Shown: positions 1 to 64,000 of the stretch, one piece after another
Layout: each line of letters begins with the position of its first letter
Position numbering within the stretch: position 1 is the stretch's first letter
NCBI RefSeq assembly: GCF_013372225.1
Contig: NZ_CP053832.1
Coordinates: 62,001 to 126,000 of the forward strand
From: Campylobacter ureolyticus
Lineage (GTDB): Bacteria > Campylobacterota > Campylobacteria > Campylobacterales > Campylobacteraceae
Reading direction: 5' to 3'
Length of the DNA stretch: 64,000 bases
Translations under genes and position numbers: made by a program
The notes under the pieces: generated by a model
What the model saw: the letters and a program-made list of their open reading frames with translations, nothing else
The model's database searches: none
Told to the model about the DNA's origin: nothing

Positions 1-623
1 TTGGGGCAACATTATTTAGCATTGCTTTAGCTTTAATAGTTGCTTTTATGAGCTTAAAAGATAAAGAGAGATTTGATTCAATAATTGGTGCTATTTGGGC
101 ATTTGGAATGGCTGTAGGTATTATATTGATTGATTTAACTCCAGGATACAATGTTGATTTAATGGGTTATTTGTTTGGTTCTATTTTGGCAATTGATAAA
201 AATACTTTAATTTTTATAGGATTTGTAAATTTAGCAATTCTATTTTTCATAGTGCTTTTTTATAGACAATTTTGTGCGATAAGTTTTGATATGGAATTTG
301 CAGGACTTAGGGGCGTTAAAACAAAATTAATTTATTATCTTTTAGTTGTTTTAATGACGCTTTGTGTTGTTTCTACTATTCAGGTTGTGGGACTTATCTT
401 GGTTATTGCACTTCTTACAATTCCTCCATATATTGCTGAAAATTTTTCAAAAAGATTAGGTGAGATGATGCTATTTTCAAGTATTATTTCATCCTTACTA
501 TGCACAATGGGTCTAATAATTAGTTATAAATTTAATTTAACAAGTGGTGCAAGTATTATAATAATTGCATCTTTAGTGTTTTTTTGTGTAGCAATTTATA
601 AAAAAATAGCTAAAATATCTTAA
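1..623 (+). CDS. Metal ABC transporter permease, ZnuB/MntB-like (5' end cut off)
   Basis: The reading frame is open from the window edge (codons from base 3), so the true start lies upstream. About 206 residues are visible, made almost entirely of hydrophobic helices, consistent with the C-terminal part of an ABC-3 family permease. The stretch VVGLILVIALLTIPPYIA (bases about 382-435) fits the conserved transmembrane/coupling region of this family. Such permeases import Zn, Mn or Fe with a periplasmic binding protein and an ATPase, which would lie upstream. The metal cannot be told from this fragment. The stop overlaps the convergent EamA gene by four bases. Confidence 0.75.
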   Translation, partial: GATLFSIALALIVAFMSLKDKERFDSIIGAIWAFGMAVGIILIDLTPGYNVDLMGYLFGSILAIDKNTLIFIGFVNLAILFFIVLFYRQFCAISFDMEFAGLRGVKTKLIYYLLVVLMTLCVVSTIQVVGLILVIALLTIPPYIAENFSKRLGEMMLFSSIISSLLCTMGLIISYKFNLTSGASIIIIASLVFFCVAIYKKIAKIS

Positions 624-1537
624 AAAATTCGTCTAGTGAACTTTCTTATGAATTTGGTTAGATTAAGCTCATTTATTAAAATTGCAGTTATTATGAGAAT
701 TGCTCCAAAAATTTGAGCTTTGCTTAAAAGCTCATTTCCTATAAAGTATCCAATAAATCCTGCGCTTACTGGCTCCAAAATTAAAATTAGTGAAGTTTGT
801 TCTGGGGTTAGATAAATTTGAGCTTTTGTTTGTACAAAAAAGGCAATTACTGTAGCAAAAACAGCAGTAAATATTATCATGTACACAAAATTTATACTTA
901 ACCAAATTTCAAACCCTCCAAATATATTTAAAGAGTTTTTGCTAGGAGTTGCAAAAAATAGAGCATAAATAAGTGTTAAAAAGCTCATTGTAAAAAATTG
1001 AGTTATTAGGAGTATATAAATGTTACAAGCTCTAGCAAACCTACCTGTGTAAACAACATGAAGAGCATAAGCAAAAGCTGAAATAAGGCTTAATACTTCG
1101 CCAAATCCAAGCCTTAAACCACTTGTTCCACTTAGCAAAAACAGTCCCAAAACTGCCATTACGGCTCCTAAAATTGCATTAAAGCTAAGGTGTATTTTAA
1201 AGATAAAATACATTAAAAATGGCACTATTACAACATTTAATCCTATTATAAAAGCAACAGTTGAGCTAAAAGTATAGTTTAGAGCGTAAGTTTGAAACAT
1301 AAAGTCTAAAAACATAAAAATACCTAAAATAACACCAAATTTAGTTGAGGTTTTGTCAAATTTTATACCTATTTTAAACGAGATTATCCAAAGTAAAATA
1401 GCAGAAATTAAAAACCTAAAAAATAAAAAGCTTGGGACATTTATATTTTTAAGCATATATTGTATTGGTAAAAATGTCGCCCCCCAGGCAATTGCTATGG
1501 TAATGAGTGAAATTTTTGCTATTTGAGTGTTTGTCAT
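620..1537 (-). CDS. EamA/DMT-family transporter
   Basis: The product is 305 residues with about ten predicted membrane helices in two homologous halves, the EamA (drug/metabolite transporter) layout. The N-terminal half contains AWGATFLPIQYML and the second half ends with a helix near AGFIGYFIGNELL. These proteins export amino acids, purines or other small metabolites across the inner membrane; the substrate here is unknown. It is convergent with the metal permease and divergent from mntP. Confidence 0.8.
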   Translation of the reverse strand: MTNTQIAKISLITIAIAWGATFLPIQYMLKNINVPSFLFFRFLISAILLWIISFKIGIKFDKTSTKFGVILGIFMFLDFMFQTYALNYTFSSTVAFIIGLNVVIVPFLMYFIFKIHLSFNAILGAVMAVLGLFLLSGTSGLRLGFGEVLSLISAFAYALHVVYTGRFARACNIYILLITQFFTMSFLTLIYALFFATPSKNSLNIFGGFEIWLSINFVYMIIFTAVFATVIAFFVQTKAQIYLTPEQTSLILILEPVSAGFIGYFIGNELLSKAQIFGAILIITAILINELNLTKFIRKFTRRIF

Positions 1538-1607
1538 AATCTGCCTTTAAAATTTTAGTATTTTATCATAATTAGTTATAATTGTGCTTCAAAATAAAAG
1601 GATTTTA

Positions 1608-2147
1608 ATGGAAGTTTTTTTAATAGCTTTTGGTCTTAGTATGGATAGTGTGGCTTTAAGCATAGCAAATGGTGCGAAATATCCAAATTTAAAGTTTTTA
1701 ATAGCCTTAAAAATAGCTTTTGTTTATGCATTTTTTCAAGGATTAATGTGTGTTTTGGGTTATATTTTAGGCATTGGCTTTGCTAAATTTATAAGTGAAA
1801 TTGATCATTTTATAGCGTTTTTCATACTTCTTTTTTTAGGAGTAAAAATGATAAAAGAGGCAAATGATGAAAAGGTAGTTAGTTTAACTAACAAAGAGTT
1901 AGTGTTTGGTGGAGTTGCTACGAGTATTGATGCTATGGCTATTGGTGTAACATTTGGCTTAAGCTATGTTAGTTTGAGTTATTCAACTTTTGTTATTTTT
2001 ACGCTTTGTTTTATTCTTTGTTTGTTGGCCTGTTTTATCGGAAAAAAAGTAGGGGAGTATTTAGAAAGTAAAGCTATGATTTTAGGTGGAGTAATACTTA
2101 TTTTTATAGGTACTAGAATTTTGCTTACTCATTTAGGAGTTTTATAA
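1608..2147 (+). CDS. mntP: Putative manganese efflux pump MntP
   Basis: The product is 179 residues with six predicted membrane helices. It carries the two repeated MntP signatures, GLSMDSVALSIANG near the N-terminus and TSIDAMAIGVTFGL in the middle; their acidic residues sit within membrane helices. The ATG at 1608 is chosen over a GTG 24 bases upstream because AAAAGGA at 1597-1603 sits at good distance before it and the MEVFLIAFGLS start matches the family. MntP exports Mn(II) to prevent toxicity. No yybP-ykoY riboswitch was recognised in the short leader. Confidence 0.85.
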   Translation: MEVFLIAFGLSMDSVALSIANGAKYPNLKFLIALKIAFVYAFFQGLMCVLGYILGIGFAKFISEIDHFIAFFILLFLGVKMIKEANDEKVVSLTNKELVFGGVATSIDAMAIGVTFGLSYVSLSYSTFVIFTLCFILCLLACFIGKKVGEYLESKAMILGGVILIFIGTRILLTHLGVL

Positions 2148-2378
2148 ATTTAGTTTGTAAACCCCATTTTTAATTTTTTTTAAAACAAATTTTTCATCAA
2201 GTAGTTTTAAGGTTTGGATAACCGTTGGCTTACTTGTGTTTGTCAGAGTGCAAATCTCATTAATGCTTAGCGTTATAAAGCCATTTTTATCATGGTTTTT
2301 AGCCAAAAACTCTATAACGCTAACCTTTTTATCGCCTAAAATTTTTTTATAGATTTCAAGCGAGTTTATATTACTCAC
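2142..2378 (-). CDS. Small winged helix-turn-helix protein
   Basis: The product is 78 residues. A helix-turn-helix is visible as LSINEICTLTNTSKPTVIQTL, followed by a short wing (KKIKNGVYKLNL). This resembles RepL- or MarR-like winged helices without any effector domain. The start is GTG at 2378, overlapping the TGA stop of the upstream universal-stress gene in a GTGA arrangement, so the two are probably translationally coupled. Its DNA target is unknown. Confidence 0.65.
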   Translation of the reverse strand: MSNINSLEIYKKILGDKKVSVIEFLAKNHDKNGFITLSINEICTLTNTSKPTVIQTLKLLDEKFVLKKIKNGVYKLNL

Positions 2379-3202
2379 TGTGCAACAAAAACAGGAACTA
2401 ATGCTTTTTCAACAACATTTTTAGATGTGCTTCCAAAAAATAGTGTAGCAAAAATACCCTTACTAAAGCTTCCCATTACAAAAAGATCTAAGTTATTTGC
2501 TCTTCTATATGATATTAGCTCATCTGCAACTTCGCCACTTAAACTTACAAATTTTGCATTTTCATTTTTTAAAATATCTTTTGCTATATCTAAAATTTCT
2601 TTTGATTTTTTTTCATCTTTATTTATGTTTAGCACATGATATTCTAAGTCTTGACCAAAAATATTACTATCTTTTATGCTATGTAGAGTTTTTATAGCCG
2701 CATCGCCACCATCAAATGCAACAAGAGCTGATTTAATCTCAGAAAACTCCTTATTTACAAATAAAATTGGTGTTTTTGACTCTCTTGTAAGTGCAATTAT
2801 GTTGTTTTGAATATCTTCAGTTTCATCTTTTATTGATACAACTATTGCGGCAATATCATTATAGTTTATTAAAATTTCTATTATATCACCACATTGTAAA
2901 TCGCTACTTGATTTAATGTCTGCCTCATCAGCCATTTTTTTAGCTTTTTTTAGCATATCTTCAGCTTCATCAATCTGCTCTTTTGTAGGTTTAAGCTCTT
3001 CTGGGTCATAAACCATATCGCTTCCTTGGGTTACTACAAGTCCGCCAGCTGCTAAGCCTAAAAAATTCGGTGTAAAAAGTGGGGTTTTTATAACATGTAA
3101 AAAAATAACTTCTAAGTTTAGCTTTTTTGCCATCTCTAAGCCATAACTACATACAGCTTCATTTAAAGGATTATTATCAACACAAACTAATATTTTTTTC
3201 AC
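2375..3202 (-). CDS. Tandem universal stress protein (UspA family)
   Basis: The product is 275 residues made of two Usp domains (about 1-145 and 155-275). The first starts with MKKILVCVDNNPLNEAV. The second ends with a G-x2-G-x9-G-S/T nucleotide-binding pattern (GSFSKGIFATLFFGSTS), which suggests ATP binding in the C-terminal half. It is probably a cytoplasmic stress or metabolic sensor. An AGGAG-type ribosome site lies just upstream of 3202. It is coupled to the downstream winged-helix gene. Confidence 0.85.
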   Translation of the reverse strand: MKKILVCVDNNPLNEAVCSYGLEMAKKLNLEVIFLHVIKTPLFTPNFLGLAAGGLVVTQGSDMVYDPEELKPTKEQIDEAEDMLKKAKKMADEADIKSSSDLQCGDIIEILINYNDIAAIVVSIKDETEDIQNNIIALTRESKTPILFVNKEFSEIKSALVAFDGGDAAIKTLHSIKDSNIFGQDLEYHVLNINKDEKKSKEILDIAKDILKNENAKFVSLSGEVADELISYRRANNLDLFVMGSFSKGIFATLFFGSTSKNVVEKALVPVFVAQ

Positions 3203-3290
3203 AGCCTACTCCTTTTGCTATATTTTGCTAATTATAGCAAAAGTAAGTTTAATTTTTAATCTTAATGTGGTTTTATTTTAGAAATGTAAA

Positions 3291-4358
3291 TTACTCTTCT
3301 TCGCCTGAGACTGCTTTTGCTTGATAATAGGCAATTAATGGATCTATTATCTCATCAAAAAGTCCAGCTGACATAATTGCTTCTAGTCTATAAAGAGTTA
3401 AATTTATACGATGATCAGAGATTCTGTTTTGTGGATAGTTGTAGGTTCTTATCCTGCCACTTCTATCGCCAGTTCCAACTTGTTCTTTTCTTTTTTCTCT
3501 CTCTTCTTCAAGGCGTTTAGCTTCTTGCATCTCATAAAGTCTTGCTTTTAAAACCTTTAAAGCAGCATCTTTATTTTTATGTTGGCTTTTTCCATCTTGA
3601 TTTACTACAACAAGTCCAGTTGGTATATGAGTAACTCTAACGGCACTATCAGTTGTATTTACACTTTGTCCACCATGTCCTGAGCTTCTCATAACATCTA
3701 TTTTAAGATCATTTGGATTAATGATTATATCATTATCATCAACTTCTGGCATAATAGCAACAGTTATTGCACTAGTGTGAACTCTTCCTTGGCTTTCAGT
3801 TTCAGGAACTCTTTGAACTCTGTGAGTTCCACCTTCGAATTTAAGTCTTGAGTAGGCACCTTTTCCTTTTACAAGTAGAATAATTTCTTTAAAGCCTCCA
3901 GCACTTCCTTCGCTTTGAGAAACGATTTCAGTTTTATAGCCTTTAATCTCAGCATATCTTAAGTACGCGTTTACTAAATCACCAACAAAAAGTGCAGCCT
4001 CATCTCCACCTGTTCCAGCACGAAGCTCTAGAAATATGTTTCTATCATCGTTTGGATCTTTTGGGATGAGAAGTATCTTTATCTCGTTTTCAAGAGATAA
4101 TTTTTTGTCTTCTAAAAGTTTTAATTCCTCTTTTGCGAGCTCACCAAGTTCCGGATCTTCTAATAAATTTTTGTTATCTTCGATGCCTTGGATTGTGCTA
4201 AAGTATTCTTTCGATGCTTTGTAAATTTCTTCAATACTGCTTTGCTCTTTAGCAAGCTTAGTCATTTCATCTACATTGCTGATAATATCTTGACTGACGA
4301 GCAAATTTGAGATCTCGTCATATCTTTTTATAAAATTTTCAAGCTTATCAGCAAGCAT
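3291..4358 (-). CDS. prfA: Peptide chain release factor 1
   Basis: The product is 355 residues, normal for RF1. The catalytic GGQ is at residues 229-231 ([10 protein letters not shown]). The codon-recognition tripeptide is PET at 185-187 inside [13 protein letters not shown], an RF1-type P-x-T. It terminates translation at UAA/UAG. It lies four bases after rpsT, and the prfA-rpsT pair is usual in this lineage. Confidence 0.97.
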
Positions 4359-4361
4359 AAG

Positions 4362-4634
4362 TTATTCAGCTTTATCCATAGAATTTACAAGTTTTGCAAG
4401 GCGACTAACTCTTCTTGAAGCAGTTTGTTTTTTAAGAAAACCTCTACTTACAAAACTATGAATGTCTTGATTTGCAACTTTAAAAGCAGCACTTGCAGCT
4501 TCTTTGTCGTTTGCTTCAACAGCCTGTCTTACCGCTCTTGAAATGTTTTTAAGTCTTGTGCGGTAAAATCTATTTCTCTCTGTTTTTTTAACAGTTTGTC
4601 TTGCTCTTTTTTCAGCAGATTTATGATTTGCCAT
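4362..4634 (-). CDS. rpsT: 30S ribosomal protein S20
   Basis: The product is 90 residues. It begins [14 protein letters not shown], the classic S20 N-terminus, and is highly basic and helical. It binds 16S rRNA in the 30S body. It is first in a two-gene unit with prfA, preceded by a TATAAT promoter element at 4673-4678 on the minus strand. Confidence 0.97.
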
Positions 4635-4672
4635 TTTATATACCTTTTAAATTCAATATAATTAAGTGTTGC

Positions 4673-4678
4673 ATTATA
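4673..4678 (-). promoter_or_regulatory. Candidate -10 box for rpsT-prfA
   Basis: On the minus strand this reads TATAAT, within TTTGTATAATGC, about 40 bases ahead of the rpsT start. No good -35 hexamer is seen 17 bases upstream, which is common for promoters in this group. Confidence 0.5.
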
Positions 4679-4746
4679 CAAAAAAATCTTTAATTTAGAC
4701 TTAATTTAAGCACTTTTTAATTCTAAGATAATTTATAACAAATATA

Positions 4747-4755
4747 TGCTAAAAT
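4747..4755 (+). promoter_or_regulatory. Candidate extended -10 box for glmM
   Basis: TGCTAAAAT is an extended -10 (TG-N-TAAAAT) about 35 bases before the glmM ATG. No start-site data are available from sequence alone. Confidence 0.4.
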
Positions 4756-4789
4756 GAGCTTTTAAAATTTAAGAATTTAAGGCTATTTT

Positions 4790-6130
4790 ATGAAATATTT
4801 TGGAACTGATGGAGTTAGGGGAAAGGCTGGAGAGGAATTGACAGCAGAGCTTGCTATGAAAATAGCAATGGCTGCAGGAATTTACTTTAGAAAAAATTCC
4901 CAAACAAATATGATACTTCTTGGAAAAGATACAAGAAGAAGTGGCTATATGATAGAAACAGCAATTGTAGCAGGACTTACGTCTATTGGTTATAATGTTA
5001 GACAAGTTGGTCCTATGCCAACACCTGCTATTGCTTTTTTAACAGAAGATATGAGATGTGATGCTGGAATTATGATAAGTGCCTCACATAATCCTTATTA
5101 TGATAATGGAATTAAATTTTTTGATGCACAAGGTTTTAAACTTGATGAGAGCGAAGAAAGAAAAATAGAAGAAATTTTAAACAGTGATGAGCTTATACAT
5201 GCGGCTAGAAAACAGTGCATGGAAATAGGGGCTGCAAAAAGAGTAGACGATGTTATAGGAAGATATATAGTTCACATAAAAAACTCTTTTCCAAAAGGTT
5301 TAAATTTACGCTCTTTAAGAATAGTTTTAGACACTGCAAATGGTGCAAGCTATAAAGTTGCTCCTACAATTTTTTCAGAACTTGGAGCTGAAATTTTTGT
5401 TATAAATAACGAACCAAATGGTCAAAACATAAACGAAAATTGTGGTGCCTTGTATCCTGCAAAACTTGCAAGTGAAGTTGTAAGACTTAGAGCAGATGTT
5501 GGATTTGCTTTTGATGGCGATGCTGATAGGGTTGTAGTTGTAGATAATGAGGGAAATGTAGTTCATGGCGATGCATTAATAGGAATTTTAGCAATTTTTC
5601 TAAAAAATCAAAAAAAACTTGCAAATAATAAAATAGTGGCAACTTCTATGAGTAATCAAGGTCTTGATGAGCTTTTAAAAGCTAATAATATTAAGCTGTT
5701 AAGAAGTAATGTTGGAGATAAATTTGTTCTAGAAATGATGAAAGAAAGTGGCTCTAATTTTGGCGGTGAGCAAAGTGGGCATATAATTTTTAGTGATTAT
5801 ACAAAAACAGGTGATGGCATAACAAGTGCATTGCAGTTTAGTGCTTGCATGCTAAGTTTAAATAAAACTTCAAATGAGCTTAATAAAACTTTTATTCCAT
5901 GTCCGCAAATTTTAAAAAATTTAAAAATAAAAGAAAAAAAGCCTTTAAATGAAATTGTAGGATTAAATGAACTTAAAAAAAGCCTTGAGGATAGTGGCAT
6001 TAGAACACTTTTTAGATATTCAGGAACTGAAAAAGTCATAAGGCTTTTAATAGAAGGTAAAGATAAAAAGATATTAAAAGAAAAAATGGATGAGGTTGAA
6101 AATTTCTTTATAAAAGCTTTAAATGAGTAG
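4790..6130 (+). CDS. glmM: Phosphoglucosamine mutase
   Basis: The product is 446 residues, standard for GlmM, which converts glucosamine-6-phosphate to glucosamine-1-phosphate for UDP-GlcNAc, peptidoglycan and lipid A. The phosphoserine loop is SASHNP with catalytic Ser99. The metal-binding loop is DGDADR at 243-248, the sugar-specificity loop is GGEQSGH, and the C-terminal phosphate-binding region contains [10 protein letters not shown]. The end overlaps lspA by eight bases, so the genes are probably co-translated. Confidence 0.97.
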
Positions 6131-6563
6131 GTTGTGGGTAAAATTTATAGCTATATTTTTAGCTATAGTTATTATAGATCAGGCTATTAAACAAGTTTTT
6201 TTGAGTGGCTTTAGATGGGATGGAGAGTTTTTCTCACTCATTTTAACCTTTAATAAGGGTGTTGCTTTTTCTATGTTTGCTTTTTTAGGTGAGCATTTAA
6301 AAGCGTTGCAGGCTATTTTATTAATTGCATTGTTTGGATATTTGCTATATGAAAAAAAACTTTTGAAAGCCCACACTTTGCCTTTTGCTTTGCTTTTTGG
6401 CGGTGGGGTTTCAAATTTAATCGACAGGTTTATTCATGGTGGTGTAGTAGATTATGTATTTTGGCATAAATACTTTGAATTTGCTGTATTTAACTTTGCT
6501 GATGTTATGATAAACTTAGCTGTTTTTATAATGTTAATTCAAATTTTTATTCATAAAAAATAG
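6123..6563 (+). CDS. lspA: Lipoprotein signal peptidase II
   Basis: The product is 146 residues with four predicted membrane helices. The two catalytic aspartates lie in the conserved blocks [15 protein letters not shown] and NFADVMIN. It cleaves prolipoprotein signal peptides at the inner membrane. It overlaps glmM upstream and, convergently, dapF downstream. Confidence 0.95.
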
Positions 6564-7305
6564 CATCAAAACTATGTTTTACAATGCCTTTAAAGTAAAT
6601 TTCTCCATCTTTTAAACTAAGTTCTAATCTTTCACCACTTGTTGGGTAAACGCTTATTTGTGGAGGAATTTTACCCTCTTTGAAGGCTGCATAAAATGAA
6701 GCTGCCATACCTGTTCCACAAGCTAAAGTTTCAGCTTCAACACCTCTTTCAAAGGTTCTTACTAAAATCTTATCATCTAAAATTTGTGCAAAATTTACAT
6801 TTGCATTGTATTTTTTTCGCATAACTTTACAAATATCTAAATTAAATTTTGAAACATCGCTAACAAAACTAACAAGATGTGGAACTCCTGTATCATAAAA
6901 GCACCACTCTAGGTCAAGTTCATTAAATTTTGGCAAACAAACTTTAGGTTTTGTTAGTTTGATTTTTACTTCAGCATTTTTGTTTTTAAAACTGCATATC
7001 TCGCCATCTATAACTCCAGCACCACTTAAAAATTTAGCCTTTTTAGAAATTAGATTGTTTTCATAAGCATACATAAAAGCAGCTCTTGCACCATTTCCAC
7101 ACATTTTTGCAACACTTCCATCACTATTGTAAAATTCCCATTTAAAGTCATTATTAGTATCCGGTAAAATTATAATCAGCCCATCTGCTCCAACACCATT
7201 AAATCTATCGCAAAGTTTTTTAGCTAACAAGCTTCTATTTTTGTTAGAAAAAGCAGTTATTATCACAAAATCATTTCCACTTGCACAATATTTTGAAATT
7301 TTCAT
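6547..7305 (-). CDS. dapF: Diaminopimelate epimerase
   Basis: The product is 252 residues. Both catalytic cysteines are present: Cys69 in MCGNGARA and Cys196 in LACGTGMAAS. It converts LL- to meso-diaminopimelate for lysine and peptidoglycan synthesis. It follows coaE by a single base in the same direction. Confidence 0.96.
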   Translation of the reverse strand: MKISKYCASGNDFVIITAFSNKNRSLLAKKLCDRFNGVGADGLIIILPDTNNDFKWEFYNSDGSVAKMCGNGARAAFMYAYENNLISKKAKFLSGAGVIDGEICSFKNKNAEVKIKLTKPKVCLPKFNELDLEWCFYDTGVPHLVSFVSDVSKFNLDICKVMRKKYNANVNFAQILDDKILVRTFERGVEAETLACGTGMAASFYAAFKEGKIPPQISVYPTSGERLELSLKDGEIYFKGIVKHSFDAIFYE

Positions 7306-7306
7306 T

Positions 7307-7894
7307 TTACTCCTTTAAAGTTTTTAAAAATTCATCAATTTGGCTATTTAAAATATCTAAATTTGAGCTATTGTCAATTATGAAATTTGCTAAATCTCTC
7401 TTTTTTTCAATTTGCATCTGAGAGTTTATTCTAACTAACGCTTCATTTTCTGTTAGGCTATTCCTTTTCATAAGTCTTTTTAATGTCATATTTTTTGGTG
7501 CATAAATTAGTAAAACTTTATCAAATTCAAAGTAGTTTTTACTTTCAAAATATAGCGGAATATCCACAAAATAAAGTTTTTTTTCTTTTTCTAAAATTTC
7601 AGCTTTTTCTAAAATTTTATTTTTAATTTTTGGATGAAGTAGGCTCTCAAGAGTTTTAAGTTTTGATTTGTCATTAAATACTAAATTCCCGAGTTTTTTT
7701 CTATCAACTTTGCTATCTTTTATAAACTCGTTTCCAAAAATTTTTGAAATTTCATCTGTTAGGGTATCTAAAATTTGATGACTTATCTCATCAGCATCAA
7801 TTATTTTAAAATTTTTAGATTTTAAAATATCACAAACCAAACTTTTTCCAGTTGCAATGCCGCCAGTTATTACAATAGCATTTTTAAATTTCAT
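7307..7894 (-). CDS. coaE: Dephospho-CoA kinase
   Basis: The product is 195 residues with a P-loop GGIATGKS at 11-18 and the CoaE features DADEISHQ and FVDIPLYFE. It catalyses the last step of coenzyme A synthesis. It is first in a coaE-dapF pair and divergent from purM; the 77-base gap between them must hold both promoters. Confidence 0.95.
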   Translation of the reverse strand: MKFKNAIVITGGIATGKSLVCDILKSKNFKIIDADEISHQILDTLTDEISKIFGNEFIKDSKVDRKKLGNLVFNDKSKLKTLESLLHPKIKNKILEKAEILEKEKKLYFVDIPLYFESKNYFEFDKVLLIYAPKNMTLKRLMKRNSLTENEALVRINSQMQIEKKRDLANFIIDNSSNLDILNSQIDEFLKTLKE

Positions 7895-7971
7895 TTTTTC
7901 CCCATATTGAGTGTTATTTTAGCTAAATTTGGTTAAAATAGTAACTTATTTCAATTGTTTAAGGGATAAAT

Positions 7972-8961
7972 ATGATAAGCTACAAAGACTCAGGCGTTGA
8001 TATAGAGGCCGGAAATAAATTCGTTGATGATATAAAACCATTTGTAAAAAAAACTCACAATGAATTTGTGCTTGGCGGAATAGGTTCGTTTTCAGGAGCT
8101 TTTAGACTTCCAACAGGATATAAAAAACCTGTGCTTTTAGGTGCAACAGATGGTGTTGGTACAAAATTAAGGCTTGCAATCGATGCTAAAAAATATGACA
8201 CTATTGGCATTGATTTAGTTGCAATGTGTGTAAATGATCTTATTTGTAATTTTGCAAAACCTCTATTTTTTCTTGATTATTACGCCTCATCAAAACTTAA
8301 AAGAGAAGTTGCTGTTAGAGTGGTTGAGGGAATTGCTAAGGGTTGCGAAATTTCACATTCAGCTCTAATTGGTGGCGAAACAGCTGAAATGCCTGGAATT
8401 TATCAAAAAAATGATTTCGATTTAGCTGGATTTGCTGTTGGTATGGCAGAAGAAGATGAAATAGATAGAACTAAGTTTGTAAAAGATGGCGATTTAGTTT
8501 TGGCACTTCCAAGTAGCGGAATTCATTCAAATGGATACTCTTTGGTTAGAAAACTATTTTTCGAAGAATTGAATATGAAATTTGATGATAAGGTTGGTGA
8601 TAAAAATTTAATAGATATTTTACTTGAGCCAACAAGAATTTATGTTAGCGAGTTTTTAAAATTTAAAAATGATATAAATGCTTTAGCACATATAACAGGC
8701 GGAGGAATAGTTGAAAACTTACCAAGGGTATTGCCTGAAAACTTAAAAGCTTGCATAAATTTAGAAAAAATAAAAACACCTGAAATATTTAAATTTATTT
8801 CAAAATATGTAAGCGAAAAAGAAATGTCAAGGACATTTAATATCGGTGTTGGAATGATAATAATAGCTAGCAAGGAAAATGCTAAGAATATAGTTTCTAA
8901 CAGTGATGCTTATGAGATTGGTGTTATAAAAAGCGGTGATAAAAAAGTTGAATTTATTTAA
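7972..8961 (+). CDS. purM: Phosphoribosylformylglycinamidine cyclo-ligase (AIR synthetase)
   Basis: The product is 329 residues and starts MISYKDSGVDIEAGN, typical of PurM. It contains GATDGVGTKL, IGIDLVAMCVNDL and GGETAEMPG. It makes aminoimidazole ribotide in purine synthesis. A strong bidirectional hairpin terminator follows at once. Confidence 0.97.
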   Translation: MISYKDSGVDIEAGNKFVDDIKPFVKKTHNEFVLGGIGSFSGAFRLPTGYKKPVLLGATDGVGTKLRLAIDAKKYDTIGIDLVAMCVNDLICNFAKPLFFLDYYASSKLKREVAVRVVEGIAKGCEISHSALIGGETAEMPGIYQKNDFDLAGFAVGMAEEDEIDRTKFVKDGDLVLALPSSGIHSNGYSLVRKLFFEELNMKFDDKVGDKNLIDILLEPTRIYVSEFLKFKNDINALAHITGGGIVENLPRVLPENLKACINLEKIKTPEIFKFISKYVSEKEMSRTFNIGVGMIIIASKENAKNIVSNSDAYEIGVIKSGDKKVEFI

Positions 8962-8966
8962 AAGAT

Positions 8967-8996
8967 AAAAGATACTCCAAAAAGAGTATCTTTTTT
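8967..8996. terminator. Bidirectional terminator between purM and rplT
   Basis: AAAAGATACTC and GAGTATCTTTT form an 11-bp stem with a six-base loop, followed by a T run. The A run on the other side makes it work for both convergent genes. Confidence 0.85.
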
Positions 8997-9002
8997 ATAT
9001 AA

Positions 9003-9356
9003 TTATAAAGCTTGTTTTGCTTTTGCTGCGATGTTTTCGAAAGCTTGTGCATCGTTCATCGCCATATCTGCTAATATTTTTCTATCAAGCTCAATGCCTG
9101 CATTTTTAAGACCGTGAATAAATTGTGAATAGCTTATATCGTTTAGTCTGCAAGCAGCATTTATTCTAACTATCCAAAGACGTCTAAAATCTCTCTTTTT
9201 AGCTCTTCTATCTCTATATGCGTAGCATAAACTTCTTTCAAGTTGCTCTTTTGCTTTTCTAAAGTGTTTTCTTCTTCCACTATAAAAACCACGAGCTTCT
9301 TTTAAAACTTTTTTATGGCGTCTTCTTCTAATTACGCCTGTTTTTACTCTTGCCAT
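9003..9356 (-). CDS. rplT: 50S ribosomal protein L20
   Basis: The product is 117 residues, starting [16 protein letters not shown] with the L20 signature [20 protein letters not shown]. It is an early 23S rRNA binder. It follows rpmI after an unusually long 112-base spacer that contains a hairpin. Confidence 0.97.
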
Positions 9357-9395
9357 ATTTATCCTTTCACAAATTGGCGTCCAAAATGGATCTTG

Positions 9396-9420
9396 CCCTT
9401 AAATCTCTATAAATTTAGGG
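9396..9420 (-). promoter_or_regulatory. Hairpin in the rpmI-rplT spacer
   Basis: CCCTTAAAT and ATTTAGGG pair with one bulge across an eight-base loop. On the coding (minus) strand it sits about 40 bases upstream of rplT. L20 is known in other bacteria to repress its own operon through mRNA mimics of its rRNA site; whether this hairpin does so is not shown. Confidence 0.3.
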
Positions 9421-9468
9421 GAGTTTTTAAATGATTTAAAATCAAAAACAAAATGCTTTATACAAATT

Positions 9469-9660
9469 TTATTTGCAAAGCATACCTCTTACAGCTTTTT
9501 CATCAGCTTTATGAACAAAATGTTCTTGTCTTGCACTTCTTTTGCGTTTTGGAGACTTTTTAGTCAAGATGTGGCTTCTAAAAGCAGAGCCTCTTTTTAT
9601 CTTGTTTTTTCCAACTTTAAAACGCTTAGATGCACCTCTGACTGATTTCATTTTTGGCAT
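9469..9660 (-). CDS. rpmI: 50S ribosomal protein L35
   Basis: The product is 63 residues, very basic, starting [17 protein letters not shown], the usual L35 N-terminus. It pairs with rplT. infC, often the first gene of this operon elsewhere, is not adjacent here. Confidence 0.96.
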
Positions 9661-9726
9661 ACTAATCCTTTAAAATTTAAAGATAAGCTTTGATTTTATC
9701 ATAAAAACTTTGAATTTAGCTTAATT

Positions 9727-10482
9727 TTATTGAAATTTATCTTTTCTTAATTTTTTTTCATCGATTCCACTTATTCCATTGCGTCTTGCAAGCTCATCTA
9801 AAATAGCTTGAGGATGGATATTGTGGGCATTTAAAGCAACGAGCAGGTGAAACACCAAATCACTTGCCTCATAAATTATGTCAAATTTAGGATCTCCTGG
9901 TTTATGTTCACCAAATTCCTCTAAATTTAAATGTTTATATTTTTCAAATTTGCTTTGATCTTTACAGGCGAGTACAACTTCGCCAGCTTCTTCACATATT
10001 TTTTTTAGTATGGCATTTTCACCTTTTGCAAAAAGTCTTGCAACATGAGAGTTTTCTGGATTTGCATTTAGTTTTCTATCTTCAATTGTGTGATAAAGCT
10101 CATCTAGAATATCATATTTTGGTTTTTGAGTGTTATTAGAAAGTTGCTTTACTAAATTTAATCCTTCAAATTTTGTAAAAAAACAGCTTTTTTCGCCTGT
10201 ATGACAAGCTACTCCGTTTTGTTTTACTTTTAATAAAATTGTATCGCCATCACAATCAAGAAGAATTTCTTTTATTTCTTGTGTGTTTCCACTAGTTTCA
10301 CCTTTTTGCCAAATTCTATTTCTTGAGCGTGAAAAATAGTGTGCAAGACCTGTTTTAAGGCTTAAATCCAAAGATTCTTCACTCATATATCCAAGCATTA
10401 AAACTTCACTTGTCTCAAAGTCTTGTGTGATTGCGGGGATAAGCCCCCCGCATTTTTGCCAGTTTATATTTTTAATATCCAT
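9727..10482 (-). CDS. hisIE: Bifunctional phosphoribosyl-AMP cyclohydrolase / phosphoribosyl-ATP pyrophosphatase
   Basis: The product is 251 residues. The N-terminal HisI domain (about 1-110) has [18 protein letters not shown] and the metal-binding region [21 protein letters not shown]. The C-terminal HisE domain has [11 protein letters not shown] and [13 protein letters not shown]. It performs steps 2 and 3 of histidine synthesis. Three bases separate it from the SPFH gene upstream. Confidence 0.95.
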
Positions 10483-10485
10483 TTG

Positions 10486-11568
10486 TTACTCTGATATAGC
10501 GCTTTGCTTTGCTTTGTCTTTTGTATCAACCCAAATGTTTGGTACTGCTCCACCAGGAGTTAAGAAAATTTTAGCATCTTTATTTTCTTTAAGTGCTTCA
10601 TTAAATTTAGCTTGAGTTTGAATTTGCTTTAAGCTCAATACATTTGAATCAAGACTTTTTGCAATTTCTTTATTTGCGTAAGCTTCTGCATCAGCTTCAA
10701 CTTTTACAGCATCTGCTCTACCTTGTGCTTCAATAATAATGGCTTTTGCTGTTCCTTCTGCAAGAGCAGCTTTTTTAAGAGCTTCTTGATTTGCTCTTTC
10801 AACTTCATATTTTGTTCTTTCAGCCTCTTGCTTTGCAATTTGGACTCTTTCTATTTGATCTTTTATTTTATCAGGTAAGATTATTTCCCTAAGCTGCACA
10901 GCTAGCAAATCAACCGGGCGACCTTTGATTGATTCTATATCTTCTCTTATTTGATTTGCAATTGATGAAGCTATCTCATTTCTTTTTATAGGTAATTCTT
11001 CTGCTGTATATTGACCTGTGACACTTCTTACAACATCCCTAACAACAGGGTCAATTATTTTATTTTCCCACGCAAAGCCATAAGTTGCGATAGTTGTTGG
11101 AGCGGTTGATTGGTTTAGTTTGTATTGAACTGTAATATCAATACTAACTGGTAAATTTCTAGCATCTAAAACTGAGATTGAGTTTTTTCTTATAATGCCA
11201 GAATTTGCAGCATTTGCAACTTCGCCTCTATCTTCTCCGCTTGTATAGTTTATAATCCTAACTCTTGTATCAACTACAAAAACCTTTTGAAGTCCTGGCA
11301 TAAAAAAATGAAACCCTGGATCAAGCGGCTTTAAATCGTATTTTCCAAGAGTTGAGCGAATTCCAACATGGCCAGAGCTTATAGCTACAAAAGGTCTTGC
11401 TAAAACTAAAATAAATATAATGGCTAAGCCTACATAAATAAATGGCGAAAACTTTCCAAATCCTTTAAAATCAGGCATTTTAAAGTCAAAATTTGGCTTA
11501 TTTCCACCGCCTTGGTTGTCGTCATTTTTCTTTCTTTTGTTAAAATAGTCGTTTAAATCTGCTGGCAT
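10486..11568 (-). CDS. SPFH/prohibitin-family membrane protein (HflK/HflC-like)
   Basis: The product is 360 residues. It has a charged N-terminal tail (about 1-38), one membrane helix (about 39-62), an SPFH domain (about 65-240), and an alanine/glutamate-rich coiled coil (about 240-310, with QIAKQEAERTKYEVERANQE). Such proteins oligomerise on the inner membrane and modulate proteases such as FtsH. There is no separate HflK/HflC pair here. It sits between ilvE and hisIE in one direction. Confidence 0.85.
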   Translation of the reverse strand: MPADLNDYFNKRKKNDDNQGGGNKPNFDFKMPDFKGFGKFSPFIYVGLAIIFILVLARPFVAISSGHVGIRSTLGKYDLKPLDPGFHFFMPGLQKVFVVDTRVRIINYTSGEDRGEVANAANSGIIRKNSISVLDARNLPVSIDITVQYKLNQSTAPTTIATYGFAWENKIIDPVVRDVVRSVTGQYTAEELPIKRNEIASSIANQIREDIESIKGRPVDLLAVQLREIILPDKIKDQIERVQIAKQEAERTKYEVERANQEALKKAALAEGTAKAIIIEAQGRADAVKVEADAEAYANKEIAKSLDSNVLSLKQIQTQAKFNEALKENKDAKIFLTPGGAVPNIWVDTKDKAKQSAISE

Positions 11569-11576
11569 ATCTTTCC

Positions 11577-12503
11577 TTAATTAATGTATGTTAGATATTT
11601 TTCATATTTCTCATTTTCACCTCTAACTGTGGCAAAATAAGTTTTTTGAAGTTTTTTTGTAATGGCTCCCATTTTACCATTTCCTATAATCCTGCCATCT
11701 ACATTTGTAATTGGTGTAACTTCGGCTGCAGTTCCTGTAAAAAATGCTTCATCTGCTATATAGACCTCATCTCTTGTAATTCTCTCTCTTTTTACCTCAT
11801 ATCCTAAGTCTTTAGCTATTTCAATAACTGTATTTTGAGTAATACTTTCTAGGCTTGTGTCATTTGGTGGGGTTATAATAACACCATTTCTAACTATAAA
11901 AAAGCACTCTCCACTACCTTCGGCAATAAAACCTTGTTGATCTAAAAGTAAAGCCTCATCATATCCTGAAGTTACAGCATCATGGTTTGCCATTTGTGAG
12001 TTGAAGTAGTTTGCGCTTGCTTTTGCTTTGCTCATCATTGAATTTGGTGAGTTTTTAGCCCAAGATGAAATTTTAACTTTTATGCCTTTTTCTATAGCAT
12101 CTTCACCCATATAAGCACCCCATTCCCAAGCAGCAAGTGCAACTTGAACAGGTGAACCAAGATGTGAAACACCCATAGAGCCATAGCCTAAAAATACAAT
12201 CGGTCTTAAATAAACAGTATCTTTAAAATCATTTGATTTTAAAAGTTCAACTTGAGCTTTAAAAAGCTCGCCATAGCTATAAGGCACATTTATAAGGCAA
12301 GCTTTTGCTGAATCAAGTAATCTTTTTGTGTGTTCAGCTAGTCTAAAAACTGCCAAGCCTTTTTTTGTTTGATAGGCTCTAACTCCTTCAAAAACAGCAT
12401 TTCCATAGTGAAGTGAGTGCGATAAGATATGAACATTTGCTTCACTCCAAGGGATTAATTTTCCATCTAGCCAGATATTTTTTGCCTCTTTTACTTTTGC
12501 CAT
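11577..12503 (-). CDS. ilvE: Branched-chain amino acid aminotransferase
   Basis: The product is 308 residues, fold-type IV PLP enzyme. Expected features are SLHYGNAVFEGVRAY, the region around the PLP lysine (MMSKAKASANYFNS), and GSGECFFIVRNG with TPPNDTSLESITQ. It makes Leu, Ile and Val from their keto acids. Confidence 0.95.
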   Translation of the reverse strand: MAKVKEAKNIWLDGKLIPWSEANVHILSHSLHYGNAVFEGVRAYQTKKGLAVFRLAEHTKRLLDSAKACLINVPYSYGELFKAQVELLKSNDFKDTVYLRPIVFLGYGSMGVSHLGSPVQVALAAWEWGAYMGEDAIEKGIKVKISSWAKNSPNSMMSKAKASANYFNSQMANHDAVTSGYDEALLLDQQGFIAEGSGECFFIVRNGVIITPPNDTSLESITQNTVIEIAKDLGYEVKRERITRDEVYIADEAFFTGTAAEVTPITNVDGRIIGNGKMGAITKKLQKTYFATVRGENEKYEKYLTYIN

Positions 12504-12583
12504 AAATTTTACCTTTAATAAAAATATAAGGCTTGATTATAGCTAAATTTATTTAACTTTTTATTTAGTTTAACAAAATTGTG

Positions 12584-12589
12584 TATAAT
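12584..12589 (+). promoter_or_regulatory. Candidate -10 box for bcp-queH
   Basis: TATAAT within TTGTGTATAATCG, 32 bases before the bcp ATG and preceded by the T-rich tract typical of promoters in this group. Confidence 0.55.
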
Positions 12590-12621
12590 CGCCGTATAAA
12601 TTTCAATAAAAAGGGTAAAAA

Positions 12622-13128
12622 ATGAGTGATTTTTTAAAAGAAGATAGAGAGAGAAAAGTAACTTTACAAAAAGGAGATAAAGCTCCAAATTTTAGCCTTA
12701 AAAATCAAGATGGTGTTGAGATAAATTTAAATGATTTTATAGGTAAAAATGTAATTTTATATTTTTATCCAAAAGACAACACTCCAGGTTGCACAACAGA
12801 AGCTTGCGAGTTTAGTCAAAATTATGATGATTTTATAGCAAATGATAGTGTAATCATTGGCATTAGCCCAGATTCTGTAAAAAGCCACGAAAACTTTATA
12901 AAAAAACATGACTTAAAACACATTTTACTAAGCGATGAAGATAAAAATGTTAGCAAGCTTTATGGTGTTTGGCAAGTTAGAAAAAACTATGGTAGAGAGT
13001 ATTTAGGTATAGTTAGAACAACTTTTGTAATTGATAAAAAAGGTGATATTTTAAAGGTTTATAAAAGTGTAAAAGCAAAAGATCACGCAGCAAAAGTTTT
13101 AGCTGATTTAACTTCAAATTTAGGCTAA
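12622..13128 (+). CDS. bcp: Thioredoxin-dependent peroxiredoxin (Bcp/PrxQ)
   Basis: The product is 168 residues with a PrxQ active site PKDNTPGCTTEACEF, holding the peroxidatic Cys and the second Cys five residues on. It reduces hydroperoxides in the cytoplasm. AAAAAGGG lies before the ATG. It is followed after two bases by queH, so the two are probably co-transcribed. Confidence 0.93.
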   Translation: MSDFLKEDRERKVTLQKGDKAPNFSLKNQDGVEINLNDFIGKNVILYFYPKDNTPGCTTEACEFSQNYDDFIANDSVIIGISPDSVKSHENFIKKHDLKHILLSDEDKNVSKLYGVWQVRKNYGREYLGIVRTTFVIDKKGDILKVYKSVKAKDHAAKVLADLTSNLG

Positions 13129-13130
13129 AT

Positions 13131-14192
13131 TTGTTAGTTCAAATTTGCTGTAGTGTTGATAGCCATTATTTTTTAAGAAAGTTAAAAGAGATTTATCCTG
13201 ATGAAAGAATAATTGGCTATTTTTATGATCCAAATATCCATCCATATAGTGAGTTTTTGCTTCGCTATGACGATGTTAAAAAAAGTGCAAAAACTCTTGG
13301 AATTGAAGTTATTTTGGGCGATTATGAACTTGATGAGTGGTTTAGTTTTATAAGAGGGCTTGAAAATGAGCCTGAAAAAGGTGAGCGTTGTCAAAAATGC
13401 TTTGATTTTAGAATGGAAAAAACAGCTATTTTAGCCAAAAAATTAGGTGAAAACTCAATAACCACAACGCTTTTAATGAGCCCTAAAAAATCTCATACCC
13501 AGCTTGAAAAGTCTTTATCGGAAATTTGTGCTAAATTTAACCTTGATTTTATCGCACCTGATTTTAGAAAAAATGGTGGAAGCAAAGCTCAGTTTGATTT
13601 AGCAAAAAAAGATAACTTATATCATCAAAATTATTGTGGCTGTATGTTTGCTATGAAAATGCAAAATAAAGCAAGTTTGGAATTTGAACTAATGAGTTCT
13701 ATAAACCACCAAATTCAGCCAAATTCACCAGAAGATAGAGCTCTATTTTATAGGAATTTAAGAGTTTTGGAAGAGCAAAAAGGCAAATTTAAACTTCAAA
13801 AAGATAGTTTTATAAATTACAGGCTTTTAAGAGGGTTAGTTAAATTTGATGAAAAAGTTATAAAAAGTTATTTTTTATTTAACTCTTATCTTGAGAGAAA
13901 TTTAGTTAAATTTAGTATAAATTATGAGTGTGATGAGTTTGTAAAAAACAATATAATAATTTTTAGCTTTGATAAATTTAAAGAGATTTCAAGTGTAAAA
14001 TTTAATAGTTTTGATGAGTTTTTAAAAAAACCTTTAAGTGTTGATGAAGAGTTAAATTTAAGAGAAAAAATTTGTGAAAAAGGTAGCTTTTCACCAATTA
14101 TCGTAATTGAAAAATTAGTTCCAGCAAAGGTGGAAATTGTAGCTTTTTCAAAAATATATTTAGATGTTAGGGAAATTTTAGTAACTTTTTGA
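13131..14192 (+). CDS. queH: Epoxyqueuosine reductase QueH
   Basis: The product is 353 residues. The start is TTG at 13131, two bases after the bcp stop, giving MLVQICCSVDSHYF. The adjacent cysteines plus CQKC in GERCQKCFDFR and CGC in NYCGCMFA are the cluster/metal-ligand cysteines of QueH (DUF208), which does the last step of queuosine tRNA modification without cobalamin. The region after about residue 190 is a C-terminal extension with no recognised motif. Confidence 0.88.
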   Translation: MLVQICCSVDSHYFLRKLKEIYPDERIIGYFYDPNIHPYSEFLLRYDDVKKSAKTLGIEVILGDYELDEWFSFIRGLENEPEKGERCQKCFDFRMEKTAILAKKLGENSITTTLLMSPKKSHTQLEKSLSEICAKFNLDFIAPDFRKNGGSKAQFDLAKKDNLYHQNYCGCMFAMKMQNKASLEFELMSSINHQIQPNSPEDRALFYRNLRVLEEQKGKFKLQKDSFINYRLLRGLVKFDEKVIKSYFLFNSYLERNLVKFSINYECDEFVKNNIIIFSFDKFKEISSVKFNSFDEFLKKPLSVDEELNLREKICEKGSFSPIIVIEKLVPAKVEIVAFSKIYLDVREILVTF

Positions 14193-14230
14193 TAAAATGT
14201 GAAGTTAAATAAAATTTAAGGCTGAATAAC

Positions 14231-14677
14231 ATGTTAGATATAAATCAAATAATGCAAATTTTACCACATAGATATCCTTTTTTATTGATTGACAAGGTTA
14301 CAAATTTGGTACTTAATGAAAGTATTGAAGCGTATAAAAATGTAACCATAGGTGAACCTATTTTTGAGGGGCATTTTCCAGGGCATCCTATTTATCCAGG
14401 AGTTATGATAATTGAAGGAATGGCACAAGCTGGTGGAGTTTTGGCTTTTAGAAGTATGGAAAAAGATAATCCAGATGATTTAAAAGATAAAGTTGTATAT
14501 TTTATGAGTATTGATAAGGCAAAATTTAGAAAGCCAATTAGACCAGGAGATAGGATAATTTATAAAATTTCAACTATAAAACATCGTGGCAAAATTTGGG
14601 TTTTAAAAGGTGAAGCTCATACTGATGATGGTTTAGCTGCTGAGGCTGAACTTCAGGCTATGATAGTGGATAAATAG
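14231..14677 (+). CDS. fabZ: 3-hydroxyacyl-ACP dehydratase
   Basis: The product is 148 residues, a hot-dog fold enzyme with [13 protein letters not shown] and the active-site stretch [20 protein letters not shown] (catalytic His and Glu). It dehydrates hydroxyacyl-ACP in fatty-acid synthesis. It is first in the run fabZ-lpxA-clpX-mreB-mreC-carB, which links fatty acid, lipid A and cell-shape functions. Confidence 0.96.
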
Positions 14678-14690
14678 TAACGGATTTAAT

Positions 14691-15479
14691 ATGAATATTC
14701 ATAAAACTGCCATCATAGAAGATGGTGCTATTTTAGGCGATGATGTAAAAATAGAAGCCTATGCCTTTGTTAGCAAAGATGCAAAAATTGGAAATGAAGT
14801 TATCATAAAACAGGGTGCAAGGATAGTTGGAAATACAACAATTGGCGATAAAAGTAAAATTTTTAGTTATGCTGTAGTTGGTGATATCCCGCAGGATATG
14901 AGTTTTGAAGTTGGTGAAAAAACAGGTCTTATAATTGGCAAAAATGCTACAATTCATGAGTTTTGTACGATAAATTCAGGCTCACATAAAGGTGATGGCT
15001 TTACAAGAATAGGAGATAATGCTTTTATAATGGCTTATTGTCATATTGCACATGATTGTATTATTGGAAATAATGTAATATTGGCAAATAATGCAACCTT
15101 AGCAGGACATGTTGAAATGGGTGATTATGCTGTTATTGGTGGTCTTACTCCAGTTCATCAATTTGTTAAAATTGGAGAAAGCTGTATGATAGCAGGAGCA
15201 TCTGCATTAAGTCAAGATGTCCCTCATTTTTGTTTAGCTGAGGGAAATAGAGCCTATATAAGGGGTCTGAATTTAATAGGGCTTAGAAGAAGATTTGAAA
15301 AAGATGAGGTAGAAGAGATAAATAAGGCTTATAAATTTATCTTTAACAAAGGCACTAGTATAAAAGATCAAGCCTTAGAGTTACTTGAGAAATCACAAAA
15401 TTTAAATGTTAAAAAAATGTGTGAATTTATCATAAATACAAAAAGAGGAATTCCTCTAAAAAAGGAAAAGAATGGCTAG
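14691..15479 (+). CDS. lpxA: UDP-N-acetylglucosamine O-acyltransferase
   Basis: The product is 262 residues. Many hexapeptide repeats form the left-handed beta-helix in the first two thirds, with GDIPQDMSF and the catalytic-His region [10 protein letters not shown] helical C-terminal domain follows. It does the first step of lipid A synthesis. The end overlaps clpX by eight bases. Confidence 0.96.
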
Positions 15480-16695
15480 AAAGTGTAGTTTTTGTGGTGG
15501 GTTAGAAGATAAAGATAGAAGAATTTTTCCAAATGAAAATAGTGATGCTTTTATATGCGAGTTTTGTATAGATGCAGCTTATGAGGTTATCCATGGTGGT
15601 GAAGTTGAAAAAAAAGAAGAAAATAAAACCATAAAAGATATTACACCAAAGAAACTAAAGGAAATTTTAGATAGTTATGTTATTGGACAAGATATGGCCA
15701 AAAAGGCTTTTAGTGTTGGGGTTTATAATCACTATAAAAGGCTTTTTAAGCAAGATATGGTAGATGATGATACTGAAATTTCAAAATCAAATATTTTACT
15801 TATTGGACCAACAGGAAGTGGAAAAACATTAATGGCTCAAACCTTAGCAAAGCATCTTGATGTACCAATTGCAATTTGTGATGCTACAAGCTTAACAGAG
15901 GCCGGATATGTTGGAGAAGATGTTGAAAATATACTAACAAGGCTTTTACAAGCTGCAAATGGCGATATAAAAAAAGCAGAACAAGGAATCGTTTTTGTTG
16001 ATGAAATGGATAAAATTGCTAGAATGAGCGAGAATAGATCCATAACAAGAGATGTAAGCGGTGAGGGTGTGCAGCAAGCTCTTCTTAAAATTATTGAAGG
16101 AAGTGTTGTAAATATCCCACCAAAAGGTGGTAGAAAACATCCAAATCAAGACTTTATTCAAATAGATACAAAGAATATTTTATTTATTTGCGGTGGAGCT
16201 TTTGATGGATTAAACGACATTATAAGTAGAAGAATTGGTGAAAATATTTTGGGCTTTGGTCAAGAAAAAAGAACAAAAAAAGAAAATGAAAATTTGATAC
16301 ATTTAGTTGAGTCTGATGATTTGGTTCATTATGGCATAATCCCCGAACTAATAGGAAGACTTCATATTGTAGCAACTTTAAATGAGCTTGACGAAAAAGA
16401 TATGGTGAGAATTTTAACAGAACCTAAAAATGCGATTTTAAGTCAATATAAAAAAATATTTGCAATAGATGGAGCGAGTTTAAAATTTGATGATGAAGCG
16501 CTTTTGGAGGTTGCAAATTTAGCTATAAAAAGAAAAACTGGTGCAAGAGGCTTAAGAAGCATAATGGAGGGAGTTATGCTTGATATTATGTTTAATTTGC
16601 CAGAGTTAAAAGGATATGAAGTAGTAATTTCAAAAGATGTGGTTTTAGGCAAAGAAAAGCCAATTCTTGTAAAACAAGATATTTTAAGTGCCTAA
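15472..16695 (+). CDS. clpX: ATP-dependent Clp protease ATP-binding subunit ClpX
   Basis: The product is 407 residues. The N-terminal zinc finger uses Cys5, Cys8, Cys29 and Cys32. The AAA+ core has Walker A GPTGSGKT at about 112-119, Walker [10 protein letters not shown], the pore loop GYVGEDVE and the sensor-2 region KTGARGLR. It unfolds substrates for ClpP. Confidence 0.97.
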
Positions 16696-16723
16696 AAACA
16701 ACTAAGAAGCAAAAAGGATAAAA

Positions 16724-17758
16724 ATGATAATTGATAAAATTTTAGGATTTTTTTCAAGCGATATGGGAATAGACCTAGGAACGGCAAATACCCTTGTTTT
16801 AGTAAAAGATAAAGGAATTGTTATAAATGAACCAAGTGTTGTTGCTGTTGAAAATACAAAATTTGGAAAACAAAAAATCTTAGCTGTAGGTCACCAAGCA
16901 AAAGATATGGTAGGAAAAACTCCAGGTGATATTCAAGCTATTAGACCAATGAAAGATGGTGTTATAGCCGATTTTGATATGACTGAAAGAATGATAAGAT
17001 ATTTCATAGAAAAAACCCACAAAAGACGAAATTTTATAAGTCCGAGAGTTATAATTTCAGTTCCTTATGGCTTAACTCAAGTTGAAAGAAAAGCAGTTAG
17101 AGATAGTGCTTTAATGGCAGGAGCAAGAGAAGTTTTTTTAATCGAAGAGCCTATGGCGGCAGCTATTGGAGCCGGACTTCCCATACAAGAACCAAAAGGA
17201 AGCTTAGTTGTTGATATAGGTGGAGGAACTACTGAGATAGGAGTTATTTCTCTTGGAGGACTTGTAATAAGCAAATCAATTAGAGCAGCTGGGGATAAAT
17301 TTAACGAAGCAATAATTAGTTATGTCAAAGAAAAGTATAATCTTTTAATAGGTGAAAGAACCGGCGAAGAGATAAAAATAAAAGTAGGAACTGCAGTTCA
17401 GCTTCCAAAAGAACTTGTTGCTACTGTAAAAGGAAGAGATCAAATAAGTGGTCTTTTAAGCAGGATTGAACTAACTAGTGAAGATGCTAGAGAGGCTATG
17501 AGAGAGACATTAAAGCAAATTGCCGATAATCTAAAATCAGTCTTAGAGATGATGCCACCTGATCTTGCTTCTGATATAGTTGAAAATGGTATTGTTTTAT
17601 CAGGTGGTGGAGCATTGATTAGAGGAATTGATAAGTATTTAAGCGACATTGTAAAACTTCCTGTTTATGTTGCTGATGAGCCACTTTTAGCGGTTGCAAA
17701 AGGAACAGGCAAAGCATTAGAAGAAATAAGTATTTTAAGACAACTATCAAGCGAATAA
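16724..17758 (+). CDS. mreB: Rod shape-determining protein MreB
   Basis: The product is 344 residues, actin fold. Phosphate-binding motifs are DLGTANTLV and DIGGGTTEIGV; the adenosine motif is LSGGGALIRG. It forms membrane-bound filaments that direct cell-wall growth. AAAAAGGA precedes the start. mreC follows directly. Confidence 0.97.
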   Translation: MIIDKILGFFSSDMGIDLGTANTLVLVKDKGIVINEPSVVAVENTKFGKQKILAVGHQAKDMVGKTPGDIQAIRPMKDGVIADFDMTERMIRYFIEKTHKRRNFISPRVIISVPYGLTQVERKAVRDSALMAGAREVFLIEEPMAAAIGAGLPIQEPKGSLVVDIGGGTTEIGVISLGGLVISKSIRAAGDKFNEAIISYVKEKYNLLIGERTGEEIKIKVGTAVQLPKELVATVKGRDQISGLLSRIELTSEDAREAMRETLKQIADNLKSVLEMMPPDLASDIVENGIVLSGGGALIRGIDKYLSDIVKLPVYVADEPLLAVAKGTGKALEEISILRQLSSE

Positions 17759-17762
17759 ATAA

Positions 17763-18512
17763 ATGAGTAAAATCAAACAAATTTTTTTTATACTTGTTTT
17801 TTTACTACTTTCTATATATTTTGGCTCTTACATAAAGGGTCAAAGTATAAGTTCAACTAATGATGTTATTAGTTTTTTTAAAAATATAAATACAAATTTA
17901 ACTCAAAAAGTAAGAGCTCATTTTAATCAGTCTTCACAGATTAAAACTTTGTATTTAGAAAACGAAGAACTTAAAAAAAAAGCCGTTTTATTAAATACTT
18001 ATGCTTATGAGTTAAACCAAATTTTAAAAGATACAAATTCTACTAAATTTGCTCCCAACGTTAAGCTTATAAGAACTTTATCTTATGCTAAAATTGGAGA
18101 TTATAATAAATTTTGGATTGATTTTAATGGTAGCAATAAAAATAAAATTTATGGAGCTATTTCTAATGCCCATACAGCTGGAATTATAATCTCAAAAGAC
18201 TCAAATTTTATGTTAATACTTCAAAATGATGAGCTTGCTTCATTTTCAGTTTATATTGGTGATGAAAAAATCCCAGCCATAATAAATGGAGATGGAATGA
18301 GAGTTATAGCAAAATTTATTCCAAGATGGCTAAATCCAAAAATTGGCGATGAGGTTTATACAAGTGGGCTTGACGAAGTATTTTTTGCAGGAGTTCCTGT
18401 TGGGGTTATAGAAGAAATTATAGATGAAGATTTATATAAAAGTGCTGTTATAAAACCTTATTTTGATGAGGCTACACCAGCATTTCTATATGTCGTCACA
18501 AAGGAGAGATAA
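17763..18512 (+). CDS. mreC: Rod shape-determining protein MreC
   Basis: The product is 249 residues with an N-terminal membrane anchor (about 6-25), a coiled-coil region (about 50-85, LYLENEELKKKAVLL) and a periplasmic beta domain. It links MreB to the cell-wall machinery. carB starts at the very next base after its stop. Confidence 0.9.
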   Translation: MSKIKQIFFILVFLLLSIYFGSYIKGQSISSTNDVISFFKNINTNLTQKVRAHFNQSSQIKTLYLENEELKKKAVLLNTYAYELNQILKDTNSTKFAPNVKLIRTLSYAKIGDYNKFWIDFNGSNKNKIYGAISNAHTAGIIISKDSNFMLILQNDELASFSVYIGDEKIPAIINGDGMRVIAKFIPRWLNPKIGDEVYTSGLDEVFFAGVPVGVIEEIIDEDLYKSAVIKPYFDEATPAFLYVVTKER

Positions 18513-21500
18513 ATGCCAAAAAGAGATGATTTCAAAACAGTTTTAGTTATCGGAAGTGGTCCGATTGTTATAGGTCAAGCATGTGAGTTTGACTATAGTG
18601 GCACACAAGCCATAAAAACATTAAAAAGTCTTGGGTATAGAGTAGTTTTGATTAACTCAAATCCAGCTACTATTATGACAGATCCTGATTTCGCTGATGC
18701 TTCATATTTAGAGCCGATTACAAAAGAGAGTATTTTAAGAATTATAAAAAAAGAAAATGTTGATGCAATACTTCCAACGCTTGGCGGACAGGTTGCTTTA
18801 AATGCTGGAATGGAAGTTTATGAAAGTGATGAGTTTAAAAAATTAAAAAATGTTAAATTTATAGGCATAAACCCTGATGCAATAAAAAAAGGTGAAGACA
18901 GGCTTTTATTTAAAGAAACCATGCAAAGTATAAATATGGATCTTCCAAAGTCTTGCTATGCTTATACGCTCGATGAGGCATTACAGGCAGCTAGCCAAAT
19001 TGGTTTTCCTTTAATAATAAGAGCAAGTTACACTCTTGGTGGAGCAGGAAGTGGTGTAGCTTATAACATAGACGAGTTTAAAGAAATAGCTCAAAATGGA
19101 ATTGAGGCAAGCCCAATAAATGAAATTTTAATAGAAGAAAGCTTGCTTGGTTGGAAAGAAATAGAATCTGAGGTTATAAGGGACAAAAAAGGGCAGTGTG
19201 TTTTAGTGTGCGGTATAGAAAATATAGATCCTATGGGAATTCACACAGGCGATAGTATAACAATAGCTCCAACTCTTACACTAAGTGATGATGAGATAGA
19301 AAAGATAAAAAAACTAAGTTTTGAAATAGTTAAGGCTATTGGGGTTGATGCAGGTGGTAGTAATATTCAATTTGCTATGAATCCAAAAGATGGAAGAACT
19401 GTTGTAATTGAGATGAATCCACGAGTTTCTAGAAGCTCAGCACTTGCAAGTAAAGCAACTGGATATCCTATAGCCAAAATTTCAACTCTTTTAGCAGTTG
19501 GTTATACGCTTGATGAGATAAAAGATGGTTTTTATGAACCAGAAATTGACTATATAGTTGTAAAAGTTCCTAAATTTGCTTTTGAAAAATTTAAAGGAGC
19601 AAATACTTTGCTCGGAACTGCAATGAAGAGTGTTGGAGAAGTTATGAGTCTTGGCAAAAGCTTAAAAGAAGCTTTACAAAAAGCGCTTTGTTCTATGGAA
19701 AGCGGTCTATCAGGATTTGATGAAATTTCAAGCAAAGATTTAGTTTATAAGCTAAGACATGCCGATGATAAGAGAATATTATATGTTGCACAAGCTTTTA
19801 GAGAGGGCTATGATATAGAAAAAGTTTATGAGCTAACTAAAATAGATAAGTATTTTTTAAATGAAATTTATGAAATAGTAGAGTTTGAAAAAAGCGTGGA
19901 TATGAATATTTTAAACGATCCTAAAAAACTACAAGAAGCTAAGGCTATGGGATTTTCTGATAAAAAGTTAGCTTATCTTATAACTTTAAAAGACAACCTA
20001 GAGCTTAGTCAAAACGATATTTATTTTGCAAGAAATAAATTTAATATAGCTCAAATTTATCAAAAGGCTGGAACAAAAGGCAGAAACGATAACTTTACTT
20101 ATCTTTATTCAACATTTAAAAAATGTGAAAATATCTCATCTGACAATAAAGGCAAAAAAGTTTTAATAATAGGTGGTGGACCAAATAGAATAGGACAAGG
20201 AATCGAGTTTGATTATTGTTGTGTTCATGCAAGTTATGCGCTAAAAGATCTTGCTATAAAAAGTATAATGTATAATTGCAATCCTGAAACTGTAAGCACG
20301 GATTATGACACAAGTGATACACTTTATTTTGAACCAATTGATTTTGAGCATTTAAGAAGTGTTATTGAAAGAGAAAATCCTGATGGCGTAATAATTCATT
20401 TTGGAGGTCAAACCCCACTTAAATTTGCAAAAAGACTAGCAATTGCTGGGGCTAATGTAATAGGAACAAGCCCAAGAGTTATAGATATGGCAGAAGATAG
20501 GAAGAAATTTAGCGAGTTTATAACAAATTTAGGCATCAAACAACCTAGCAATGCAACTGCAACAAGCGTGGAAGAAGCGGTTTTAAAAGCAAAAGAAATT
20601 GGCTATCCAGTGCTTGTTAGACCAAGCTATGTTTTAGGCGGAAGAGCAATGAAAAAAGTCACTTGTGAAAGTGAGCTTTTAGAATATATGGGCGAAGCAG
20701 TAAGTGTTAGCAACCACTCTCCAGTTCTAATAGATAAATTTTTGAAAAACGCTACTGAGCTTGATGTTGATGCCATAAGTGATGGAAAAGATGTTTTTGT
20801 GGGAGCTATTTTAGAGCATATTGAAGAAGCTGGAATTCACTCAGGTGATAGTATAAGCGTAATGCCACCACAAAGTTTAAGCAAAGAAATAATTGAAAAA
20901 GTTTACAAAAACACAAAAGAAATTGCTATAAATTTAGGCGTTATAGGACTTTTAAACATACAATTTGCTATTTTTGAAGATGAAATTTATATGATAGAAG
21001 TAAATCCAAGAGCAAGTAGAACTGTGCCTTTTGTAAGTAAAGCAACAGGAATTCCTATGGCAAAAGTCGCAACTAGAGTTATGTGGCAAGGGGATTTAAA
21101 AGAGGCATTAAATTTCTATGATAGCTATAAAAACTTAATAAAAGTAGGAGATATCTATACAGCTACTCCAAAAAATCATGTTTGTGTTAAAGAAAGCGTG
21201 TTTCCATTTAACAAACTAGTTGGAGCTGATTTTATCCTTGGGCCTGAGATGAAATCAACAGGCGAAGTTATGGGTATAAGTGATAGTTTTGCAAAAAGTT
21301 TTATAAAAAGTCAAATTTCAGCAAGTAATGTCTTTTCATCAAGTGGAACTTTATTTTTAAGTTTAGCTGATGATGATAAAATAAGTGGTATAGAACTAGC
21401 TAAAAAATTCATAAAAGAGGGCTTTAGGATAGTTGCAACAAGCGGAACTCACAATGCCTTAAAAGAGCATGGTATAGAAAGTGAGTTTGTTCATAAGATA

Positions 21501-21743
21501 AGCGAAGGTCGCCCAAATATTGCAGATAAGTTAAAAAACAATGAAATAAATTTAGTTGTAAATACAAGCGATAATAAAAGCTATGATGATGATGGTATCA
21601 AAATCCGCCAACTTGTTTTAAGGTTTAAAGTGCCATATTTTACAACTACAAAAGCAGCTTTAATGGCAGCAAATTCAATACCATCAATGAAAGATGGTTC
21701 ATATTTAGAAGTCAAAAGCATTCAAGATTATTTAAAAGAGTAG
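18513..21743 (+). CDS. carB: Carbamoyl-phosphate synthase large subunit
   Basis: The product is 1076 residues, full length. Two ATP-grasp halves are visible: GSGPIVIGQACEFDYSG near the N-terminus and GGGPNRIGQGIEFDYC near residue 555. The C-terminal MGS-like allosteric domain includes RIVATSGTHNALKEHG. It makes carbamoyl phosphate for arginine and pyrimidines. A strong terminator follows. Confidence 0.97.
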   Translation: MPKRDDFKTVLVIGSGPIVIGQACEFDYSGTQAIKTLKSLGYRVVLINSNPATIMTDPDFADASYLEPITKESILRIIKKENVDAILPTLGGQVALNAGMEVYESDEFKKLKNVKFIGINPDAIKKGEDRLLFKETMQSINMDLPKSCYAYTLDEALQAASQIGFPLIIRASYTLGGAGSGVAYNIDEFKEIAQNGIEASPINEILIEESLLGWKEIESEVIRDKKGQCVLVCGIENIDPMGIHTGDSITIAPTLTLSDDEIEKIKKLSFEIVKAIGVDAGGSNIQFAMNPKDGRTVVIEMNPRVSRSSALASKATGYPIAKISTLLAVGYTLDEIKDGFYEPEIDYIVVKVPKFAFEKFKGANTLLGTAMKSVGEVMSLGKSLKEALQKALCSMESGLSGFDEISSKDLVYKLRHADDKRILYVAQAFREGYDIEKVYELTKIDKYFLNEIYEIVEFEKSVDMNILNDPKKLQEAKAMGFSDKKLAYLITLKDNLELSQNDIYFARNKFNIAQIYQKAGTKGRNDNFTYLYSTFKKCENISSDNKGKKVLIIGGGPNRIGQGIEFDYCCVHASYALKDLAIKSIMYNCNPETVSTDYDTSDTLYFEPIDFEHLRSVIERENPDGVIIHFGGQTPLKFAKRLAIAGANVIGTSPRVIDMAEDRKKFSEFITNLGIKQPSNATATSVEEAVLKAKEIGYPVLVRPSYVLGGRAMKKVTCESELLEYMGEAVSVSNHSPVLIDKFLKNATELDVDAISDGKDVFVGAILEHIEEAGIHSGDSISVMPPQSLSKEIIEKVYKNTKEIAINLGVIGLLNIQFAIFEDEIYMIEVNPRASRTVPFVSKATGIPMAKVATRVMWQGDLKEALNFYDSYKNLIKVGDIYTATPKNHVCVKESVFPFNKLVGADFILGPEMKSTGEVMGISDSFAKSFIKSQISASNVFSSSGTLFLSLADDDKISGIELAKKFIKEGFRIVATSGTHNALKEHGIESEFVHKISEGRPNIADKLKNNEINLVVNTSDNKSYDDDGIKIRQLVLRFKVPYFTTTKAALMAANSIPSMKDGSYLEVKSIQDYLKE

Positions 21744-21754
21744 AACTTAAAATA

Positions 21755-21776
21755 AAAAGGGGATTTTTCCCCTTTT
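21755..21776 (+). terminator. Terminator after carB
   Basis: AAAAGGGG-ATTTTT-CCCCTTTT is a perfect 8-bp stem ending in a short T run, 12 bases after the carB stop. It closes the fabZ-carB run. Confidence 0.85.
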
Positions 21777-21908
21777 AAAAATTTAAGAAATTAATTTAAA
21801 ACAACTACTTCAAATTTCATATTTTAAATTTTTAATATTGCGTATTTTAGTTTAAATTTATTTAATATAAAAAGCTAAAATTATATAATTTTTTTATTAG
21901 GAGAGTTT

Positions 21909-22319
21909 ATGAGAAAAGTTATTTTATTTTTGATTTTGGTTTTTAATGTTGGATTTAGTTTGGATTTTGACAAAGCACTTGATGGCTGCATTGTAAAAAG
22001 CGATGAAAAATCGTGTTTAAACTTATCATCTTATTTGGAAAAAGAGTGCGAGAACGGAAGCGAAGCAAAATGCTTTTTATTTGCTGATATGCTTCAAAGA
22101 GGGCTTGGCGTGGAAAAGGATGTTGTAAGAGCATTTGAGATTTTTAATAAAGGTTGTGAAAATAATGTAAGTGAGAGTTGCTATGAAGCCTCAATTCATT
22201 ATTTGGAAGGAAAAGGCACTTCGCATAGTTTTGAAGGATCAACTGTAACGCTTTTAAAGGCTTGTGATTTAGGTAGTAAAAGAGCGTGCCAAATTTTAAC
22301 CTATTTACCACAAGAGTAG
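21909..22319 (+). CDS. Secreted Sel1-like repeat protein
   Basis: The product is 136 residues with a signal peptide (about 1-18, MRKVILFLILVFNVGFS). It carries two or three Sel1/TPR-like repeats, clearest at AKCFLFADMLQRGLGVEKD and SCYEASIHYLEGKG. Regularly spaced cysteines at repeat edges recall the disulfide-linked Hcp-type proteins of Helicobacter and Campylobacter. It probably serves as a periplasmic or secreted scaffold; partner unknown. It stands alone between a terminator and the AssT array, read toward it. Confidence 0.7.
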   Translation: MRKVILFLILVFNVGFSLDFDKALDGCIVKSDEKSCLNLSSYLEKECENGSEAKCFLFADMLQRGLGVEKDVVRAFEIFNKGCENNVSESCYEASIHYLEGKGTSHSFEGSTVTLLKACDLGSKRACQILTYLPQE

Positions 22320-22412
22320 GTCTATTTTATTGGAGTTAAAACTAAAAAATTAAAAGAGATTTTTAGTTTTAGTTTGAAATAAGAATTTAATTTATAAAAA
22401 ACCATTATAAAA

Positions 22413-22436
22413 AGGAAGTGCAAATTTACACTTCCT
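22413..22436 (-). terminator. Terminator at the end of the AssT array
   Basis: AGGAAGTG and CACTTCCT form an 8-bp stem with an eight-base loop. On the minus strand it is followed by TTTTTATAATGGTTTTTT, so it is a good terminator for the fourth AssT gene. Confidence 0.75.
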
Positions 22437-22448
22437 AAGTTCATAAAA

Positions 22449-24293
22449 CTATTTAAAAGAGTCTTTATAGTCAATCACTAAAGCTCTATAGCCTGTGATG
22501 TTTCCACCAACCATTTTTATCTCAAGTTCAGGCTCTTTTGTGCCATATTTAAACTCATGAAGATATGGAGTAAGTTGTGCTGTCCCTGCTCTAAATGCTA
22601 CTAAATCTGCCATTCCAGCAGTTGCACTATAAACCATCATTGTGTCAGTTTTTGGCTGATATTCTGTTACTGAGGTTATTGGGCTATACCACTCAAGTCC
22701 TCTTTCTTTTCCAAATTCCCAAACTTGCTCAACGGTCATATTTTTTTCATCGACTTCGTATTCAACCGCTCGTGAGTATTTCATAGAAGCAAGCGCAGGT
22801 TGTTCCATACCACGGCTATCGCCATTATCAAATGTGCTTACATGTCGGATATGATCTTTTGATTTTTCAGGAATTACATAAGCAGTATGTTGTGTCCAAG
22901 ACCAATCAAATCCACCTTTTTCATTTAGATATCCCGGGCATTTTGAACCATTTGCTTCACAAACTATCTCTTTGCCATCGTTATCAATTGGTTTTAAAAG
23001 ATATTTTTTAAATTGATCATCCCAGCCCTCAGGTGATCCTAAAATCCATTTTACCTTTTTATCTCTTCCGATTTTAATTACCGCACTTTGGTGGCGTGAT
23101 GAAATTATAATGCTATCATCATAAGGGTCGTAATTTACACTATTTACATGCGCCCAGTTTCTTCCAGCCCCAACTCCAGCAACATCGCCAAATGGCATCG
23201 ATTCATCCTCAAGATCTTCTTTTGCTATAGTTTTTCCAGCTTTATCAGCATCAATGTTTAGACAAACTGCACCTTGATCCATTGCTAAAATATTGTTATC
23301 TCTATACGGATCTAAAATTGTACTTAAATCCCACTGATCAAGTACATTTCCCTCTTTATCAAGCTCAACGATAACATCTCTTACTGTTCGGACATTTTTA
23401 CCATCTCTTCTTTTTAGATCTGAGTTTGCAACTCTTAAAAGATATGTTCCTTTAACTGTCTCTTCTGCATGGTGAGAAAAGTCAATGTAGCTTCTTGGAA
23501 GCATTCTATCAAATATTTTGCGTCCCATTAAATCGTATTTTTTATAAGTTTGTCCCTGACCCCACATGATGTTACCATCTTTTGTTTGGTCGAAGCCCAT
23601 TAAATTTCCTTTTTTGCGAATATCATAGGTATCTCTAAATTTGCTAACATCAAGTTGCCATCTAATATCGCCATTTGTATCTATCATCCAAACATAGCTT
23701 TCATAATCCCACTCCAAAGCTCCTCCAGCAGGCAAATTCCAAACAGCCTGTGAGGCATTTGACATAGTTGAGCTTAAATGATTCATTAGATAAAGATTGT
23801 TTTTTACATTTTTACTTGCAGGAACGACAACTTCAGCTTTTGGCAGAGCCATTTTTTGAGCTGTTCCTGAGCCATAAGTTGTAACTGGTGGAGCATATAT
23901 TGAGTAGGTTTCTTTTATATCTTCGCTTTTTATGCCATCAACACTTGGAACCTCTCTTTTATAGCTCACTTCTACTTTATTTACATAGTCAGGATAGAGA
24001 CCAAATACTGGAATTCCACCATGTTGAAGAACTTTTAGATCGCTTACATCATAGCTTATATCAATGCCTTTTTCACCTTTTCCTTTGACAGTGACTTTAG
24101 CATTTTTTATAGCATATCCACCATCATTTATAATGGCAGTTAGTGGTGCTACACCGTAAGGATTCATAACAACTGCACCGATTTTACCAATTGCATTGTG
24201 GCTTTTTGGACCACTTGCGCCTGCCGTAGCATTTATAGCTCCAACGCCTAAAAGCATACCAGCCACTAAGACTGAACTAAGAATTTTTTTCAT
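22449..24293 (-). CDS. Aryl-sulfate sulfotransferase, paralog 1 (last in transcription order)
   Basis: The product is 614 residues with a signal peptide ending near residue 24. It is a PAPS-independent periplasmic arylsulfotransferase (AssT) that moves sulfate from one aryl sulfate to a phenol. The catalytic set can be read by match to E. coli AssT motifs: His274 (IDFSHH), His382 and Asn384 (NWAHVNS), Arg400 (SSRHQS) and His469 (WTQHTAY). A Cys pair at 445/452 matches the disulfide loop of the family. It differs most from its neighbours: His follows the first catalytic His where the others have Ser, and the C-terminus is distinct. No dsbL/dsbI pair is adjacent. Confidence 0.9.
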   Translation of the reverse strand: MKKILSSVLVAGMLLGVGAINATAGASGPKSHNAIGKIGAVVMNPYGVAPLTAIINDGGYAIKNAKVTVKGKGEKGIDISYDVSDLKVLQHGGIPVFGLYPDYVNKVEVSYKREVPSVDGIKSEDIKETYSIYAPPVTTYGSGTAQKMALPKAEVVVPASKNVKNNLYLMNHLSSTMSNASQAVWNLPAGGALEWDYESYVWMIDTNGDIRWQLDVSKFRDTYDIRKKGNLMGFDQTKDGNIMWGQGQTYKKYDLMGRKIFDRMLPRSYIDFSHHAEETVKGTYLLRVANSDLKRRDGKNVRTVRDVIVELDKEGNVLDQWDLSTILDPYRDNNILAMDQGAVCLNIDADKAGKTIAKEDLEDESMPFGDVAGVGAGRNWAHVNSVNYDPYDDSIIISSRHQSAVIKIGRDKKVKWILGSPEGWDDQFKKYLLKPIDNDGKEIVCEANGSKCPGYLNEKGGFDWSWTQHTAYVIPEKSKDHIRHVSTFDNGDSRGMEQPALASMKYSRAVEYEVDEKNMTVEQVWEFGKERGLEWYSPITSVTEYQPKTDTMMVYSATAGMADLVAFRAGTAQLTPYLHEFKYGTKEPELEIKMVGGNITGYRALVIDYKDSFK

Positions 24294-24309
24294 ATTCTCT
24301 CCTTTTGTA

Positions 24310-24353
24310 AAATTTAGATAGAAATTTCAAGGTTGAGACTTTTATCTAAATTT
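24310..24353 (-). promoter_or_regulatory. Leader stem upstream of AssT paralog 1
   Basis: AAATTTAGATA and TATCTAAATTT are perfect 11-base inverted arms 22 bases apart. The element lies just upstream of the AAAGGAGAGA ribosome site, which is left unpaired. Nearly the same sequence precedes paralog 2, and a degenerate copy precedes paralog 3. Confidence 0.6.
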
Positions 24354-24373
24354 AAAGAAAAAACATAAAAATA

Positions 24374-24395
24374 AAAGCCCTAAAATTAGGGCTTT
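24374..24395 (-). terminator. Terminator-like hairpin after AssT paralog 2
   Basis: AAAGCCCTAA and TTAGGGCTTT form a near-perfect stem. On the minus strand it is followed by TTATTTTTATGTTTTTT, so it looks like an intrinsic terminator between two paralogs. Confidence 0.7.
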
Positions 24396-24413
24396 AAATT
24401 TTAATAAATTAAT

Positions 24414-26273
24414 TTATTTTGTTTTACCAAATGCTTTTTCAAGACTAATTGGCATTGCTTGATATCCAATTCCTGTGCCTGTAAATTTGATTTGAACGCT
24501 AGGAGTTGTTTCACCCCATTTAAATTCCATTAATTCAGGTGCAGGATCGCCAACTGGAACACCTTTTGAAAGGTCAAATTGCATTCCAGCAGTTGCTGAA
24601 TATACAACCAAAGAATCTTTATCATCGTGGTATTCTGTTAAGCTTGTAACTGCACTAAACCAATCAGCTCCTCTATCTTTGCCATATTCCCAAACTTGTT
24701 CAATAGTCATATTTTTTTGATCTATTTTATAAACAACTGCACGTGAGTATTTCATAGATGAAAGTGCAGGTTGTTCCAAGCCTCTTCCATCGCCATTATC
24801 AAATGCTGCTAGATATAGAATATCTTTATTTGTCTTGCTATCAATGATAAATGCGGTATGTTGTGTCCAAGTCCAGTCAAATCCGCCTTTTTCATTTTCA
24901 TATCCAGGACATTTTGAATATTCATCTTCGCAAACGATTTTGTTACCTTTGTTATCAACTGGTTGTAATAATTTGTCTTTAAATTTTTCCCCCCAGCCTT
25001 TGTGAGCTCCAACTATCCATTTAACTTGCTTATCTCTGCCGATTTTTATCATCGCACTTTGATGACGACTTGAAATAACGATACTGTCATCGTTTGGATC
25101 ATAATCAACTGAATTTACATGAGCCCAGTTTCTACCAATCCCAGTTCCTGCTATATCACCAAAGTTATTATCAGCATCCATTTTAGCTAAATCTTCATTG
25201 CTTAGAGTTTGACCTGCCATACTTGCGTCTATGTTTAGACAAACCGCACCTTGATCAAGCGATAAAATAACATCTTTTCTATATGGATCTAAAATTTCAT
25301 AAAGTCTCCAATCATCCACAACATTTCCGTTTTTATCAACTTCTACAATCGTATCTCTAACAGTTCTAACATTTTTACCATCAGGGCGTTTTGTGTTTGA
25401 TGAGCCAACACGAAGTAGGTAGTTACCATTTTGAGCATTGTTTAAAGAGTGTGAGAAGTCATTATATCCAAGTGGAAGTTGGCGGTTGAAAATTTCTCGT
25501 CCCATTAAATCATATTTAACATATCTTTGACCAAAGCCCCACGCCAAAGCTCCATCAATATCTTGTCTAAATCCCATTTGGATACCTGTGCGGTAGATAT
25601 TGCCAGGATCTAGCATTTTATCTGAGTCAAAATACCATCTGACTTCGCCTTTTGTATCCACGATAAATACAGATGATGAGTCATTCCACTCTAATGCTCC
25701 ACCCATTGGGTTATTCCAAACAGCTTGTGAGCTTCGTCCAGGCATTTTGCCAGGTGCGTTATTTATAAGATAAAGCCTATCTGAAAACTCTTTATCTGCT
25801 TTTTCAACCTTTACAGTTTCAAATGGCATTCCAGTTTGTGTCATAAGTCCTGATGGAGTTAGTCCAACTGGACCAGTTGTAATTTGATATGTTTCGGTTA
25901 TTTTTTCATCTTGAAAACCAACGGCTGATTTTGTATAAGTTACCTCAACTTGATTTTTATACGCTGGATAAAGACCAAAGATAGGAATCCCGCCGTATGT
26001 TTTTAAAACTTGATTATCTACTTGATAGCTTATAGTTTGACCATTTTCTTTTGGTAAAACTTTAACCGATACATCACTTAAAATATAACCATTGTTCATA
26101 ATAATCGCAGTTAATGGAGTAAGTCCGTAAGGATTTAGCTTTACAGCGCCAAGTTTTCCTTGTGTTTGCCAATCCGTTTTTGGGCCACTAGCACCACCAA
26201 TTGCAAATGAAGTCGTGGCACCAACGCCTAAAAGCATGCCAGCCACTAAAACTGAACTAAGAATTTTCTTCAT
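24414..26273 (-). CDS. Aryl-sulfate sulfotransferase, paralog 2
   Basis: The product is 619 residues. The signal peptide is nearly identical to the other copies (MKKILSSVLVAGMLLGVGA, cleavage near residue 24). The catalytic residues are His275 (NDFSHS), His385 and Asn387, Arg403 and His472, with a Cys pair at 448/455. All AssT signatures are intact, so it is probably active in the periplasm. Differences between copies lie mainly in the N-terminal beta domain (about 30-160) and the last 60 residues, as expected for altered acceptor range or oligomer contacts. Confidence 0.9.
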   Translation of the reverse strand: MKKILSSVLVAGMLLGVGATTSFAIGGASGPKTDWQTQGKLGAVKLNPYGLTPLTAIIMNNGYILSDVSVKVLPKENGQTISYQVDNQVLKTYGGIPIFGLYPAYKNQVEVTYTKSAVGFQDEKITETYQITTGPVGLTPSGLMTQTGMPFETVKVEKADKEFSDRLYLINNAPGKMPGRSSQAVWNNPMGGALEWNDSSSVFIVDTKGEVRWYFDSDKMLDPGNIYRTGIQMGFRQDIDGALAWGFGQRYVKYDLMGREIFNRQLPLGYNDFSHSLNNAQNGNYLLRVGSSNTKRPDGKNVRTVRDTIVEVDKNGNVVDDWRLYEILDPYRKDVILSLDQGAVCLNIDASMAGQTLSNEDLAKMDADNNFGDIAGTGIGRNWAHVNSVDYDPNDDSIVISSRHQSAMIKIGRDKQVKWIVGAHKGWGEKFKDKLLQPVDNKGNKIVCEDEYSKCPGYENEKGGFDWTWTQHTAFIIDSKTNKDILYLAAFDNGDGRGLEQPALSSMKYSRAVVYKIDQKNMTIEQVWEYGKDRGADWFSAVTSLTEYHDDKDSLVVYSATAGMQFDLSKGVPVGDPAPELMEFKWGETTPSVQIKFTGTGIGYQAMPISLEKAFGKTK

Positions 26274-26289
26274 ATTCTCTCCTTTTGTA

Positions 26290-26334
26290 AAATTTAGATA
26301 GAAATCTCACTATTTGAGACTTTTATCTAAATTT
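26290..26334 (-). promoter_or_regulatory. Leader stem upstream of AssT paralog 2
   Basis: The same inverted arms as upstream of paralog 1 (AAATTTAGATA / TATCTAAATTT). Here the inner part also pairs (TCTCA with TGAGA), giving a longer stem. It is immediately followed by the ribosome site on the minus strand. Confidence 0.6.
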
Positions 26335-26341
26335 AGAAAAA

Positions 26342-26361
26342 AGCCCTTAAATTTAAGGGCT
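26342..26361 (-). terminator. Terminator-like hairpin after AssT paralog 3
   Basis: AGCCCTTAAATTTAAGGGCT is a perfect palindrome. On the minus strand it is followed by TTTTTTC. It sits six bases past the stop codon of paralog 3 and only seven bases from the next leader stem. Confidence 0.65.
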
Positions 26362-26366
26362 AAAAA

Positions 26367-28211
26367 CTACTTAAAAGCTTTTTGTAAATTTATAGGAATA
26401 GCTTGATATCCATTTGTATCAAAAATCTGGATTTCAACTGATGGTTCTTTTGCTAGATAGTCAAATTCCAAAAGTGTTGGATTTGGAAGTGAGGCAAACG
26501 CTCCAGTATCAAAATCAAACGCTCCACCAGCCGTAGCTGAATACATTAAAATAGAATCTTTATCAGCGTGATATTCTGTAATTGATGTAACCGGAGAGTA
26601 GAAGTCATGACCTCTATTTTTACCATACTCCCAAACTTGCTCAACAGTCATCTTCTTTTGATCTACTTTGTAAATTACTCCACGGCTATATTTCATTGAT
26701 GGAAGTGCCGGTTGTTCCATGCCTCTACCATCGCCATTGTCAAAAGCTGTTACATATAAGATATCACCTTTGCTTTTTGCATCAATTTTAAATGCAGTGT
26801 GTTGTGTCCAAGTCCAGTCAAATCCACCTTTGTCGCTTAGATATCCAGGACATTTTGAGCCACTTGCTTCGCAACTTATCTTGTTGCCTTTGCTATCTAC
26901 CGGAGTTAAAAGTTTATCTTTAAATTTATCACTCCACCCCTCAGGTGAGCCTAAAATCCACTTTACCTGTTTATCTCTTCCTATCTTAATAATAGCGCTT
27001 TGATGGCGGCTTGAAAGGATAATACTATCATCTTCTGCGTCGTGATCTACTGAGTTTACATGCGCCCAGTTTCTACCAGCTCCACTTCCTATGATATCTC
27101 CAAATTTATCATTGTCATCAAGTTTTGCCAAATCCTCATCGCTTAGAGTTTGACCTGCTAAATTCGCATCTATATTTAGGCAAACCGCACCTTGATCAAG
27201 AGTTTTAAAAACAACATCTCTATAAGGATCTAGTATCTCATACAATCTCCAATCATCAACAACATCACCAGTTGCTGGGTCAACTTCGATAATAACATCT
27301 CTAACAGTGCGGACATTTTTGCCATCAAGTCTTTTTGTATTTGAGCTGCCAACTCTTAAGAAGTAGTTTCCTTTTGGTGATACATCAAATGAGTGTGAAA
27401 AATCATTATATCCAAGCGGAAGTTGGCGGTTAAAGCTCTCTTTTCCCATAAGATCATATTTAGCATATCTTTGTCCATATCCAAAAGTAAGCTGTCCATC
27501 AGGGTTTTGCTTAAAGCCCATCATAACGCCTGCTCCATAAACTTTATCAAAGTCATAGATTGGATTTGCAAAAATGTACCAGCGCACATCTCCTGCTGTA
27601 TCGATGATGAAATTTTGAGGATAAAAGTTCCACTCTATTGCTCCACCCATTGGGTTGTTCCATACAACTCTAGTGCCTTGTCCACTTTTGTTTGTTACGT
27701 GATTGATTAGATAAAGTCTATCTTTGTATTTATCGGCTACTTTTTTAACTTCGATTTTGCTAAACATTGAACCTTTTTGATCTGGTGTGCCAGATACTTC
27801 TGTGTATATTGGTGCTGCATAAATGTGATAAGTCTCTTTTATCTTTTCTTGTTTAGAGCCGTGAATTTTAGTATATTCTACATTTATCGTGTTGTAATAA
27901 TCAGGATAAAGTCCCCAAATAGGAATTCCACCATATCCCTTTGCTTTTGCATCACTTACTTGATAGCTAAGTGTTTGTCCATTTTCTTTTGGGACTATGG
28001 TTACTTTGATATCTTTTAATTCATAACCACCATTTCTAATAATTGCTGTAAGTGGGGCGATTTTATAAGGATTTACTATAACTTCACCTATTTTTCCAGG
28101 AACTGGATAATCTGTTTTTGGACCACTTGGACCACCCATTGCTAAAGAGGTCGTGGCTCCAACGCCTAAAAGCATGCCAGCCACTAAGACTGAACTAAGA
28201 ATTTTTTTCAT
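26367..28211 (-). CDS. Aryl-sulfate sulfotransferase, paralog 3
   Basis: The product is 614 residues with the shared signal peptide. The catalytic set is complete: His273 (NDFSHS), His384 and Asn386, Arg402 and His471, with a Cys pair at 447/454. The stretch NGDGRGMEQPALPSMKYSRG near residue 490 is almost the same in all four copies. The ribosome site is AAAAAGGAGAG. It lies third from the end of the array; spacers on both sides hold hairpin pairs. Confidence 0.9.
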   Translation of the reverse strand: MKKILSSVLVAGMLLGVGATTSLAMGGPSGPKTDYPVPGKIGEVIVNPYKIAPLTAIIRNGGYELKDIKVTIVPKENGQTLSYQVSDAKAKGYGGIPIWGLYPDYYNTINVEYTKIHGSKQEKIKETYHIYAAPIYTEVSGTPDQKGSMFSKIEVKKVADKYKDRLYLINHVTNKSGQGTRVVWNNPMGGAIEWNFYPQNFIIDTAGDVRWYIFANPIYDFDKVYGAGVMMGFKQNPDGQLTFGYGQRYAKYDLMGKESFNRQLPLGYNDFSHSFDVSPKGNYFLRVGSSNTKRLDGKNVRTVRDVIIEVDPATGDVVDDWRLYEILDPYRDVVFKTLDQGAVCLNIDANLAGQTLSDEDLAKLDDNDKFGDIIGSGAGRNWAHVNSVDHDAEDDSIILSSRHQSAIIKIGRDKQVKWILGSPEGWSDKFKDKLLTPVDSKGNKISCEASGSKCPGYLSDKGGFDWTWTQHTAFKIDAKSKGDILYVTAFDNGDGRGMEQPALPSMKYSRGVIYKVDQKKMTVEQVWEYGKNRGHDFYSPVTSITEYHADKDSILMYSATAGGAFDFDTGAFASLPNPTLLEFDYLAKEPSVEIQIFDTNGYQAIPINLQKAFK

Positions 28212-28225
28212 TCTCTCTCCTTTTT

Positions 28226-28270
28226 AAATTTAGATAAAAATCTCAAATTTGAAACTTTTGTCTAGATTTT
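28226..28270 (-). promoter_or_regulatory. Degenerate leader stem upstream of AssT paralog 3
   Basis: The left arm AAATTTAGATA matches the other leaders. The right arm TGTCTAGATTT carries two A-to-G changes, so the stem has two mismatches on the transcribed strand. The copy appears to be eroding or under relaxed constraint. Confidence 0.45.
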
Positions 28271-28281
28271 TAAAGAGAGAT

Positions 28282-28311
28282 AAATTTAGGGAGAAAATTC
28301 CCCCTAAATTT
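28282..28311 (-). terminator. Hairpin after AssT paralog 4
   Basis: AAATTTAGGG and CCCTAAATTT form a 10-bp stem with a ten-base loop, just past the stop of paralog 4. No good T run follows on the minus strand, so termination may be weak; it may instead be a processing or stabilising hairpin. Confidence 0.45.
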
Positions 28312-28314
28312 GAG

Positions 28315-30162
28315 TTATTTGCTCAATGCCTTTTCAATGCTAAATGGCCATGCTTGATAACCCATTGCATTTGTCATAATGATTTCAATACTAGGCTCTT
28401 TTGCACCCCATTCAAATTCGTTAATATGTGGGCTTGGAAGACCTGTTGGATTTCCTGTTGCGATGTCAAACTGCATTCCAGCAACTGCTGAATAAACCAT
28501 AACTGAGTTTTTGTCAGCTTGATACTCTGTTAAGCTTGTAACTGAGCTATACCAATCAAATCCTCTATCTTTTCCGTATTCCCAAACTTGCTCAACTGTC
28601 TTTTTCTTTTGATCTATTTTATAAATTACTGAGCGTGAGTATTTCATAGTCGGAAGTGCAGGTTGCTCCATACCACGGCTATCGCCATTATCAAATGCAC
28701 TTACATAGATGATATCGCCTTTGCTTTTCTCATCAATTTTAAATGCAGTATGTTGTGTCCAAGTGTAGTCAAAGCCACCTTTATCGCTTTCATATCCAGG
28801 ACATTTTGCACCATCATCACCGCAAGAAATTTTATTACCCTTGCTGTCAACTGGAGTTAAAAGCTTATCTTTAAATTTATCTTTCCAGCCAACTGGGTTT
28901 CCTAAAATCCATTTAACTTGTTTGTCTCTACCTATTTTGATAATTGCATTTTGGTGACGTGATGAGATGATGATACTATCATCTTCGGCATCGTGATCAA
29001 CTGAGTTTACGTGTGCCCAGTTTCTTCCTGGTCCGCTTCCTACAATATCGCCAAATTTATCATTGTCATCAAGCTTTGCTAGCTCTTCATCACTTAGTGT
29101 ATGACCACCAGCTTTTGCATCGATATTTAGACAAACTGCACCTTGATCAAGCACTTTTAGGACATTGTCTCTATATGGATCAAGAATTTCATAAAGTTTC
29201 CAGTCATCAACAACTTGACCGTTTTGATCAACTTCAACTATAACATCTCTTACAGTTCGAACATTTTTGCCATCATTTCTTTTTAAGTTTGCATTAGCAA
29301 CTCTTAAGAAGTAGTGGCCATTTGGGCTATCATCCATTGAGTGTGAAAAATCAACATATCCAGCAGGAAGCTCTCTGTTAAATATCTCTCTTCCCATAAT
29401 GTCATATTTTGCATATCTTTGACCATAGCCCCAAGTTATATCGCCATCATCATTTTGCTTAAAGCCCATCATAACGCCAGCGTGGAATGCTGATTTTAGA
29501 TTATAAATTTTACTTGGCTCCATATACCATCTAATTTCACCTTTTGTATCAAGGATAAAAATTTGAGGAGTATAGTTCCACTCTAGTGCACCACCTGTTG
29601 GGTTATTCCATACAACTTTTGTGCCTTTCCCAGTCTTTGGTTGAAAGTTGTTCACAAAATAAAGTCTATCTTTGAATTTGTCAGTTGCAGGTTTTGTAAC
29701 TTTGATCTCATCAAAAAATACACCTTTTTGACCTCTCATACCGCTAACATCGCCAAAAACAGGAGCAGTATAAATTTTATAGTCCTCTTTTATCTTCTCA
29801 TCGGCACCTTTATATGTTCTTGTGTATTCAACTTCAACTGTATTTACATAATCAGGATAAAGTCCAAAAACAGGAATTCCACCATGAGTTTTAAGCTCGC
29901 CATCTGCTACTTTGTATTTGATCTCTTGGCCATCTTTTTTTGGCACGATTCTAACGGTTGCATCTTTTATTGTATATCCGCCATTTTTAATAACAGCTGT
30001 TAGTGGAGCTATATCGTAAGGATTTACAACTAACTCACCAATTTTTCCTTGAACTACATAATCAGTCTTGGCACCACTTGCTCCACCAATTGCAAATGAA
30101 GTTGTCACTCCAACTGAGACAAGCATACCAGCAACTAAAACCGAACTAAGAATTTTTTTCAT
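28315..30162 (-). CDS. Aryl-sulfate sulfotransferase, paralog 4 (first in transcription order)
   Basis: The product is 615 residues with a signal peptide (MKKILSSVLVAGMLVSVGVT, cleavage near residue 24). Catalytic residues are His274 (VDFSHS), His384 and Asn386, Arg402 and His471; a Cys pair lies at 447/454. It is the promoter-proximal copy: TTGACT-N17-TAGAAT lies just upstream, and its leader lacks the stem shared by the other three. The enzyme transfers sulfate between phenolic compounds in the periplasm; natural donors and acceptors are not known for any copy. Confidence 0.9.
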   Translation of the reverse strand: MKKILSSVLVAGMLVSVGVTTSFAIGGASGAKTDYVVQGKIGELVVNPYDIAPLTAVIKNGGYTIKDATVRIVPKKDGQEIKYKVADGELKTHGGIPVFGLYPDYVNTVEVEYTRTYKGADEKIKEDYKIYTAPVFGDVSGMRGQKGVFFDEIKVTKPATDKFKDRLYFVNNFQPKTGKGTKVVWNNPTGGALEWNYTPQIFILDTKGEIRWYMEPSKIYNLKSAFHAGVMMGFKQNDDGDITWGYGQRYAKYDIMGREIFNRELPAGYVDFSHSMDDSPNGHYFLRVANANLKRNDGKNVRTVRDVIVEVDQNGQVVDDWKLYEILDPYRDNVLKVLDQGAVCLNIDAKAGGHTLSDEELAKLDDNDKFGDIVGSGPGRNWAHVNSVDHDAEDDSIIISSRHQNAIIKIGRDKQVKWILGNPVGWKDKFKDKLLTPVDSKGNKISCGDDGAKCPGYESDKGGFDYTWTQHTAFKIDEKSKGDIIYVSAFDNGDSRGMEQPALPTMKYSRSVIYKIDQKKKTVEQVWEYGKDRGFDWYSSVTSLTEYQADKNSVMVYSAVAGMQFDIATGNPTGLPSPHINEFEWGAKEPSIEIIMTNAMGYQAWPFSIEKALSK

Positions 30163-30197
30163 ATCTTTAATCCTTTTAAAATGAAATATTCCTGATA

Positions 30198-30226
30198 ATT
30201 CTACAATAAAATTTTATAAAAGTCAA
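30198..30226 (-). promoter_or_regulatory. Promoter of the AssT array
   Basis: On the minus strand TTGACT (30226-30221) and TAGAAT (30203-30198) are separated by exactly 17 bases. The -10 ends 35 bases before the paralog 4 ATG. This is the only good -35/-10 pair seen upstream of any of the four genes. Confidence 0.7.
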
Positions 30227-30418
30227 ATTAAATTTACTTTTTATATTTACTTAAAATTAAAATTTATTATGATGTATAATTTATAGATAAGCCTAAAATT
30301 AGGTATTTTAATAGCTTATATTTTAATTTGATACTTTAAAATAAAATAAAATTTATAAATAGTAAATTATTTTTATCAAATTTAATTTACGATTTAATTT
30401 TAGAAATATAAATTTATA

Positions 30419-30427
30419 TGTTATAAT
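30419..30427 (+). promoter_or_regulatory. Extended -10 promoter for the FecR-OmpA-CHASE2 cassette
   Basis: TGTTATAAT is an extended -10 box 30 bases before the TTG start of the FecR-like gene. The remainder of the 295-base gap back to the AssT array is very AT-rich and shows nothing else recognisable, apart from another TATAAT at 30275-30280. Confidence 0.55.
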
Positions 30428-30457
30428 AATATTTAATTTTATAATAAAGGAGTTGTT

Positions 30458-30880
30458 TTGAAAAAAATATTTTTTACTTTCTTTATTTTTGCAAATTTTT
30501 TATTTGCTCAAGGCATTGCAATAGTTAAAATGGCGAAAGGTAATCCAATTGTTAAAAGAGATGATAGGACATTAAATTTAAAAGTTGGTGACGAATTGTT
30601 AAATAATGATATTTTAATAACAGATGCAAATTCAAAAGTAGGGGTTATCTTTGATGATGGAAGTAGCCTTACTTTAGGTGAATCTAGTTATTTAAATATT
30701 GAAGAGTTTAAATTTAAACCGATCGAAGAAATTTATAAATTTTCTTTAAAGCTTGATAAGGGAAAAGCTATGTTTGAATCAGGTAAAGTAAGTGAAATTT
30801 CACCTGAGAGTTTTGAGTTTAAAATTCCTGATGGAATTATCGGCATAAGAGGAACTAAATTTATAATAGAGCTAAAATAA
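30458..30880 (+). CDS. Secreted FecR-domain protein
   Basis: The product is 140 residues, starting with TTG at 30458 behind AAAGGAG. A signal peptide covers about 1-18. The FecR-type domain covers most of the rest: GNPIVKRDDRTLNLKVGDEL, VGVIFDDGSSLTLGESS and the end IGIRGTKFIIE. It is likely a periplasmic beta-rich sensory or carbohydrate-binding module, not the membrane anti-sigma factor, since no sigma gene is adjacent. It is first of three co-directional genes with OmpA-like and CHASE2-HD-GYP proteins. Confidence 0.8.
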   Translation: MKKIFFTFFIFANFLFAQGIAIVKMAKGNPIVKRDDRTLNLKVGDELLNNDILITDANSKVGVIFDDGSSLTLGESSYLNIEEFKFKPIEEIYKFSLKLDKGKAMFESGKVSEISPESFEFKIPDGIIGIRGTKFIIELK

Positions 30881-30889
30881 GGAAACAAA

Positions 30890-31468
30890 ATGGAAGTTTT
30901 CCTAGGAATGGTTGTAGTTATTTTTGGTCTTACCATAGGAGTTGAAAAAAGTGAGATTTTACTTTTAGATAGTGGTAAGCCATCAGCTATAATCATTCAA
31001 ACAAAAGATAAAAACACGACTTTGAATTCCACAAATTCGTATATGGAAATCTCAAACGTTAAAGCATTTGAAAGCAAGAAAAAAACCCTTAAAGAAGAGG
31101 AGGTAAAAAAAAGATACTATACTTTGCTAAAAGATGGTGTTATACCACCAAAGTCATATATTCTGTATTTTACAGATGGCTCAAATTTAACTGAAAGCTC
31201 AGCTAAAAAAATAAGCGAAATAAGACAAACTATTAAAGACAGAACACCTTGCAATGTTTCAATTATCGGACATGCAGATACTTATGGAAGTGATAAAATC
31301 AATGAAAAAGTATCGCTCGATAGAGCACAAAGTATTTCTAAAAATTTTAAAGATTTAAATATCTCAAAACTTGAAATAGTTTCTTTTGGAGAAAAAAATC
31401 TTTTAATAAAAACAAAAGATGGTGTTATTGAGCCAAAAAATAGAAGAGTGGAAATTCAGATACGATAA
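30890..31468 (+). CDS. OmpA-like peptidoglycan-binding protein
   Basis: The product is 192 residues. A hydrophobic N-terminal segment (about 1-20) is a membrane anchor or signal. A linker with charged residues (about 65-85) precedes a C-terminal OmpA-like domain (about 85-190), recognised by VSIIGHADTYGSDKIN, LSLDRAQSI-type spacing and the ending NRRVEIQIR. It likely binds peptidoglycan. It lies nine bases after the FecR-like gene, and the CHASE2 gene starts directly after its stop. Confidence 0.8.
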   Translation: MEVFLGMVVVIFGLTIGVEKSEILLLDSGKPSAIIIQTKDKNTTLNSTNSYMEISNVKAFESKKKTLKEEEVKKRYYTLLKDGVIPPKSYILYFTDGSNLTESSAKKISEIRQTIKDRTPCNVSIIGHADTYGSDKINEKVSLDRAQSISKNFKDLNISKLEIVSFGEKNLLIKTKDGVIEPKNRRVEIQIR

Positions 31469-33375
31469 ATGAAAAAAATTTTTATAATATTTATATTTTT
31501 TTCTATAATTTGCGGATTTTTCATAAGAAACAGTAGTTTTTTACCTTTGCTTGATTATCAAATTTATGATCTTATAAAGCCAAAGTTAAATTTAGACAGA
31601 TCAAACTCAGTTGTCGTTGTTGAGATTGATGAAAAAAGCTTAGAAATATTTGGTCAGTGGCCTTGGAGTAGAATTTTAGTTGCAAAACTTGTGCAAGAGA
31701 TACTACTTTCAAAACCTGCAGCTTTTGGAATGGATGTTATATTTTCAGAAAAAGATAGAACTTCCTTAGATGAAATTAAAAATTTTTATAAAGATTCACT
31801 AAATTTGGATTTAAATACAAGCAAAATTCCAGCTCCATTATTAGATAATGATAAATTTTAGCAACTTCTTTAGAGGCTGGAAACAGCGTTTTAGCCGTTT
31901 TTGCCTCAAATATACCAAGAAATAAAACTTGCAACAAACTAACTACGATAAAATCAAACCTTACCTTTGAAAATATAGATAAAATAGATGATTTAATTTG
32001 TAGTTATGAGTCCCTAAATGCTCTTGCTAAGGCAAATGGCTTTATAAATGCAAGAGCCTTTAGTGATGGAGTGTTGCGTTATACAAATCTATTTTTTTAT
32101 TATAAAAACAGTCTTGTTCCATCTTTTAGTGTTGCTATGCTTATGCAAGTTGATCCAAATTTAACTCTTTTAAAAGATGAGAAAAATAGGGGTTTAAAAG
32201 TTAAATTTTTAGAAAAAGAAGTTAAACTAAATGACAAAGCAAAGGCTTTAAACGAAATTTATCCAAAAAATAAATTTAAAACATTTTCGGCCTCTGATGT
32301 ACTTTTAGAGAGAGTTGATAAGAGTGAATTTAGTGGAAAATTTGTTCTATTTGGAGCCACTGCACTTGGCTTAAATGATCACTTTGTAAGTTCTGGAGGA
32401 AAGATAAGATCTGGTATTTTTTACCATGCATCTTTAATAGAAAATTTTCTAACCAACTCACTTGTTAGTCAGCCAAATTTTTATAAAGATTTAAATTTTT
32501 ATTTAAGCGTGTTAGTGTTAGTATTGCTTGCTTTTGTGATAGTTAGATATGGCTATTTGCCTTCTTTTTTTGTTTTTGTTCTACTAACTGTTATAGCTTT
32601 TGTTAGTGCAGAGATTAAGTTAAAAAGTGGGGTCTATATTTCGATTGGATATATTATAATTCCAGTTTTTATAATATTTTTATTTTTTACCTTATTAATG
32701 ACTTTTTATGGTTTTTGGGAAAAAAAGAACTTTTTAAAAGAGCTTGAAGAAGCACACAGTTCAGCAATAGATGGTATGATAACAGTTGTTGAAGGAAAGG
32801 ACAGAGAAACTGGTGGGCATATTTTAAGAACTAGAGAGTATGTTAGAGTTCTAGCGGAGTATTTAAGAAAAAAAGGAATTTATAATTTTAGTCCAACTTT
32901 TATAAAAGTTTTATGCCAAGCTGTTCCACTTCATGATATCGGAAAAGTTGCAATTCCTGATAATATTTTAAACAAAAATGGAAGCCTTGATGAAAAAGAG
33001 TGGGAGGTAATGAAAAAACATGTAATTTATGGAAAAGAGATAATTCAAAAGGCAAAAATGAGATCGAGTGGAAAAAATCTTTTTTTAAATGCTGCCACAA
33101 ATATAGCCTATACTCACCATGAAAAATGGGATGGAAGTGGCTATCCACAAGGCTTAAAAGGAGATGAAATACCAATTGAAGGACGCTTGATGGCAATAGC
33201 AGATGTGTATGATGCGCTAACTTCAAAAAGAGTCTATAAAGAAAAATTTAGCTATGAAAAAGCTGAAAATATGATAATAAGCGAAAGTGGGACACATTTT
33301 GATCCAACTTTAATAAAGGCTTTTATAGATTTAAAATCTGAGTTTAGAAAAATTGCTCAAAAATATGAAGACTAG
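31469..33375 (+). pseudogene. CHASE2-HD-GYP c-di-GMP phosphodiesterase, split by a frameshift
   Basis: The first frame (31469-31861) gives a membrane segment and the start of a CHASE2 domain (VVVVEIDEKSLEIFGQWPWSR), then stops at TAG 31859. The next frame is open from about 31855, continues the CHASE2 domain, then three membrane helices (about 32490-32720) and an HD-GYP domain with HDIGK, THHEKWDGSGYP and MAIADVYDALTSKR. Restoring one base in GATAAATTTTAGC would join them into about 635 residues. An internal start at 32071 could yield the part with HD-GYP alone. No canonical slippery site is present, so it is a mutation, phase-variable run or assembly error. Confidence 0.8.
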
Positions 33376-33440
33376 CGTTTGTTAAATATATTTCTAATTC
33401 CCACAAATTCTATATTTATGAAAATTAAATAGATAGAAAT

Positions 33441-34003
33441 TTAAAACCCAAATCTTTGTAGTAATTTACCAAAAGCACCTTTTAGACCACTTTTTTTAAT
33501 TTCATTATTTATAAAATCATCATAACTCATATTTTTTCTCTTAAAATTTTATTAAGCTCATCTTTGCTTGCTAAAATCCCATCTTCTTTTTCAGACTCTA
33601 AAAGTCTATTGTAAATTGGCTCAACTGTTTTTATAGTTTCATCTTTTGCCACTTTTCTAAAAGCCCTATATCCTATTGGCTCCATACTATCATCTTTTAA
33701 AATTTCAAAATCGGTTACAATCCAGTAGTATCTATCATCTTTTGCTTTTATTACAGCACACATATTTTTACCTGTTTGGATTTGATCCCACATAGTTTTA
33801 AAAATTATTCTTGGCATATCTGGGTGCCTTATAATGTTATGTGGGCTTTTTATAAGTTCTTTTTCTCGCTATAGCCTAATTTTTGAAAAATAAATATTTA
33901 CCGAAGTTATAATCCCTTTTAAATCAGTACTTGATATAAAATATTTTTCAGGGTCGAGTTCTATCTTTTTATTAATTGGAGTTGGTTTTTTTCTTTTTAA
34001 AAA
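33441..34003 (-). pseudogene. Decayed PAS-domain protein (CetB/Aer-like)
   Basis: The longest intact piece is 33527-33817 (96 residues from MPRIIFKTMWDQI). Reading upstream on the minus strand recovers PHNIIRHPD in frame, then EKELIKS. One frame change at the A run (33860-33864) reaches LGYSEK, and another near 33875-33879 reaches KKIELDPEKYFISSTDLKG and ITSVNIYFSK. Together these rebuild a PAS domain like those of energy-taxis sensors. No start codon is found upstream. A 29-codon open frame (33441-33530) overlaps the stop as ATGA and may be its displaced C-terminus. Bases 34004-34122 hold nothing recognisable. Confidence 0.75.
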
Positions 34004-34122
34004 TTAATGGAACTATAATATAAATTTGCTCAAATAAATTTTAAATAATAAATATCATTAATAAAAATTATGCAATAAAGATATTTTAACCACTGTTTAA
34101 AAATAAATTTTAAAAAATTAAA

Positions 34123-35118
34123 TTATTCCACAAATTTAATATAATCTTGATACCCTTTTTCCTCCATCTCTTTAAGCGGGATAAACTCCAAGGCAGCACC
34201 ATTTATACAATATCTCAGTCCACCCTTGCTTTTTGGTCCGTCATTAAAAACGTGTCCCAAGTGAGAGTTTGCAAATTTTGATCTTACTTCAGTTCTTATC
34301 ATGCCATGTGAAAAGTCTTTTTTTTCGTTAATTTTGCCAATTGGTTTTGAGAAGCTTGGCCACCCACATCCTGCATTAAATTTATCAGATGAGCTAAAAA
34401 GCGGCTCTTTGCTTACAATATCAACATAAATTCCCTTTTCATAAAAATCATCATATTTGCTTGAAAATGGCATTTCAGTGGCATTTTCTTGTGTTACTAG
34501 ATATGAAATTTCACTTAAATTTTTTCTTATTTCATCATCATTTGGTTTATTATAAATTCTTTCTAGTGGAGTTTTTGCTAAACTCAAATCAATATGACAA
34601 TATCCGTTTGGATTTTTCTCTAAATATTTTTGATGATAATTCTCAGCTAAAGTATAATTTCTAAGTGGTTCTACTTCAACAACAATTGGTTTTTCATAAA
34701 ATTTAGAAATTTCTTTTATAAATGAAATCGCTTCATTGCCACTTTCTACATCAACATAGTAAATTCCGCTTCTATACTGCGTGCCAACATCATTTCCTTG
34801 TTTGTTTAGTGAAGTTGGGTCGATAACTCTTATAAAATGTCTTAAAATTTCATTTAAACTAATTTTATTTTTATCATAAATTAGGTGAAGTGTCTCAGCA
34901 TGCATTGATTTGTGAAGTTCTTTATAGCTTGTGCTCGCACTTTTTCCATTTGCGTAACCAACATCAGTTTTTATAACTCCATTAATTTTGTCAAAATATC
35001 CTTGCATTCCCCAAAAGCACCCTCCAGCTAAATAAATTTCACTATTGTTAGTATTTTTATTCATATCTACGCTCCATAAAAAATTTATTAAAAAGATAAA
35101 GATTAAAATTTTTCTCAT
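34123..35118 (-). CDS. msrAB: Bifunctional peptide methionine sulfoxide reductase MsrA-MsrB
   Basis: The product is 331 residues with an N-terminal signal peptide (about 1-17). The MsrA domain begins with [11 protein letters not shown] (catalytic Cys); the MsrB domain (about 190-330) has [14 protein letters not shown] and the catalytic Cys in [11 protein letters not shown]. It repairs both S and R methionine sulfoxides, here probably in the periplasm. It is last in a minus-strand run beginning with alkaline phosphatase. Confidence 0.93.
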
Positions 35119-35159
35119 TTTCTACTTTCTGTTTTTTTTAAATAAAATAATATCAAATT

Positions 35160-36491
35160 TTAGTTATCTTTTAAGGAATTTGCGAGTGAAATTTTATAAA
35201 TTTTAATAACAGGTATAAAACAAAGCACAGCTGAAACTAAAAATATAAAAGCTAAAAATACAAAATCGCTACATTCAAATTTAGTTATCAAGCTAAATCC
35301 AAGCTTATCTCCAAGAATTGAAGATACTACTTTTGTTAGCAAAAATCCTAAAATAGTGCCAATTATTATGCCAGATAAGATTATGCTAATTAGTTGCGCC
35401 CATACATATGCCATTATTCTAAACACATTTGCACCAAAAACTCTAAGTTCAATTATCATAGCTCTTTTTTGATTTATAAATAAAAATGAAAGTCCAAAAA
35501 CAAGCATAAAGGCTAAAACTTGAAGTGAGGTTGAAATGGTTAAAAGCCAACTTTTTGTATCGCCTAAAAGTGAGTAAAGCCACGCTAAAATTTCACCTGG
35601 AAAAACAGCTATTGTATCATCTTTATTTTTATAATCTTGCCTTAGTTGATACGCTGCTATAAAACTAATAGGCTTTACAACAATTGCTGGAATTCCTAAC
35701 TTGTTAGCGTGCATTAGCTCGGTTTTATCGTGGTTATTGATATGTTTATTGTGAGTTTGTTTGTTAGTTTCGTTAGTATAGTTGATATCATCACTATCAA
35801 GGTTATTTACAATTGTGAGGTGATCATCGTGATGATTTTCGTGTAAATGCTCACTTTCGTGCTCATGAGAATGTCCGTGTGAATGTTCATGGTCTGCGTG
35901 TGCGTGCCAGACAGCTTCTATATTTACTAAAATTGATTTATCCCAAGCTGAGTTGTCTCTTTTTTTAATGCCAACAACTTCATAAACTATATTTTCGTGC
36001 AAATGAGCTCCAGCTTCTTTAAAATGTCCATGCATTGGACTAAAAGTATCTCCTATTTTAAGTCCAGTATCTATTCCAACAACGGCATCAAACATCGCAT
36101 TTAAATTTTTTCCACTTTTCATGTCTGCACTAATCATCTCTTTTGAGATGCCAATAACTGGAAAATCTTTATAAAAATCTCCAAAGCCAACTGGTGATGC
36201 CCATTTTACTCTTTGATCTTTTTTTAAATCATCTAAAATTTTTGAATCAATCAAATCAAGCGAGGCAGGTTTTAAAAAAACTGAACTTAAAACAAGTTGA
36301 ACCTCACTTCCTTTTGCGCCAATTACTAGGTCAAATTTATCAGCCGCGCTAGCTGAGCCAAGACGAAGTGATCTCTCGCTTAAAATACTTAATAAACTAA
36401 GACATAAGGTTACTGAGATTAAAAGTATCATTATGCTAATTAGCCAAAAATCTTTTTTAAAATCCGCTACAAAAAGCTTAAAAAAATTCAT
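35160..36491 (-). CDS. FtsX/MacB-type ABC permease with histidine-rich periplasmic loop
   Basis: The product is 443 residues. One N-terminal membrane helix (about 14-35), a large periplasmic domain (about 40-315) and three C-terminal helices (about 325-435) match the FtsX/MacB permease layout. Residues 196-224 form a run with about a dozen histidines among Glu/Asp/Ser, and a second His cluster is at 247-261. Such loops bind Zn, Ni or Cu in other proteins. The ATPase is encoded just upstream (25 bases). MacB-type systems move lipoproteins or small molecules from the periplasm side; substrate here unknown. Confidence 0.8.
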   Translation of the reverse strand: MNFFKLFVADFKKDFWLISIMILLISVTLCLSLLSILSERSLRLGSASAADKFDLVIGAKGSEVQLVLSSVFLKPASLDLIDSKILDDLKKDQRVKWASPVGFGDFYKDFPVIGISKEMISADMKSGKNLNAMFDAVVGIDTGLKIGDTFSPMHGHFKEAGAHLHENIVYEVVGIKKRDNSAWDKSILVNIEAVWHAHADHEHSHGHSHEHESEHLHENHHDDHLTIVNNLDSDDINYTNETNKQTHNKHINNHDKTELMHANKLGIPAIVVKPISFIAAYQLRQDYKNKDDTIAVFPGEILAWLYSLLGDTKSWLLTISTSLQVLAFMLVFGLSFLFINQKRAMIIELRVFGANVFRIMAYVWAQLISIILSGIIIGTILGFLLTKVVSSILGDKLGFSLITKFECSDFVFLAFIFLVSAVLCFIPVIKIYKISLANSLKDN

Positions 36492-36516
36492 TTTATTCCT
36501 TAGTTTTGAACTGCGT

Positions 36517-37176
36517 TTACCACTTTATTGGCACACCTTTTTTAATATCTAAAATATTTTTAAAACTATTTTTTATATTTTCATCATGAGTGGCAATTAT
36601 CATTGTTGTGTTAGTTATGTTAGTAAAATTTATTAGTAAATTTATAATCATTTTTGAGTTTTTTGTATCCAAACTTGCTGTTGGCTCATCTAAAATTAAT
36701 ACTTTTGGATTGGTTGCTAAAGCCCTGATAATAGCTATTCTTTGCATTTGTCCTCGTGAGTAAAATTTAAGTTTTAAATTTGGATTATTTACTCCAACTT
36801 CTTTTAAAAGAGATAGTGCAAATTCTTTACTAACACGCTTGTTAGTTAAAAACAAATTTAAAAGCAGAATATTTTCTATGGCACTTAAATTTTTAATTAG
36901 ATGAAAATTTTGCATTACAATGCCAAAATTTTGACTTCTAAATTCGTCTTTTTTTGCCTCATTAAGGCTTGAAATTTTTGTTTTATCCCACCAAATTTCA
37001 CCACTAGTTGGAATTTCTATAAGAGAAATTAAATTTAAAAAAGTAGTTTTTCCAGCACCGCTTTCACCACTTACTATCAAATTTTCACCACTTTTTAGGT
37101 GAAAATTTTCAACCTCTAAAATAGGCTTTTCTTCATTTTTTGCTTTTATAGTTAAATTTTTTATTTTTAAATCCAT
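36517..37176 (-). CDS. ABC transporter ATP-binding protein (MacB/LolD-like)
   Basis: The product is 219 residues. Walker A is GESGAGKTT, the signature reads YSRGQMQR where LSGGQ is usual, Walker B is VLILDEPTASLD and the switch His lies in TMIIATHDE. Size and motifs match the ATPase of FtsX/MacB-type exporters, and the cognate permease is the next gene. The altered signature (SRGQ) is common in the LolD/MacB group as FSKGQ- or SGGQ-like variants. Confidence 0.9.
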   Translation of the reverse strand: MDLKIKNLTIKAKNEEKPILEVENFHLKSGENLIVSGESGAGKTTFLNLISLIEIPTSGEIWWDKTKISSLNEAKKDEFRSQNFGIVMQNFHLIKNLSAIENILLLNLFLTNKRVSKEFALSLLKEVGVNNPNLKLKFYSRGQMQRIAIIRALATNPKVLILDEPTASLDTKNSKMIINLLINFTNITNTTMIIATHDENIKNSFKNILDIKKGVPIKW

Positions 37177-37220
37177 AGTCTTTCTTTTAATATTTGTATA
37201 AAATTAGTCCAAATTTTTAT

Positions 37221-37655
37221 CTATTTTTTCTTAAATTTTGCATCAACTATTCTTATCAAGCTTACAAAACCGGTTTGTGGATCTGTTTGCGAGCCAACTT
37301 CAAGTGTACCAACTACTTCAATCGGGGCATTAAATTGAACAAAGCTTTGGCGTTTTTTAAGAAAAACCACGATTATATCAGGTGGCCAGTCTGCATCTGA
37401 TGAACAAAATGGGCACAAAGCCATTGGCTGTTGTGTTAAGACAAAAAAATTAGCATCTGCTTTAAGTGGTGGCGCCATAAAGCCTATGATTTTAACCTCT
37501 TTTCCAACACTGTTTAGAACTTGATCAGACATTTCAAGCCCTAAAGCTCCCCAGCTTGAATAAAGCCCTTCAAAGTTTAGCTCCACAGGATTTTTAGCAA
37601 AATTTGGTGTAAGAAGTAGCCAAAACAAAATGGCTACTTTTAATAAAATCTTCAT
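37221..37655 (-). CDS. Secreted DUF3299-like protein
   Basis: The product is 144 residues with a signal peptide (about 1-20). It contains VKIIGFMAPPL and ALCPFCSSDADWPPD, the latter with a CPFC pair, and an OB-like ending VEVVGTLEVGSQ-type stretch. It resembles DUF3299 proteins, often encoded next to ABC transporters of this type. A metal- or redox-linked periplasmic role is an inference from the Cys pair and the His-rich permease neighbour. Confidence 0.7.
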   Translation of the reverse strand: MKILLKVAILFWLLLTPNFAKNPVELNFEGLYSSWGALGLEMSDQVLNSVGKEVKIIGFMAPPLKADANFFVLTQQPMALCPFCSSDADWPPDIIVVFLKKRQSFVQFNAPIEVVGTLEVGSQTDPQTGFVSLIRIVDAKFKKK

Positions 37656-37671
37656 GAAATTTAACTTTTAA

Positions 37672-39408
37672 TTAGTCTTTTTTAGGTTTTATGCCAAGAG
37701 TTTCGACTAACACTCTAAAAACTTCCGTATTTTCCATATATCCTTTAAATTTATTAGCTCCAGGACCTTCGCCTAAAACTATCATGTCATCAACTGCGTG
37801 GATTCCAGTTCCTTCAAATGTTGGCAAATTGCCCTCTCTAAATACTGCACCTTTAACATTTTTATACTCTTCATTTGCTATATACTTGCCTTTTTCATTT
37901 TTTATAGCAGGAACGAACTGTTTATCAAGTTTTGGTCTAAATGTTTCGTAATAGTCTGGAAACGCAGCAAAAAATACCGCTAAACGAACATCCACATCAA
38001 GTCTATCAGGATATCCGTCATTATCTTTATCTTCATATGTTGGAAAGCCAGCATGTTGATAAATTCCAACTTTTTCTCTCATTTTATCACCTGGTTTATT
38101 GTCATCAATAGTTCCAATAACTGAGATTGGATGAGTGTGATCACCAACTACAACTATTAAAGTATCTGGATTTTCTTTTTGAAAATCAAGCGCCATTTTT
38201 ACGACTTTATCAAGCATAATTGTACACATCACTGCTCTTTCCCAATCAAGTGGATGAGATGCTTTATCAATATGAGCTGATTCTACCATTAGGAAAAAAC
38301 CATCTTTGTTTTTTGACAAGATATCAAGTGCAGTTTTTGCCATATCTGGAAGTTCTGGTTGGTCTGGGAAGTTTTTAGTTACCCCATTTTCTTTTAAGAA
38401 TTTAATATCAACTATTGTATTTAAATTTCCAGTATGGAAAAGTCCAAGAAGTTTATCTGTGTTTTTAGTATCTATTTTACTAAGTTCAGTAGCATTTGTA
38501 GCGAGGCTATAACCTGCATTTTTAAACTCATCGATATAGTTTTTATCATCTTTTCTTTTTGAGCCAGGAGTTGATTGTGGTAAAAAATAAGCTGAACCTC
38601 CACCTAAAATAACATCAGGTTTTAATGAAAACATTTGATCAACTATCTCAGCTTTTTTGGCTCTTGCTCTAGTATGAGCTACAACAGCTGCTGGAGTAGC
38701 GTCTTCAACTTCTGCATCAGTTACAATTCCAAGTGATTTACTTGAATGAAGTTTTATAAGTTCACCGATATTTATAAATTTAGGATGATTAAATGGATTG
38801 CTTGATCTAGATGTAAAGCTTCCCATACTATTTACAGCTGATTTTTGACCACTCATAAATGCTGACATCGTATTAGCTGAATCAGTTCCGATACTATCTT
38901 GTGCACCAATACCTAAAAATGCAGCATAAGTCATATCATCCATTGCTAAATTTTTATTAACTTTTCCTTCGGTTGAGCCACCTATCATAAGTCTTGCAGC
39001 AGTTCTATGAGCTACTGAAAGTCCATCTCCAACGATAAAAATAACATTTTTTGCTAATGGTTTTTTGCTCTCAAACATTTCCCATTTTACTTTTTCGTCC
39101 TTGCCATCGCCACTTGCAACTACTTCATAGTTTCCTTTTGGTAAGGTAATATCTCTAACCCAAATAGTTGAGCCAAGCCCTTCTTCATTTTGGATGAATT
39201 CTATCTTATCACCAAATGTATCCTTTAAACTTTTGCCGTTTATTTCAACTTTTGCATCTTCTAAATTCAGCTCTTTATTAAACTCGACTTTTATATCAAA
39301 TTTAGAATCTGCAACTAATTCAGCTCTATCAAGCGGATAAATTTTCGCTCCAAAAACAGAACTTATACTTGTTAAAAATAAAACCGCAACTAATGAAAAT
39401 TTTTTCAT
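37672..39408 (-). CDS. Periplasmic alkaline phosphatase
   Basis: The product is 578 residues with a signal peptide (MKKFSLVAVLFLTSISSVFG). After an N-terminal beta domain (about 22-110), the alkaline phosphatase core has IFIVGDGL (metal Asp128), GTDSANTMSAF with nucleophile Ser177, VESAHIDKASHP and VVVGDHTHP (metal ligands), and a final His in GIHAVDD. It hydrolyses phosphate monoesters with Zn/Mg. It is first in the run with DUF3299, the ABC pair and msrAB. No Pho box could be confirmed. Confidence 0.92.
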   Translation of the reverse strand: MKKFSLVAVLFLTSISSVFGAKIYPLDRAELVADSKFDIKVEFNKELNLEDAKVEINGKSLKDTFGDKIEFIQNEEGLGSTIWVRDITLPKGNYEVVASGDGKDEKVKWEMFESKKPLAKNVIFIVGDGLSVAHRTAARLMIGGSTEGKVNKNLAMDDMTYAAFLGIGAQDSIGTDSANTMSAFMSGQKSAVNSMGSFTSRSSNPFNHPKFINIGELIKLHSSKSLGIVTDAEVEDATPAAVVAHTRARAKKAEIVDQMFSLKPDVILGGGSAYFLPQSTPGSKRKDDKNYIDEFKNAGYSLATNATELSKIDTKNTDKLLGLFHTGNLNTIVDIKFLKENGVTKNFPDQPELPDMAKTALDILSKNKDGFFLMVESAHIDKASHPLDWERAVMCTIMLDKVVKMALDFQKENPDTLIVVVGDHTHPISVIGTIDDNKPGDKMREKVGIYQHAGFPTYEDKDNDGYPDRLDVDVRLAVFFAAFPDYYETFRPKLDKQFVPAIKNEKGKYIANEEYKNVKGAVFREGNLPTFEGTGIHAVDDMIVLGEGPGANKFKGYMENTEVFRVLVETLGIKPKKD

Positions 39409-39519
39409 AAAAACCTCCTAATTTATAGATTCAAGTCAAAGTATAAAAAAACTAAGAAACTTTTTAATTACAAAAAATTTTTAAAATAAAAATAGTATAA
39501 TTTTGGCTTAGGAGATAAT

Positions 39520-40512
39520 ATGAAAATATTTTATTCATCATTTGTAGTGATGATTTTTGGACTTTTAATAAGTTTTTTTATAGGAAATTTCAAGGCTGTT
39601 TATATCTGTTTCTTGCTTGCTATTTTGGAAGTTAGCCTTAGTTTTGATAATGCGGTTGTAAATGCAAAAATCTTAAACCAAATGAATGAAGTATGGAGAA
39701 AGAGATTTATTATCTTTGGTATTCCGATTGCTGTTTTTGGAATGAGGTTTTTATTTCCACTTCTTATAGTTTCTATTTTTTCGGGACATTCAATGCTTCA
39801 AACTCTAAATTTTGCTATTAATTCACCTGAATTATATCATGAGGCTTTAAGTCAAAATAAAGATGAAATCTATATTTTTGGTGGAGCATTTTTAATGATG
39901 GTGTTTTTCGATTTTTTCTTTGATAGCCAGAGGAAAATACATTGGTTAGAGTTTATAGAAAATAATAAAATTATTGAATTTTTTAAAAAATTTGCAAATA
40001 TAAATTTGATTTTAGCGATTTTTTTAGGACTTATTTTTATGCAAAAAACTTCAAATTTAACTTATGGACTTTGCTTTTTTTCTGCCATTTTTATACATTT
40101 GTTAATATCATCTTTAAATGAGACTTTTAGTTCAGGAAGTGTTAGAAATGGAATTATTGGGTTTTTATATTTGGAGGTTTTGGATGCAAGTTTTAGTTTT
40201 GATGGCGTAATTGGAGCATTTGCTTTAAGTGAAAATATCTTTATTATTATGATAGGCCTTGGAATTGGCGCTATGTTTGTAAGAAGCATAACAATATACT
40301 TGGTTGAGAAAAAAACTCTTTTAAAATTTGCATATTTAGACCATGGCGCACATTATGCGATACTTGCACTTTCTATTATAATGTTTATACAAGTTTTTTA
40401 CGAGGTTAGTGAAATCATAACTGGAACCATAGGATTTTTATTTATTTTTTTAGCTTTTTTAAGCTCTATTTATAAAAATAGATGCGATAATTTGCAAGCA
40501 AAAGTTGATTAA
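39520..40512 (+). CDS. DUF475/TerC-like integral membrane protein
   Basis: The product is 330 residues with eight or more membrane helices. The motif LEVSLSFDNAVVNAKIL near residue 36 and a second LDASFSFDGVIGAFAL near residue 225 are the paired acidic motifs of the TerC/DUF475 group, linked to metal export or tellurite resistance in relatives. It is divergent from the alkaline phosphatase gene. Confidence 0.8.
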   Translation: MKIFYSSFVVMIFGLLISFFIGNFKAVYICFLLAILEVSLSFDNAVVNAKILNQMNEVWRKRFIIFGIPIAVFGMRFLFPLLIVSIFSGHSMLQTLNFAINSPELYHEALSQNKDEIYIFGGAFLMMVFFDFFFDSQRKIHWLEFIENNKIIEFFKKFANINLILAIFLGLIFMQKTSNLTYGLCFFSAIFIHLLISSLNETFSSGSVRNGIIGFLYLEVLDASFSFDGVIGAFALSENIFIIMIGLGIGAMFVRSITIYLVEKKTLLKFAYLDHGAHYAILALSIIMFIQVFYEVSEIITGTIGFLFIFLAFLSSIYKNRCDNLQAKVD

Positions 40513-40515
40513 GGC

Positions 40516-41055
40516 TTAAAGTGCCTTAATCATTTTTTGATAAACTTCTCCATAGATATCTAAGTTATCGTGAAATTTAAAACCGAATTTTGTATAAAGT
40601 TCAGGGGTGTGAGTAACTAAGCTCATTTTTTTAAGATCAGAGTTTTTGGCTATTTGTATAGCTTCATTCATTAAAGCTTTAAAATATCCTTTGCCTCTAA
40701 ATTTTGGATCAACTGCAACACTATCTATATAAAATTCATCATCTTCACACTCTTTTTTTGTCAAATTTTTAGAGCCAAGTTGTTTTAACCTTTCATTAAA
40801 AACTGCGTCTAAAAAGTCACTTTCATATCCTTTGTAAAATATCATAGCCCCACAGATATTTCCGTTTTCATCTTCATACACTATTGTATTTTCATATGAC
40901 AGGCGATTATTTTTAGCTCTAAAAAAAGTTTCAAATTTTTCTATTTTTTTATCATAGTCTGTTTCATTTAAAATCACTCCGCTAATGTCATCCATTGCCA
41001 AATCAAGTATTTTAACGCATTTTTTTGCATCGCTTGGCCTTGCTTTTCTTACCAT
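40516..41055 (-). CDS. GNAT-family N-acetyltransferase
   Basis: The product is 179 residues. The acetyl-CoA-binding motif is visible in VDPKFRGKGYFKALMNEAI, followed by the C-terminal beta strand region FGFKFHDNLDIYGE. The substrate is unknown. It is convergent with the DUF475 gene, three bases apart. Confidence 0.85.
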   Translation of the reverse strand: MVRKARPSDAKKCVKILDLAMDDISGVILNETDYDKKIEKFETFFRAKNNRLSYENTIVYEDENGNICGAMIFYKGYESDFLDAVFNERLKQLGSKNLTKKECEDDEFYIDSVAVDPKFRGKGYFKALMNEAIQIAKNSDLKKMSLVTHTPELYTKFGFKFHDNLDIYGEVYQKMIKAL

Positions 41056-41090
41056 TTGATCTCCTTAAAATTTGCGTGATTTTACCAAAA

Positions 41091-41651
41091 TTAAAATTTA
41101 TTTTTGCTTACATTTTTTAATGCTTTTACTTCATAAGTAAGCCTATGAAAATTTGTATATCCGTATTTTAAAATAGCTTCAATATGTGCTTTTGTAGCGT
41201 ATCCTTTATGTTTTAAAAAACCATATTCTGGGTATTTTTTATTAGCCGTTTTTAAATTTTCATCTCTTGTGACTTTAGCTAAAATACTTGCTGCACTTAC
41301 CTCTTTTATTAGTGCATCAGCTTTTATCATAGTTTTTATTTTTTGGACTTTAAAATTTGTATTTCCATCATAAATATATTCAAACTCATCCCCGAAATAA
41401 TTCAAAATTTCTAAAAGCCCATTTTTTAAACACTCTGAAAGCCCTATTTTATCAACATCTTGGCTTGTAAAAGTAACAATTTTAAATTTTGCATTTTTAC
41501 AAATTTCATTAAAAAGAACTACTCTTTTTTTCTCGCTTATCTTTTTACTATCTTTTAGACCATCTATCTCTTTATCTAAAACAACTCCAGCCATACATAA
41601 ATCACCTGCCAAGCATCCGCGCCCAGCTTCATCAATGCCGCAAATTTTCAT
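41091..41651 (-). CDS. rnhB: Ribonuclease HII
   Basis: The product is 186 residues from the ATG at 41651, chosen because MKICGIDEAGRGCLAGD is the usual N-terminus and AAGGAA precedes it; an upstream ATG at 41684 lies inside the previous gene. The catalytic acids are in GIDEAGRG, with KVTRDE further on. It removes RNA from RNA-DNA hybrids. Confidence 0.95.
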   Translation of the reverse strand: MKICGIDEAGRGCLAGDLCMAGVVLDKEIDGLKDSKKISEKKRVVLFNEICKNAKFKIVTFTSQDVDKIGLSECLKNGLLEILNYFGDEFEYIYDGNTNFKVQKIKTMIKADALIKEVSAASILAKVTRDENLKTANKKYPEYGFLKHKGYATKAHIEAILKYGYTNFHRLTYEVKALKNVSKNKF

Positions 41652-41659
41652 AAATTTCC

Positions 41660-42748
41660 TTAAATGCTTAAAGCATATTGCCAAAACGGTGTTATTTCAC
41701 ACTTTATGCCCTCTATTGTAAAACTTTCCTCATTTCCCATTGTTATTGCATAAAGTTTTGAAATTCTCATTTTTTTTAGTTTTTCAAAAAGTTTTTTAAA
41801 TTTTAAATATATAAACCCGCTTGTTGTAAAGGGGATGATTAAAAAAGCTAAATTTTGATTTTGCAAATTTTTATTTGGCAAGTAAAAGTCAAAATCATCC
41901 GTAAAATAAATTTCTCTATCAAGCGTTAAAAGTTCACATAATAGAGCATTTTGAAGTTTTTTAATAAAATGTTTTTTATAGCTTAAATTATCCATAAAAG
42001 CAAAATCTCCAAAATAAATTCTTTTAGAGGTTGATTTAAATTTTGGTACAAATTTGATAATCCCTTCATCCTCAAACTTAAAAACAGCCTCATAAACTTT
42101 ATCTTTTGAAATTTTATAAAATTCTTTTAGATTTGTATAAATTTTGTTTGTACTAAAATTTTGATTTACAAATTTAGCGCACTCTAAAAGTACTAAAAGT
42201 TCATTTTCACTATAATTTGCTTTAAGATTATTTTGAATTGAAATTTTATCATTTATGCTATTTCCTCTTGTTAAAAATTCGCTAAACATTGCCCCAAGAT
42301 CATTAGTTTTTCCTTCAAGTGCAATAAACTCTTCAAAATCAAGCATATTTAAGTTGTATTTTTTAAAATCATTTAAATTTAATGATTTTTGTCTTGTTGT
42401 AAGATAAATATTTTTTATATTTGTATTTCTAGAGCTTAGGTTTTCAATTATTTTTAAGAGCTTTGAATCATTGGTTTTTAGATTGTCAATTCCAATAAAT
42501 TTAATTTTTTTATTTAAATTTAAAAATTTTAAAAAATCAGCTTCGTCAAAATTTAGACGCAAATCATCAAGATCTATGTATAAAATTTCATCTTTTTGAT
42601 TTTCAAAAAGCAGATTTAATAAAATTTGACTTTTGCCTGAGTTTAGTTGACCGCAAATTAAAGCCTTGTCACTATTAATTTTAATTTTTCTAGCAATTTT
42701 ATTTTGAAAAATTGGTGGGTTTTCATAAAGATAATTTAAATTTTCCAT
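41660..42748 (-). CDS. P-loop ATPase-like protein of unknown role
   Basis: The product is 362 residues. A Walker A motif GQLNSGKS lies at about 34-41, a Walker B-like strand KIKFIGIDNL at about 95-104, and a sensor-like IYLTTRQ at about 124-130. The C-terminal half resembles a winged helix and a nuclease-like fold seen in the AAA_14/DUF4143 type of ATPase. It lies eight bases before rnhB, suggesting co-transcription. Function unknown. Confidence 0.6.
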   Translation of the reverse strand: MENLNYLYENPPIFQNKIARKIKINSDKALICGQLNSGKSQILLNLLFENQKDEILYIDLDDLRLNFDEADFLKFLNLNKKIKFIGIDNLKTNDSKLLKIIENLSSRNTNIKNIYLTTRQKSLNLNDFKKYNLNMLDFEEFIALEGKTNDLGAMFSEFLTRGNSINDKISIQNNLKANYSENELLVLLECAKFVNQNFSTNKIYTNLKEFYKISKDKVYEAVFKFEDEGIIKFVPKFKSTSKRIYFGDFAFMDNLSYKKHFIKKLQNALLCELLTLDREIYFTDDFDFYLPNKNLQNQNLAFLIIPFTTSGFIYLKFKKLFEKLKKMRISKLYAITMGNEESFTIEGIKCEITPFWQYALSI

Positions 42749-42868
42749 AGAAAAATTATAGCTAATTTAACTTAATTTTTAAATTTTTAAAAATTTTTAA
42801 TAAAATGAAAACTTTCCTTTTAATAAGGAAATAAAAAAGATAAATTTTAGATAAAATGCCGTAAAATA

Positions 42869-42897
42869 TTGACTTTGCAAAATAATTCCTATATAAT
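42869..42897 (+). promoter_or_regulatory. Strong promoter for the S10 ribosomal operon
   Basis: TTGACT (42869-42874) and TATAAT (42892-42897) are 17 bases apart, an almost consensus sigma-70 pair. The predicted start near 42904 gives a leader of about 60 bases to rpsJ. Confidence 0.85.
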
Positions 42898-42923
42898 CAC
42901 AATCTTTTTAAATCAAAAAAAAG

Positions 42924-42940
42924 GTCGCATTTTTTGCGAC
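42924..42940 (+). promoter_or_regulatory. Hairpin in the S10 leader
   Basis: GTCGCA-TTTTT-TGCGAC forms a 6-bp stem in the short leader, about 25 bases upstream of the rpsJ ATG. It is too short to resemble the E. coli L4-regulated leader; it may be an attenuator or stabilising stem. Confidence 0.4.
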
Positions 42941-42964
42941 AAGTTCTTTATGAAGGAAAAAACT

Positions 42965-43282
42965 ATGGAAAGAATTAGGTTAAAGTTAAAAGCTTACGAC
43001 CATAGAGTTTTAGATAGAACAGTTACAGCAATAGTAGAAGCTGTCAAAAGAACAGGTGCGGATGTCAGAGGTCCAGTGCCTATGCCTACAAAGATCAAAC
43101 GCTATACAGTCTTAAAATCTCCACACGTAAATAAAGATTCAAGAGAGCAGTTTGAGATAAGAATTCACACCCGTATGCTTGATATCGTTGCAGCAACTCC
43201 TGAGACTGTAGATTCACTTACAAAATTGGATCTTGCACCAGAAGTTAATGTTGAAGTTCGTGCAATGGGTAATAAGGGGTAA
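42965..43282 (+). CDS. rpsJ: 30S ribosomal protein S10
   Basis: The product is 105 residues from the ATG at 42965, where [17 protein letters not shown] is the expected start and GAAGGAAAAA lies upstream. The earlier in-frame start would begin inside the promoter. It also acts in transcription antitermination with NusB. It is first gene of the S10 operon. Confidence 0.97.
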
Positions 43283-43286
43283 ATTT

Positions 43287-43865
43287 ATGGAATATATAGT
43301 AGAAAAGATAGGTATGAGCAGAACCGTTGATAGAGTTAGCCTACCAGTTAGTCTGCTAAGAGTTATAAACACCAAAGTTTGTGAAGTTGGTGAAAATAAT
43401 AAAGCCATTGTTGCTTATGCAAGTGGTAAATCTAATAATAAAACTATAGCAGGACAACAAAAAAAATATAGTCTAAGTAAAGAGTTCAATAAATTTGCTA
43501 GCTTAGAAGTAGCAAATAGCGAAATAGGCGACCAAGATATGACTCCTTTAGATGGGGCAAAAGTTATAAAAGCAAGCTTTAATACTAAAGGTAAAGGTTA
43601 TCAAGGTGTTATGAAAAGACATGGTTTTGCAGGCGGTCCAAAATCTCACGGAAGTAGATTTCACAGAAGATCAGGATCAATTGGTAACTGTGAGTGGCCA
43701 GGACGCGTTCAGCCTGGTAGAAAAATGCCTGGACAAACAGGAAATGTAAAAGTTACAGTTAAAAACGAAGTTGTTAGCTTTGATAAAGACAATGGTGTTT
43801 TAGTTGTAAAAGGTTCTGTTCCTGGATTTAATGGTGCAATGGGTAGAATAAGGATAGTAAAATGA
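43287..43865 (+). CDS. rplC: 50S ribosomal protein L3
   Basis: The product is 192 residues from the ATG at 43287, giving [15 protein letters not shown]. An earlier in-frame start would overlap rpsJ. The L3 core [22 protein letters not shown] is clear, including the Gln methylation region near GMKMPGQ-type residues (GRKMPGQTG). Confidence 0.96.
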
Positions 43866-44506
43866 GTAAAGTAGCAGTATTTAATGAAAAGCTTGAAAAT
43901 GCAGGCGAGATAGAACTTCCTGTAAAATATAGCGAAGTAAATCCACACAACTTATATTTATATGTAAAATCATACCTTGCAGCTGTTAGATCAAATACAG
44001 CTCATACTAAAACAAGATCTGAAGTAAGTGGTGGTGGTAAAAAACCATGGCGCCAAAAAGGTCGTGGCGGTGCGAGAGCTGGCTCAACTAGAACGAATGT
44101 TTGGGTTGGTGGTGCAGTATCTTTTGGACCAAGCAATGAAAGAAACTACACTCAAAAAATCAATAAAAAACAAAAAAGACTTGCACTTGAAAGAGCACTT
44201 TTTGAAAGAGCCGAGCAAGGTAAAATTTTTGCTGTTGAAAGTATTGACATAGAGTCAGGCAAAACAAAAGATGCTAATAGTTTCATCAATAACTTTAAAG
44301 TTAGAGATGCTTTAATTGTTGGAGACTTATCATCTGTTGATAGTTTAGAAAGTGCAAAAAGAATTCAAAATACATTCTTAGCATATAGAAATTTAACAAA
44401 TTGCTATGCTATTGATGTAAGTGAAATAAATGCTTATTTAGTAAAAGTATATAGTGCGGTTATTATTGAAAAATCGGCACTTGATAAGATAATAAAAGAG
44501 GGTTAA
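43862..44506 (+). CDS. rplD: 50S ribosomal protein L4
   Basis: The product is 214 residues. The loop region [17 protein letters not shown], which reaches the exit tunnel, is present. It overlaps rplC as ATGA. In E. coli L4 represses its own operon; no matching leader is seen here. Confidence 0.96.
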
Positions 44507-44507
44507 A

Positions 44508-44789
44508 ATGGCAGATATAACAGATATAAAAACGATTCTTTATACAGAAAAAACTTTAGACCTTCAAGAAAGTGGTGTGGTTGTTATTCAAACATCAACA
44601 GATGTAACTAAAAATAAACTAAAAGCTATATTAAAAGAGTATTTTGGAATCACACCTTTAAAGATAAATTCATTAAAAATGGATGGTAAAGTTAAAAGAT
44701 TTAGAGGAAGAATTGGCACAAGAAATAGTTATAAAAAATTCTATGTTAAACTTCCTGAAGGTGCAAGCCTAGAAAGTATAGGAGCATAA
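44508..44789 (+). CDS. rplW: 50S ribosomal protein L23
   Basis: The product is 93 residues with the L23 core [12 protein letters not shown]-like block ([18 protein letters not shown]) and [17 protein letters not shown]. It lies at the exit tunnel and docks SRP and trigger factor. Confidence 0.96.
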
Positions 44790-44790
44790 G

Positions 44791-45621
44791 ATGTCAGTAA
44801 AACATTATAAACCATATACTCCAAGTAGAAGATTTATGAGTGGTTTAAGCAGTGATGATATAACTGCAAAAGCAAGTGTAAGATCACTTCTTAAAAAAGT
44901 TCCTGCAACTACTGGAAGAAACCACAATGGAAGAATAACTTCAAGACATAAACAAGCCGGAGCTAAAAAACTTTATAGAATTATTGATTTTAAAAGAAGT
45001 AAATTTGGCATTGAGGGTAAAGTAGAGGCTATTGAGTACGATCCAAATAGAAATTGTAGAATTGCATTAATTAGCTACAAAGATGGTGAAAAAAGATATA
45101 TTATTCAACCAAATGGCTTAAAAGTTGGCGATGTTATCGCTTCTGCTGAAAGTGGTCTTGATATAAAACCAGGCAATGCTATGAAACTAAAAAGCATCCC
45201 TCTTGGAACAATTTTACATAATATTGAGCTAAAACCTGGCAAAGGTGCACAGATGGCAAGAAGTGCTGGTGGATATGCTCAACTTATGGGTAAAGAAGAA
45301 AAATATGTTGTATTAAGATTGCCAAGCGGTGAAATGAGAAGAGTTTTAGCTGAGTGTATGGCAACTATTGGTGAAGTTGGAAATGAAGAATGGGCAAATG
45401 TTGTTATCGGTAAAGCTGGTAGAAATAGACATTTAGGAATTCGCCCTCAAACAAGAGGTAGTGCGATGAACCCTGTTGATCACCCACACGGCGGTGGTGA
45501 AGGTAAGAAGAACTCAGGTCGTCATCCAGTTACTCCATGGGGACAACCAACCAAGGGTCTTAAGACTAGACGCAAAAAAGCTAGTGATAAACTTATAATT
45601 TCAAGAAGGAAAGGAAAATAG
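44791..45621 (+). CDS. rplB: 50S ribosomal protein L2
   Basis: The product is 276 residues, normal length. It contains [17 protein letters not shown] and the conserved peptidyl-transferase region [14 protein letters not shown]. Confidence 0.97.
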
Positions 45622-45623
45622 AG

Positions 45624-45905
45624 ATGGCTAGATCACTCAAAAAAGGTCCTTTCGTTGATGATCATGTAATGAAAAAGGTAGAAGTTGCTAAAAAAGCAAA
45701 AGATAATAAGCCGATTAAAACTTGGTCAAGAAGAAGCACGATTGTACCTGAAATGATTGGACTTACATTTAATGTTCATAACGGTAAAAGTTTTATACCT
45801 GTGTATATTACAGAGCATCATATAGGTTATAAATTAGGTGAGTTTGCTCCAACAAGAACTTTTAAAGGCCACCGTGGCTCAGTTCAAAAGAAAATCGGTA
45901 AATAG
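45624..45905 (+). CDS. rpsS: 30S ribosomal protein S19
   Basis: The product is 93 residues. It begins [16 protein letters not shown] and ends with the S19 block [15 protein letters not shown]. It lies in the 30S head. Confidence 0.97.
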
Positions 45906-45914
45906 GAGTAGAGT

Positions 45915-46247
45915 ATGAGTAAATCAATTATTAAATTTGTTCGTATTTCTCCGACAAAGACTAGACTTATAGCAAAACAAATTCAAGGTATGAATGCGGA
46001 ATTTGCTCTTGCAACATTGGAATTTACACCAAATCGTGGCGCAAAATATATTGCTAATGCTATATCAAGTGCCGTTGCAAATGGTGGATATGAGCCAGAA
46101 GAAGTTATAGTTAGTTCATGCAGAGTAGATGCAGGTCCTGTTCTAAAAAGATTTAGACCTAGAGCAAGAGGATCAGCTAGCAAGATTAGAAAACCTACTT
46201 CTCATATAATGGTAGAAGTTTCAAAATTACAAAAGAAGGAAGCGTAA
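45915..46247 (+). CDS. rplV: 50S ribosomal protein L22
   Basis: The product is 110 residues, with [17 protein letters not shown] at the start and the tunnel beta-hairpin region [19 protein letters not shown] near the end. Confidence 0.97.
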
Positions 46248-46248
46248 A

Positions 46249-46947
46249 ATGGGACAAAAAGCCAATCCAATAGGACTAAGACTAGGAATTAATAAAAACT
46301 GGGAGTCTAGATGGTTTCCTTCAAAGGAGAATTTGCCTGTAAATATTTCTGAAGATTATAAAATTAGAAAATTTTTAAAATCAAAATTATATTATGCAGG
46401 TATAGCTCAAATCATTATAGAAAGAACAGCAAAAAAAATTAGAATAACTATTGTTGCTGCAAGACCTGGAATTATTATCGGTAAAAAAGGTAGCGAAGTT
46501 GAAGTTTTAAAACAAGATGTTGTAAAACTTATTGGTAAAGATGTTAATATTAACATAAAAGAAGAGAGAAAATCAGGTTCATCTGCTCAACTTGCTGCTG
46601 AAAATGTTGCTATGCAGCTTGAAAGAAGAGTTGCTTTTAGAAGAGCAATGAAAAAAGTTATCCAAAATGCACAAAAATCAGGTGCAAAAGGTATAAAAGT
46701 TGTAGTATCTGGAAGACTTGGTGGTGCTGAAATGGCAAGAACAGAGTGGTATTTGGAAGGTAGAGTTCCACTACATACTTTTAGAGCCAAGATAGATTAT
46801 GGATTTGCAGAAGCTCACACTACTTATGGAAATATCGGCGTAAAAGTTTGGATATTTAAAGGTGAGGTTTTACATAAAGGACTTGAGCCTGAAAAAACAG
46901 AAGAAAACGCACCAAAAAGATCAAGAAGAACAAGAAGAGGTAGATAA
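46249..46947 (+). CDS. rpsC: 30S ribosomal protein S3
   Basis: The product is 232 residues. It starts [18 protein letters not shown] and contains the KH-domain motif [13 protein letters not shown]. The end is a short basic tail (RSRRTRRGR). Confidence 0.97.
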
Positions 46948-46949
46948 TT

Positions 46950-47375
46950 ATGTTAATGCCAAAAAAGACTAAATATAGAAAAATGATGAAGGGCAGAAAC
47001 CGAGGTTATGCTACCAGAGGAACTCAACTTACTTATGGTACCATTGGTATAAAGGCTGTTGAGGCAGGTAGAATAAACTCACGCCAAATTGAAGCGGCTC
47101 GTATTGCAATGACAAGACATGTGCAAAGACAAGCTAAAATTTGGATTTGTGTTTTCCCTGATAAACCTTTAACTAAAAAACCTTTAGAAACTCGTATGGG
47201 TAAAGGTAAAGGCGGTGTTGAAGAGTGGGTTATGAATATAAAACCTGGTAGAATCATATTTGAAATGGCAGGGCCAAGTGAGAAGCTTTCAAGATCAGCA
47301 CTTACTCTATCAATGCATAAGTTGCCATTTAAATCAAAAATAGTAACAAGAGAGAGTGAAAATGAACTATACTGA
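46950..47375 (+). CDS. rplP: 50S ribosomal protein L16
   Basis: The product is 141 residues, starting [17 protein letters not shown]. It contains [10 protein letters not shown] and GRIIFEMAG. It overlaps the start of rpmC by 14 bases. Confidence 0.97.
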
Positions 47376-47556
47376 GATAAAAGATAAAAGTGTAGCTGAG
47401 TTAAACACTATGCTAATAGAGAAGAAAAAGTTGCTTTTTGAATTAAAAAGAAAGCTAAAAACTATGCAACTTACAAACCCTAATGAAATTCGTGAGGTTA
47501 AAAAAGATATTGCTAGAGTTAAAACTGCCATTACAGCAGTTAATAAGGGAGCATAA
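47362..47556 (+). CDS. rpmC: 50S ribosomal protein L29
   Basis: The product is 64 residues from the ATG at 47362 ([15 protein letters not shown]); a GTG six bases upstream is less likely. The L29 pattern [18 protein letters not shown] is clear. Confidence 0.95.
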
Positions 47557-47811
47557 ATGACAACATCAAAAAGAGTTATTCAAGGCGTTGTACTTAAAAA
47601 AGCAGGAGATAAAACTGCAACTGTTTTAGTTGAGAGAAAAGTTATGCATCCTAGATATAGAAAATTTGTTAAAAGATTTAAAAAATATTTAGTGCATGAT
47701 GAAGCAAATCAAACACAAATAGGCGATGTTATCTCAGCAATTGAGTGCAGACCGCTTAGCAAAAATAAAGCATTTCGCTTATATAAAGTTGTAAAAAAAG
47801 GAGTTGAGTAA
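47557..47811 (+). CDS. rpsQ: 30S ribosomal protein S17
   Basis: The product is 84 residues with [19 protein letters not shown] and [23 protein letters not shown], the S17 signature. It starts directly after the rpmC stop. Confidence 0.97.
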
Positions 47812-48179
47812 TGATTCAAAGCTTTACAAGACTTTCAGTAGCTGATAATAGCGGTGCTAAAGAATTAATGTGTATAAAAGTTTTAGGTGGAAGCAAAAGA
47901 AGATATGCAACAGTTGGTGATACCATTGTTTGTTCAGTTAAAAAAGCTCTACCTAACGGAAAAATGAAAAAAGGTCAAGTTGTTAAAGCTGTTGTTGTTA
48001 GAACTAAAAAAGAAATTCAAAGGCTTGATGGGTCTTTAATTAGATTTGATGACAATGCAGCTGTTATTCTTGATGCAAAAAAAGAGCCAGTTGGAACTCG
48101 TATTTTTGGACCAGTTGGTAGAGAAGTAAGATATGGTGGATTTATGAAAATAGTTTCACTTGCACCGGAGGTTTTATAA
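47811..48179 (+). CDS. rplN: 50S ribosomal protein L14
   Basis: The product is 122 residues, normal length, starting [19 protein letters not shown]. It overlaps rpsQ and rplX by one base each, so the three are tightly coupled. Confidence 0.97.
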
Positions 48180-48412
48180 TGATAACAAAATATAAAATTA
48201 AAAAAGGCGACAGTGTTAAGATAATTGCTGGTGATGACAAAGGCAAGACCGGAGTTGTAAAAAGTGTTTTTGCAAAAGAAGGAAAAGTTATTGTCGAGGG
48301 TTGCAAAGTAGCTAAAAAGGCTGTTAAGCCTAGTGAAAAATTTCCTAATGGCGGTTTTGTAGGTGAGGAAATGCCTATGGATATTTCAAATGTTGCAAAG
48401 GTTGAGGAGTAA
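48179..48412 (+). CDS. rplX: 50S ribosomal protein L24
   Basis: The product is 77 residues with the KOW motif [20 protein letters not shown]. It is short for L24 (about 100 in E. coli), as is usual in this lineage. Confidence 0.96.
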
Positions 48413-48415
48413 TTT

Positions 48416-48961
48416 ATGAATAGACTTAGAACTAAATATAATGACCAAGTAAGACCTGAGCTTATAAAAGAATTTGATATAAAAAATCCTATGTTAATTC
48501 CTGCTATTGAAAAAATAGTTATTAGCGTTGGTGCTGGCGATGCTGCAAGAGATCAAAAAGTATTTCAAAATATGATAGATACAATCTCTTTAATAGCTGG
48601 ACAAAAAGCACTTGGCGTAAATGCTAAAAAATCAGTTGCAAGCTTTAAAGTAAGAGAGGGTTACCCTGTAGGAATAAAAGTAACTTTAAGAAAAGATAAT
48701 ATGTTTGTCTTTTTAGATAAGCTTATCTCTGTTGCACTTCCAAGAGTAAAAGATTTTAGAGGTCTTCCAAAAAATGGTTTTGATGGAAGAGGAAACTATA
48801 ACTTTGGTTTGGACGAGCAGTTAATGTTCCCAGAAGTTGAGTATGATAAAATTTTAAGAACTCACGGTATGAACATCACTATAGTTACAACAACAAATAG
48901 CGATAAAGAGGCTTACAGACTTTTAGAAGTTTTGGGTATGCCTTTTTCAAAAGGAAATTAA
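48416..48961 (+). CDS. rplE: 50S ribosomal protein L5
   Basis: The product is 181 residues. It contains [31 protein letters not shown] and [17 protein letters not shown]. It binds 5S rRNA. Confidence 0.97.
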
Positions 48962-48962
48962 T

Positions 48963-49148
48963 ATGGCAAAAAAATCAATGATAGCTAAGGCAAGTAGAGA
49001 GGCTAAATTTAGCTCTAGAAAATACACAAGATGTAAAATTTGCGGAAGATCAAAGTCTGTTTATAGAGACTTTGGACTTTGTAGAGTTTGTCTTAGAAAA
49101 ATGGCTAATGAAGGTCTAATTCCAGGCCTTAAAAAATCAAGTTGGTAA
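48963..49148 (+). CDS. rpsN: 30S ribosomal protein S14, zinc-binding type
   Basis: The product is 61 residues. Two CxxC pairs ([20 protein letters not shown]) make it the short zinc-containing form (type Z). Confidence 0.97.
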
Positions 49149-49157
49149 GGAAGAGTT

Positions 49158-49553
49158 ATGTTGAATGATTTAATATCAGATGCTTTAACAAGAATTAGGA
49201 ACGCTAGCTTAAGAAGACTTGACACAACAAAACTTCTACACTCTAAATCAGTTGAGGCAATAGCTAGAATTTTAACAGAGAAAGAGTATCTTGAAAGTTA
49301 TAATGTTGTAGAAGAAGACAATAAAAAATTTATAAATGTTGTTTTAAAATATGATGAAAATGGTAGAAGCGTTATAAATGAGCTAACTAGAGTTTCAAAG
49401 CCAAGTAGAAGACTTTACCAAGGTAAAGATGAGATAAAAAGATTTAAAAATGGTTATGGAACAGTTATAGTTTCAACAAGCCAAGGTATTATGGCTGGTA
49501 TAGAAGCTAGCAAAAGAGGAATTGGCGGCGAAGTTCTTTGTACAGTTTGGTAA
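49158..49553 (+). CDS. rpsH: 30S ribosomal protein S8
   Basis: The product is 131 residues, starting [17 protein letters not shown] and ending with the S8 block [20 protein letters not shown]. An 83-base spacer with no clear structure separates it from rplF. Confidence 0.97.
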
Positions 49554-49636
49554 GAACTTTTTAAATCTGCTTTTTATGGTATTGTGGTATCCATTCTTAA
49601 AAGTAGACATACCCTAGACAAGTAAAAAGGAAAAAA

Positions 49637-50173
49637 ATGTCAAGAATAGGCAAACAACCGATATCTATTCCAAAAGGTATAGATGTAAGTCTAAACTCAA
49701 CTGTTTTGAGTTTTAAAAAAGGTAATATTACTCAAGAGCTAGATACAAAAGGCTTTGTAAATGTTGAGTTAAAAGATGGCTCAATAGTTTTTTCACCAAA
49801 AGGCGAAGATAGACAAAGTAGAGCTTTTTGGGGAACTTATAGATCATTGGCACACAACATTGTAGTTGGTTTAACTGATGGTTTTTCAAAAAAACTTGAA
49901 GTAAATGGTGTTGGATATAGAGCTGCTGTTAAAGGCAATGTATTAGAATTAAATTTAGGTTTTTCACACTCTATTAACTATAAGCTACCAGAAGGCGTCG
50001 CAGCTAGTATTGAAAAAAATATAATAACAATATCTGGCTATAATAAACAAAATGTTGGCCAAGTAGCAGCTGAAGTTCGCGAGTTTAGACCACCTGAGCC
50101 ATACAAAGGTAAGGGTATAAAATATGTAGATGAGCGAATTATCCGCAAAGCCGGAAAAACATCTAAGAAATAA
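49637..50173 (+). CDS. rplF: 50S ribosomal protein L6
   Basis: The product is 178 residues, starting [16 protein letters not shown]. It ends with the L6 signature [21 protein letters not shown] (20-base limit respected by citing its ends only: VAAEV to GKGIKY). Confidence 0.97.
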
Positions 50174-50182
50174 GGGTAAAAA

Positions 50183-50539
50183 ATGAAAGCAAATATTTTA
50201 AAGAAAAAATTATCTCTAAGAATAAAAAGAAAAAAAAGAGTTAGAGCTAAAATTTCAGGTGTAGCTGCTTGCCCTAGAATTTCTATTTTTAAATCAAACA
50301 AAACTGTTTATGCACAAGCAATTGATGATGTAGCTTCACAAACAATTTGTGCAAGTAGCGGTAGTGTTTTAAAATTAAAAGCTAATAAAGATGGCGCTAT
50401 AGCTTTAGGAAAAGATATGGCAGATAAGTTAAAAGAAAAAGGGATAGATCAGGTGGTTTTTGATAGAAACGGATATTTATATCACGGTGTTATTGCGTCA
50501 TTTGCTGATGCATTAAGAGAAAATGGCATTAAGCTGTAG
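50183..50539 (+). CDS. rplR: 50S ribosomal protein L18
   Basis: The product is 118 residues with [17 protein letters not shown] and the C-terminal [21 protein letters not shown]. It binds 5S rRNA with L5. Confidence 0.97.
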
Positions 50540-50554
50540 CCCTAAGGATAGAAA

Positions 50555-50998
50555 ATGGAAAATTACAATAAAGAAGAATTTGAAGAAGTAATCGTTGATA
50601 TCAGTAGAGTGGCTAAAGTTGTTAAAGGTGGTAGAAGATTTAGATTTACAGCTTTAGTTGTTATAGGCAATAAAAAAGGCTTAGTGGGATATGGTTTTGG
50701 AAAGAGTAAAGAAGTTCCTGATGCTATTAAAAAAGCAGTTGATGATGCATTTAAAAATATCATTAAAGTAAAATTAAGCGGAACAACAGTTCCTCATGAT
50801 GTTGAAGCTAAATTTAACGCTAGTAAAATTTTACTAAAACCTGCTAGCGAAGGAACTGGAGTTATCGCTGGTGGTTCAACTCGTCCTGTTTTAGAACTTG
50901 CTGGAATTCAAGATATCTTAACTAAGTCTTTAGGTTCTAACAACTCATCAAATGTTGTAAGAGCAACTATTAAAGCTCTTAGTATGATGAAAGGATAA
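50555..50998 (+). CDS. rpsE: 30S ribosomal protein S5
   Basis: The product is 147 residues. The S5 N-terminal motif [19 protein letters not shown] and the C-terminal [19 protein letters not shown] are present. rplO follows after three bases, with no rpmD (L30) between. Confidence 0.97.
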
Positions 50999-51001
50999 TA
51001 T

Positions 51002-51403
51002 ATGGGATTAGAAAATTTACAAAAAGCAGTTGGCTCAACTTCTTCTAAAAAAAGAATTGGAAGAGGCAGAGGAACAGGCTGGGGAAAAACAGCTGGAAAA
51101 GGAATGAAAGGTCAAAGAGCTAGAACTGGCTTTAATGAAAAAAGAGGTTTTGAAGGTGGACAACAGCCACTTCAAAGAAGACTTCCAAAAGTTGGTTTTA
51201 CTTCTAGAGTAGAAAAACCTTATGTTATCAATGTAGAAAAAATTTCAGCTATCAAAAATTTAGATGAGATTACTTTTGAAAGCATAAGATCAGTACATAA
51301 ATTTTCAAACAAAATTTCAAAAATAAAATTAATTGGTGCAAGCGCCAAAGATCTTATTTCAAAAATAAAAGATGAAAATATAAGAACTAGCGGACAAAAC
51401 TAA
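51002..51403 (+). CDS. rplO: 50S ribosomal protein L15
   Basis: The product is 133 residues with a glycine/arginine-rich N-terminus ([20 protein letters not shown]) and [17 protein letters not shown]. Its stop overlaps the secY start by one base. Confidence 0.97.
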
Positions 51404-52653
51404 TGAGTAAGTCACTTCGTAATAAAATCTTGATAACTTTTGGATTTTTGTTTGTCTATAGAATACTGGCTTATGTGCCAGTTCCTGGTGTAAATGCCGA
51501 TGTTATTAGAGACTTTTTTACAACAAATAGTGATAATGCATTCGGTATGTTTAATATGTTTAGTGGTAAAGCCGCTGAAAGACTTAGTATAATTTCACTT
51601 GGTATTATGCCTTATATTACAGCTTCTATTATTATGGAGCTTTTAGCAGCAACTTTTCCAAAGCTTGGACAACTAAAAAAAGAAAGAGATGGTATGCAAA
51701 AATATATGCAAATCATCCGCTATGCAACTGTTTTAATAACAGTAGTTCAAGCTATTGGAGTAAGTATAGGACTTAAACACATGGGATCTGAGGCTGTATT
51801 AATAGATCAAAATTTATTTATAGCAATTTCATGCGTGTCTATGCTAACAGGAACTATGCTTTTAATGTGGATAGGTGAACAAATCACTCAAAAAGGTATA
51901 GGAAATGGAATAAGTTTAATTATCTTTGCAGGTATTGTAAGTGGGCTTCCTTCAGCAATAGTTGGCGCTGTAAATTTAGTAAATACAGGCGAGATGAATT
52001 TCTTAGTACTTATTCTAATAGTCTTAATAGTCCTTCTTACTATTGGCTTTGTTATTTTTGTAGAACTTGGAGAAAGAAGAATTCCAATTTCTTATTCAAG
52101 AAAAGTTATGATGCAAAATCAACATAAAAGGATAATGAACTATATTCCGGTAAAAGTGAATTTAAGTGGAGTAATTCCTGCAATTTTTGCTAGTGCTGTT
52201 TTGATGTTTCCACTTACTATGTTCCAAGCAAGTTCAAATCCTATAATGCTAAAAATAAATGACTTTTTTAGTCCGAACGGCTATATGTTTCAAATTTTAA
52301 TGTTTTTATGTGTTGTATTTTTTGCATATTTTTATGCAACAATTGCATTTAATTCAAAAGATATTAGCGAGAATTTAAAAAAACAAGGTGGATTTATTCC
52401 AGGAGTTAGACCTGGTGAAAATACTGCTACTTTTTTAAACGATGTTGCTGGAAGACTTACTTTTTGGGGTGCTATTTATCTAGGACTTATATCAACGCTT
52501 CCTTGGCTTTTGGTTAAATTTTTAGGTGTGCCTTTTGCTTTTGGAGGAACTTCAGTTTTGATTGTTGTTTCAGTTTCATTAGACACTATGAGAAAAATTG
52601 AAGCACAAATTTATATGAATAAATTCCAAACTTTAAGTGCAGTAGGACTTTAA
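51403..52653 (+). CDS. secY: Protein translocase subunit SecY
   Basis: The product is 416 residues with ten membrane helices. The SecY signatures VPVPGVNADVI and GIMPYITASIIMELL are near the start, and the cytoplasmic loop ERRIPISYSRKVM is central. It forms the protein-conducting channel with SecE and SecG. Confidence 0.97.
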   Translation: MSKSLRNKILITFGFLFVYRILAYVPVPGVNADVIRDFFTTNSDNAFGMFNMFSGKAAERLSIISLGIMPYITASIIMELLAATFPKLGQLKKERDGMQKYMQIIRYATVLITVVQAIGVSIGLKHMGSEAVLIDQNLFIAISCVSMLTGTMLLMWIGEQITQKGIGNGISLIIFAGIVSGLPSAIVGAVNLVNTGEMNFLVLILIVLIVLLTIGFVIFVELGERRIPISYSRKVMMQNQHKRIMNYIPVKVNLSGVIPAIFASAVLMFPLTMFQASSNPIMLKINDFFSPNGYMFQILMFLCVVFFAYFYATIAFNSKDISENLKKQGGFIPGVRPGENTATFLNDVAGRLTFWGAIYLGLISTLPWLLVKFLGVPFAFGGTSVLIVVSVSLDTMRKIEAQIYMNKFQTLSAVGL

Positions 52654-52655
52654 AA

Positions 52656-53414
52656 ATGGCAATTTCATTAAAAAGTGTTGATGATATTAAACACTTAAGA
52701 GCGGCAAACAAACTTGTCGCTCAAACACTTGATTATACAAAAGAGTTTTTAAAAGCTGGTATGACACTTTTAGAAGTTGATAAAAAAATAGATGATTTTA
52801 TAACTAAAAATGGAGCTTATCCAGCATTTAAAGGACTTTATAATTTTCCAAATGCAGCTTGTTTATCACTAAATGAAGTATGTATCCATGGTATTCCAGA
52901 TAACACTATTTTAAAAGAAGGTGATATTTTAGGTGTAGATATTGGAACAAGGCTTAATGGATATTACGGTGACAGCGCTAGAACTTTTGGGATTGGTGAA
53001 ATTTCAAAAAGCGATGAGGATTTAATTAATTGTAGTAGGGATGCACTTTATTTTGCTATTAAGAATATAAAAGTAGGGATGCATTTTAAAGAACTTAGCT
53101 TTTTAATAGAAAATTTCATTCTTGATAGGGGATATGTTCCACTTGAGGGATATTGTGGTCATGGCATTGGTAAAAAGCCTCACGAAGAGCCAGAAATTCC
53201 AAATTATTTAACAGGAAAAAATCCAAAACAAGGTCCAAAGATAAAAAATGGAATGGTTTTTTGTATTGAACCTATGATTTGTCAAAAAAGTGGCGAAGCT
53301 GTTGTAGCAAGTGATGGCTGGGCAGTAACTAGCAAAGACGGTCTTAGAACAAGTCACTACGAACACTGCATCGCTGTAGTAAATGGAAAAGCTGAAATTT
53401 TAAGTATTGCTTAA
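52656..53414 (+). CDS. map: Methionine aminopeptidase, type I
   Basis: The product is 252 residues. Metal ligands are in ILGVDIGTRLNGYYGDSAR, YCGHGIGKKPHEEPEIPN, FCIEPMI and TSHYEHCIAV. It removes the initiator Met. It directly follows secY with no adk gene between. A long AT-rich inverted repeat begins at its stop codon. Confidence 0.97.
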   Translation: MAISLKSVDDIKHLRAANKLVAQTLDYTKEFLKAGMTLLEVDKKIDDFITKNGAYPAFKGLYNFPNAACLSLNEVCIHGIPDNTILKEGDILGVDIGTRLNGYYGDSARTFGIGEISKSDEDLINCSRDALYFAIKNIKVGMHFKELSFLIENFILDRGYVPLEGYCGHGIGKKPHEEPEIPNYLTGKNPKQGPKIKNGMVFCIEPMICQKSGEAVVASDGWAVTSKDGLRTSHYEHCIAVVNGKAEILSIA

Positions 53415-53438
53415 ATTTAAAGGAAGTCCTTTAAATTT
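53413..53438 (+). terminator. Inverted repeat after map
   Basis: AAATTTAAAGGA and TCCTTTAAATTT form a 12-bp stem with a two-base centre. Only a modest T stretch follows, so it may terminate weakly. The rest of the gap to infA (to 53663) is AT-rich with nothing else recognised. Confidence 0.55.
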
Positions 53439-53663
53439 AAGTTTTAATTCCGAGCTGTTTAATTTTTATTTTTTTTAAACATACACTCTACATTAAAAAT
53501 CCAAATAAGCTTTGTTGAAAAATTTATATGTACTAATAATTTATGTCATAATGCAGTTAAAAATTTATTAAAAATACAATTTTGAGAAATTCATTAAACG
53601 CATTTTAAATAATTTATGGTAAAATCAAAAATTCAATGCAAAATAAAAAAGAAAGGAGAAAAT

Positions 53664-53882
53664 GTGGCAAAAGATGATGTTATTGAAATAGATGGTAATG
53701 TTATAGAAGCTTTACCAAACGCTACTTTTAAAGTAGAACTTGATAATAAACATGTTATTTTATGTCATATCGCAGGCAAGATGAGAATGCACTATATAAA
53801 AATTATGCCTGGTGATAGAGTAAAAGTTGAGCTTACACCTTATAGCCTTGATAAAGGCAGAATTACTTATAGGTATAAGTAA
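53664..53882 (+). CDS. infA: Translation initiation factor IF-1
   Basis: The product is 72 residues, the standard IF-1 length, from GTG at 53664 behind AAAGGAG. The ATG two bases earlier is in another frame. It contains [20 protein letters not shown] and the S1-like end [19 protein letters not shown] (ends cited). It follows a 249-base gap after map, so it may have its own promoter. Confidence 0.93.
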
Positions 53883-53951
53883 ATTTAAAGCTTTTTTAGA
53901 TAAAATAACGGCTTGCAACAAACTGTGTGAAGAAGTGTTTTTAAAATTACC

Positions 53952-53968
53952 ACTGTTTTAAAAACAGT
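53952..53968 (+). promoter_or_regulatory. Hairpin in the rpmJ/alpha-operon leader
   Basis: ACTGTT and AACAGT form a 6-bp stem with a five-base loop. The 3' arm can also pair with AACTGT at 53921-53926, giving two mutually exclusive folds in the 176-base gap ahead of rpmJ. Confidence 0.3.
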
Positions 53969-54058
53969 TGGCTAAAATAAATTCGCCTAAATTTAGGACA
54001 TCTTTTAGCCTAAGTGCAGTCATAGCAAAAAAGTGGAATAATTTTTTTGGAGACAGAT

Positions 54059-54172
54059 ATGAAAGTTCGTCCTTCTGTAAAGAAGATATGTGACAATTGC
54101 AAAATTGTTAAACGTAAAGGCATAGTTTTCGTTATATGCGATAACCCAAGACATAAGCAAAGACAAGGATAA
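54059..54172 (+). CDS. rpmJ: 50S ribosomal protein L36
   Basis: The product is 37 residues: it begins [17 protein letters not shown] and ends [10 protein letters not shown]. Cys ligands (CDNC, and a later Cys and His) form the zinc ribbon. A GGAGA ribosome site lies just before the ATG. rpsM follows after three bases. Confidence 0.96.
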
Positions 54173-54175
54173 AAT

Positions 54176-54544
54176 ATGGCTCGTATTGCAGGTGTTGATT
54201 TACCAAAGAAAAAAAGAATCGAGTATGGTCTAACCTACATTTATGGCATAGGGCTTTTTTCATCAAGAAAAATCCTTGACGCAGTTGGAATTTCTTACGA
54301 TAAAAGAGTTCATGAGCTAAGCGAAGATGAAGCAGCAGCAATTAGAAAAGAGATCCAAGAACACTATATGGTTGAAGGTGATCTTAGAAAAAGTGTTGCG
54401 ATGGATATCAAAGCACTTATGGATTTAGGAAGTTACAGAGGTTTAAGACATAGAAAAGGTCTTACTGTAAGAGGTCAAAAAACAAAGACAAACGCTAGAA
54501 CTAGAAAAGGTAAGCGTAAAACTGTCGGTGCAGCTGCAAAGTAG
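54176..54544 (+). CDS. rpsM: 30S ribosomal protein S13
   Basis: The product is 122 residues, starting [20 protein letters not shown] and ending with [17 protein letters not shown]. It lies in the 30S head. Confidence 0.97.
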
Positions 54545-54557
54545 TAGGAGTTAGATA

Positions 54558-54950
54558 ATGGCAAAAAGAAAAGTAATTAGAAAAAAAGTAGCTAAAAAAA
54601 GTATAGCTAAAGGAATTGTTTTTATCAGTGCTTCGTTTAATAATACTATGATAACTGTAACTGATGAAATGGGAAATGTAATATCTTGGAGTAGTGCAGG
54701 TGCACTTGGCTTTAAAGGTAGTAAAAAATCAACTCCTTATGCAGCTCAGCAAGCAGTTGAAGATGCTATCAATAAAGCAAAAGAACATGGTATAAAAGAA
54801 GTTGGTATTAAGGTTCAAGGACCTGGAAGTGGTCGTGAAACAGCTGTAAAAAGTGTTGGTGCGATCGAGGGCATTAAAGTAACATATTTTAAAGATATAA
54901 CTCCACTTCCTCATAATGGTTGCAGACCTCCTAAAAGAAGAAGAGTGTAA
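54558..54950 (+). CDS. rpsK: 30S ribosomal protein S11
   Basis: The product is 130 residues. It contains [21 protein letters not shown]-type block (SFNNT to [13 protein letters not shown]) and ends [15 protein letters not shown], the S11 tail. Confidence 0.97.
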
Positions 54951-54960
54951 GGAGTAGAAT

Positions 54961-55587
54961 ATGGCAAGATATACAGGACCAGTTGAAAAATTAGAAAGAA
55001 GATTAGGGGCTGATTTAGGTTTAAAAGGTGAAAGAAGATTAGCAGGAAAAGATGCACTTAGTAAAAGACCTTTTGCACCAGGACAGCATGGACAAAGAAG
55101 AGCTAAAATAAGCGAGTATGGACTACAGCTTCGTGAAAAACAAAAAGCTAAATTTATGTATGGATTAAACGAAAAACAATTTAGAAATTTGTTTAAGGAA
55201 GCATCAAGAAAAGATGGAAACACAGGTTCTATTTTTGTTCAATTATTAGAGCAAAGACTTGATAATGTTGTTTATAGAATGGGCTTTGCAACAACTAGAC
55301 GCTTTGCAAGACAGCTTGTTAGCCACGGACATATTTTAGTAGATGGAAAAAGAGTTGATATTCCATCATATAGAGTATTTCCAGGACAAAAAGTAGAAAT
55401 TATAGAAAAAAGTAAAGAAAACCCACAAATCACTAGAGCAGTTGATTTAACAGCGCAAACAGGTTTGGCTCCTTGGGTAGATGTTGAAAAAGATAAAAAA
55501 TTTGGATTATTTACAAGAATTCCTGAAAGAGAAGAAATTCAAATCCCAATCGAAGAGAGATTTATCGTAGAGCTTTACTCAAAATAA
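54961..55587 (+). CDS. rpsD: 30S ribosomal protein S4
   Basis: The product is 208 residues. The S4 RNA-binding domain has [19 protein letters not shown] and [17 protein letters not shown]. There is no N-terminal zinc finger. S4 represses the alpha operon in E. coli; that is untested here. Confidence 0.97.
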
Positions 55588-55601
55588 TAAGGGGGATATT
55601 A

Positions 55602-56615
55602 ATGAAAACAATCACCACTTCAGCCCATACGCCAACTGAGATAAGAGTTGAAAAAGTAAGTGAAAATGTAGCTAAAATAATAGCATATCCATTTGAAACT
55701 GGATATGCTGTAACAGTTGCTCACCCACTTAGAAGACTTTTATATACAAGTAGTATTGGCTTTGCACCAACAGGTGTTAAAATCAATGGCGTGGCCCACG
55801 AGTTTGATAGCATTGCCGGAATGCTTGAAGATGTTGCTATTTTTATTATGAATCTTAAAAATTTGAGATTTAAATTAAAAAACAACTCAGCAAGAGAGAT
55901 AGTAGAGTATGAATTTAAAGGACCAAAAGATTTAAAGGGAAGTGATTTAATAAATGATATAGTTGATATCGTAAATCCTGACCAACATGTTGCTACTTTA
56001 AATGAAGATGCAGATTTAAAATTTACTATTATTGTAGAAAAAGGCATAGGCTATATCCCAAGCGAAGAGTTAAAAGACTATATTAGTAGCGATTTTATGG
56101 CATTAGATGCATTTTTTACACCAGTAAAAAGAGCGATTTACGATATAGAAAATACCTTAGTTGATGATAACCCTGACTATGAGAAAATAGTTTTTACAAT
56201 TACAACAAATGGTCAAGTTACACCTATTGAGGCTTTCCAAAATGCACTTCAAACAATGCATAGACAACTTGGCGTTTTTGAAAACATAGTTGATGTTGAA
56301 AAACCTGTTGGCAAATCTTCATCTTCTCAAAATTCAGAATATGCAAAGCTTTTTGAAAGTATTGAAAATCTAAATTTAAGTGCAAGAAGCTTTAATTGTT
56401 TAGATAAAGCTGGTATTAAATTTATCGGCGAGCTTGCTTTAATGGAAGAAAGTATTTTAAAAGATATTAAAAATTTAGGTAAAAAATCTCTTGAAGAGAT
56501 TAAAGCTGTGATGGAAGAAATAGGCTATCCAGTTGATGCACCTGAGCTTCAAAGTCATAAAAAGCAATTAAATGAAAAAATACAAGAATTAAAAAATGAA
56601 AAGAATGAAGGATAA
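55602..56615 (+). CDS. rpoA: RNA polymerase subunit alpha
   Basis: The product is 337 residues. The N-terminal assembly domain has [17 protein letters not shown]; the C-terminal DNA-binding domain (about 255-320) has [20 protein letters not shown] and [28 protein letters not shown] lies upstream. Confidence 0.97.
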
Positions 56616-56618
56616 AAT

Positions 56619-56969
56619 ATGAGACACGGACATGGTTATAGAAAACTTGGCAGATCGTCAAGCCACCGCGCCGCAACGCTAAAAAATTTAACCATAGCCA
56701 TTACAAAAAATGGCAAAATAGAAACAACACTTCCAAAAGCAAAAGAACTTAGAAGTTATGTTGAAAAACTTATAACAAAAGCAAAAGTTGGAGATTTTAA
56801 TGCTCACAGAGTTGTTTTTGCTAGTATTCAAGATAAAGTTACTACAAAAAGACTTGTTGAAGAGATTGCTCCAAAATACAAAGACCAAAACGGTGGTTAT
56901 ACAAGGATAGTAAAAACTAGACTTAGACGCGGTGACGCGGCACAAATGGCTTATATAGAGCTTATTTAA
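56619..56969 (+). CDS. rplQ: 50S ribosomal protein L17
   Basis: The product is 116 residues, starting [19 protein letters not shown] and ending with [21 protein letters not shown]. It is the last gene of the ribosomal cluster, followed by a terminator. Confidence 0.97.
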
Positions 56970-56977
56970 AATCTTTT

Positions 56978-57000
56978 GAGCTGAATTTTTCAGCTCATTT
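56978..57000 (+). terminator. Terminator after rplQ
   Basis: GAGCTGA and TCAGCTC form a 7-bp stem with a five-base loop nine bases after the rplQ stop, with a short ATTT following. Confidence 0.65.
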
Positions 57001-57065
57001 ACAAAATTTAAATTTATAATTTATCAAATTTACGCTAAAATGGTTAAAAAACTTAAGGATATGAA

Positions 57066-57341
57066 ATGCTTCCATTTAGTGATGAAGAGTTAATTGACCC
57101 TGTTTTAGAAAGCTTACAAGTTGTTACTCCAATGCTTGAAAGAGATGGTGGCGGACTAAAACTTTTAGGTATTAAAAATGGAGTCGTATATGTAAGACTT
57201 ACAGGACATTGCCACGGCTGTCCAGCAAGCGATCAAACACTAAAGTATGCTATAGAAAGACAGCTTAAAATCGACATTCATCCAGATTTAAGCGTAGTAA
57301 ATATACCAATTGGCGAGGATTTTAATATTGATAAATTATAA
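57066..57341 (+). CDS. NifU C-terminal domain protein (iron-sulfur scaffold)
   Basis: The product is 91 residues, a single Nfu domain. It has PMLERDGGGLKLLGIKNGVV and the CxxC motif in GHCHGCPASDQTLKYAIE. It probably assembles or delivers Fe-S clusters. TGGTTAAAAAA and a GCTAAAAT -10-like box (57034-57041) lie upstream. Its end overlaps the next gene. Confidence 0.9.
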   Translation: MLPFSDEELIDPVLESLQVVTPMLERDGGGLKLLGIKNGVVYVRLTGHCHGCPASDQTLKYAIERQLKIDIHPDLSVVNIPIGEDFNIDKL

Positions 57342-57882
57342 AGATTTAGGATACAGTGCTTTCAAAGCTTTAGATTTTGAAAATGCAAAACTCTACTTCT
57401 CACTTGCGATTAATAAAACAAACAAAGAAGAAATATATTTTTTAATAAATTTATGCGAACTTGCAAAGAGTCAAAATAAAGAAGCGCGTATGCTATTTGA
57501 TTTTTATATGTTTTCAAAAGATGAGCTTAACCTAGAAGAATTAAACTCAATTTTTGATGAGATAGAACACACCTCTTTTGAAGAGAGTATTGACAATATC
57601 ATAAAATCAGAAGATGCTGTAACTTATGATGAGTTTAAAAACATAGTTTTAAAAAAAGTTAATTTTAAAGATGGCTTGGAAGGCGTTATGGTATCAACTA
57701 AGCTTATTATTCAAAATACTCAAAGTTTTTTGGATTTTATAGAGCATTTACTTGATAATGGGCTTGAAAGCACAGGTGTTGAATATTTTGAAAGCTTTTT
57801 ACAAATTAATGGCTCAGCATATCCAAAAGCCAAATTTATAGCACAAAAGATAAAAGATTATGAAAATAGATCTAAAAAATAA
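57328..57882 (+). CDS. Hypothetical helical protein
   Basis: The product is about 184 residues using TTG at 57328; TTG at 57310 is also possible, and no ATG is near. It starts near [20 protein letters not shown], a TPR-like helical hairpin, and ends in helical, acidic sequence. No enzymatic motif is seen. It overlaps both the NifU-domain gene and murE, so expression is probably coupled to them. Confidence 0.65.
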
Positions 57883-59146
57883 TTTTATTACAGATAATTC
57901 AAATGAATGCATTAAAAATTGCTACTTTTTAAAGTGTGATTTTAATGCTAAATTTTGGGAAGATGCAAAAGCAAAAGGTGCCAATCTAATAACTTTAAAA
58001 GAAGCAAAAGAACTTTTAAATGTTGATGAAAATATTAAAATAGTGGGCATTACAGGTACAAACGGTAAAACTACAACCGCCGCTGCAATTTATTCAATGT
58101 TGCTTGATTTGGGATATAGTGTATTTTTAAGTGGCACAAGAGGAGCGTTTGTAAATGAAAAAATGGTTGATGAAAAAGGCCTTACAACAAGCTCACCTAT
58201 GAAAACATTAAGCTATTTACTTACTGCCACAAAGCAAAAATGTGATTTTTTTGTTATGGAAGTAAGCTCTCATGCAATTGCTCAAAATAGAATTGAAGAT
58301 TTAAAGTTTGCTCTTAAAATTTTTACAAATTTATCAGTTGATCATCTTGATTATCACAAAACTATGGAAGAATATGCAAGAGTAAAAAGTAGTTTTTTTG
58401 CTGATGAGACCCCAAAACTGATTAATAAAGATGATTCTCATATAAAATTTAATTATAAAAATGCCCATACTTATGCTTTAAAATCTCCAGCAACTTTTAG
58501 TATTTTGGCATACTCCATAAAAGATGGCATAGAAGCTGTTATAAAAACACCAAAAGAAGAAGTAAAAATTTCAAGTGATTTGGTTGGTGAGTTTAACCTT
58601 TACAACCTACTTGCTGCTTTTAGTGCTGTTGAGATTTTAACTAAGAAAAGTTTAGATGAAATTTCAAAAGCTTTATCAAATTTTGCAGGTGTAAAAGGCA
58701 GAGTCGAGGTTGTAAATGATAATCCAAAAGTTATAGTTGATTTTGCTCACACACCTGATGGAATTGAAAAAGTTTTAAACGCTTTAAAAAACAATGAACT
58801 TATAGTGGTTTTTGGAGCAGGTGGAGACAGAGATCATACAAAACGCCCTTTAATGGGAGCTATGGTAGAGCATTTTGCAAAAATTTGCATTGTTACAAGT
58901 GATAATCCAAGAAGTGAAAATCCAAATGACATCATAGATGATATTTTAAAAGGCATGGAAAATAAAGAGCGTGCTATCGTTGAGCCTGATAGAAAAAAAG
59001 CTATAAAAAAAGCTCTATATTTAGCCAAAAATGGTGAAATGGTTGTAATTTTAGGAAAAGGTGATGAGACTTATCAAGAGATAAATGGTGTAAAACATCC
59101 ATTTTCAGATGAGCTTGTAGTAAAAGAAATTTTAAAAATCAAATAG
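57860..59146 (+). CDS. murE: UDP-MurNAc-tripeptide synthetase
   Basis: The product is 428 residues. The ATP loop is [23 protein letters not shown] and [17 protein letters not shown] are typical. The DNPRSENP motif marks the meso-diaminopimelate-specific form, consistent with dapF elsewhere in the window. It adds mDAP to UDP-MurNAc-dipeptide. Confidence 0.96.
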
Positions 59147-59163
59147 TAATAAAAAGGTAAAAT

Positions 59164-59511
59164 ATGCAAATACAAATGTTACAAAGTAAAATTCACAGAG
59201 CAACCGTAACAGATGCAAACTTAAACTATGTTGGATCAATTACAATTGATGAGAATTTAATAAAAGCTGCTAATTTAAAAGAATTTCAAAAAGTTGAAAT
59301 TTTAGATGTTAATAATGGTGAAAGATTTGCAACCTATATCATAAAAGGTTCTAAAAAAGGCGAAATTTGCTTAAATGGAGCTGCAGCTAGAAAAGTATGT
59401 GTTGGAGATATTGTAATAATTGTAAGTTATGCTTTAATGAGCGATGAAGAGGCAAATACACGTAAGCCAACAATTGTGCAAGTAAACTCTAAAAATGAAA
59501 TAATTAATTAA
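59164..59511 (+). CDS. panD: Aspartate 1-decarboxylase
   Basis: The product is 115 residues. The self-cleavage site Gly-Ser is in [12 protein letters not shown], giving the pyruvoyl group; [13 protein letters not shown] follows. It makes beta-alanine for pantothenate and CoA. Confidence 0.96.
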
Positions 59512-59520
59512 AGGAAAAGT

Positions 59521-59850
59521 ATGTTTGAGGGAATTGATTTTTCAAAAATGGGCTCTTTAGTTGAAGAGATGCAAAAAAAAGCAAAAGAAATTGAAGCTGA
59601 AAATGACAATAAAGAATTTAGCGTAAAAAGTGGCGGTGGAATGGTTGAGATCAAGATAAATGGAAAAGGTGAAATTCTTGATTTAAATATCGATGATGAG
59701 TTATTTGAAGATAAAGAAAGCCTTCAAATTTTACTTATTTCAGCTATGAATGATGCTGTAAAACTTATAGAAAATGAGAAAAAAAACCTAGCCTCTAAAA
59801 TGCTTGGCGGCTTTGGTGGATTTGGAAATTTAGGTGGAGAAAATTCGTGA
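59521..59850 (+). CDS. YbaB/EbfC-family nucleoid-associated protein
   Basis: The product is 109 residues. It has the helix FSKMGSLVEEMQKKAKEIEAE, GGGMVEIKINGKGEILDLNI and a glycine-rich tail. It forms DNA-binding dimers. The TGA stop overlaps the GTG of the next gene. Confidence 0.9.
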   Translation: MFEGIDFSKMGSLVEEMQKKAKEIEAENDNKEFSVKSGGGMVEIKINGKGEILDLNIDDELFEDKESLQILLISAMNDAVKLIENEKKNLASKMLGGFGGFGNLGGENS

Positions 59851-60704
59851 ATGAGCTTGTGATGAGTGGCTTAAAAAATGAATTTGAAAATTTCTTAAAA
59901 TCAAATTTAATCAAAGCAAAAAGCTATCATCCATACTATGAAAAAGCACTTAATTATATGCTTTCAAATGGTGGTAAATATTTTCGCTCGCAACTTCTTT
60001 TAGGTGTTGTAAAAGCTTTAAATGAGGAAAAATTAAAAGATACATTTAGGGTAGCTTTAGCAGTTGAGATGATACATACTTACTCACTAATTCATGATGA
60101 TTTACCTATTATTGATGATTCTGATTTAAGGCGCGGTGTTATTACAACTCATAAAAAATTTGACGAAATTACAGCTTTATTGGTTGGAGATGCTCTAAAC
60201 TCACAAGCTTTTTATGAAATTTCAAATGCAAATTTAAATGACACAATAAAAGTAAAATGCTCTCAAACTTTATCAAAAAGTGCCTGTGATATGGTTTTAG
60301 GACAAGCACTTGATTGCTATTTTGAAAAAAAGAAACTAGATCTTGATGAGCTTATTTTTTTACACAACCATAAAACCGGAGCATTAATAGCAGCAAGCTT
60401 TAAAATGGGAGCAATAATTGCTGGCTTAGATGATAAAAAATGTGATGAGTTTTATAAAATAGGAGTTGATTTAGGTCTTTTATTTCAGATTAATGATGAC
60501 ATAATAGATGCTGTTAAGACTGAAGAAGAAGCTGGAAAGCCAACAAATCACGATGAGGTTAAAAACTCATTTGTAAATTTGCTTGGTGTTAGTAAATCAA
60601 GAGAATTTAGAGATGATTTAGCAAATAAAATTTTAAATCAAGTAGATGATTTAAAAATCAAAGAATTATTAAATTTTTTAATACAAAAATACCTAAAAGG
60701 ATAG
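59847..60704 (+). CDS. ispA: Short-chain polyprenyl diphosphate synthase
   Basis: The product is 285 residues from GTG at 59847 (ATG at 59862 is an alternative). The first aspartate-rich motif is LIHDDLPIIDDSD and the second is FQINDDIID; GGKYFRSQLLLG precedes them. It probably makes farnesyl diphosphate; product length is not certain from sequence. Confidence 0.9.
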   Translation: MNELVMSGLKNEFENFLKSNLIKAKSYHPYYEKALNYMLSNGGKYFRSQLLLGVVKALNEEKLKDTFRVALAVEMIHTYSLIHDDLPIIDDSDLRRGVITTHKKFDEITALLVGDALNSQAFYEISNANLNDTIKVKCSQTLSKSACDMVLGQALDCYFEKKKLDLDELIFLHNHKTGALIAASFKMGAIIAGLDDKKCDEFYKIGVDLGLLFQINDDIIDAVKTEEEAGKPTNHDEVKNSFVNLLGVSKSREFRDDLANKILNQVDDLKIKELLNFLIQKYLKG

Positions 60705-60706
60705 TT

Positions 60707-62611
60707 ATGAATACAAAAATTTCAAATACGATTAAGTTTTTAAGTGCCGATATGGTTCAAAAAGCAAACTCAGGACATCCTGGTGCTCCTATGGGGCTTA
60801 GCGACATTATGAGCGTGTTAATGAAATTTATAAAGCACAACCCAAAAAATCCAAAATGGCTAAATAGAGATAGACTTGTTTTTTCAGGCGGACATGCTAG
60901 TGCTTTAGTTTATAGCTATTTATATTTAAGTGGATATGACTTAAGTCTTGATGATCTTAAAAATTTTAGACAACTTCACTCACGCACCCCAGGTCACCCT
61001 GAAATTACTACAAATGGAGTTGAGATAGCAACAGGACCACTTGGACAAGGCATTGCAAATGCAGTTGGCTTTGCGCTTGCTAGTAAATACGCCGCAAATT
61101 TATTAAATGATGAAAAAACAAAAGTAATTGATCATAAAGTTTATTGTTTTTGTGGGGACGGGGATTTAGAAGAGGGTATTAGTTATGAAGCATGTGCCTT
61201 AGCAGGATTTCACAAGCTTGATAATTTAGTCATAATTTATGACTCAAACAACATCACAATTGAGGGAAGCACAAATTTGGCGTGGAGTGAGGATGTAAAG
61301 GCAAGATTTGAAGCGCAAGGTTTTGAAGTTGCTAGAATCGATGGGCATGACTTTACTCAGATTGAATTTGCTTTAAGTGAGGCTAAAAATAAAACAAAAC
61401 CATATTTAATCATAGCAAATACAAAAATTGCAAAAGGTGCTTTAGAGCTTGAAAACACTTCCAAATCTCACGGTGCTCCACTTGGTGAGGAGCTGATACA
61501 AAGAGCAAAAGTAGAGGCCGGATTTGACCCAAATAAACATTTTTTTGTTAGTGAGGATGTCTTATTTCAAACAAGAGCAGCAGTTGAAAAGGGTGATTTA
61601 GAAGAGGCATTGTGGAAAAAAAGTTTAGAAAGTTTAACAAGTGAAAAAAAAGAGCTTTTAAACTCACTTTTAAATCCTGATTTTAGCAAGGTTGAGTATC
61701 CTGATTTTAGTGGTCAAAAACTTGCAACAAGAAATAGTAACGGTAAAATTATAAATGCCATTTCAAAAGCAGTCCCATCGTTTTTAGGAGGAAGTGCAGA
61801 TCTTGCTCCATCAAATAAAACAACGCTAAATGATGCAGGAACTTTCCCAGATGGAAAAAATATCCACTTTGGTATTAGAGAACACGCAATGGCAGCTATT
61901 AATAACGCTATTGCAAGATATGGTCTTTTTGTTCCATTTTCAGCGACATTTTTTATATTTAGTGATTATCTTAAAAACTCAGCTAGAATGGCGGCTTTAA
62001 TGAAATTAAAGCACTTTTTTATATTTACTCACGATAGTATTGGCGTTGGCGAAGACGGCCCAACTCATCAACCAATAGAGCAACTCAGCACTTTTAGAGC
62101 TATGCCTGGTTTTTATACTTTCCGCCCAGCAGATGGAAATGAAAATGTAAAATGCTGGCAAATAGCTTTAAGTCTAGATGCGCCTTCAGCTTTTGTCTTA
62201 TCAAGACAAGGGTTAGAGCCACTTCCAAAGCCAGTTTTTGGAGAACCTAAAAATGGCGGATATCTAATAAAAGAAAGTAGTGAAGCAAAAATTACTTTAA
62301 TTGCAAGTGGAAGCGAGGTAGAACTTTGTTTAAAAGCTGCAAATTTACTCGAAAGTAAAGATATAAAAACAAATGTTGTAAGTGTGCCTTGCTTTGAAAT
62401 TTTATGCAAGCAAGAAAAAAGTTATTTAAATAGAATTTTAAAAGGAAAAGTTTTAGCCGTTGAAGCAGCAAGTGGCCTAGAGTGGTATAAATTTGCAGAT
62501 GAGGTTTTAGGCATGCAAACATTTGGTGAAAGTGGTAAAGCCGGAGATTTGTTTAAGCATTTTGGTTTTAGCGACACAAATATAGCAAAAATTGCTGAAA
62601 GCTTACTATAA
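60707..62611 (+). CDS. tkt: Transketolase
   Basis: The product is 634 residues. It has SGHPGAPMGLSDIMSVLM, the thiamine-diphosphate motif GDGDLEEGISYEA, and the C-terminal HDSIGVGEDGPTHQPIEQL. It transfers two-carbon units in the pentose-phosphate pathway. It directly follows ispA. Confidence 0.97.
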   Translation: MNTKISNTIKFLSADMVQKANSGHPGAPMGLSDIMSVLMKFIKHNPKNPKWLNRDRLVFSGGHASALVYSYLYLSGYDLSLDDLKNFRQLHSRTPGHPEITTNGVEIATGPLGQGIANAVGFALASKYAANLLNDEKTKVIDHKVYCFCGDGDLEEGISYEACALAGFHKLDNLVIIYDSNNITIEGSTNLAWSEDVKARFEAQGFEVARIDGHDFTQIEFALSEAKNKTKPYLIIANTKIAKGALELENTSKSHGAPLGEELIQRAKVEAGFDPNKHFFVSEDVLFQTRAAVEKGDLEEALWKKSLESLTSEKKELLNSLLNPDFSKVEYPDFSGQKLATRNSNGKIINAISKAVPSFLGGSADLAPSNKTTLNDAGTFPDGKNIHFGIREHAMAAINNAIARYGLFVPFSATFFIFSDYLKNSARMAALMKLKHFFIFTHDSIGVGEDGPTHQPIEQLSTFRAMPGFYTFRPADGNENVKCWQIALSLDAPSAFVLSRQGLEPLPKPVFGEPKNGGYLIKESSEAKITLIASGSEVELCLKAANLLESKDIKTNVVSVPCFEILCKQEKSYLNRILKGKVLAVEAASGLEWYKFADEVLGMQTFGESGKAGDLFKHFGFSDTNIAKIAESLL

Positions 62612-62625
62612 ATAAAGGCTAAAAA

Positions 62626-62964
62626 ATGATAAAAAATGCAGTATTAATTATTTTTGGAGTTTTGTTTTTATCAGGTTGTGCGCATTTTGCAAAACATGAA
62701 CCCCTTAAAATAACTCAAAGAGTTATTTTAAAAGATGAAAACTTATCTAAATTTGAACTTGCAACATTTGATAGTTGGGAAAGTGCGTATTTAAAAGATG
62801 ATAAAGGTGATGCTTTTTCTTTGGTTAAAAAGCCATCTAAAACTGACATTTGCCTAGCTAATAAAAACAATATAAGTATTTGTTTAAAAGACAAAGTTGC
62901 CATTTTAAAAAATCAAAACAAAGAGATAAAATTAAAAGTAACTGATCACATGTGGCTTGATTAG
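62626..62964 (+). CDS. Putative lipoprotein
   Basis: The product is 112 residues. A type II signal sequence with lipobox LSGC (Cys18) follows IIFGVLFL. The rest (about 20-112) is charged, with no known domain. It should be a substrate of LspA, encoded at 6123. It lies 14 bases after tkt. Confidence 0.75.
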   Translation: MIKNAVLIIFGVLFLSGCAHFAKHEPLKITQRVILKDENLSKFELATFDSWESAYLKDDKGDAFSLVKKPSKTDICLANKNNISICLKDKVAILKNQNKEIKLKVTDHMWLD

Positions 62965-63005
62965 TCAAGTTTTAAACCTTGAAATTAGCATAAAAATAAA
63001 ATTTA

Positions 63006-63014
63006 TGTTAAAAT
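63006..63014 (+). promoter_or_regulatory. Candidate extended -10 box for tRNA-Ser
   Basis: TGTTAAAAT lies about 27 bases before the tRNA 5' end and may be its promoter. Confidence 0.4.
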
Positions 63015-63040
63015 CAAGGTTTTAATTTTTAAATTTATTT

Positions 63041-63128
63041 GGGTAGATGTCCGAGTGGTTGAAGGAGCACGCCTGGAACGCGTGTGTAGGGCAACTTACC
63101 AAGGGTTCGAATCCCTTTCTACCCGCCA
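63041..63128 (+). tRNA. tRNA-Ser (GGA)
   Basis: 88 bases with encoded CCA. The acceptor stem GGGTAGA pairs with TCTACCC; the anticodon stem CACGC/GCGTG encloses loop CTGGAAC with anticodon GGA (63075-63077). A long variable arm (TGTAGGGCAACTTACCA region) is typical of serine tRNA, and the T arm holds GGTTCGAATCC. Confidence 0.97.
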
Positions 63129-63269
63129 TATTTTTAAAAAAATCATAAACTCAAATATGACTAATTTTATCTTATTAATTTACATTTAAAAAAAGTTAAT
63201 ATCTAATTTATCACAAAAGTGTATTATTCCCTTGTCCAACAAGATAAAAACCTCCTTTTTGTAGAAAAT

Positions 63270-63287
63270 GGGTGCTTCTAAGCACCC
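63270..63287. terminator. Hairpin in the tRNA-moaC gap
   Basis: GGGTGCTT and AAGCACCC form an 8-bp stem. There is no strong T run on either side, so its role is unclear. The rest of the 260-base gap (63129-63388) shows nothing else. Confidence 0.4.
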
Positions 63288-63388
63288 TAAACTTTCAAAT
63301 TTAAAAAATAATTCACCACAAAAACACAAAATGTTTTATTTATTTAGTAAATTTAGCTAAAATTCGGTTAATTTAAAAAAGGAAATTT

Positions 63389-63853
63389 ATGCTTACACAC
63401 TTAGATGAAAATAATCAGCCAAAAATGGTTGATGTAAGTTTGAAAAATGAGACTTTAAGGATTGCAAAAGCAAGCGGCATTATAAGAATGAGCGAAGAAG
63501 CTTTTAGGGCAATTAAGGAAAATACCGCTAAAAAAGGACCCGTTCTTCAAACTGCTGTTGTAGCTGCTATTATGGGGACTAAAAAAACAAGCGAACTTAT
63601 ACCGATGTGTCATCCACTTTTAATAAGTTCGGTAAAAGTTGATATCAAAGAACTAAAAAATGCTTTTAAGCTTTTTGTTACTGTTAAAATAACTGGAAAA
63701 ACAGGCGTTGAAATGGAAGCACTAACTGGCGTTAGTGTAGGGCTTTTAACGATATATGATATGGTAAAAGCCATTGATAAAGCTATGGTTATAGATGAGA
63801 TTATGCTTTTAAATAAAAGTGGAGGAAAAAGTGGCGAGTATGTGCGATCTTAA
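63389..63853 (+). CDS. moaC: Cyclic pyranopterin monophosphate synthase accessory protein MoaC
   Basis: The product is 154 residues, starting [17 protein letters not shown]. It has the conserved [12 protein letters not shown] and [22 protein letters not shown]. It acts with MoaA in molybdenum cofactor synthesis. GGAAATTT precedes the start. Confidence 0.96.
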
Positions 63854-64000
63854 AAAAAGTCCTGAAATTTCATATCCAACTTTATGGAGTTATAGAGTTA
63901 TTTTAAATGGTGATGAAAAAATTATCAAAAATGCTTTAAAAGCACTTGATATTGAAATTTTGCCATCAAATAAAACAGCTAATTTAAATAGCTATAAAGT
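63840..64000 (+). CDS. DUF493-like protein (3' end cut off)
   Basis: 53 codons are visible, overlapping the moaC end by 14 bases. [20 protein letters not shown] and the following ferredoxin-like-fold region resemble the DUF493 (HP0495/YbeD-like) family. The protein continues past the window edge. Function is unknown in this family beyond a small regulatory-type fold. Confidence 0.65.

What the first reader, a model, noticed from the sequence alone, without database searches (positions are those of the whole stretch)
22449..30162. Four tandem periplasmic aryl-sulfate sulfotransferases, all catalytically complete
Four full-length AssT genes lie head to tail on one strand. Each keeps the catalytic His/His-Asn/Arg/His set in matching motifs (DFSH, WAHVNS, SSRHQ, TQHT) with a Cys pair in the expected disulfide loop. 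The spacing from the Asn to the Arg (16 residues) matches E. coli AssT. Many bacteria have a single copy; four in a row suggests selection for dose or for different phenolic acceptors, for instance host- or flora-derived aryl sulfates.
Basis: partly seen in the sequence, partly recalled or inferred. Interest (0 to 1): 0.75.

Follow-up and report, generated by a model that had tools for sequence, protein, structure and literature searches.

The report
Four-gene tandem aryl-sulfotransferase array in Campylobacter
A Campylobacter chromosome carries four intact, anciently diverged genes for a known periplasmic enzyme that moves sulfate groups between phenols; such arrays recur in related species, but here the array sits apart from the folding-helper genes and the sensor genes that normally lie beside it.

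Summary
Four intact AssT genes (614-619 aa, PF05935 plus PF17425) lie head to tail on the minus strand, each with the full catalytic set and Cys pair. They are not recent or assembly duplicates: they are 55-70% identical to each other, while three of them have orthologues up to 90-92% identical in other Campylobacter species (dN/dS 0.07-0.14). So the 'dose' reading is disfavoured and retained, diverged paralogues are favoured; distinct acceptors are plausible but unproven.

The count is not unique. C. portucalensis has five in tandem, another congener four, and Sutterella up to 17 per genome (PMC10932419).

The new information is in the surroundings. In relatives AssT usually sits beside its disulfide oxidase pair dsbL-dsbI, and in 38 of 50 genomes that carry it, within 3 kb of a Cache-domain sensor kinase. 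The window's array has neither: dsbL-dsbI lies about 260 kb away, and no orthologue of the kinase was found in the complete genome. The array and the distant dsbL share a 20-base promoter block found exactly only at those two sites, suggesting co-expression of a split module. Each gene is followed by a terminator-like hairpin, and the three internal genes have a second hairpin next to the ribosome-binding site.

The parts
28315..30162 (-). AssT copy A1 (first gene of the array), 615 aa; catalytic H274, H384, N386, R402, H471
   Evidence: orthologues 88-90% identical in G002, C. portucalensis and G132
26367..28211 (-). AssT copy A2, 614 aa; no close orthologue found (best relative 70%, the A1 copy)
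24414..26273 (-). AssT copy A3, 619 aa; orthologues 87-90% in G132 and C. portucalensis
22449..24293 (-). AssT copy A4 (last gene), 614 aa; orthologues 83-92% in G002, C. portucalensis and G132
30198..30226 (-). Promoter-like site before A1, TTGACT-17-TAGAAT, about 35 bases from the start codon
   Evidence: consensus match only
30218..30237 (-). 20-base block GTAAATTTAATTTGACTTTT overlapping the -35 element; the degenerate pattern occurs exactly only here and before the distant dsbL-dsbI genes
28282..28311 (-). Terminator-like hairpin after A1
28214..28280 (-). Leader hairpin before A2, predicted to pair with the ribosome-binding site
   Evidence: whole gap z about -6
26342..26361 (-). Terminator-like hairpin after A2
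26276..26341 (-). Leader hairpin before A3
24374..24395 (-). Terminator-like hairpin after A3
24296..24364 (-). Leader hairpin before A4
22413..22436 (-). Terminator-like hairpin after A4, end of the array

Best explanation
The region is an array of four working periplasmic, PAPS-independent aryl-sulfate sulfotransferases. Each is exported by a Sec-type signal peptide, folds as a beta-propeller with one disulfide, and moves a sulfuryl group from an aryl sulfate to a phenol through a sulfo-histidine (H471 in A1), by the mechanism established for E. coli AssT. The four are old paralogues kept by purifying selection, most likely because they prefer different donors or acceptors. The genome has no sulfatase-family (PF00884) gene, so the donors are probably phenolic sulfates from the host or its flora. 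Transcription most likely starts at the single good promoter before A1 and passes partly through terminator-like hairpins after each gene. The disulfide is probably made by the DsbL-DsbI pair encoded about 260 kb away, which appears to share a promoter element with the array. SHOWN: gene content, residues, orthology, selection on three copies, absent neighbours, predicted hairpins, shared promoter block. INFERRED: activity, different substrates, export, read-through transcription, co-expression, the DsbL-DsbI dependence of these particular enzymes.
For: Family and fold. Active site complete in all four. Three copies with clear orthologues and dN/dS 0.07-0.14. Class-specific residues near the first catalytic His (A1 ELPAGYVDFSHS, A2/A3 QLPLGYNDFSHS, A4 MLPRSYIDFSHH). 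A Campylobacter fetus AssT is an active, broad-acceptor enzyme (PMC11468790), and C. jejuni AstA needs its operon's DsbA2-DsbB (PMC4152235). DsbL and DsbI in this genome. Shared 20-base block, 19/20 between the two upstream regions; best of 400 shuffles 18, best of 45 real upstream regions 17. No PF00884 gene.
Against: No activity, expression or substrate data. The catalytic residues are invariant in every homologue, so they do not test whether each copy is useful. A2 has no orthologue, so its selection could not be measured. Related genomes hold broken AssT copies, so gain and loss with redundancy is common. The 20-base block is AT-rich and was defined from the two sites compared. Strong intergenic hairpins could mean that each gene has its own promoter instead.
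Confidence: 0.62

Rival explanations
1. Redundant birth-and-death family: AssT genes are gained by transfer, shuffled and lost with little functional difference, and this genome happens to hold four.
For: Gene order and class membership of the arrays differ between species (window A1-A2-A3-A4; G002 A1-A3like-A5-A4; C. portucalensis A1-A4-A2like-A3-A5), copy number varies from 0 to 5 intact within one genus, and broken copies exist in relatives.
Against: Low dN/dS for the three copies that can be tested, and the same classes kept in three or four species.
Confidence: 0.25
2. Selection for enzyme dose: four copies give more of the same activity.
For: Tandem same-strand arrangement; the 5' module (leader plus signal peptide) of A2-A4 is nearly identical, consistent with uniform expression.
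Against: Mature proteins are only 54-69% identical and sit in separate clades, unlike dose amplification.
Confidence: 0.08
3. Assembly or annotation artefact (collapsed or duplicated contigs).
For: None found.
Against: Single-contig genome, all copies differ at about 29-38% of mature nucleotides, three have clear orthologues elsewhere.
Confidence: 0.01
4. On the surroundings only (compatible with the best explanation): the arrangement is a normal AssT locus whose regulator lies elsewhere; nothing was rewired.
For: C. fetus, C. curvus and C. concisus are also reported to keep astA outside the dsbA2-dsbB operon (PMC4460558). Some single copies or pairs in G003 and G001 also lack both neighbours locally (L049, L052).
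Against: No kinase orthologue passed E 1e-50 in this genome (best match 31% over the kinase core), whereas the other AssT-bearing congeners have one.
Confidence: 0.3

Closest known systems
E. coli CFT073 AssT (3ELQ) with DsbL-DsbI
   Same: Same family, same catalytic His/His/Asn/Arg/His set, disulfide pair, periplasmic signal; DsbL and DsbI homologues in the genome
   Different: One copy in an operon with dsbL-dsbI; here four copies, about 260 kb from dsbL-dsbI; Cys loop one residue longer
Campylobacter jejuni dsbA2-dsbB-astA operon
   Same: AssT plus dedicated disulfide oxidase pair, same family of bacteria
   Different: Single astA, sometimes a pseudogene, co-transcribed with its oxidases (PMC3167755, PMC4152235)
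Campylobacter portucalensis AssT array (L054)
   Same: Head-to-tail AssT array with orthologues of A1, A3 and A4, hairpins in the gaps
   Different: Five copies in another order, directly downstream of dsbL-dsbI
Sutterella wadsworthensis 3_1_45B, 17 ASSTs
   Same: Large AssT family in one genome, proposed diversification (PMC10932419)
   Different: More copies, LysR genes near several of them rather than a sensor-kinase pair; another bacterial class
Campylobacter fetus AST (CfAST)
   Same: Biochemically active Campylobacter AssT with broad polyphenol acceptors (PMC11468790)
   Different: A single studied enzyme, not an array

Membership tests
Aryl-sulfate sulfotransferase (AssT, PF05935) | Sequence match to the family over most of its length | tested here: met
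   444-468 bits against a cut-off of 24.2, nearly full profile
Aryl-sulfate sulfotransferase (AssT, PF05935) | Catalytic His252, His356, Asn358, Arg374, His436 (E. coli numbering) | tested here: met
   All present in all four
Aryl-sulfate sulfotransferase (AssT, PF05935) | Cys pair that forms the essential disulfide | tested here: met
   Both Cys present, loop one residue longer
Aryl-sulfate sulfotransferase (AssT, PF05935) | N-terminal Ig-like domain (PF17425) | tested here: met
   PF17425 92-104 bits
Aryl-sulfate sulfotransferase (AssT, PF05935) | Periplasmic location by signal peptide | tested here: inconclusive
   Lys-rich start and hydrophobic stretch read by eye; no signal-peptide program on hand
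Aryl-sulfate sulfotransferase (AssT, PF05935) | PAPS-independent sulfuryl transfer between phenols | not testable with these tools
   Needs purified enzyme
AssT-DsbL-DsbI operon as in uropathogenic E. coli | dsbL and dsbI beside assT | tested here: not met
   None in the window; pair found at G000:C1 about 351 kb, beside pckA and atpE
AssT-DsbL-DsbI operon as in uropathogenic E. coli | DsbL-DsbI oxidises these AssTs | not testable with these tools
   Only a shared promoter block points to it
Campylobacter AssT locus with linked dCache sensor kinase and OmpR-type regulator (described here) | Kinase and regulator genes near AssT | tested here: not met
   Kinase within 3 kb of AssT in 38 of 50 kinase-bearing genomes; absent from the window and no orthologue in the genome

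The most novel reading that the evidence does not exclude
In this branch of Campylobacter, AssT is normally part of a sensed module: aryl-sulfotransferase genes, dedicated disulfide oxidases, and a Cache-domain two-component system that senses a phenolic or aryl-sulfate ligand. The window's genome has split and rewired that module: the sensor pair is gone, the oxidases lie elsewhere, and a shared promoter element keeps array and oxidases in step.
Probability: 0.3. Interest if true: 0.6.

Novelty: new member of a known kind. Interest (0 to 1): 0.4.

Why it matters
The physiological role and natural substrates of bacterial AssTs are poorly understood (PMC13426309). Arrays of old, separately conserved paralogues give a ready set of enzymes for comparing substrate ranges, and the recurrent link to a Cache-domain sensor kinase offers a direct way to look for the inducing ligand, and so the natural substrate. 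No paper on that link was found in the held library.

Tried and rejected
NCBIfam gave no AssT name. The weak PF05935 match in G012 is not counted as an AssT (20 bits, below cut-off; one search shows a 465-aa protein of another kind). A candidate regulator box (GTRAGAAYTTNGTRAGAA, direct repeat) was read by eye before AssT or dsbL genes: 4 of 6 genome-wide matches in 16 genomes lie there and none in the window's genome, but the total does not exceed the reversed-pattern control and the motif was drawn partly from those sites, so it stays a lead. A one-mismatch copy of the 20-base block falls inside a 750-aa coding region, so it is not a third promoter. Paper searches for AssT with catecholamines, or with a two-component system in C. 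concisus, found nothing. Structure prediction was not run: the sequence match to 3ELQ is already decisive.

Full report
OBSERVATION. The window contains four intact AssT genes head to tail on the minus strand, called here A1 (28315-30162), A2 (26367-28211), A3 (24414-26273) and A4 (22449-24293) in order of transcription. Each matches PF05935 and the Ig-like N-terminal family PF17425. The genome is one 1.82 Mb contig and holds no other AssT. Solved relatives are E. coli AssT 3ELQ and its variants. Mapped on 3ELQ, H252, H356, N358, R374, H436, C418 and C424 are present in all four, with 16 residues from Asn to Arg. In 68 homologues plus E. coli AssT the five catalytic positions never vary, so their presence is the normal state.

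AGE OF THE COPIES. The mature proteins are 54-69% identical (55-70% over full length). In a 68-row tree, A1, A3 and A4 fall in three well-supported clades with orthologues among G002, C. portucalensis (G006) and G132; the nearest relatives are 90-92% identical. A2 stands alone on a long branch. Orthologue pairs give dN/dS 0.07-0.14 (synonymous distances are 0.7-0.9, so these ratios are rough). The duplications are therefore older than the species and at least three copies are under purifying selection. This excludes assembly duplication and argues strongly against recent dose amplification.

COPY NUMBER. In the family, 91 of 153 genomes have an AssT over the cut-off; most have one to three, and intact tandem runs of four or more were found in the window's genome, G002 (four) and C. 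portucalensis (five). G131 and G132 list more matches, some of them broken genes. In the class-wide sample 74 of 298 have one, nearly all in this family. Outside the class, Sutterella wadsworthensis strains are reported with 8 to 17 (PMC10932419).

DIVERGENCE BETWEEN CLASSES. Of 309 positions fixed within each of classes A1, A3 and A4, 94 differ between classes. Several sit just before the first catalytic His (A1 ELPAGYVDFSHS, A2 and A3 QLPLGYNDFSHS, A4 MLPRSYIDFSHH). This fits different acceptor or donor preference, but without a structure of the complexes or assays it is only suggestive.

5' MODULES AND GAPS. The first 18 codons of A2, A3 and A4 are 93-98% identical in DNA while their mature parts are 62-67% identical; the same region is less alike between orthologues of different species. 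The roughly 60 bases upstream are likewise near-identical between A3 and A4, and the start of that leader is found elsewhere in the genome only once, with two mismatches. This suggests local gene conversion, or exchange of the coding body behind a common 5' module. Each of the four genes is followed by a terminator-like hairpin. The three gaps also hold a second hairpin that is predicted to pair with the ribosome-binding site; the whole gaps fold far better than shuffles (z -5.2 to -6.2). The G002 array has the same two-hairpin layout; C. portucalensis has the first hairpin in all four gaps and the second in one. What these hairpins do is not known; attenuation, mRNA stability and independent transcription units are all possible. 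The only good promoter match directly before the array is TTGACT-17-TAGAAT ahead of A1.

MISSING NEIGHBOURS. In most relatives dsbL-dsbI lie next to AssT: C. portucalensis, the G007 MAG, G001, G004, G033, G061, G066, G075, G076, C. showae, several genomes of other Campylobacteraceae genera, Geomonas, and a Desulfuromonadaceae MAG. The window has none. The genome's DsbL (best PDB matches 3L9U and 3C7M) and DsbI (NCBIfam NF003304, 364 bits against cut-off 212) are at about 351 kb beside pckA and atpE, roughly 260 kb from the array. In addition, a sensor kinase with a dCache domain and an OmpR-type regulator sit beside AssT in most congeners and in the concisus/showae group. A profile search over the family found strong kinase matches (540 bits or more) in 50 genomes; all 50 have AssT, and in 38 the kinase is within 3 kb of it (the distances were computed from the listed matches, and draft contigs split some pairs). 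These genomes are related, so the counts are not independent events. The window's genome has no match at that level; the best local similarity is 31% over the kinase core.

SHARED PROMOTER BLOCK. The regions before the array and before dsbL share 19 of 20 bases, at 75 and 81 bases from the start codons. The best of 400 shuffles was 18 and the best of 45 real upstream regions of the window 17. The degenerate 20-base pattern occurs exactly twice in the genome, at these two places; the next-best site lies inside a coding region. The pattern was built from the two sites, so this is moderate evidence for co-regulation.

MECHANISM. By family knowledge each enzyme takes a sulfuryl group from an aryl sulfate onto the active-site His and passes it to a phenol. 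C. jejuni AstA depends on its own DsbA2-DsbB (PMC4152235), and a C. fetus enzyme is active on many polyphenols (PMC11468790). The genome has no PF00884 sulfatase, which makes exchange of external phenolic sulfates more likely than hydrolysis as the route of use. For most members of the family natural acceptors have not been identified (PMC13426309).

VERDICT. The finding is real and correctly described. Its main claim, four complete AssTs in tandem, is a new member of a known kind. The most useful new points are the age and orthology of the copies, the recurrent kinase link in relatives, and the apparent split of the module in this genome.

Noticed in passing
Relatives: L048, L050, L051, L053, L055, L062-L064, L066-L070, L076, L078, L080, L081, L029: A dCache-domain histidine kinase gene recurrently lies beside AssT genes, followed by an OmpR-type response-regulator gene in nearly all of them. 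No paper describing this link was found in the held library.
   Followed up: partly
L048:6504, L054:18413, L055:13608 and 11796, L069:7479: Direct repeat GTRAGAAYTTNGTRAGAA placed just before TATAAT-like sites of AssT or dsbL genes, a candidate response-regulator box; absent from the window's genome.
   Followed up: partly
window 31469-33375, plus strand: A CHASE2/HD-GYP gene appears broken: a 130-aa CHASE2 start ends at 31861 and the rest (434 aa) continues from 32071 in another frame.
   Followed up: partly
window 22449-30162: The array has higher GC (0.35-0.38) than its flanks (0.25-0.33); not tested whether this is transfer or protein composition.
   Followed up: no
L067, L068, L069, L078 (G131, G132, G061): Broken AssT copies lie beside intact ones in relatives, showing ongoing loss.
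   Followed up: partly
L057:8162-10479 (own genome, about 353-355 kb): An integrase-like gene and a gene resembling a phage replication protein follow atpE next to dsbL-dsbI, possibly a mobile element near the separated oxidase pair (read by eye).
   Followed up: no
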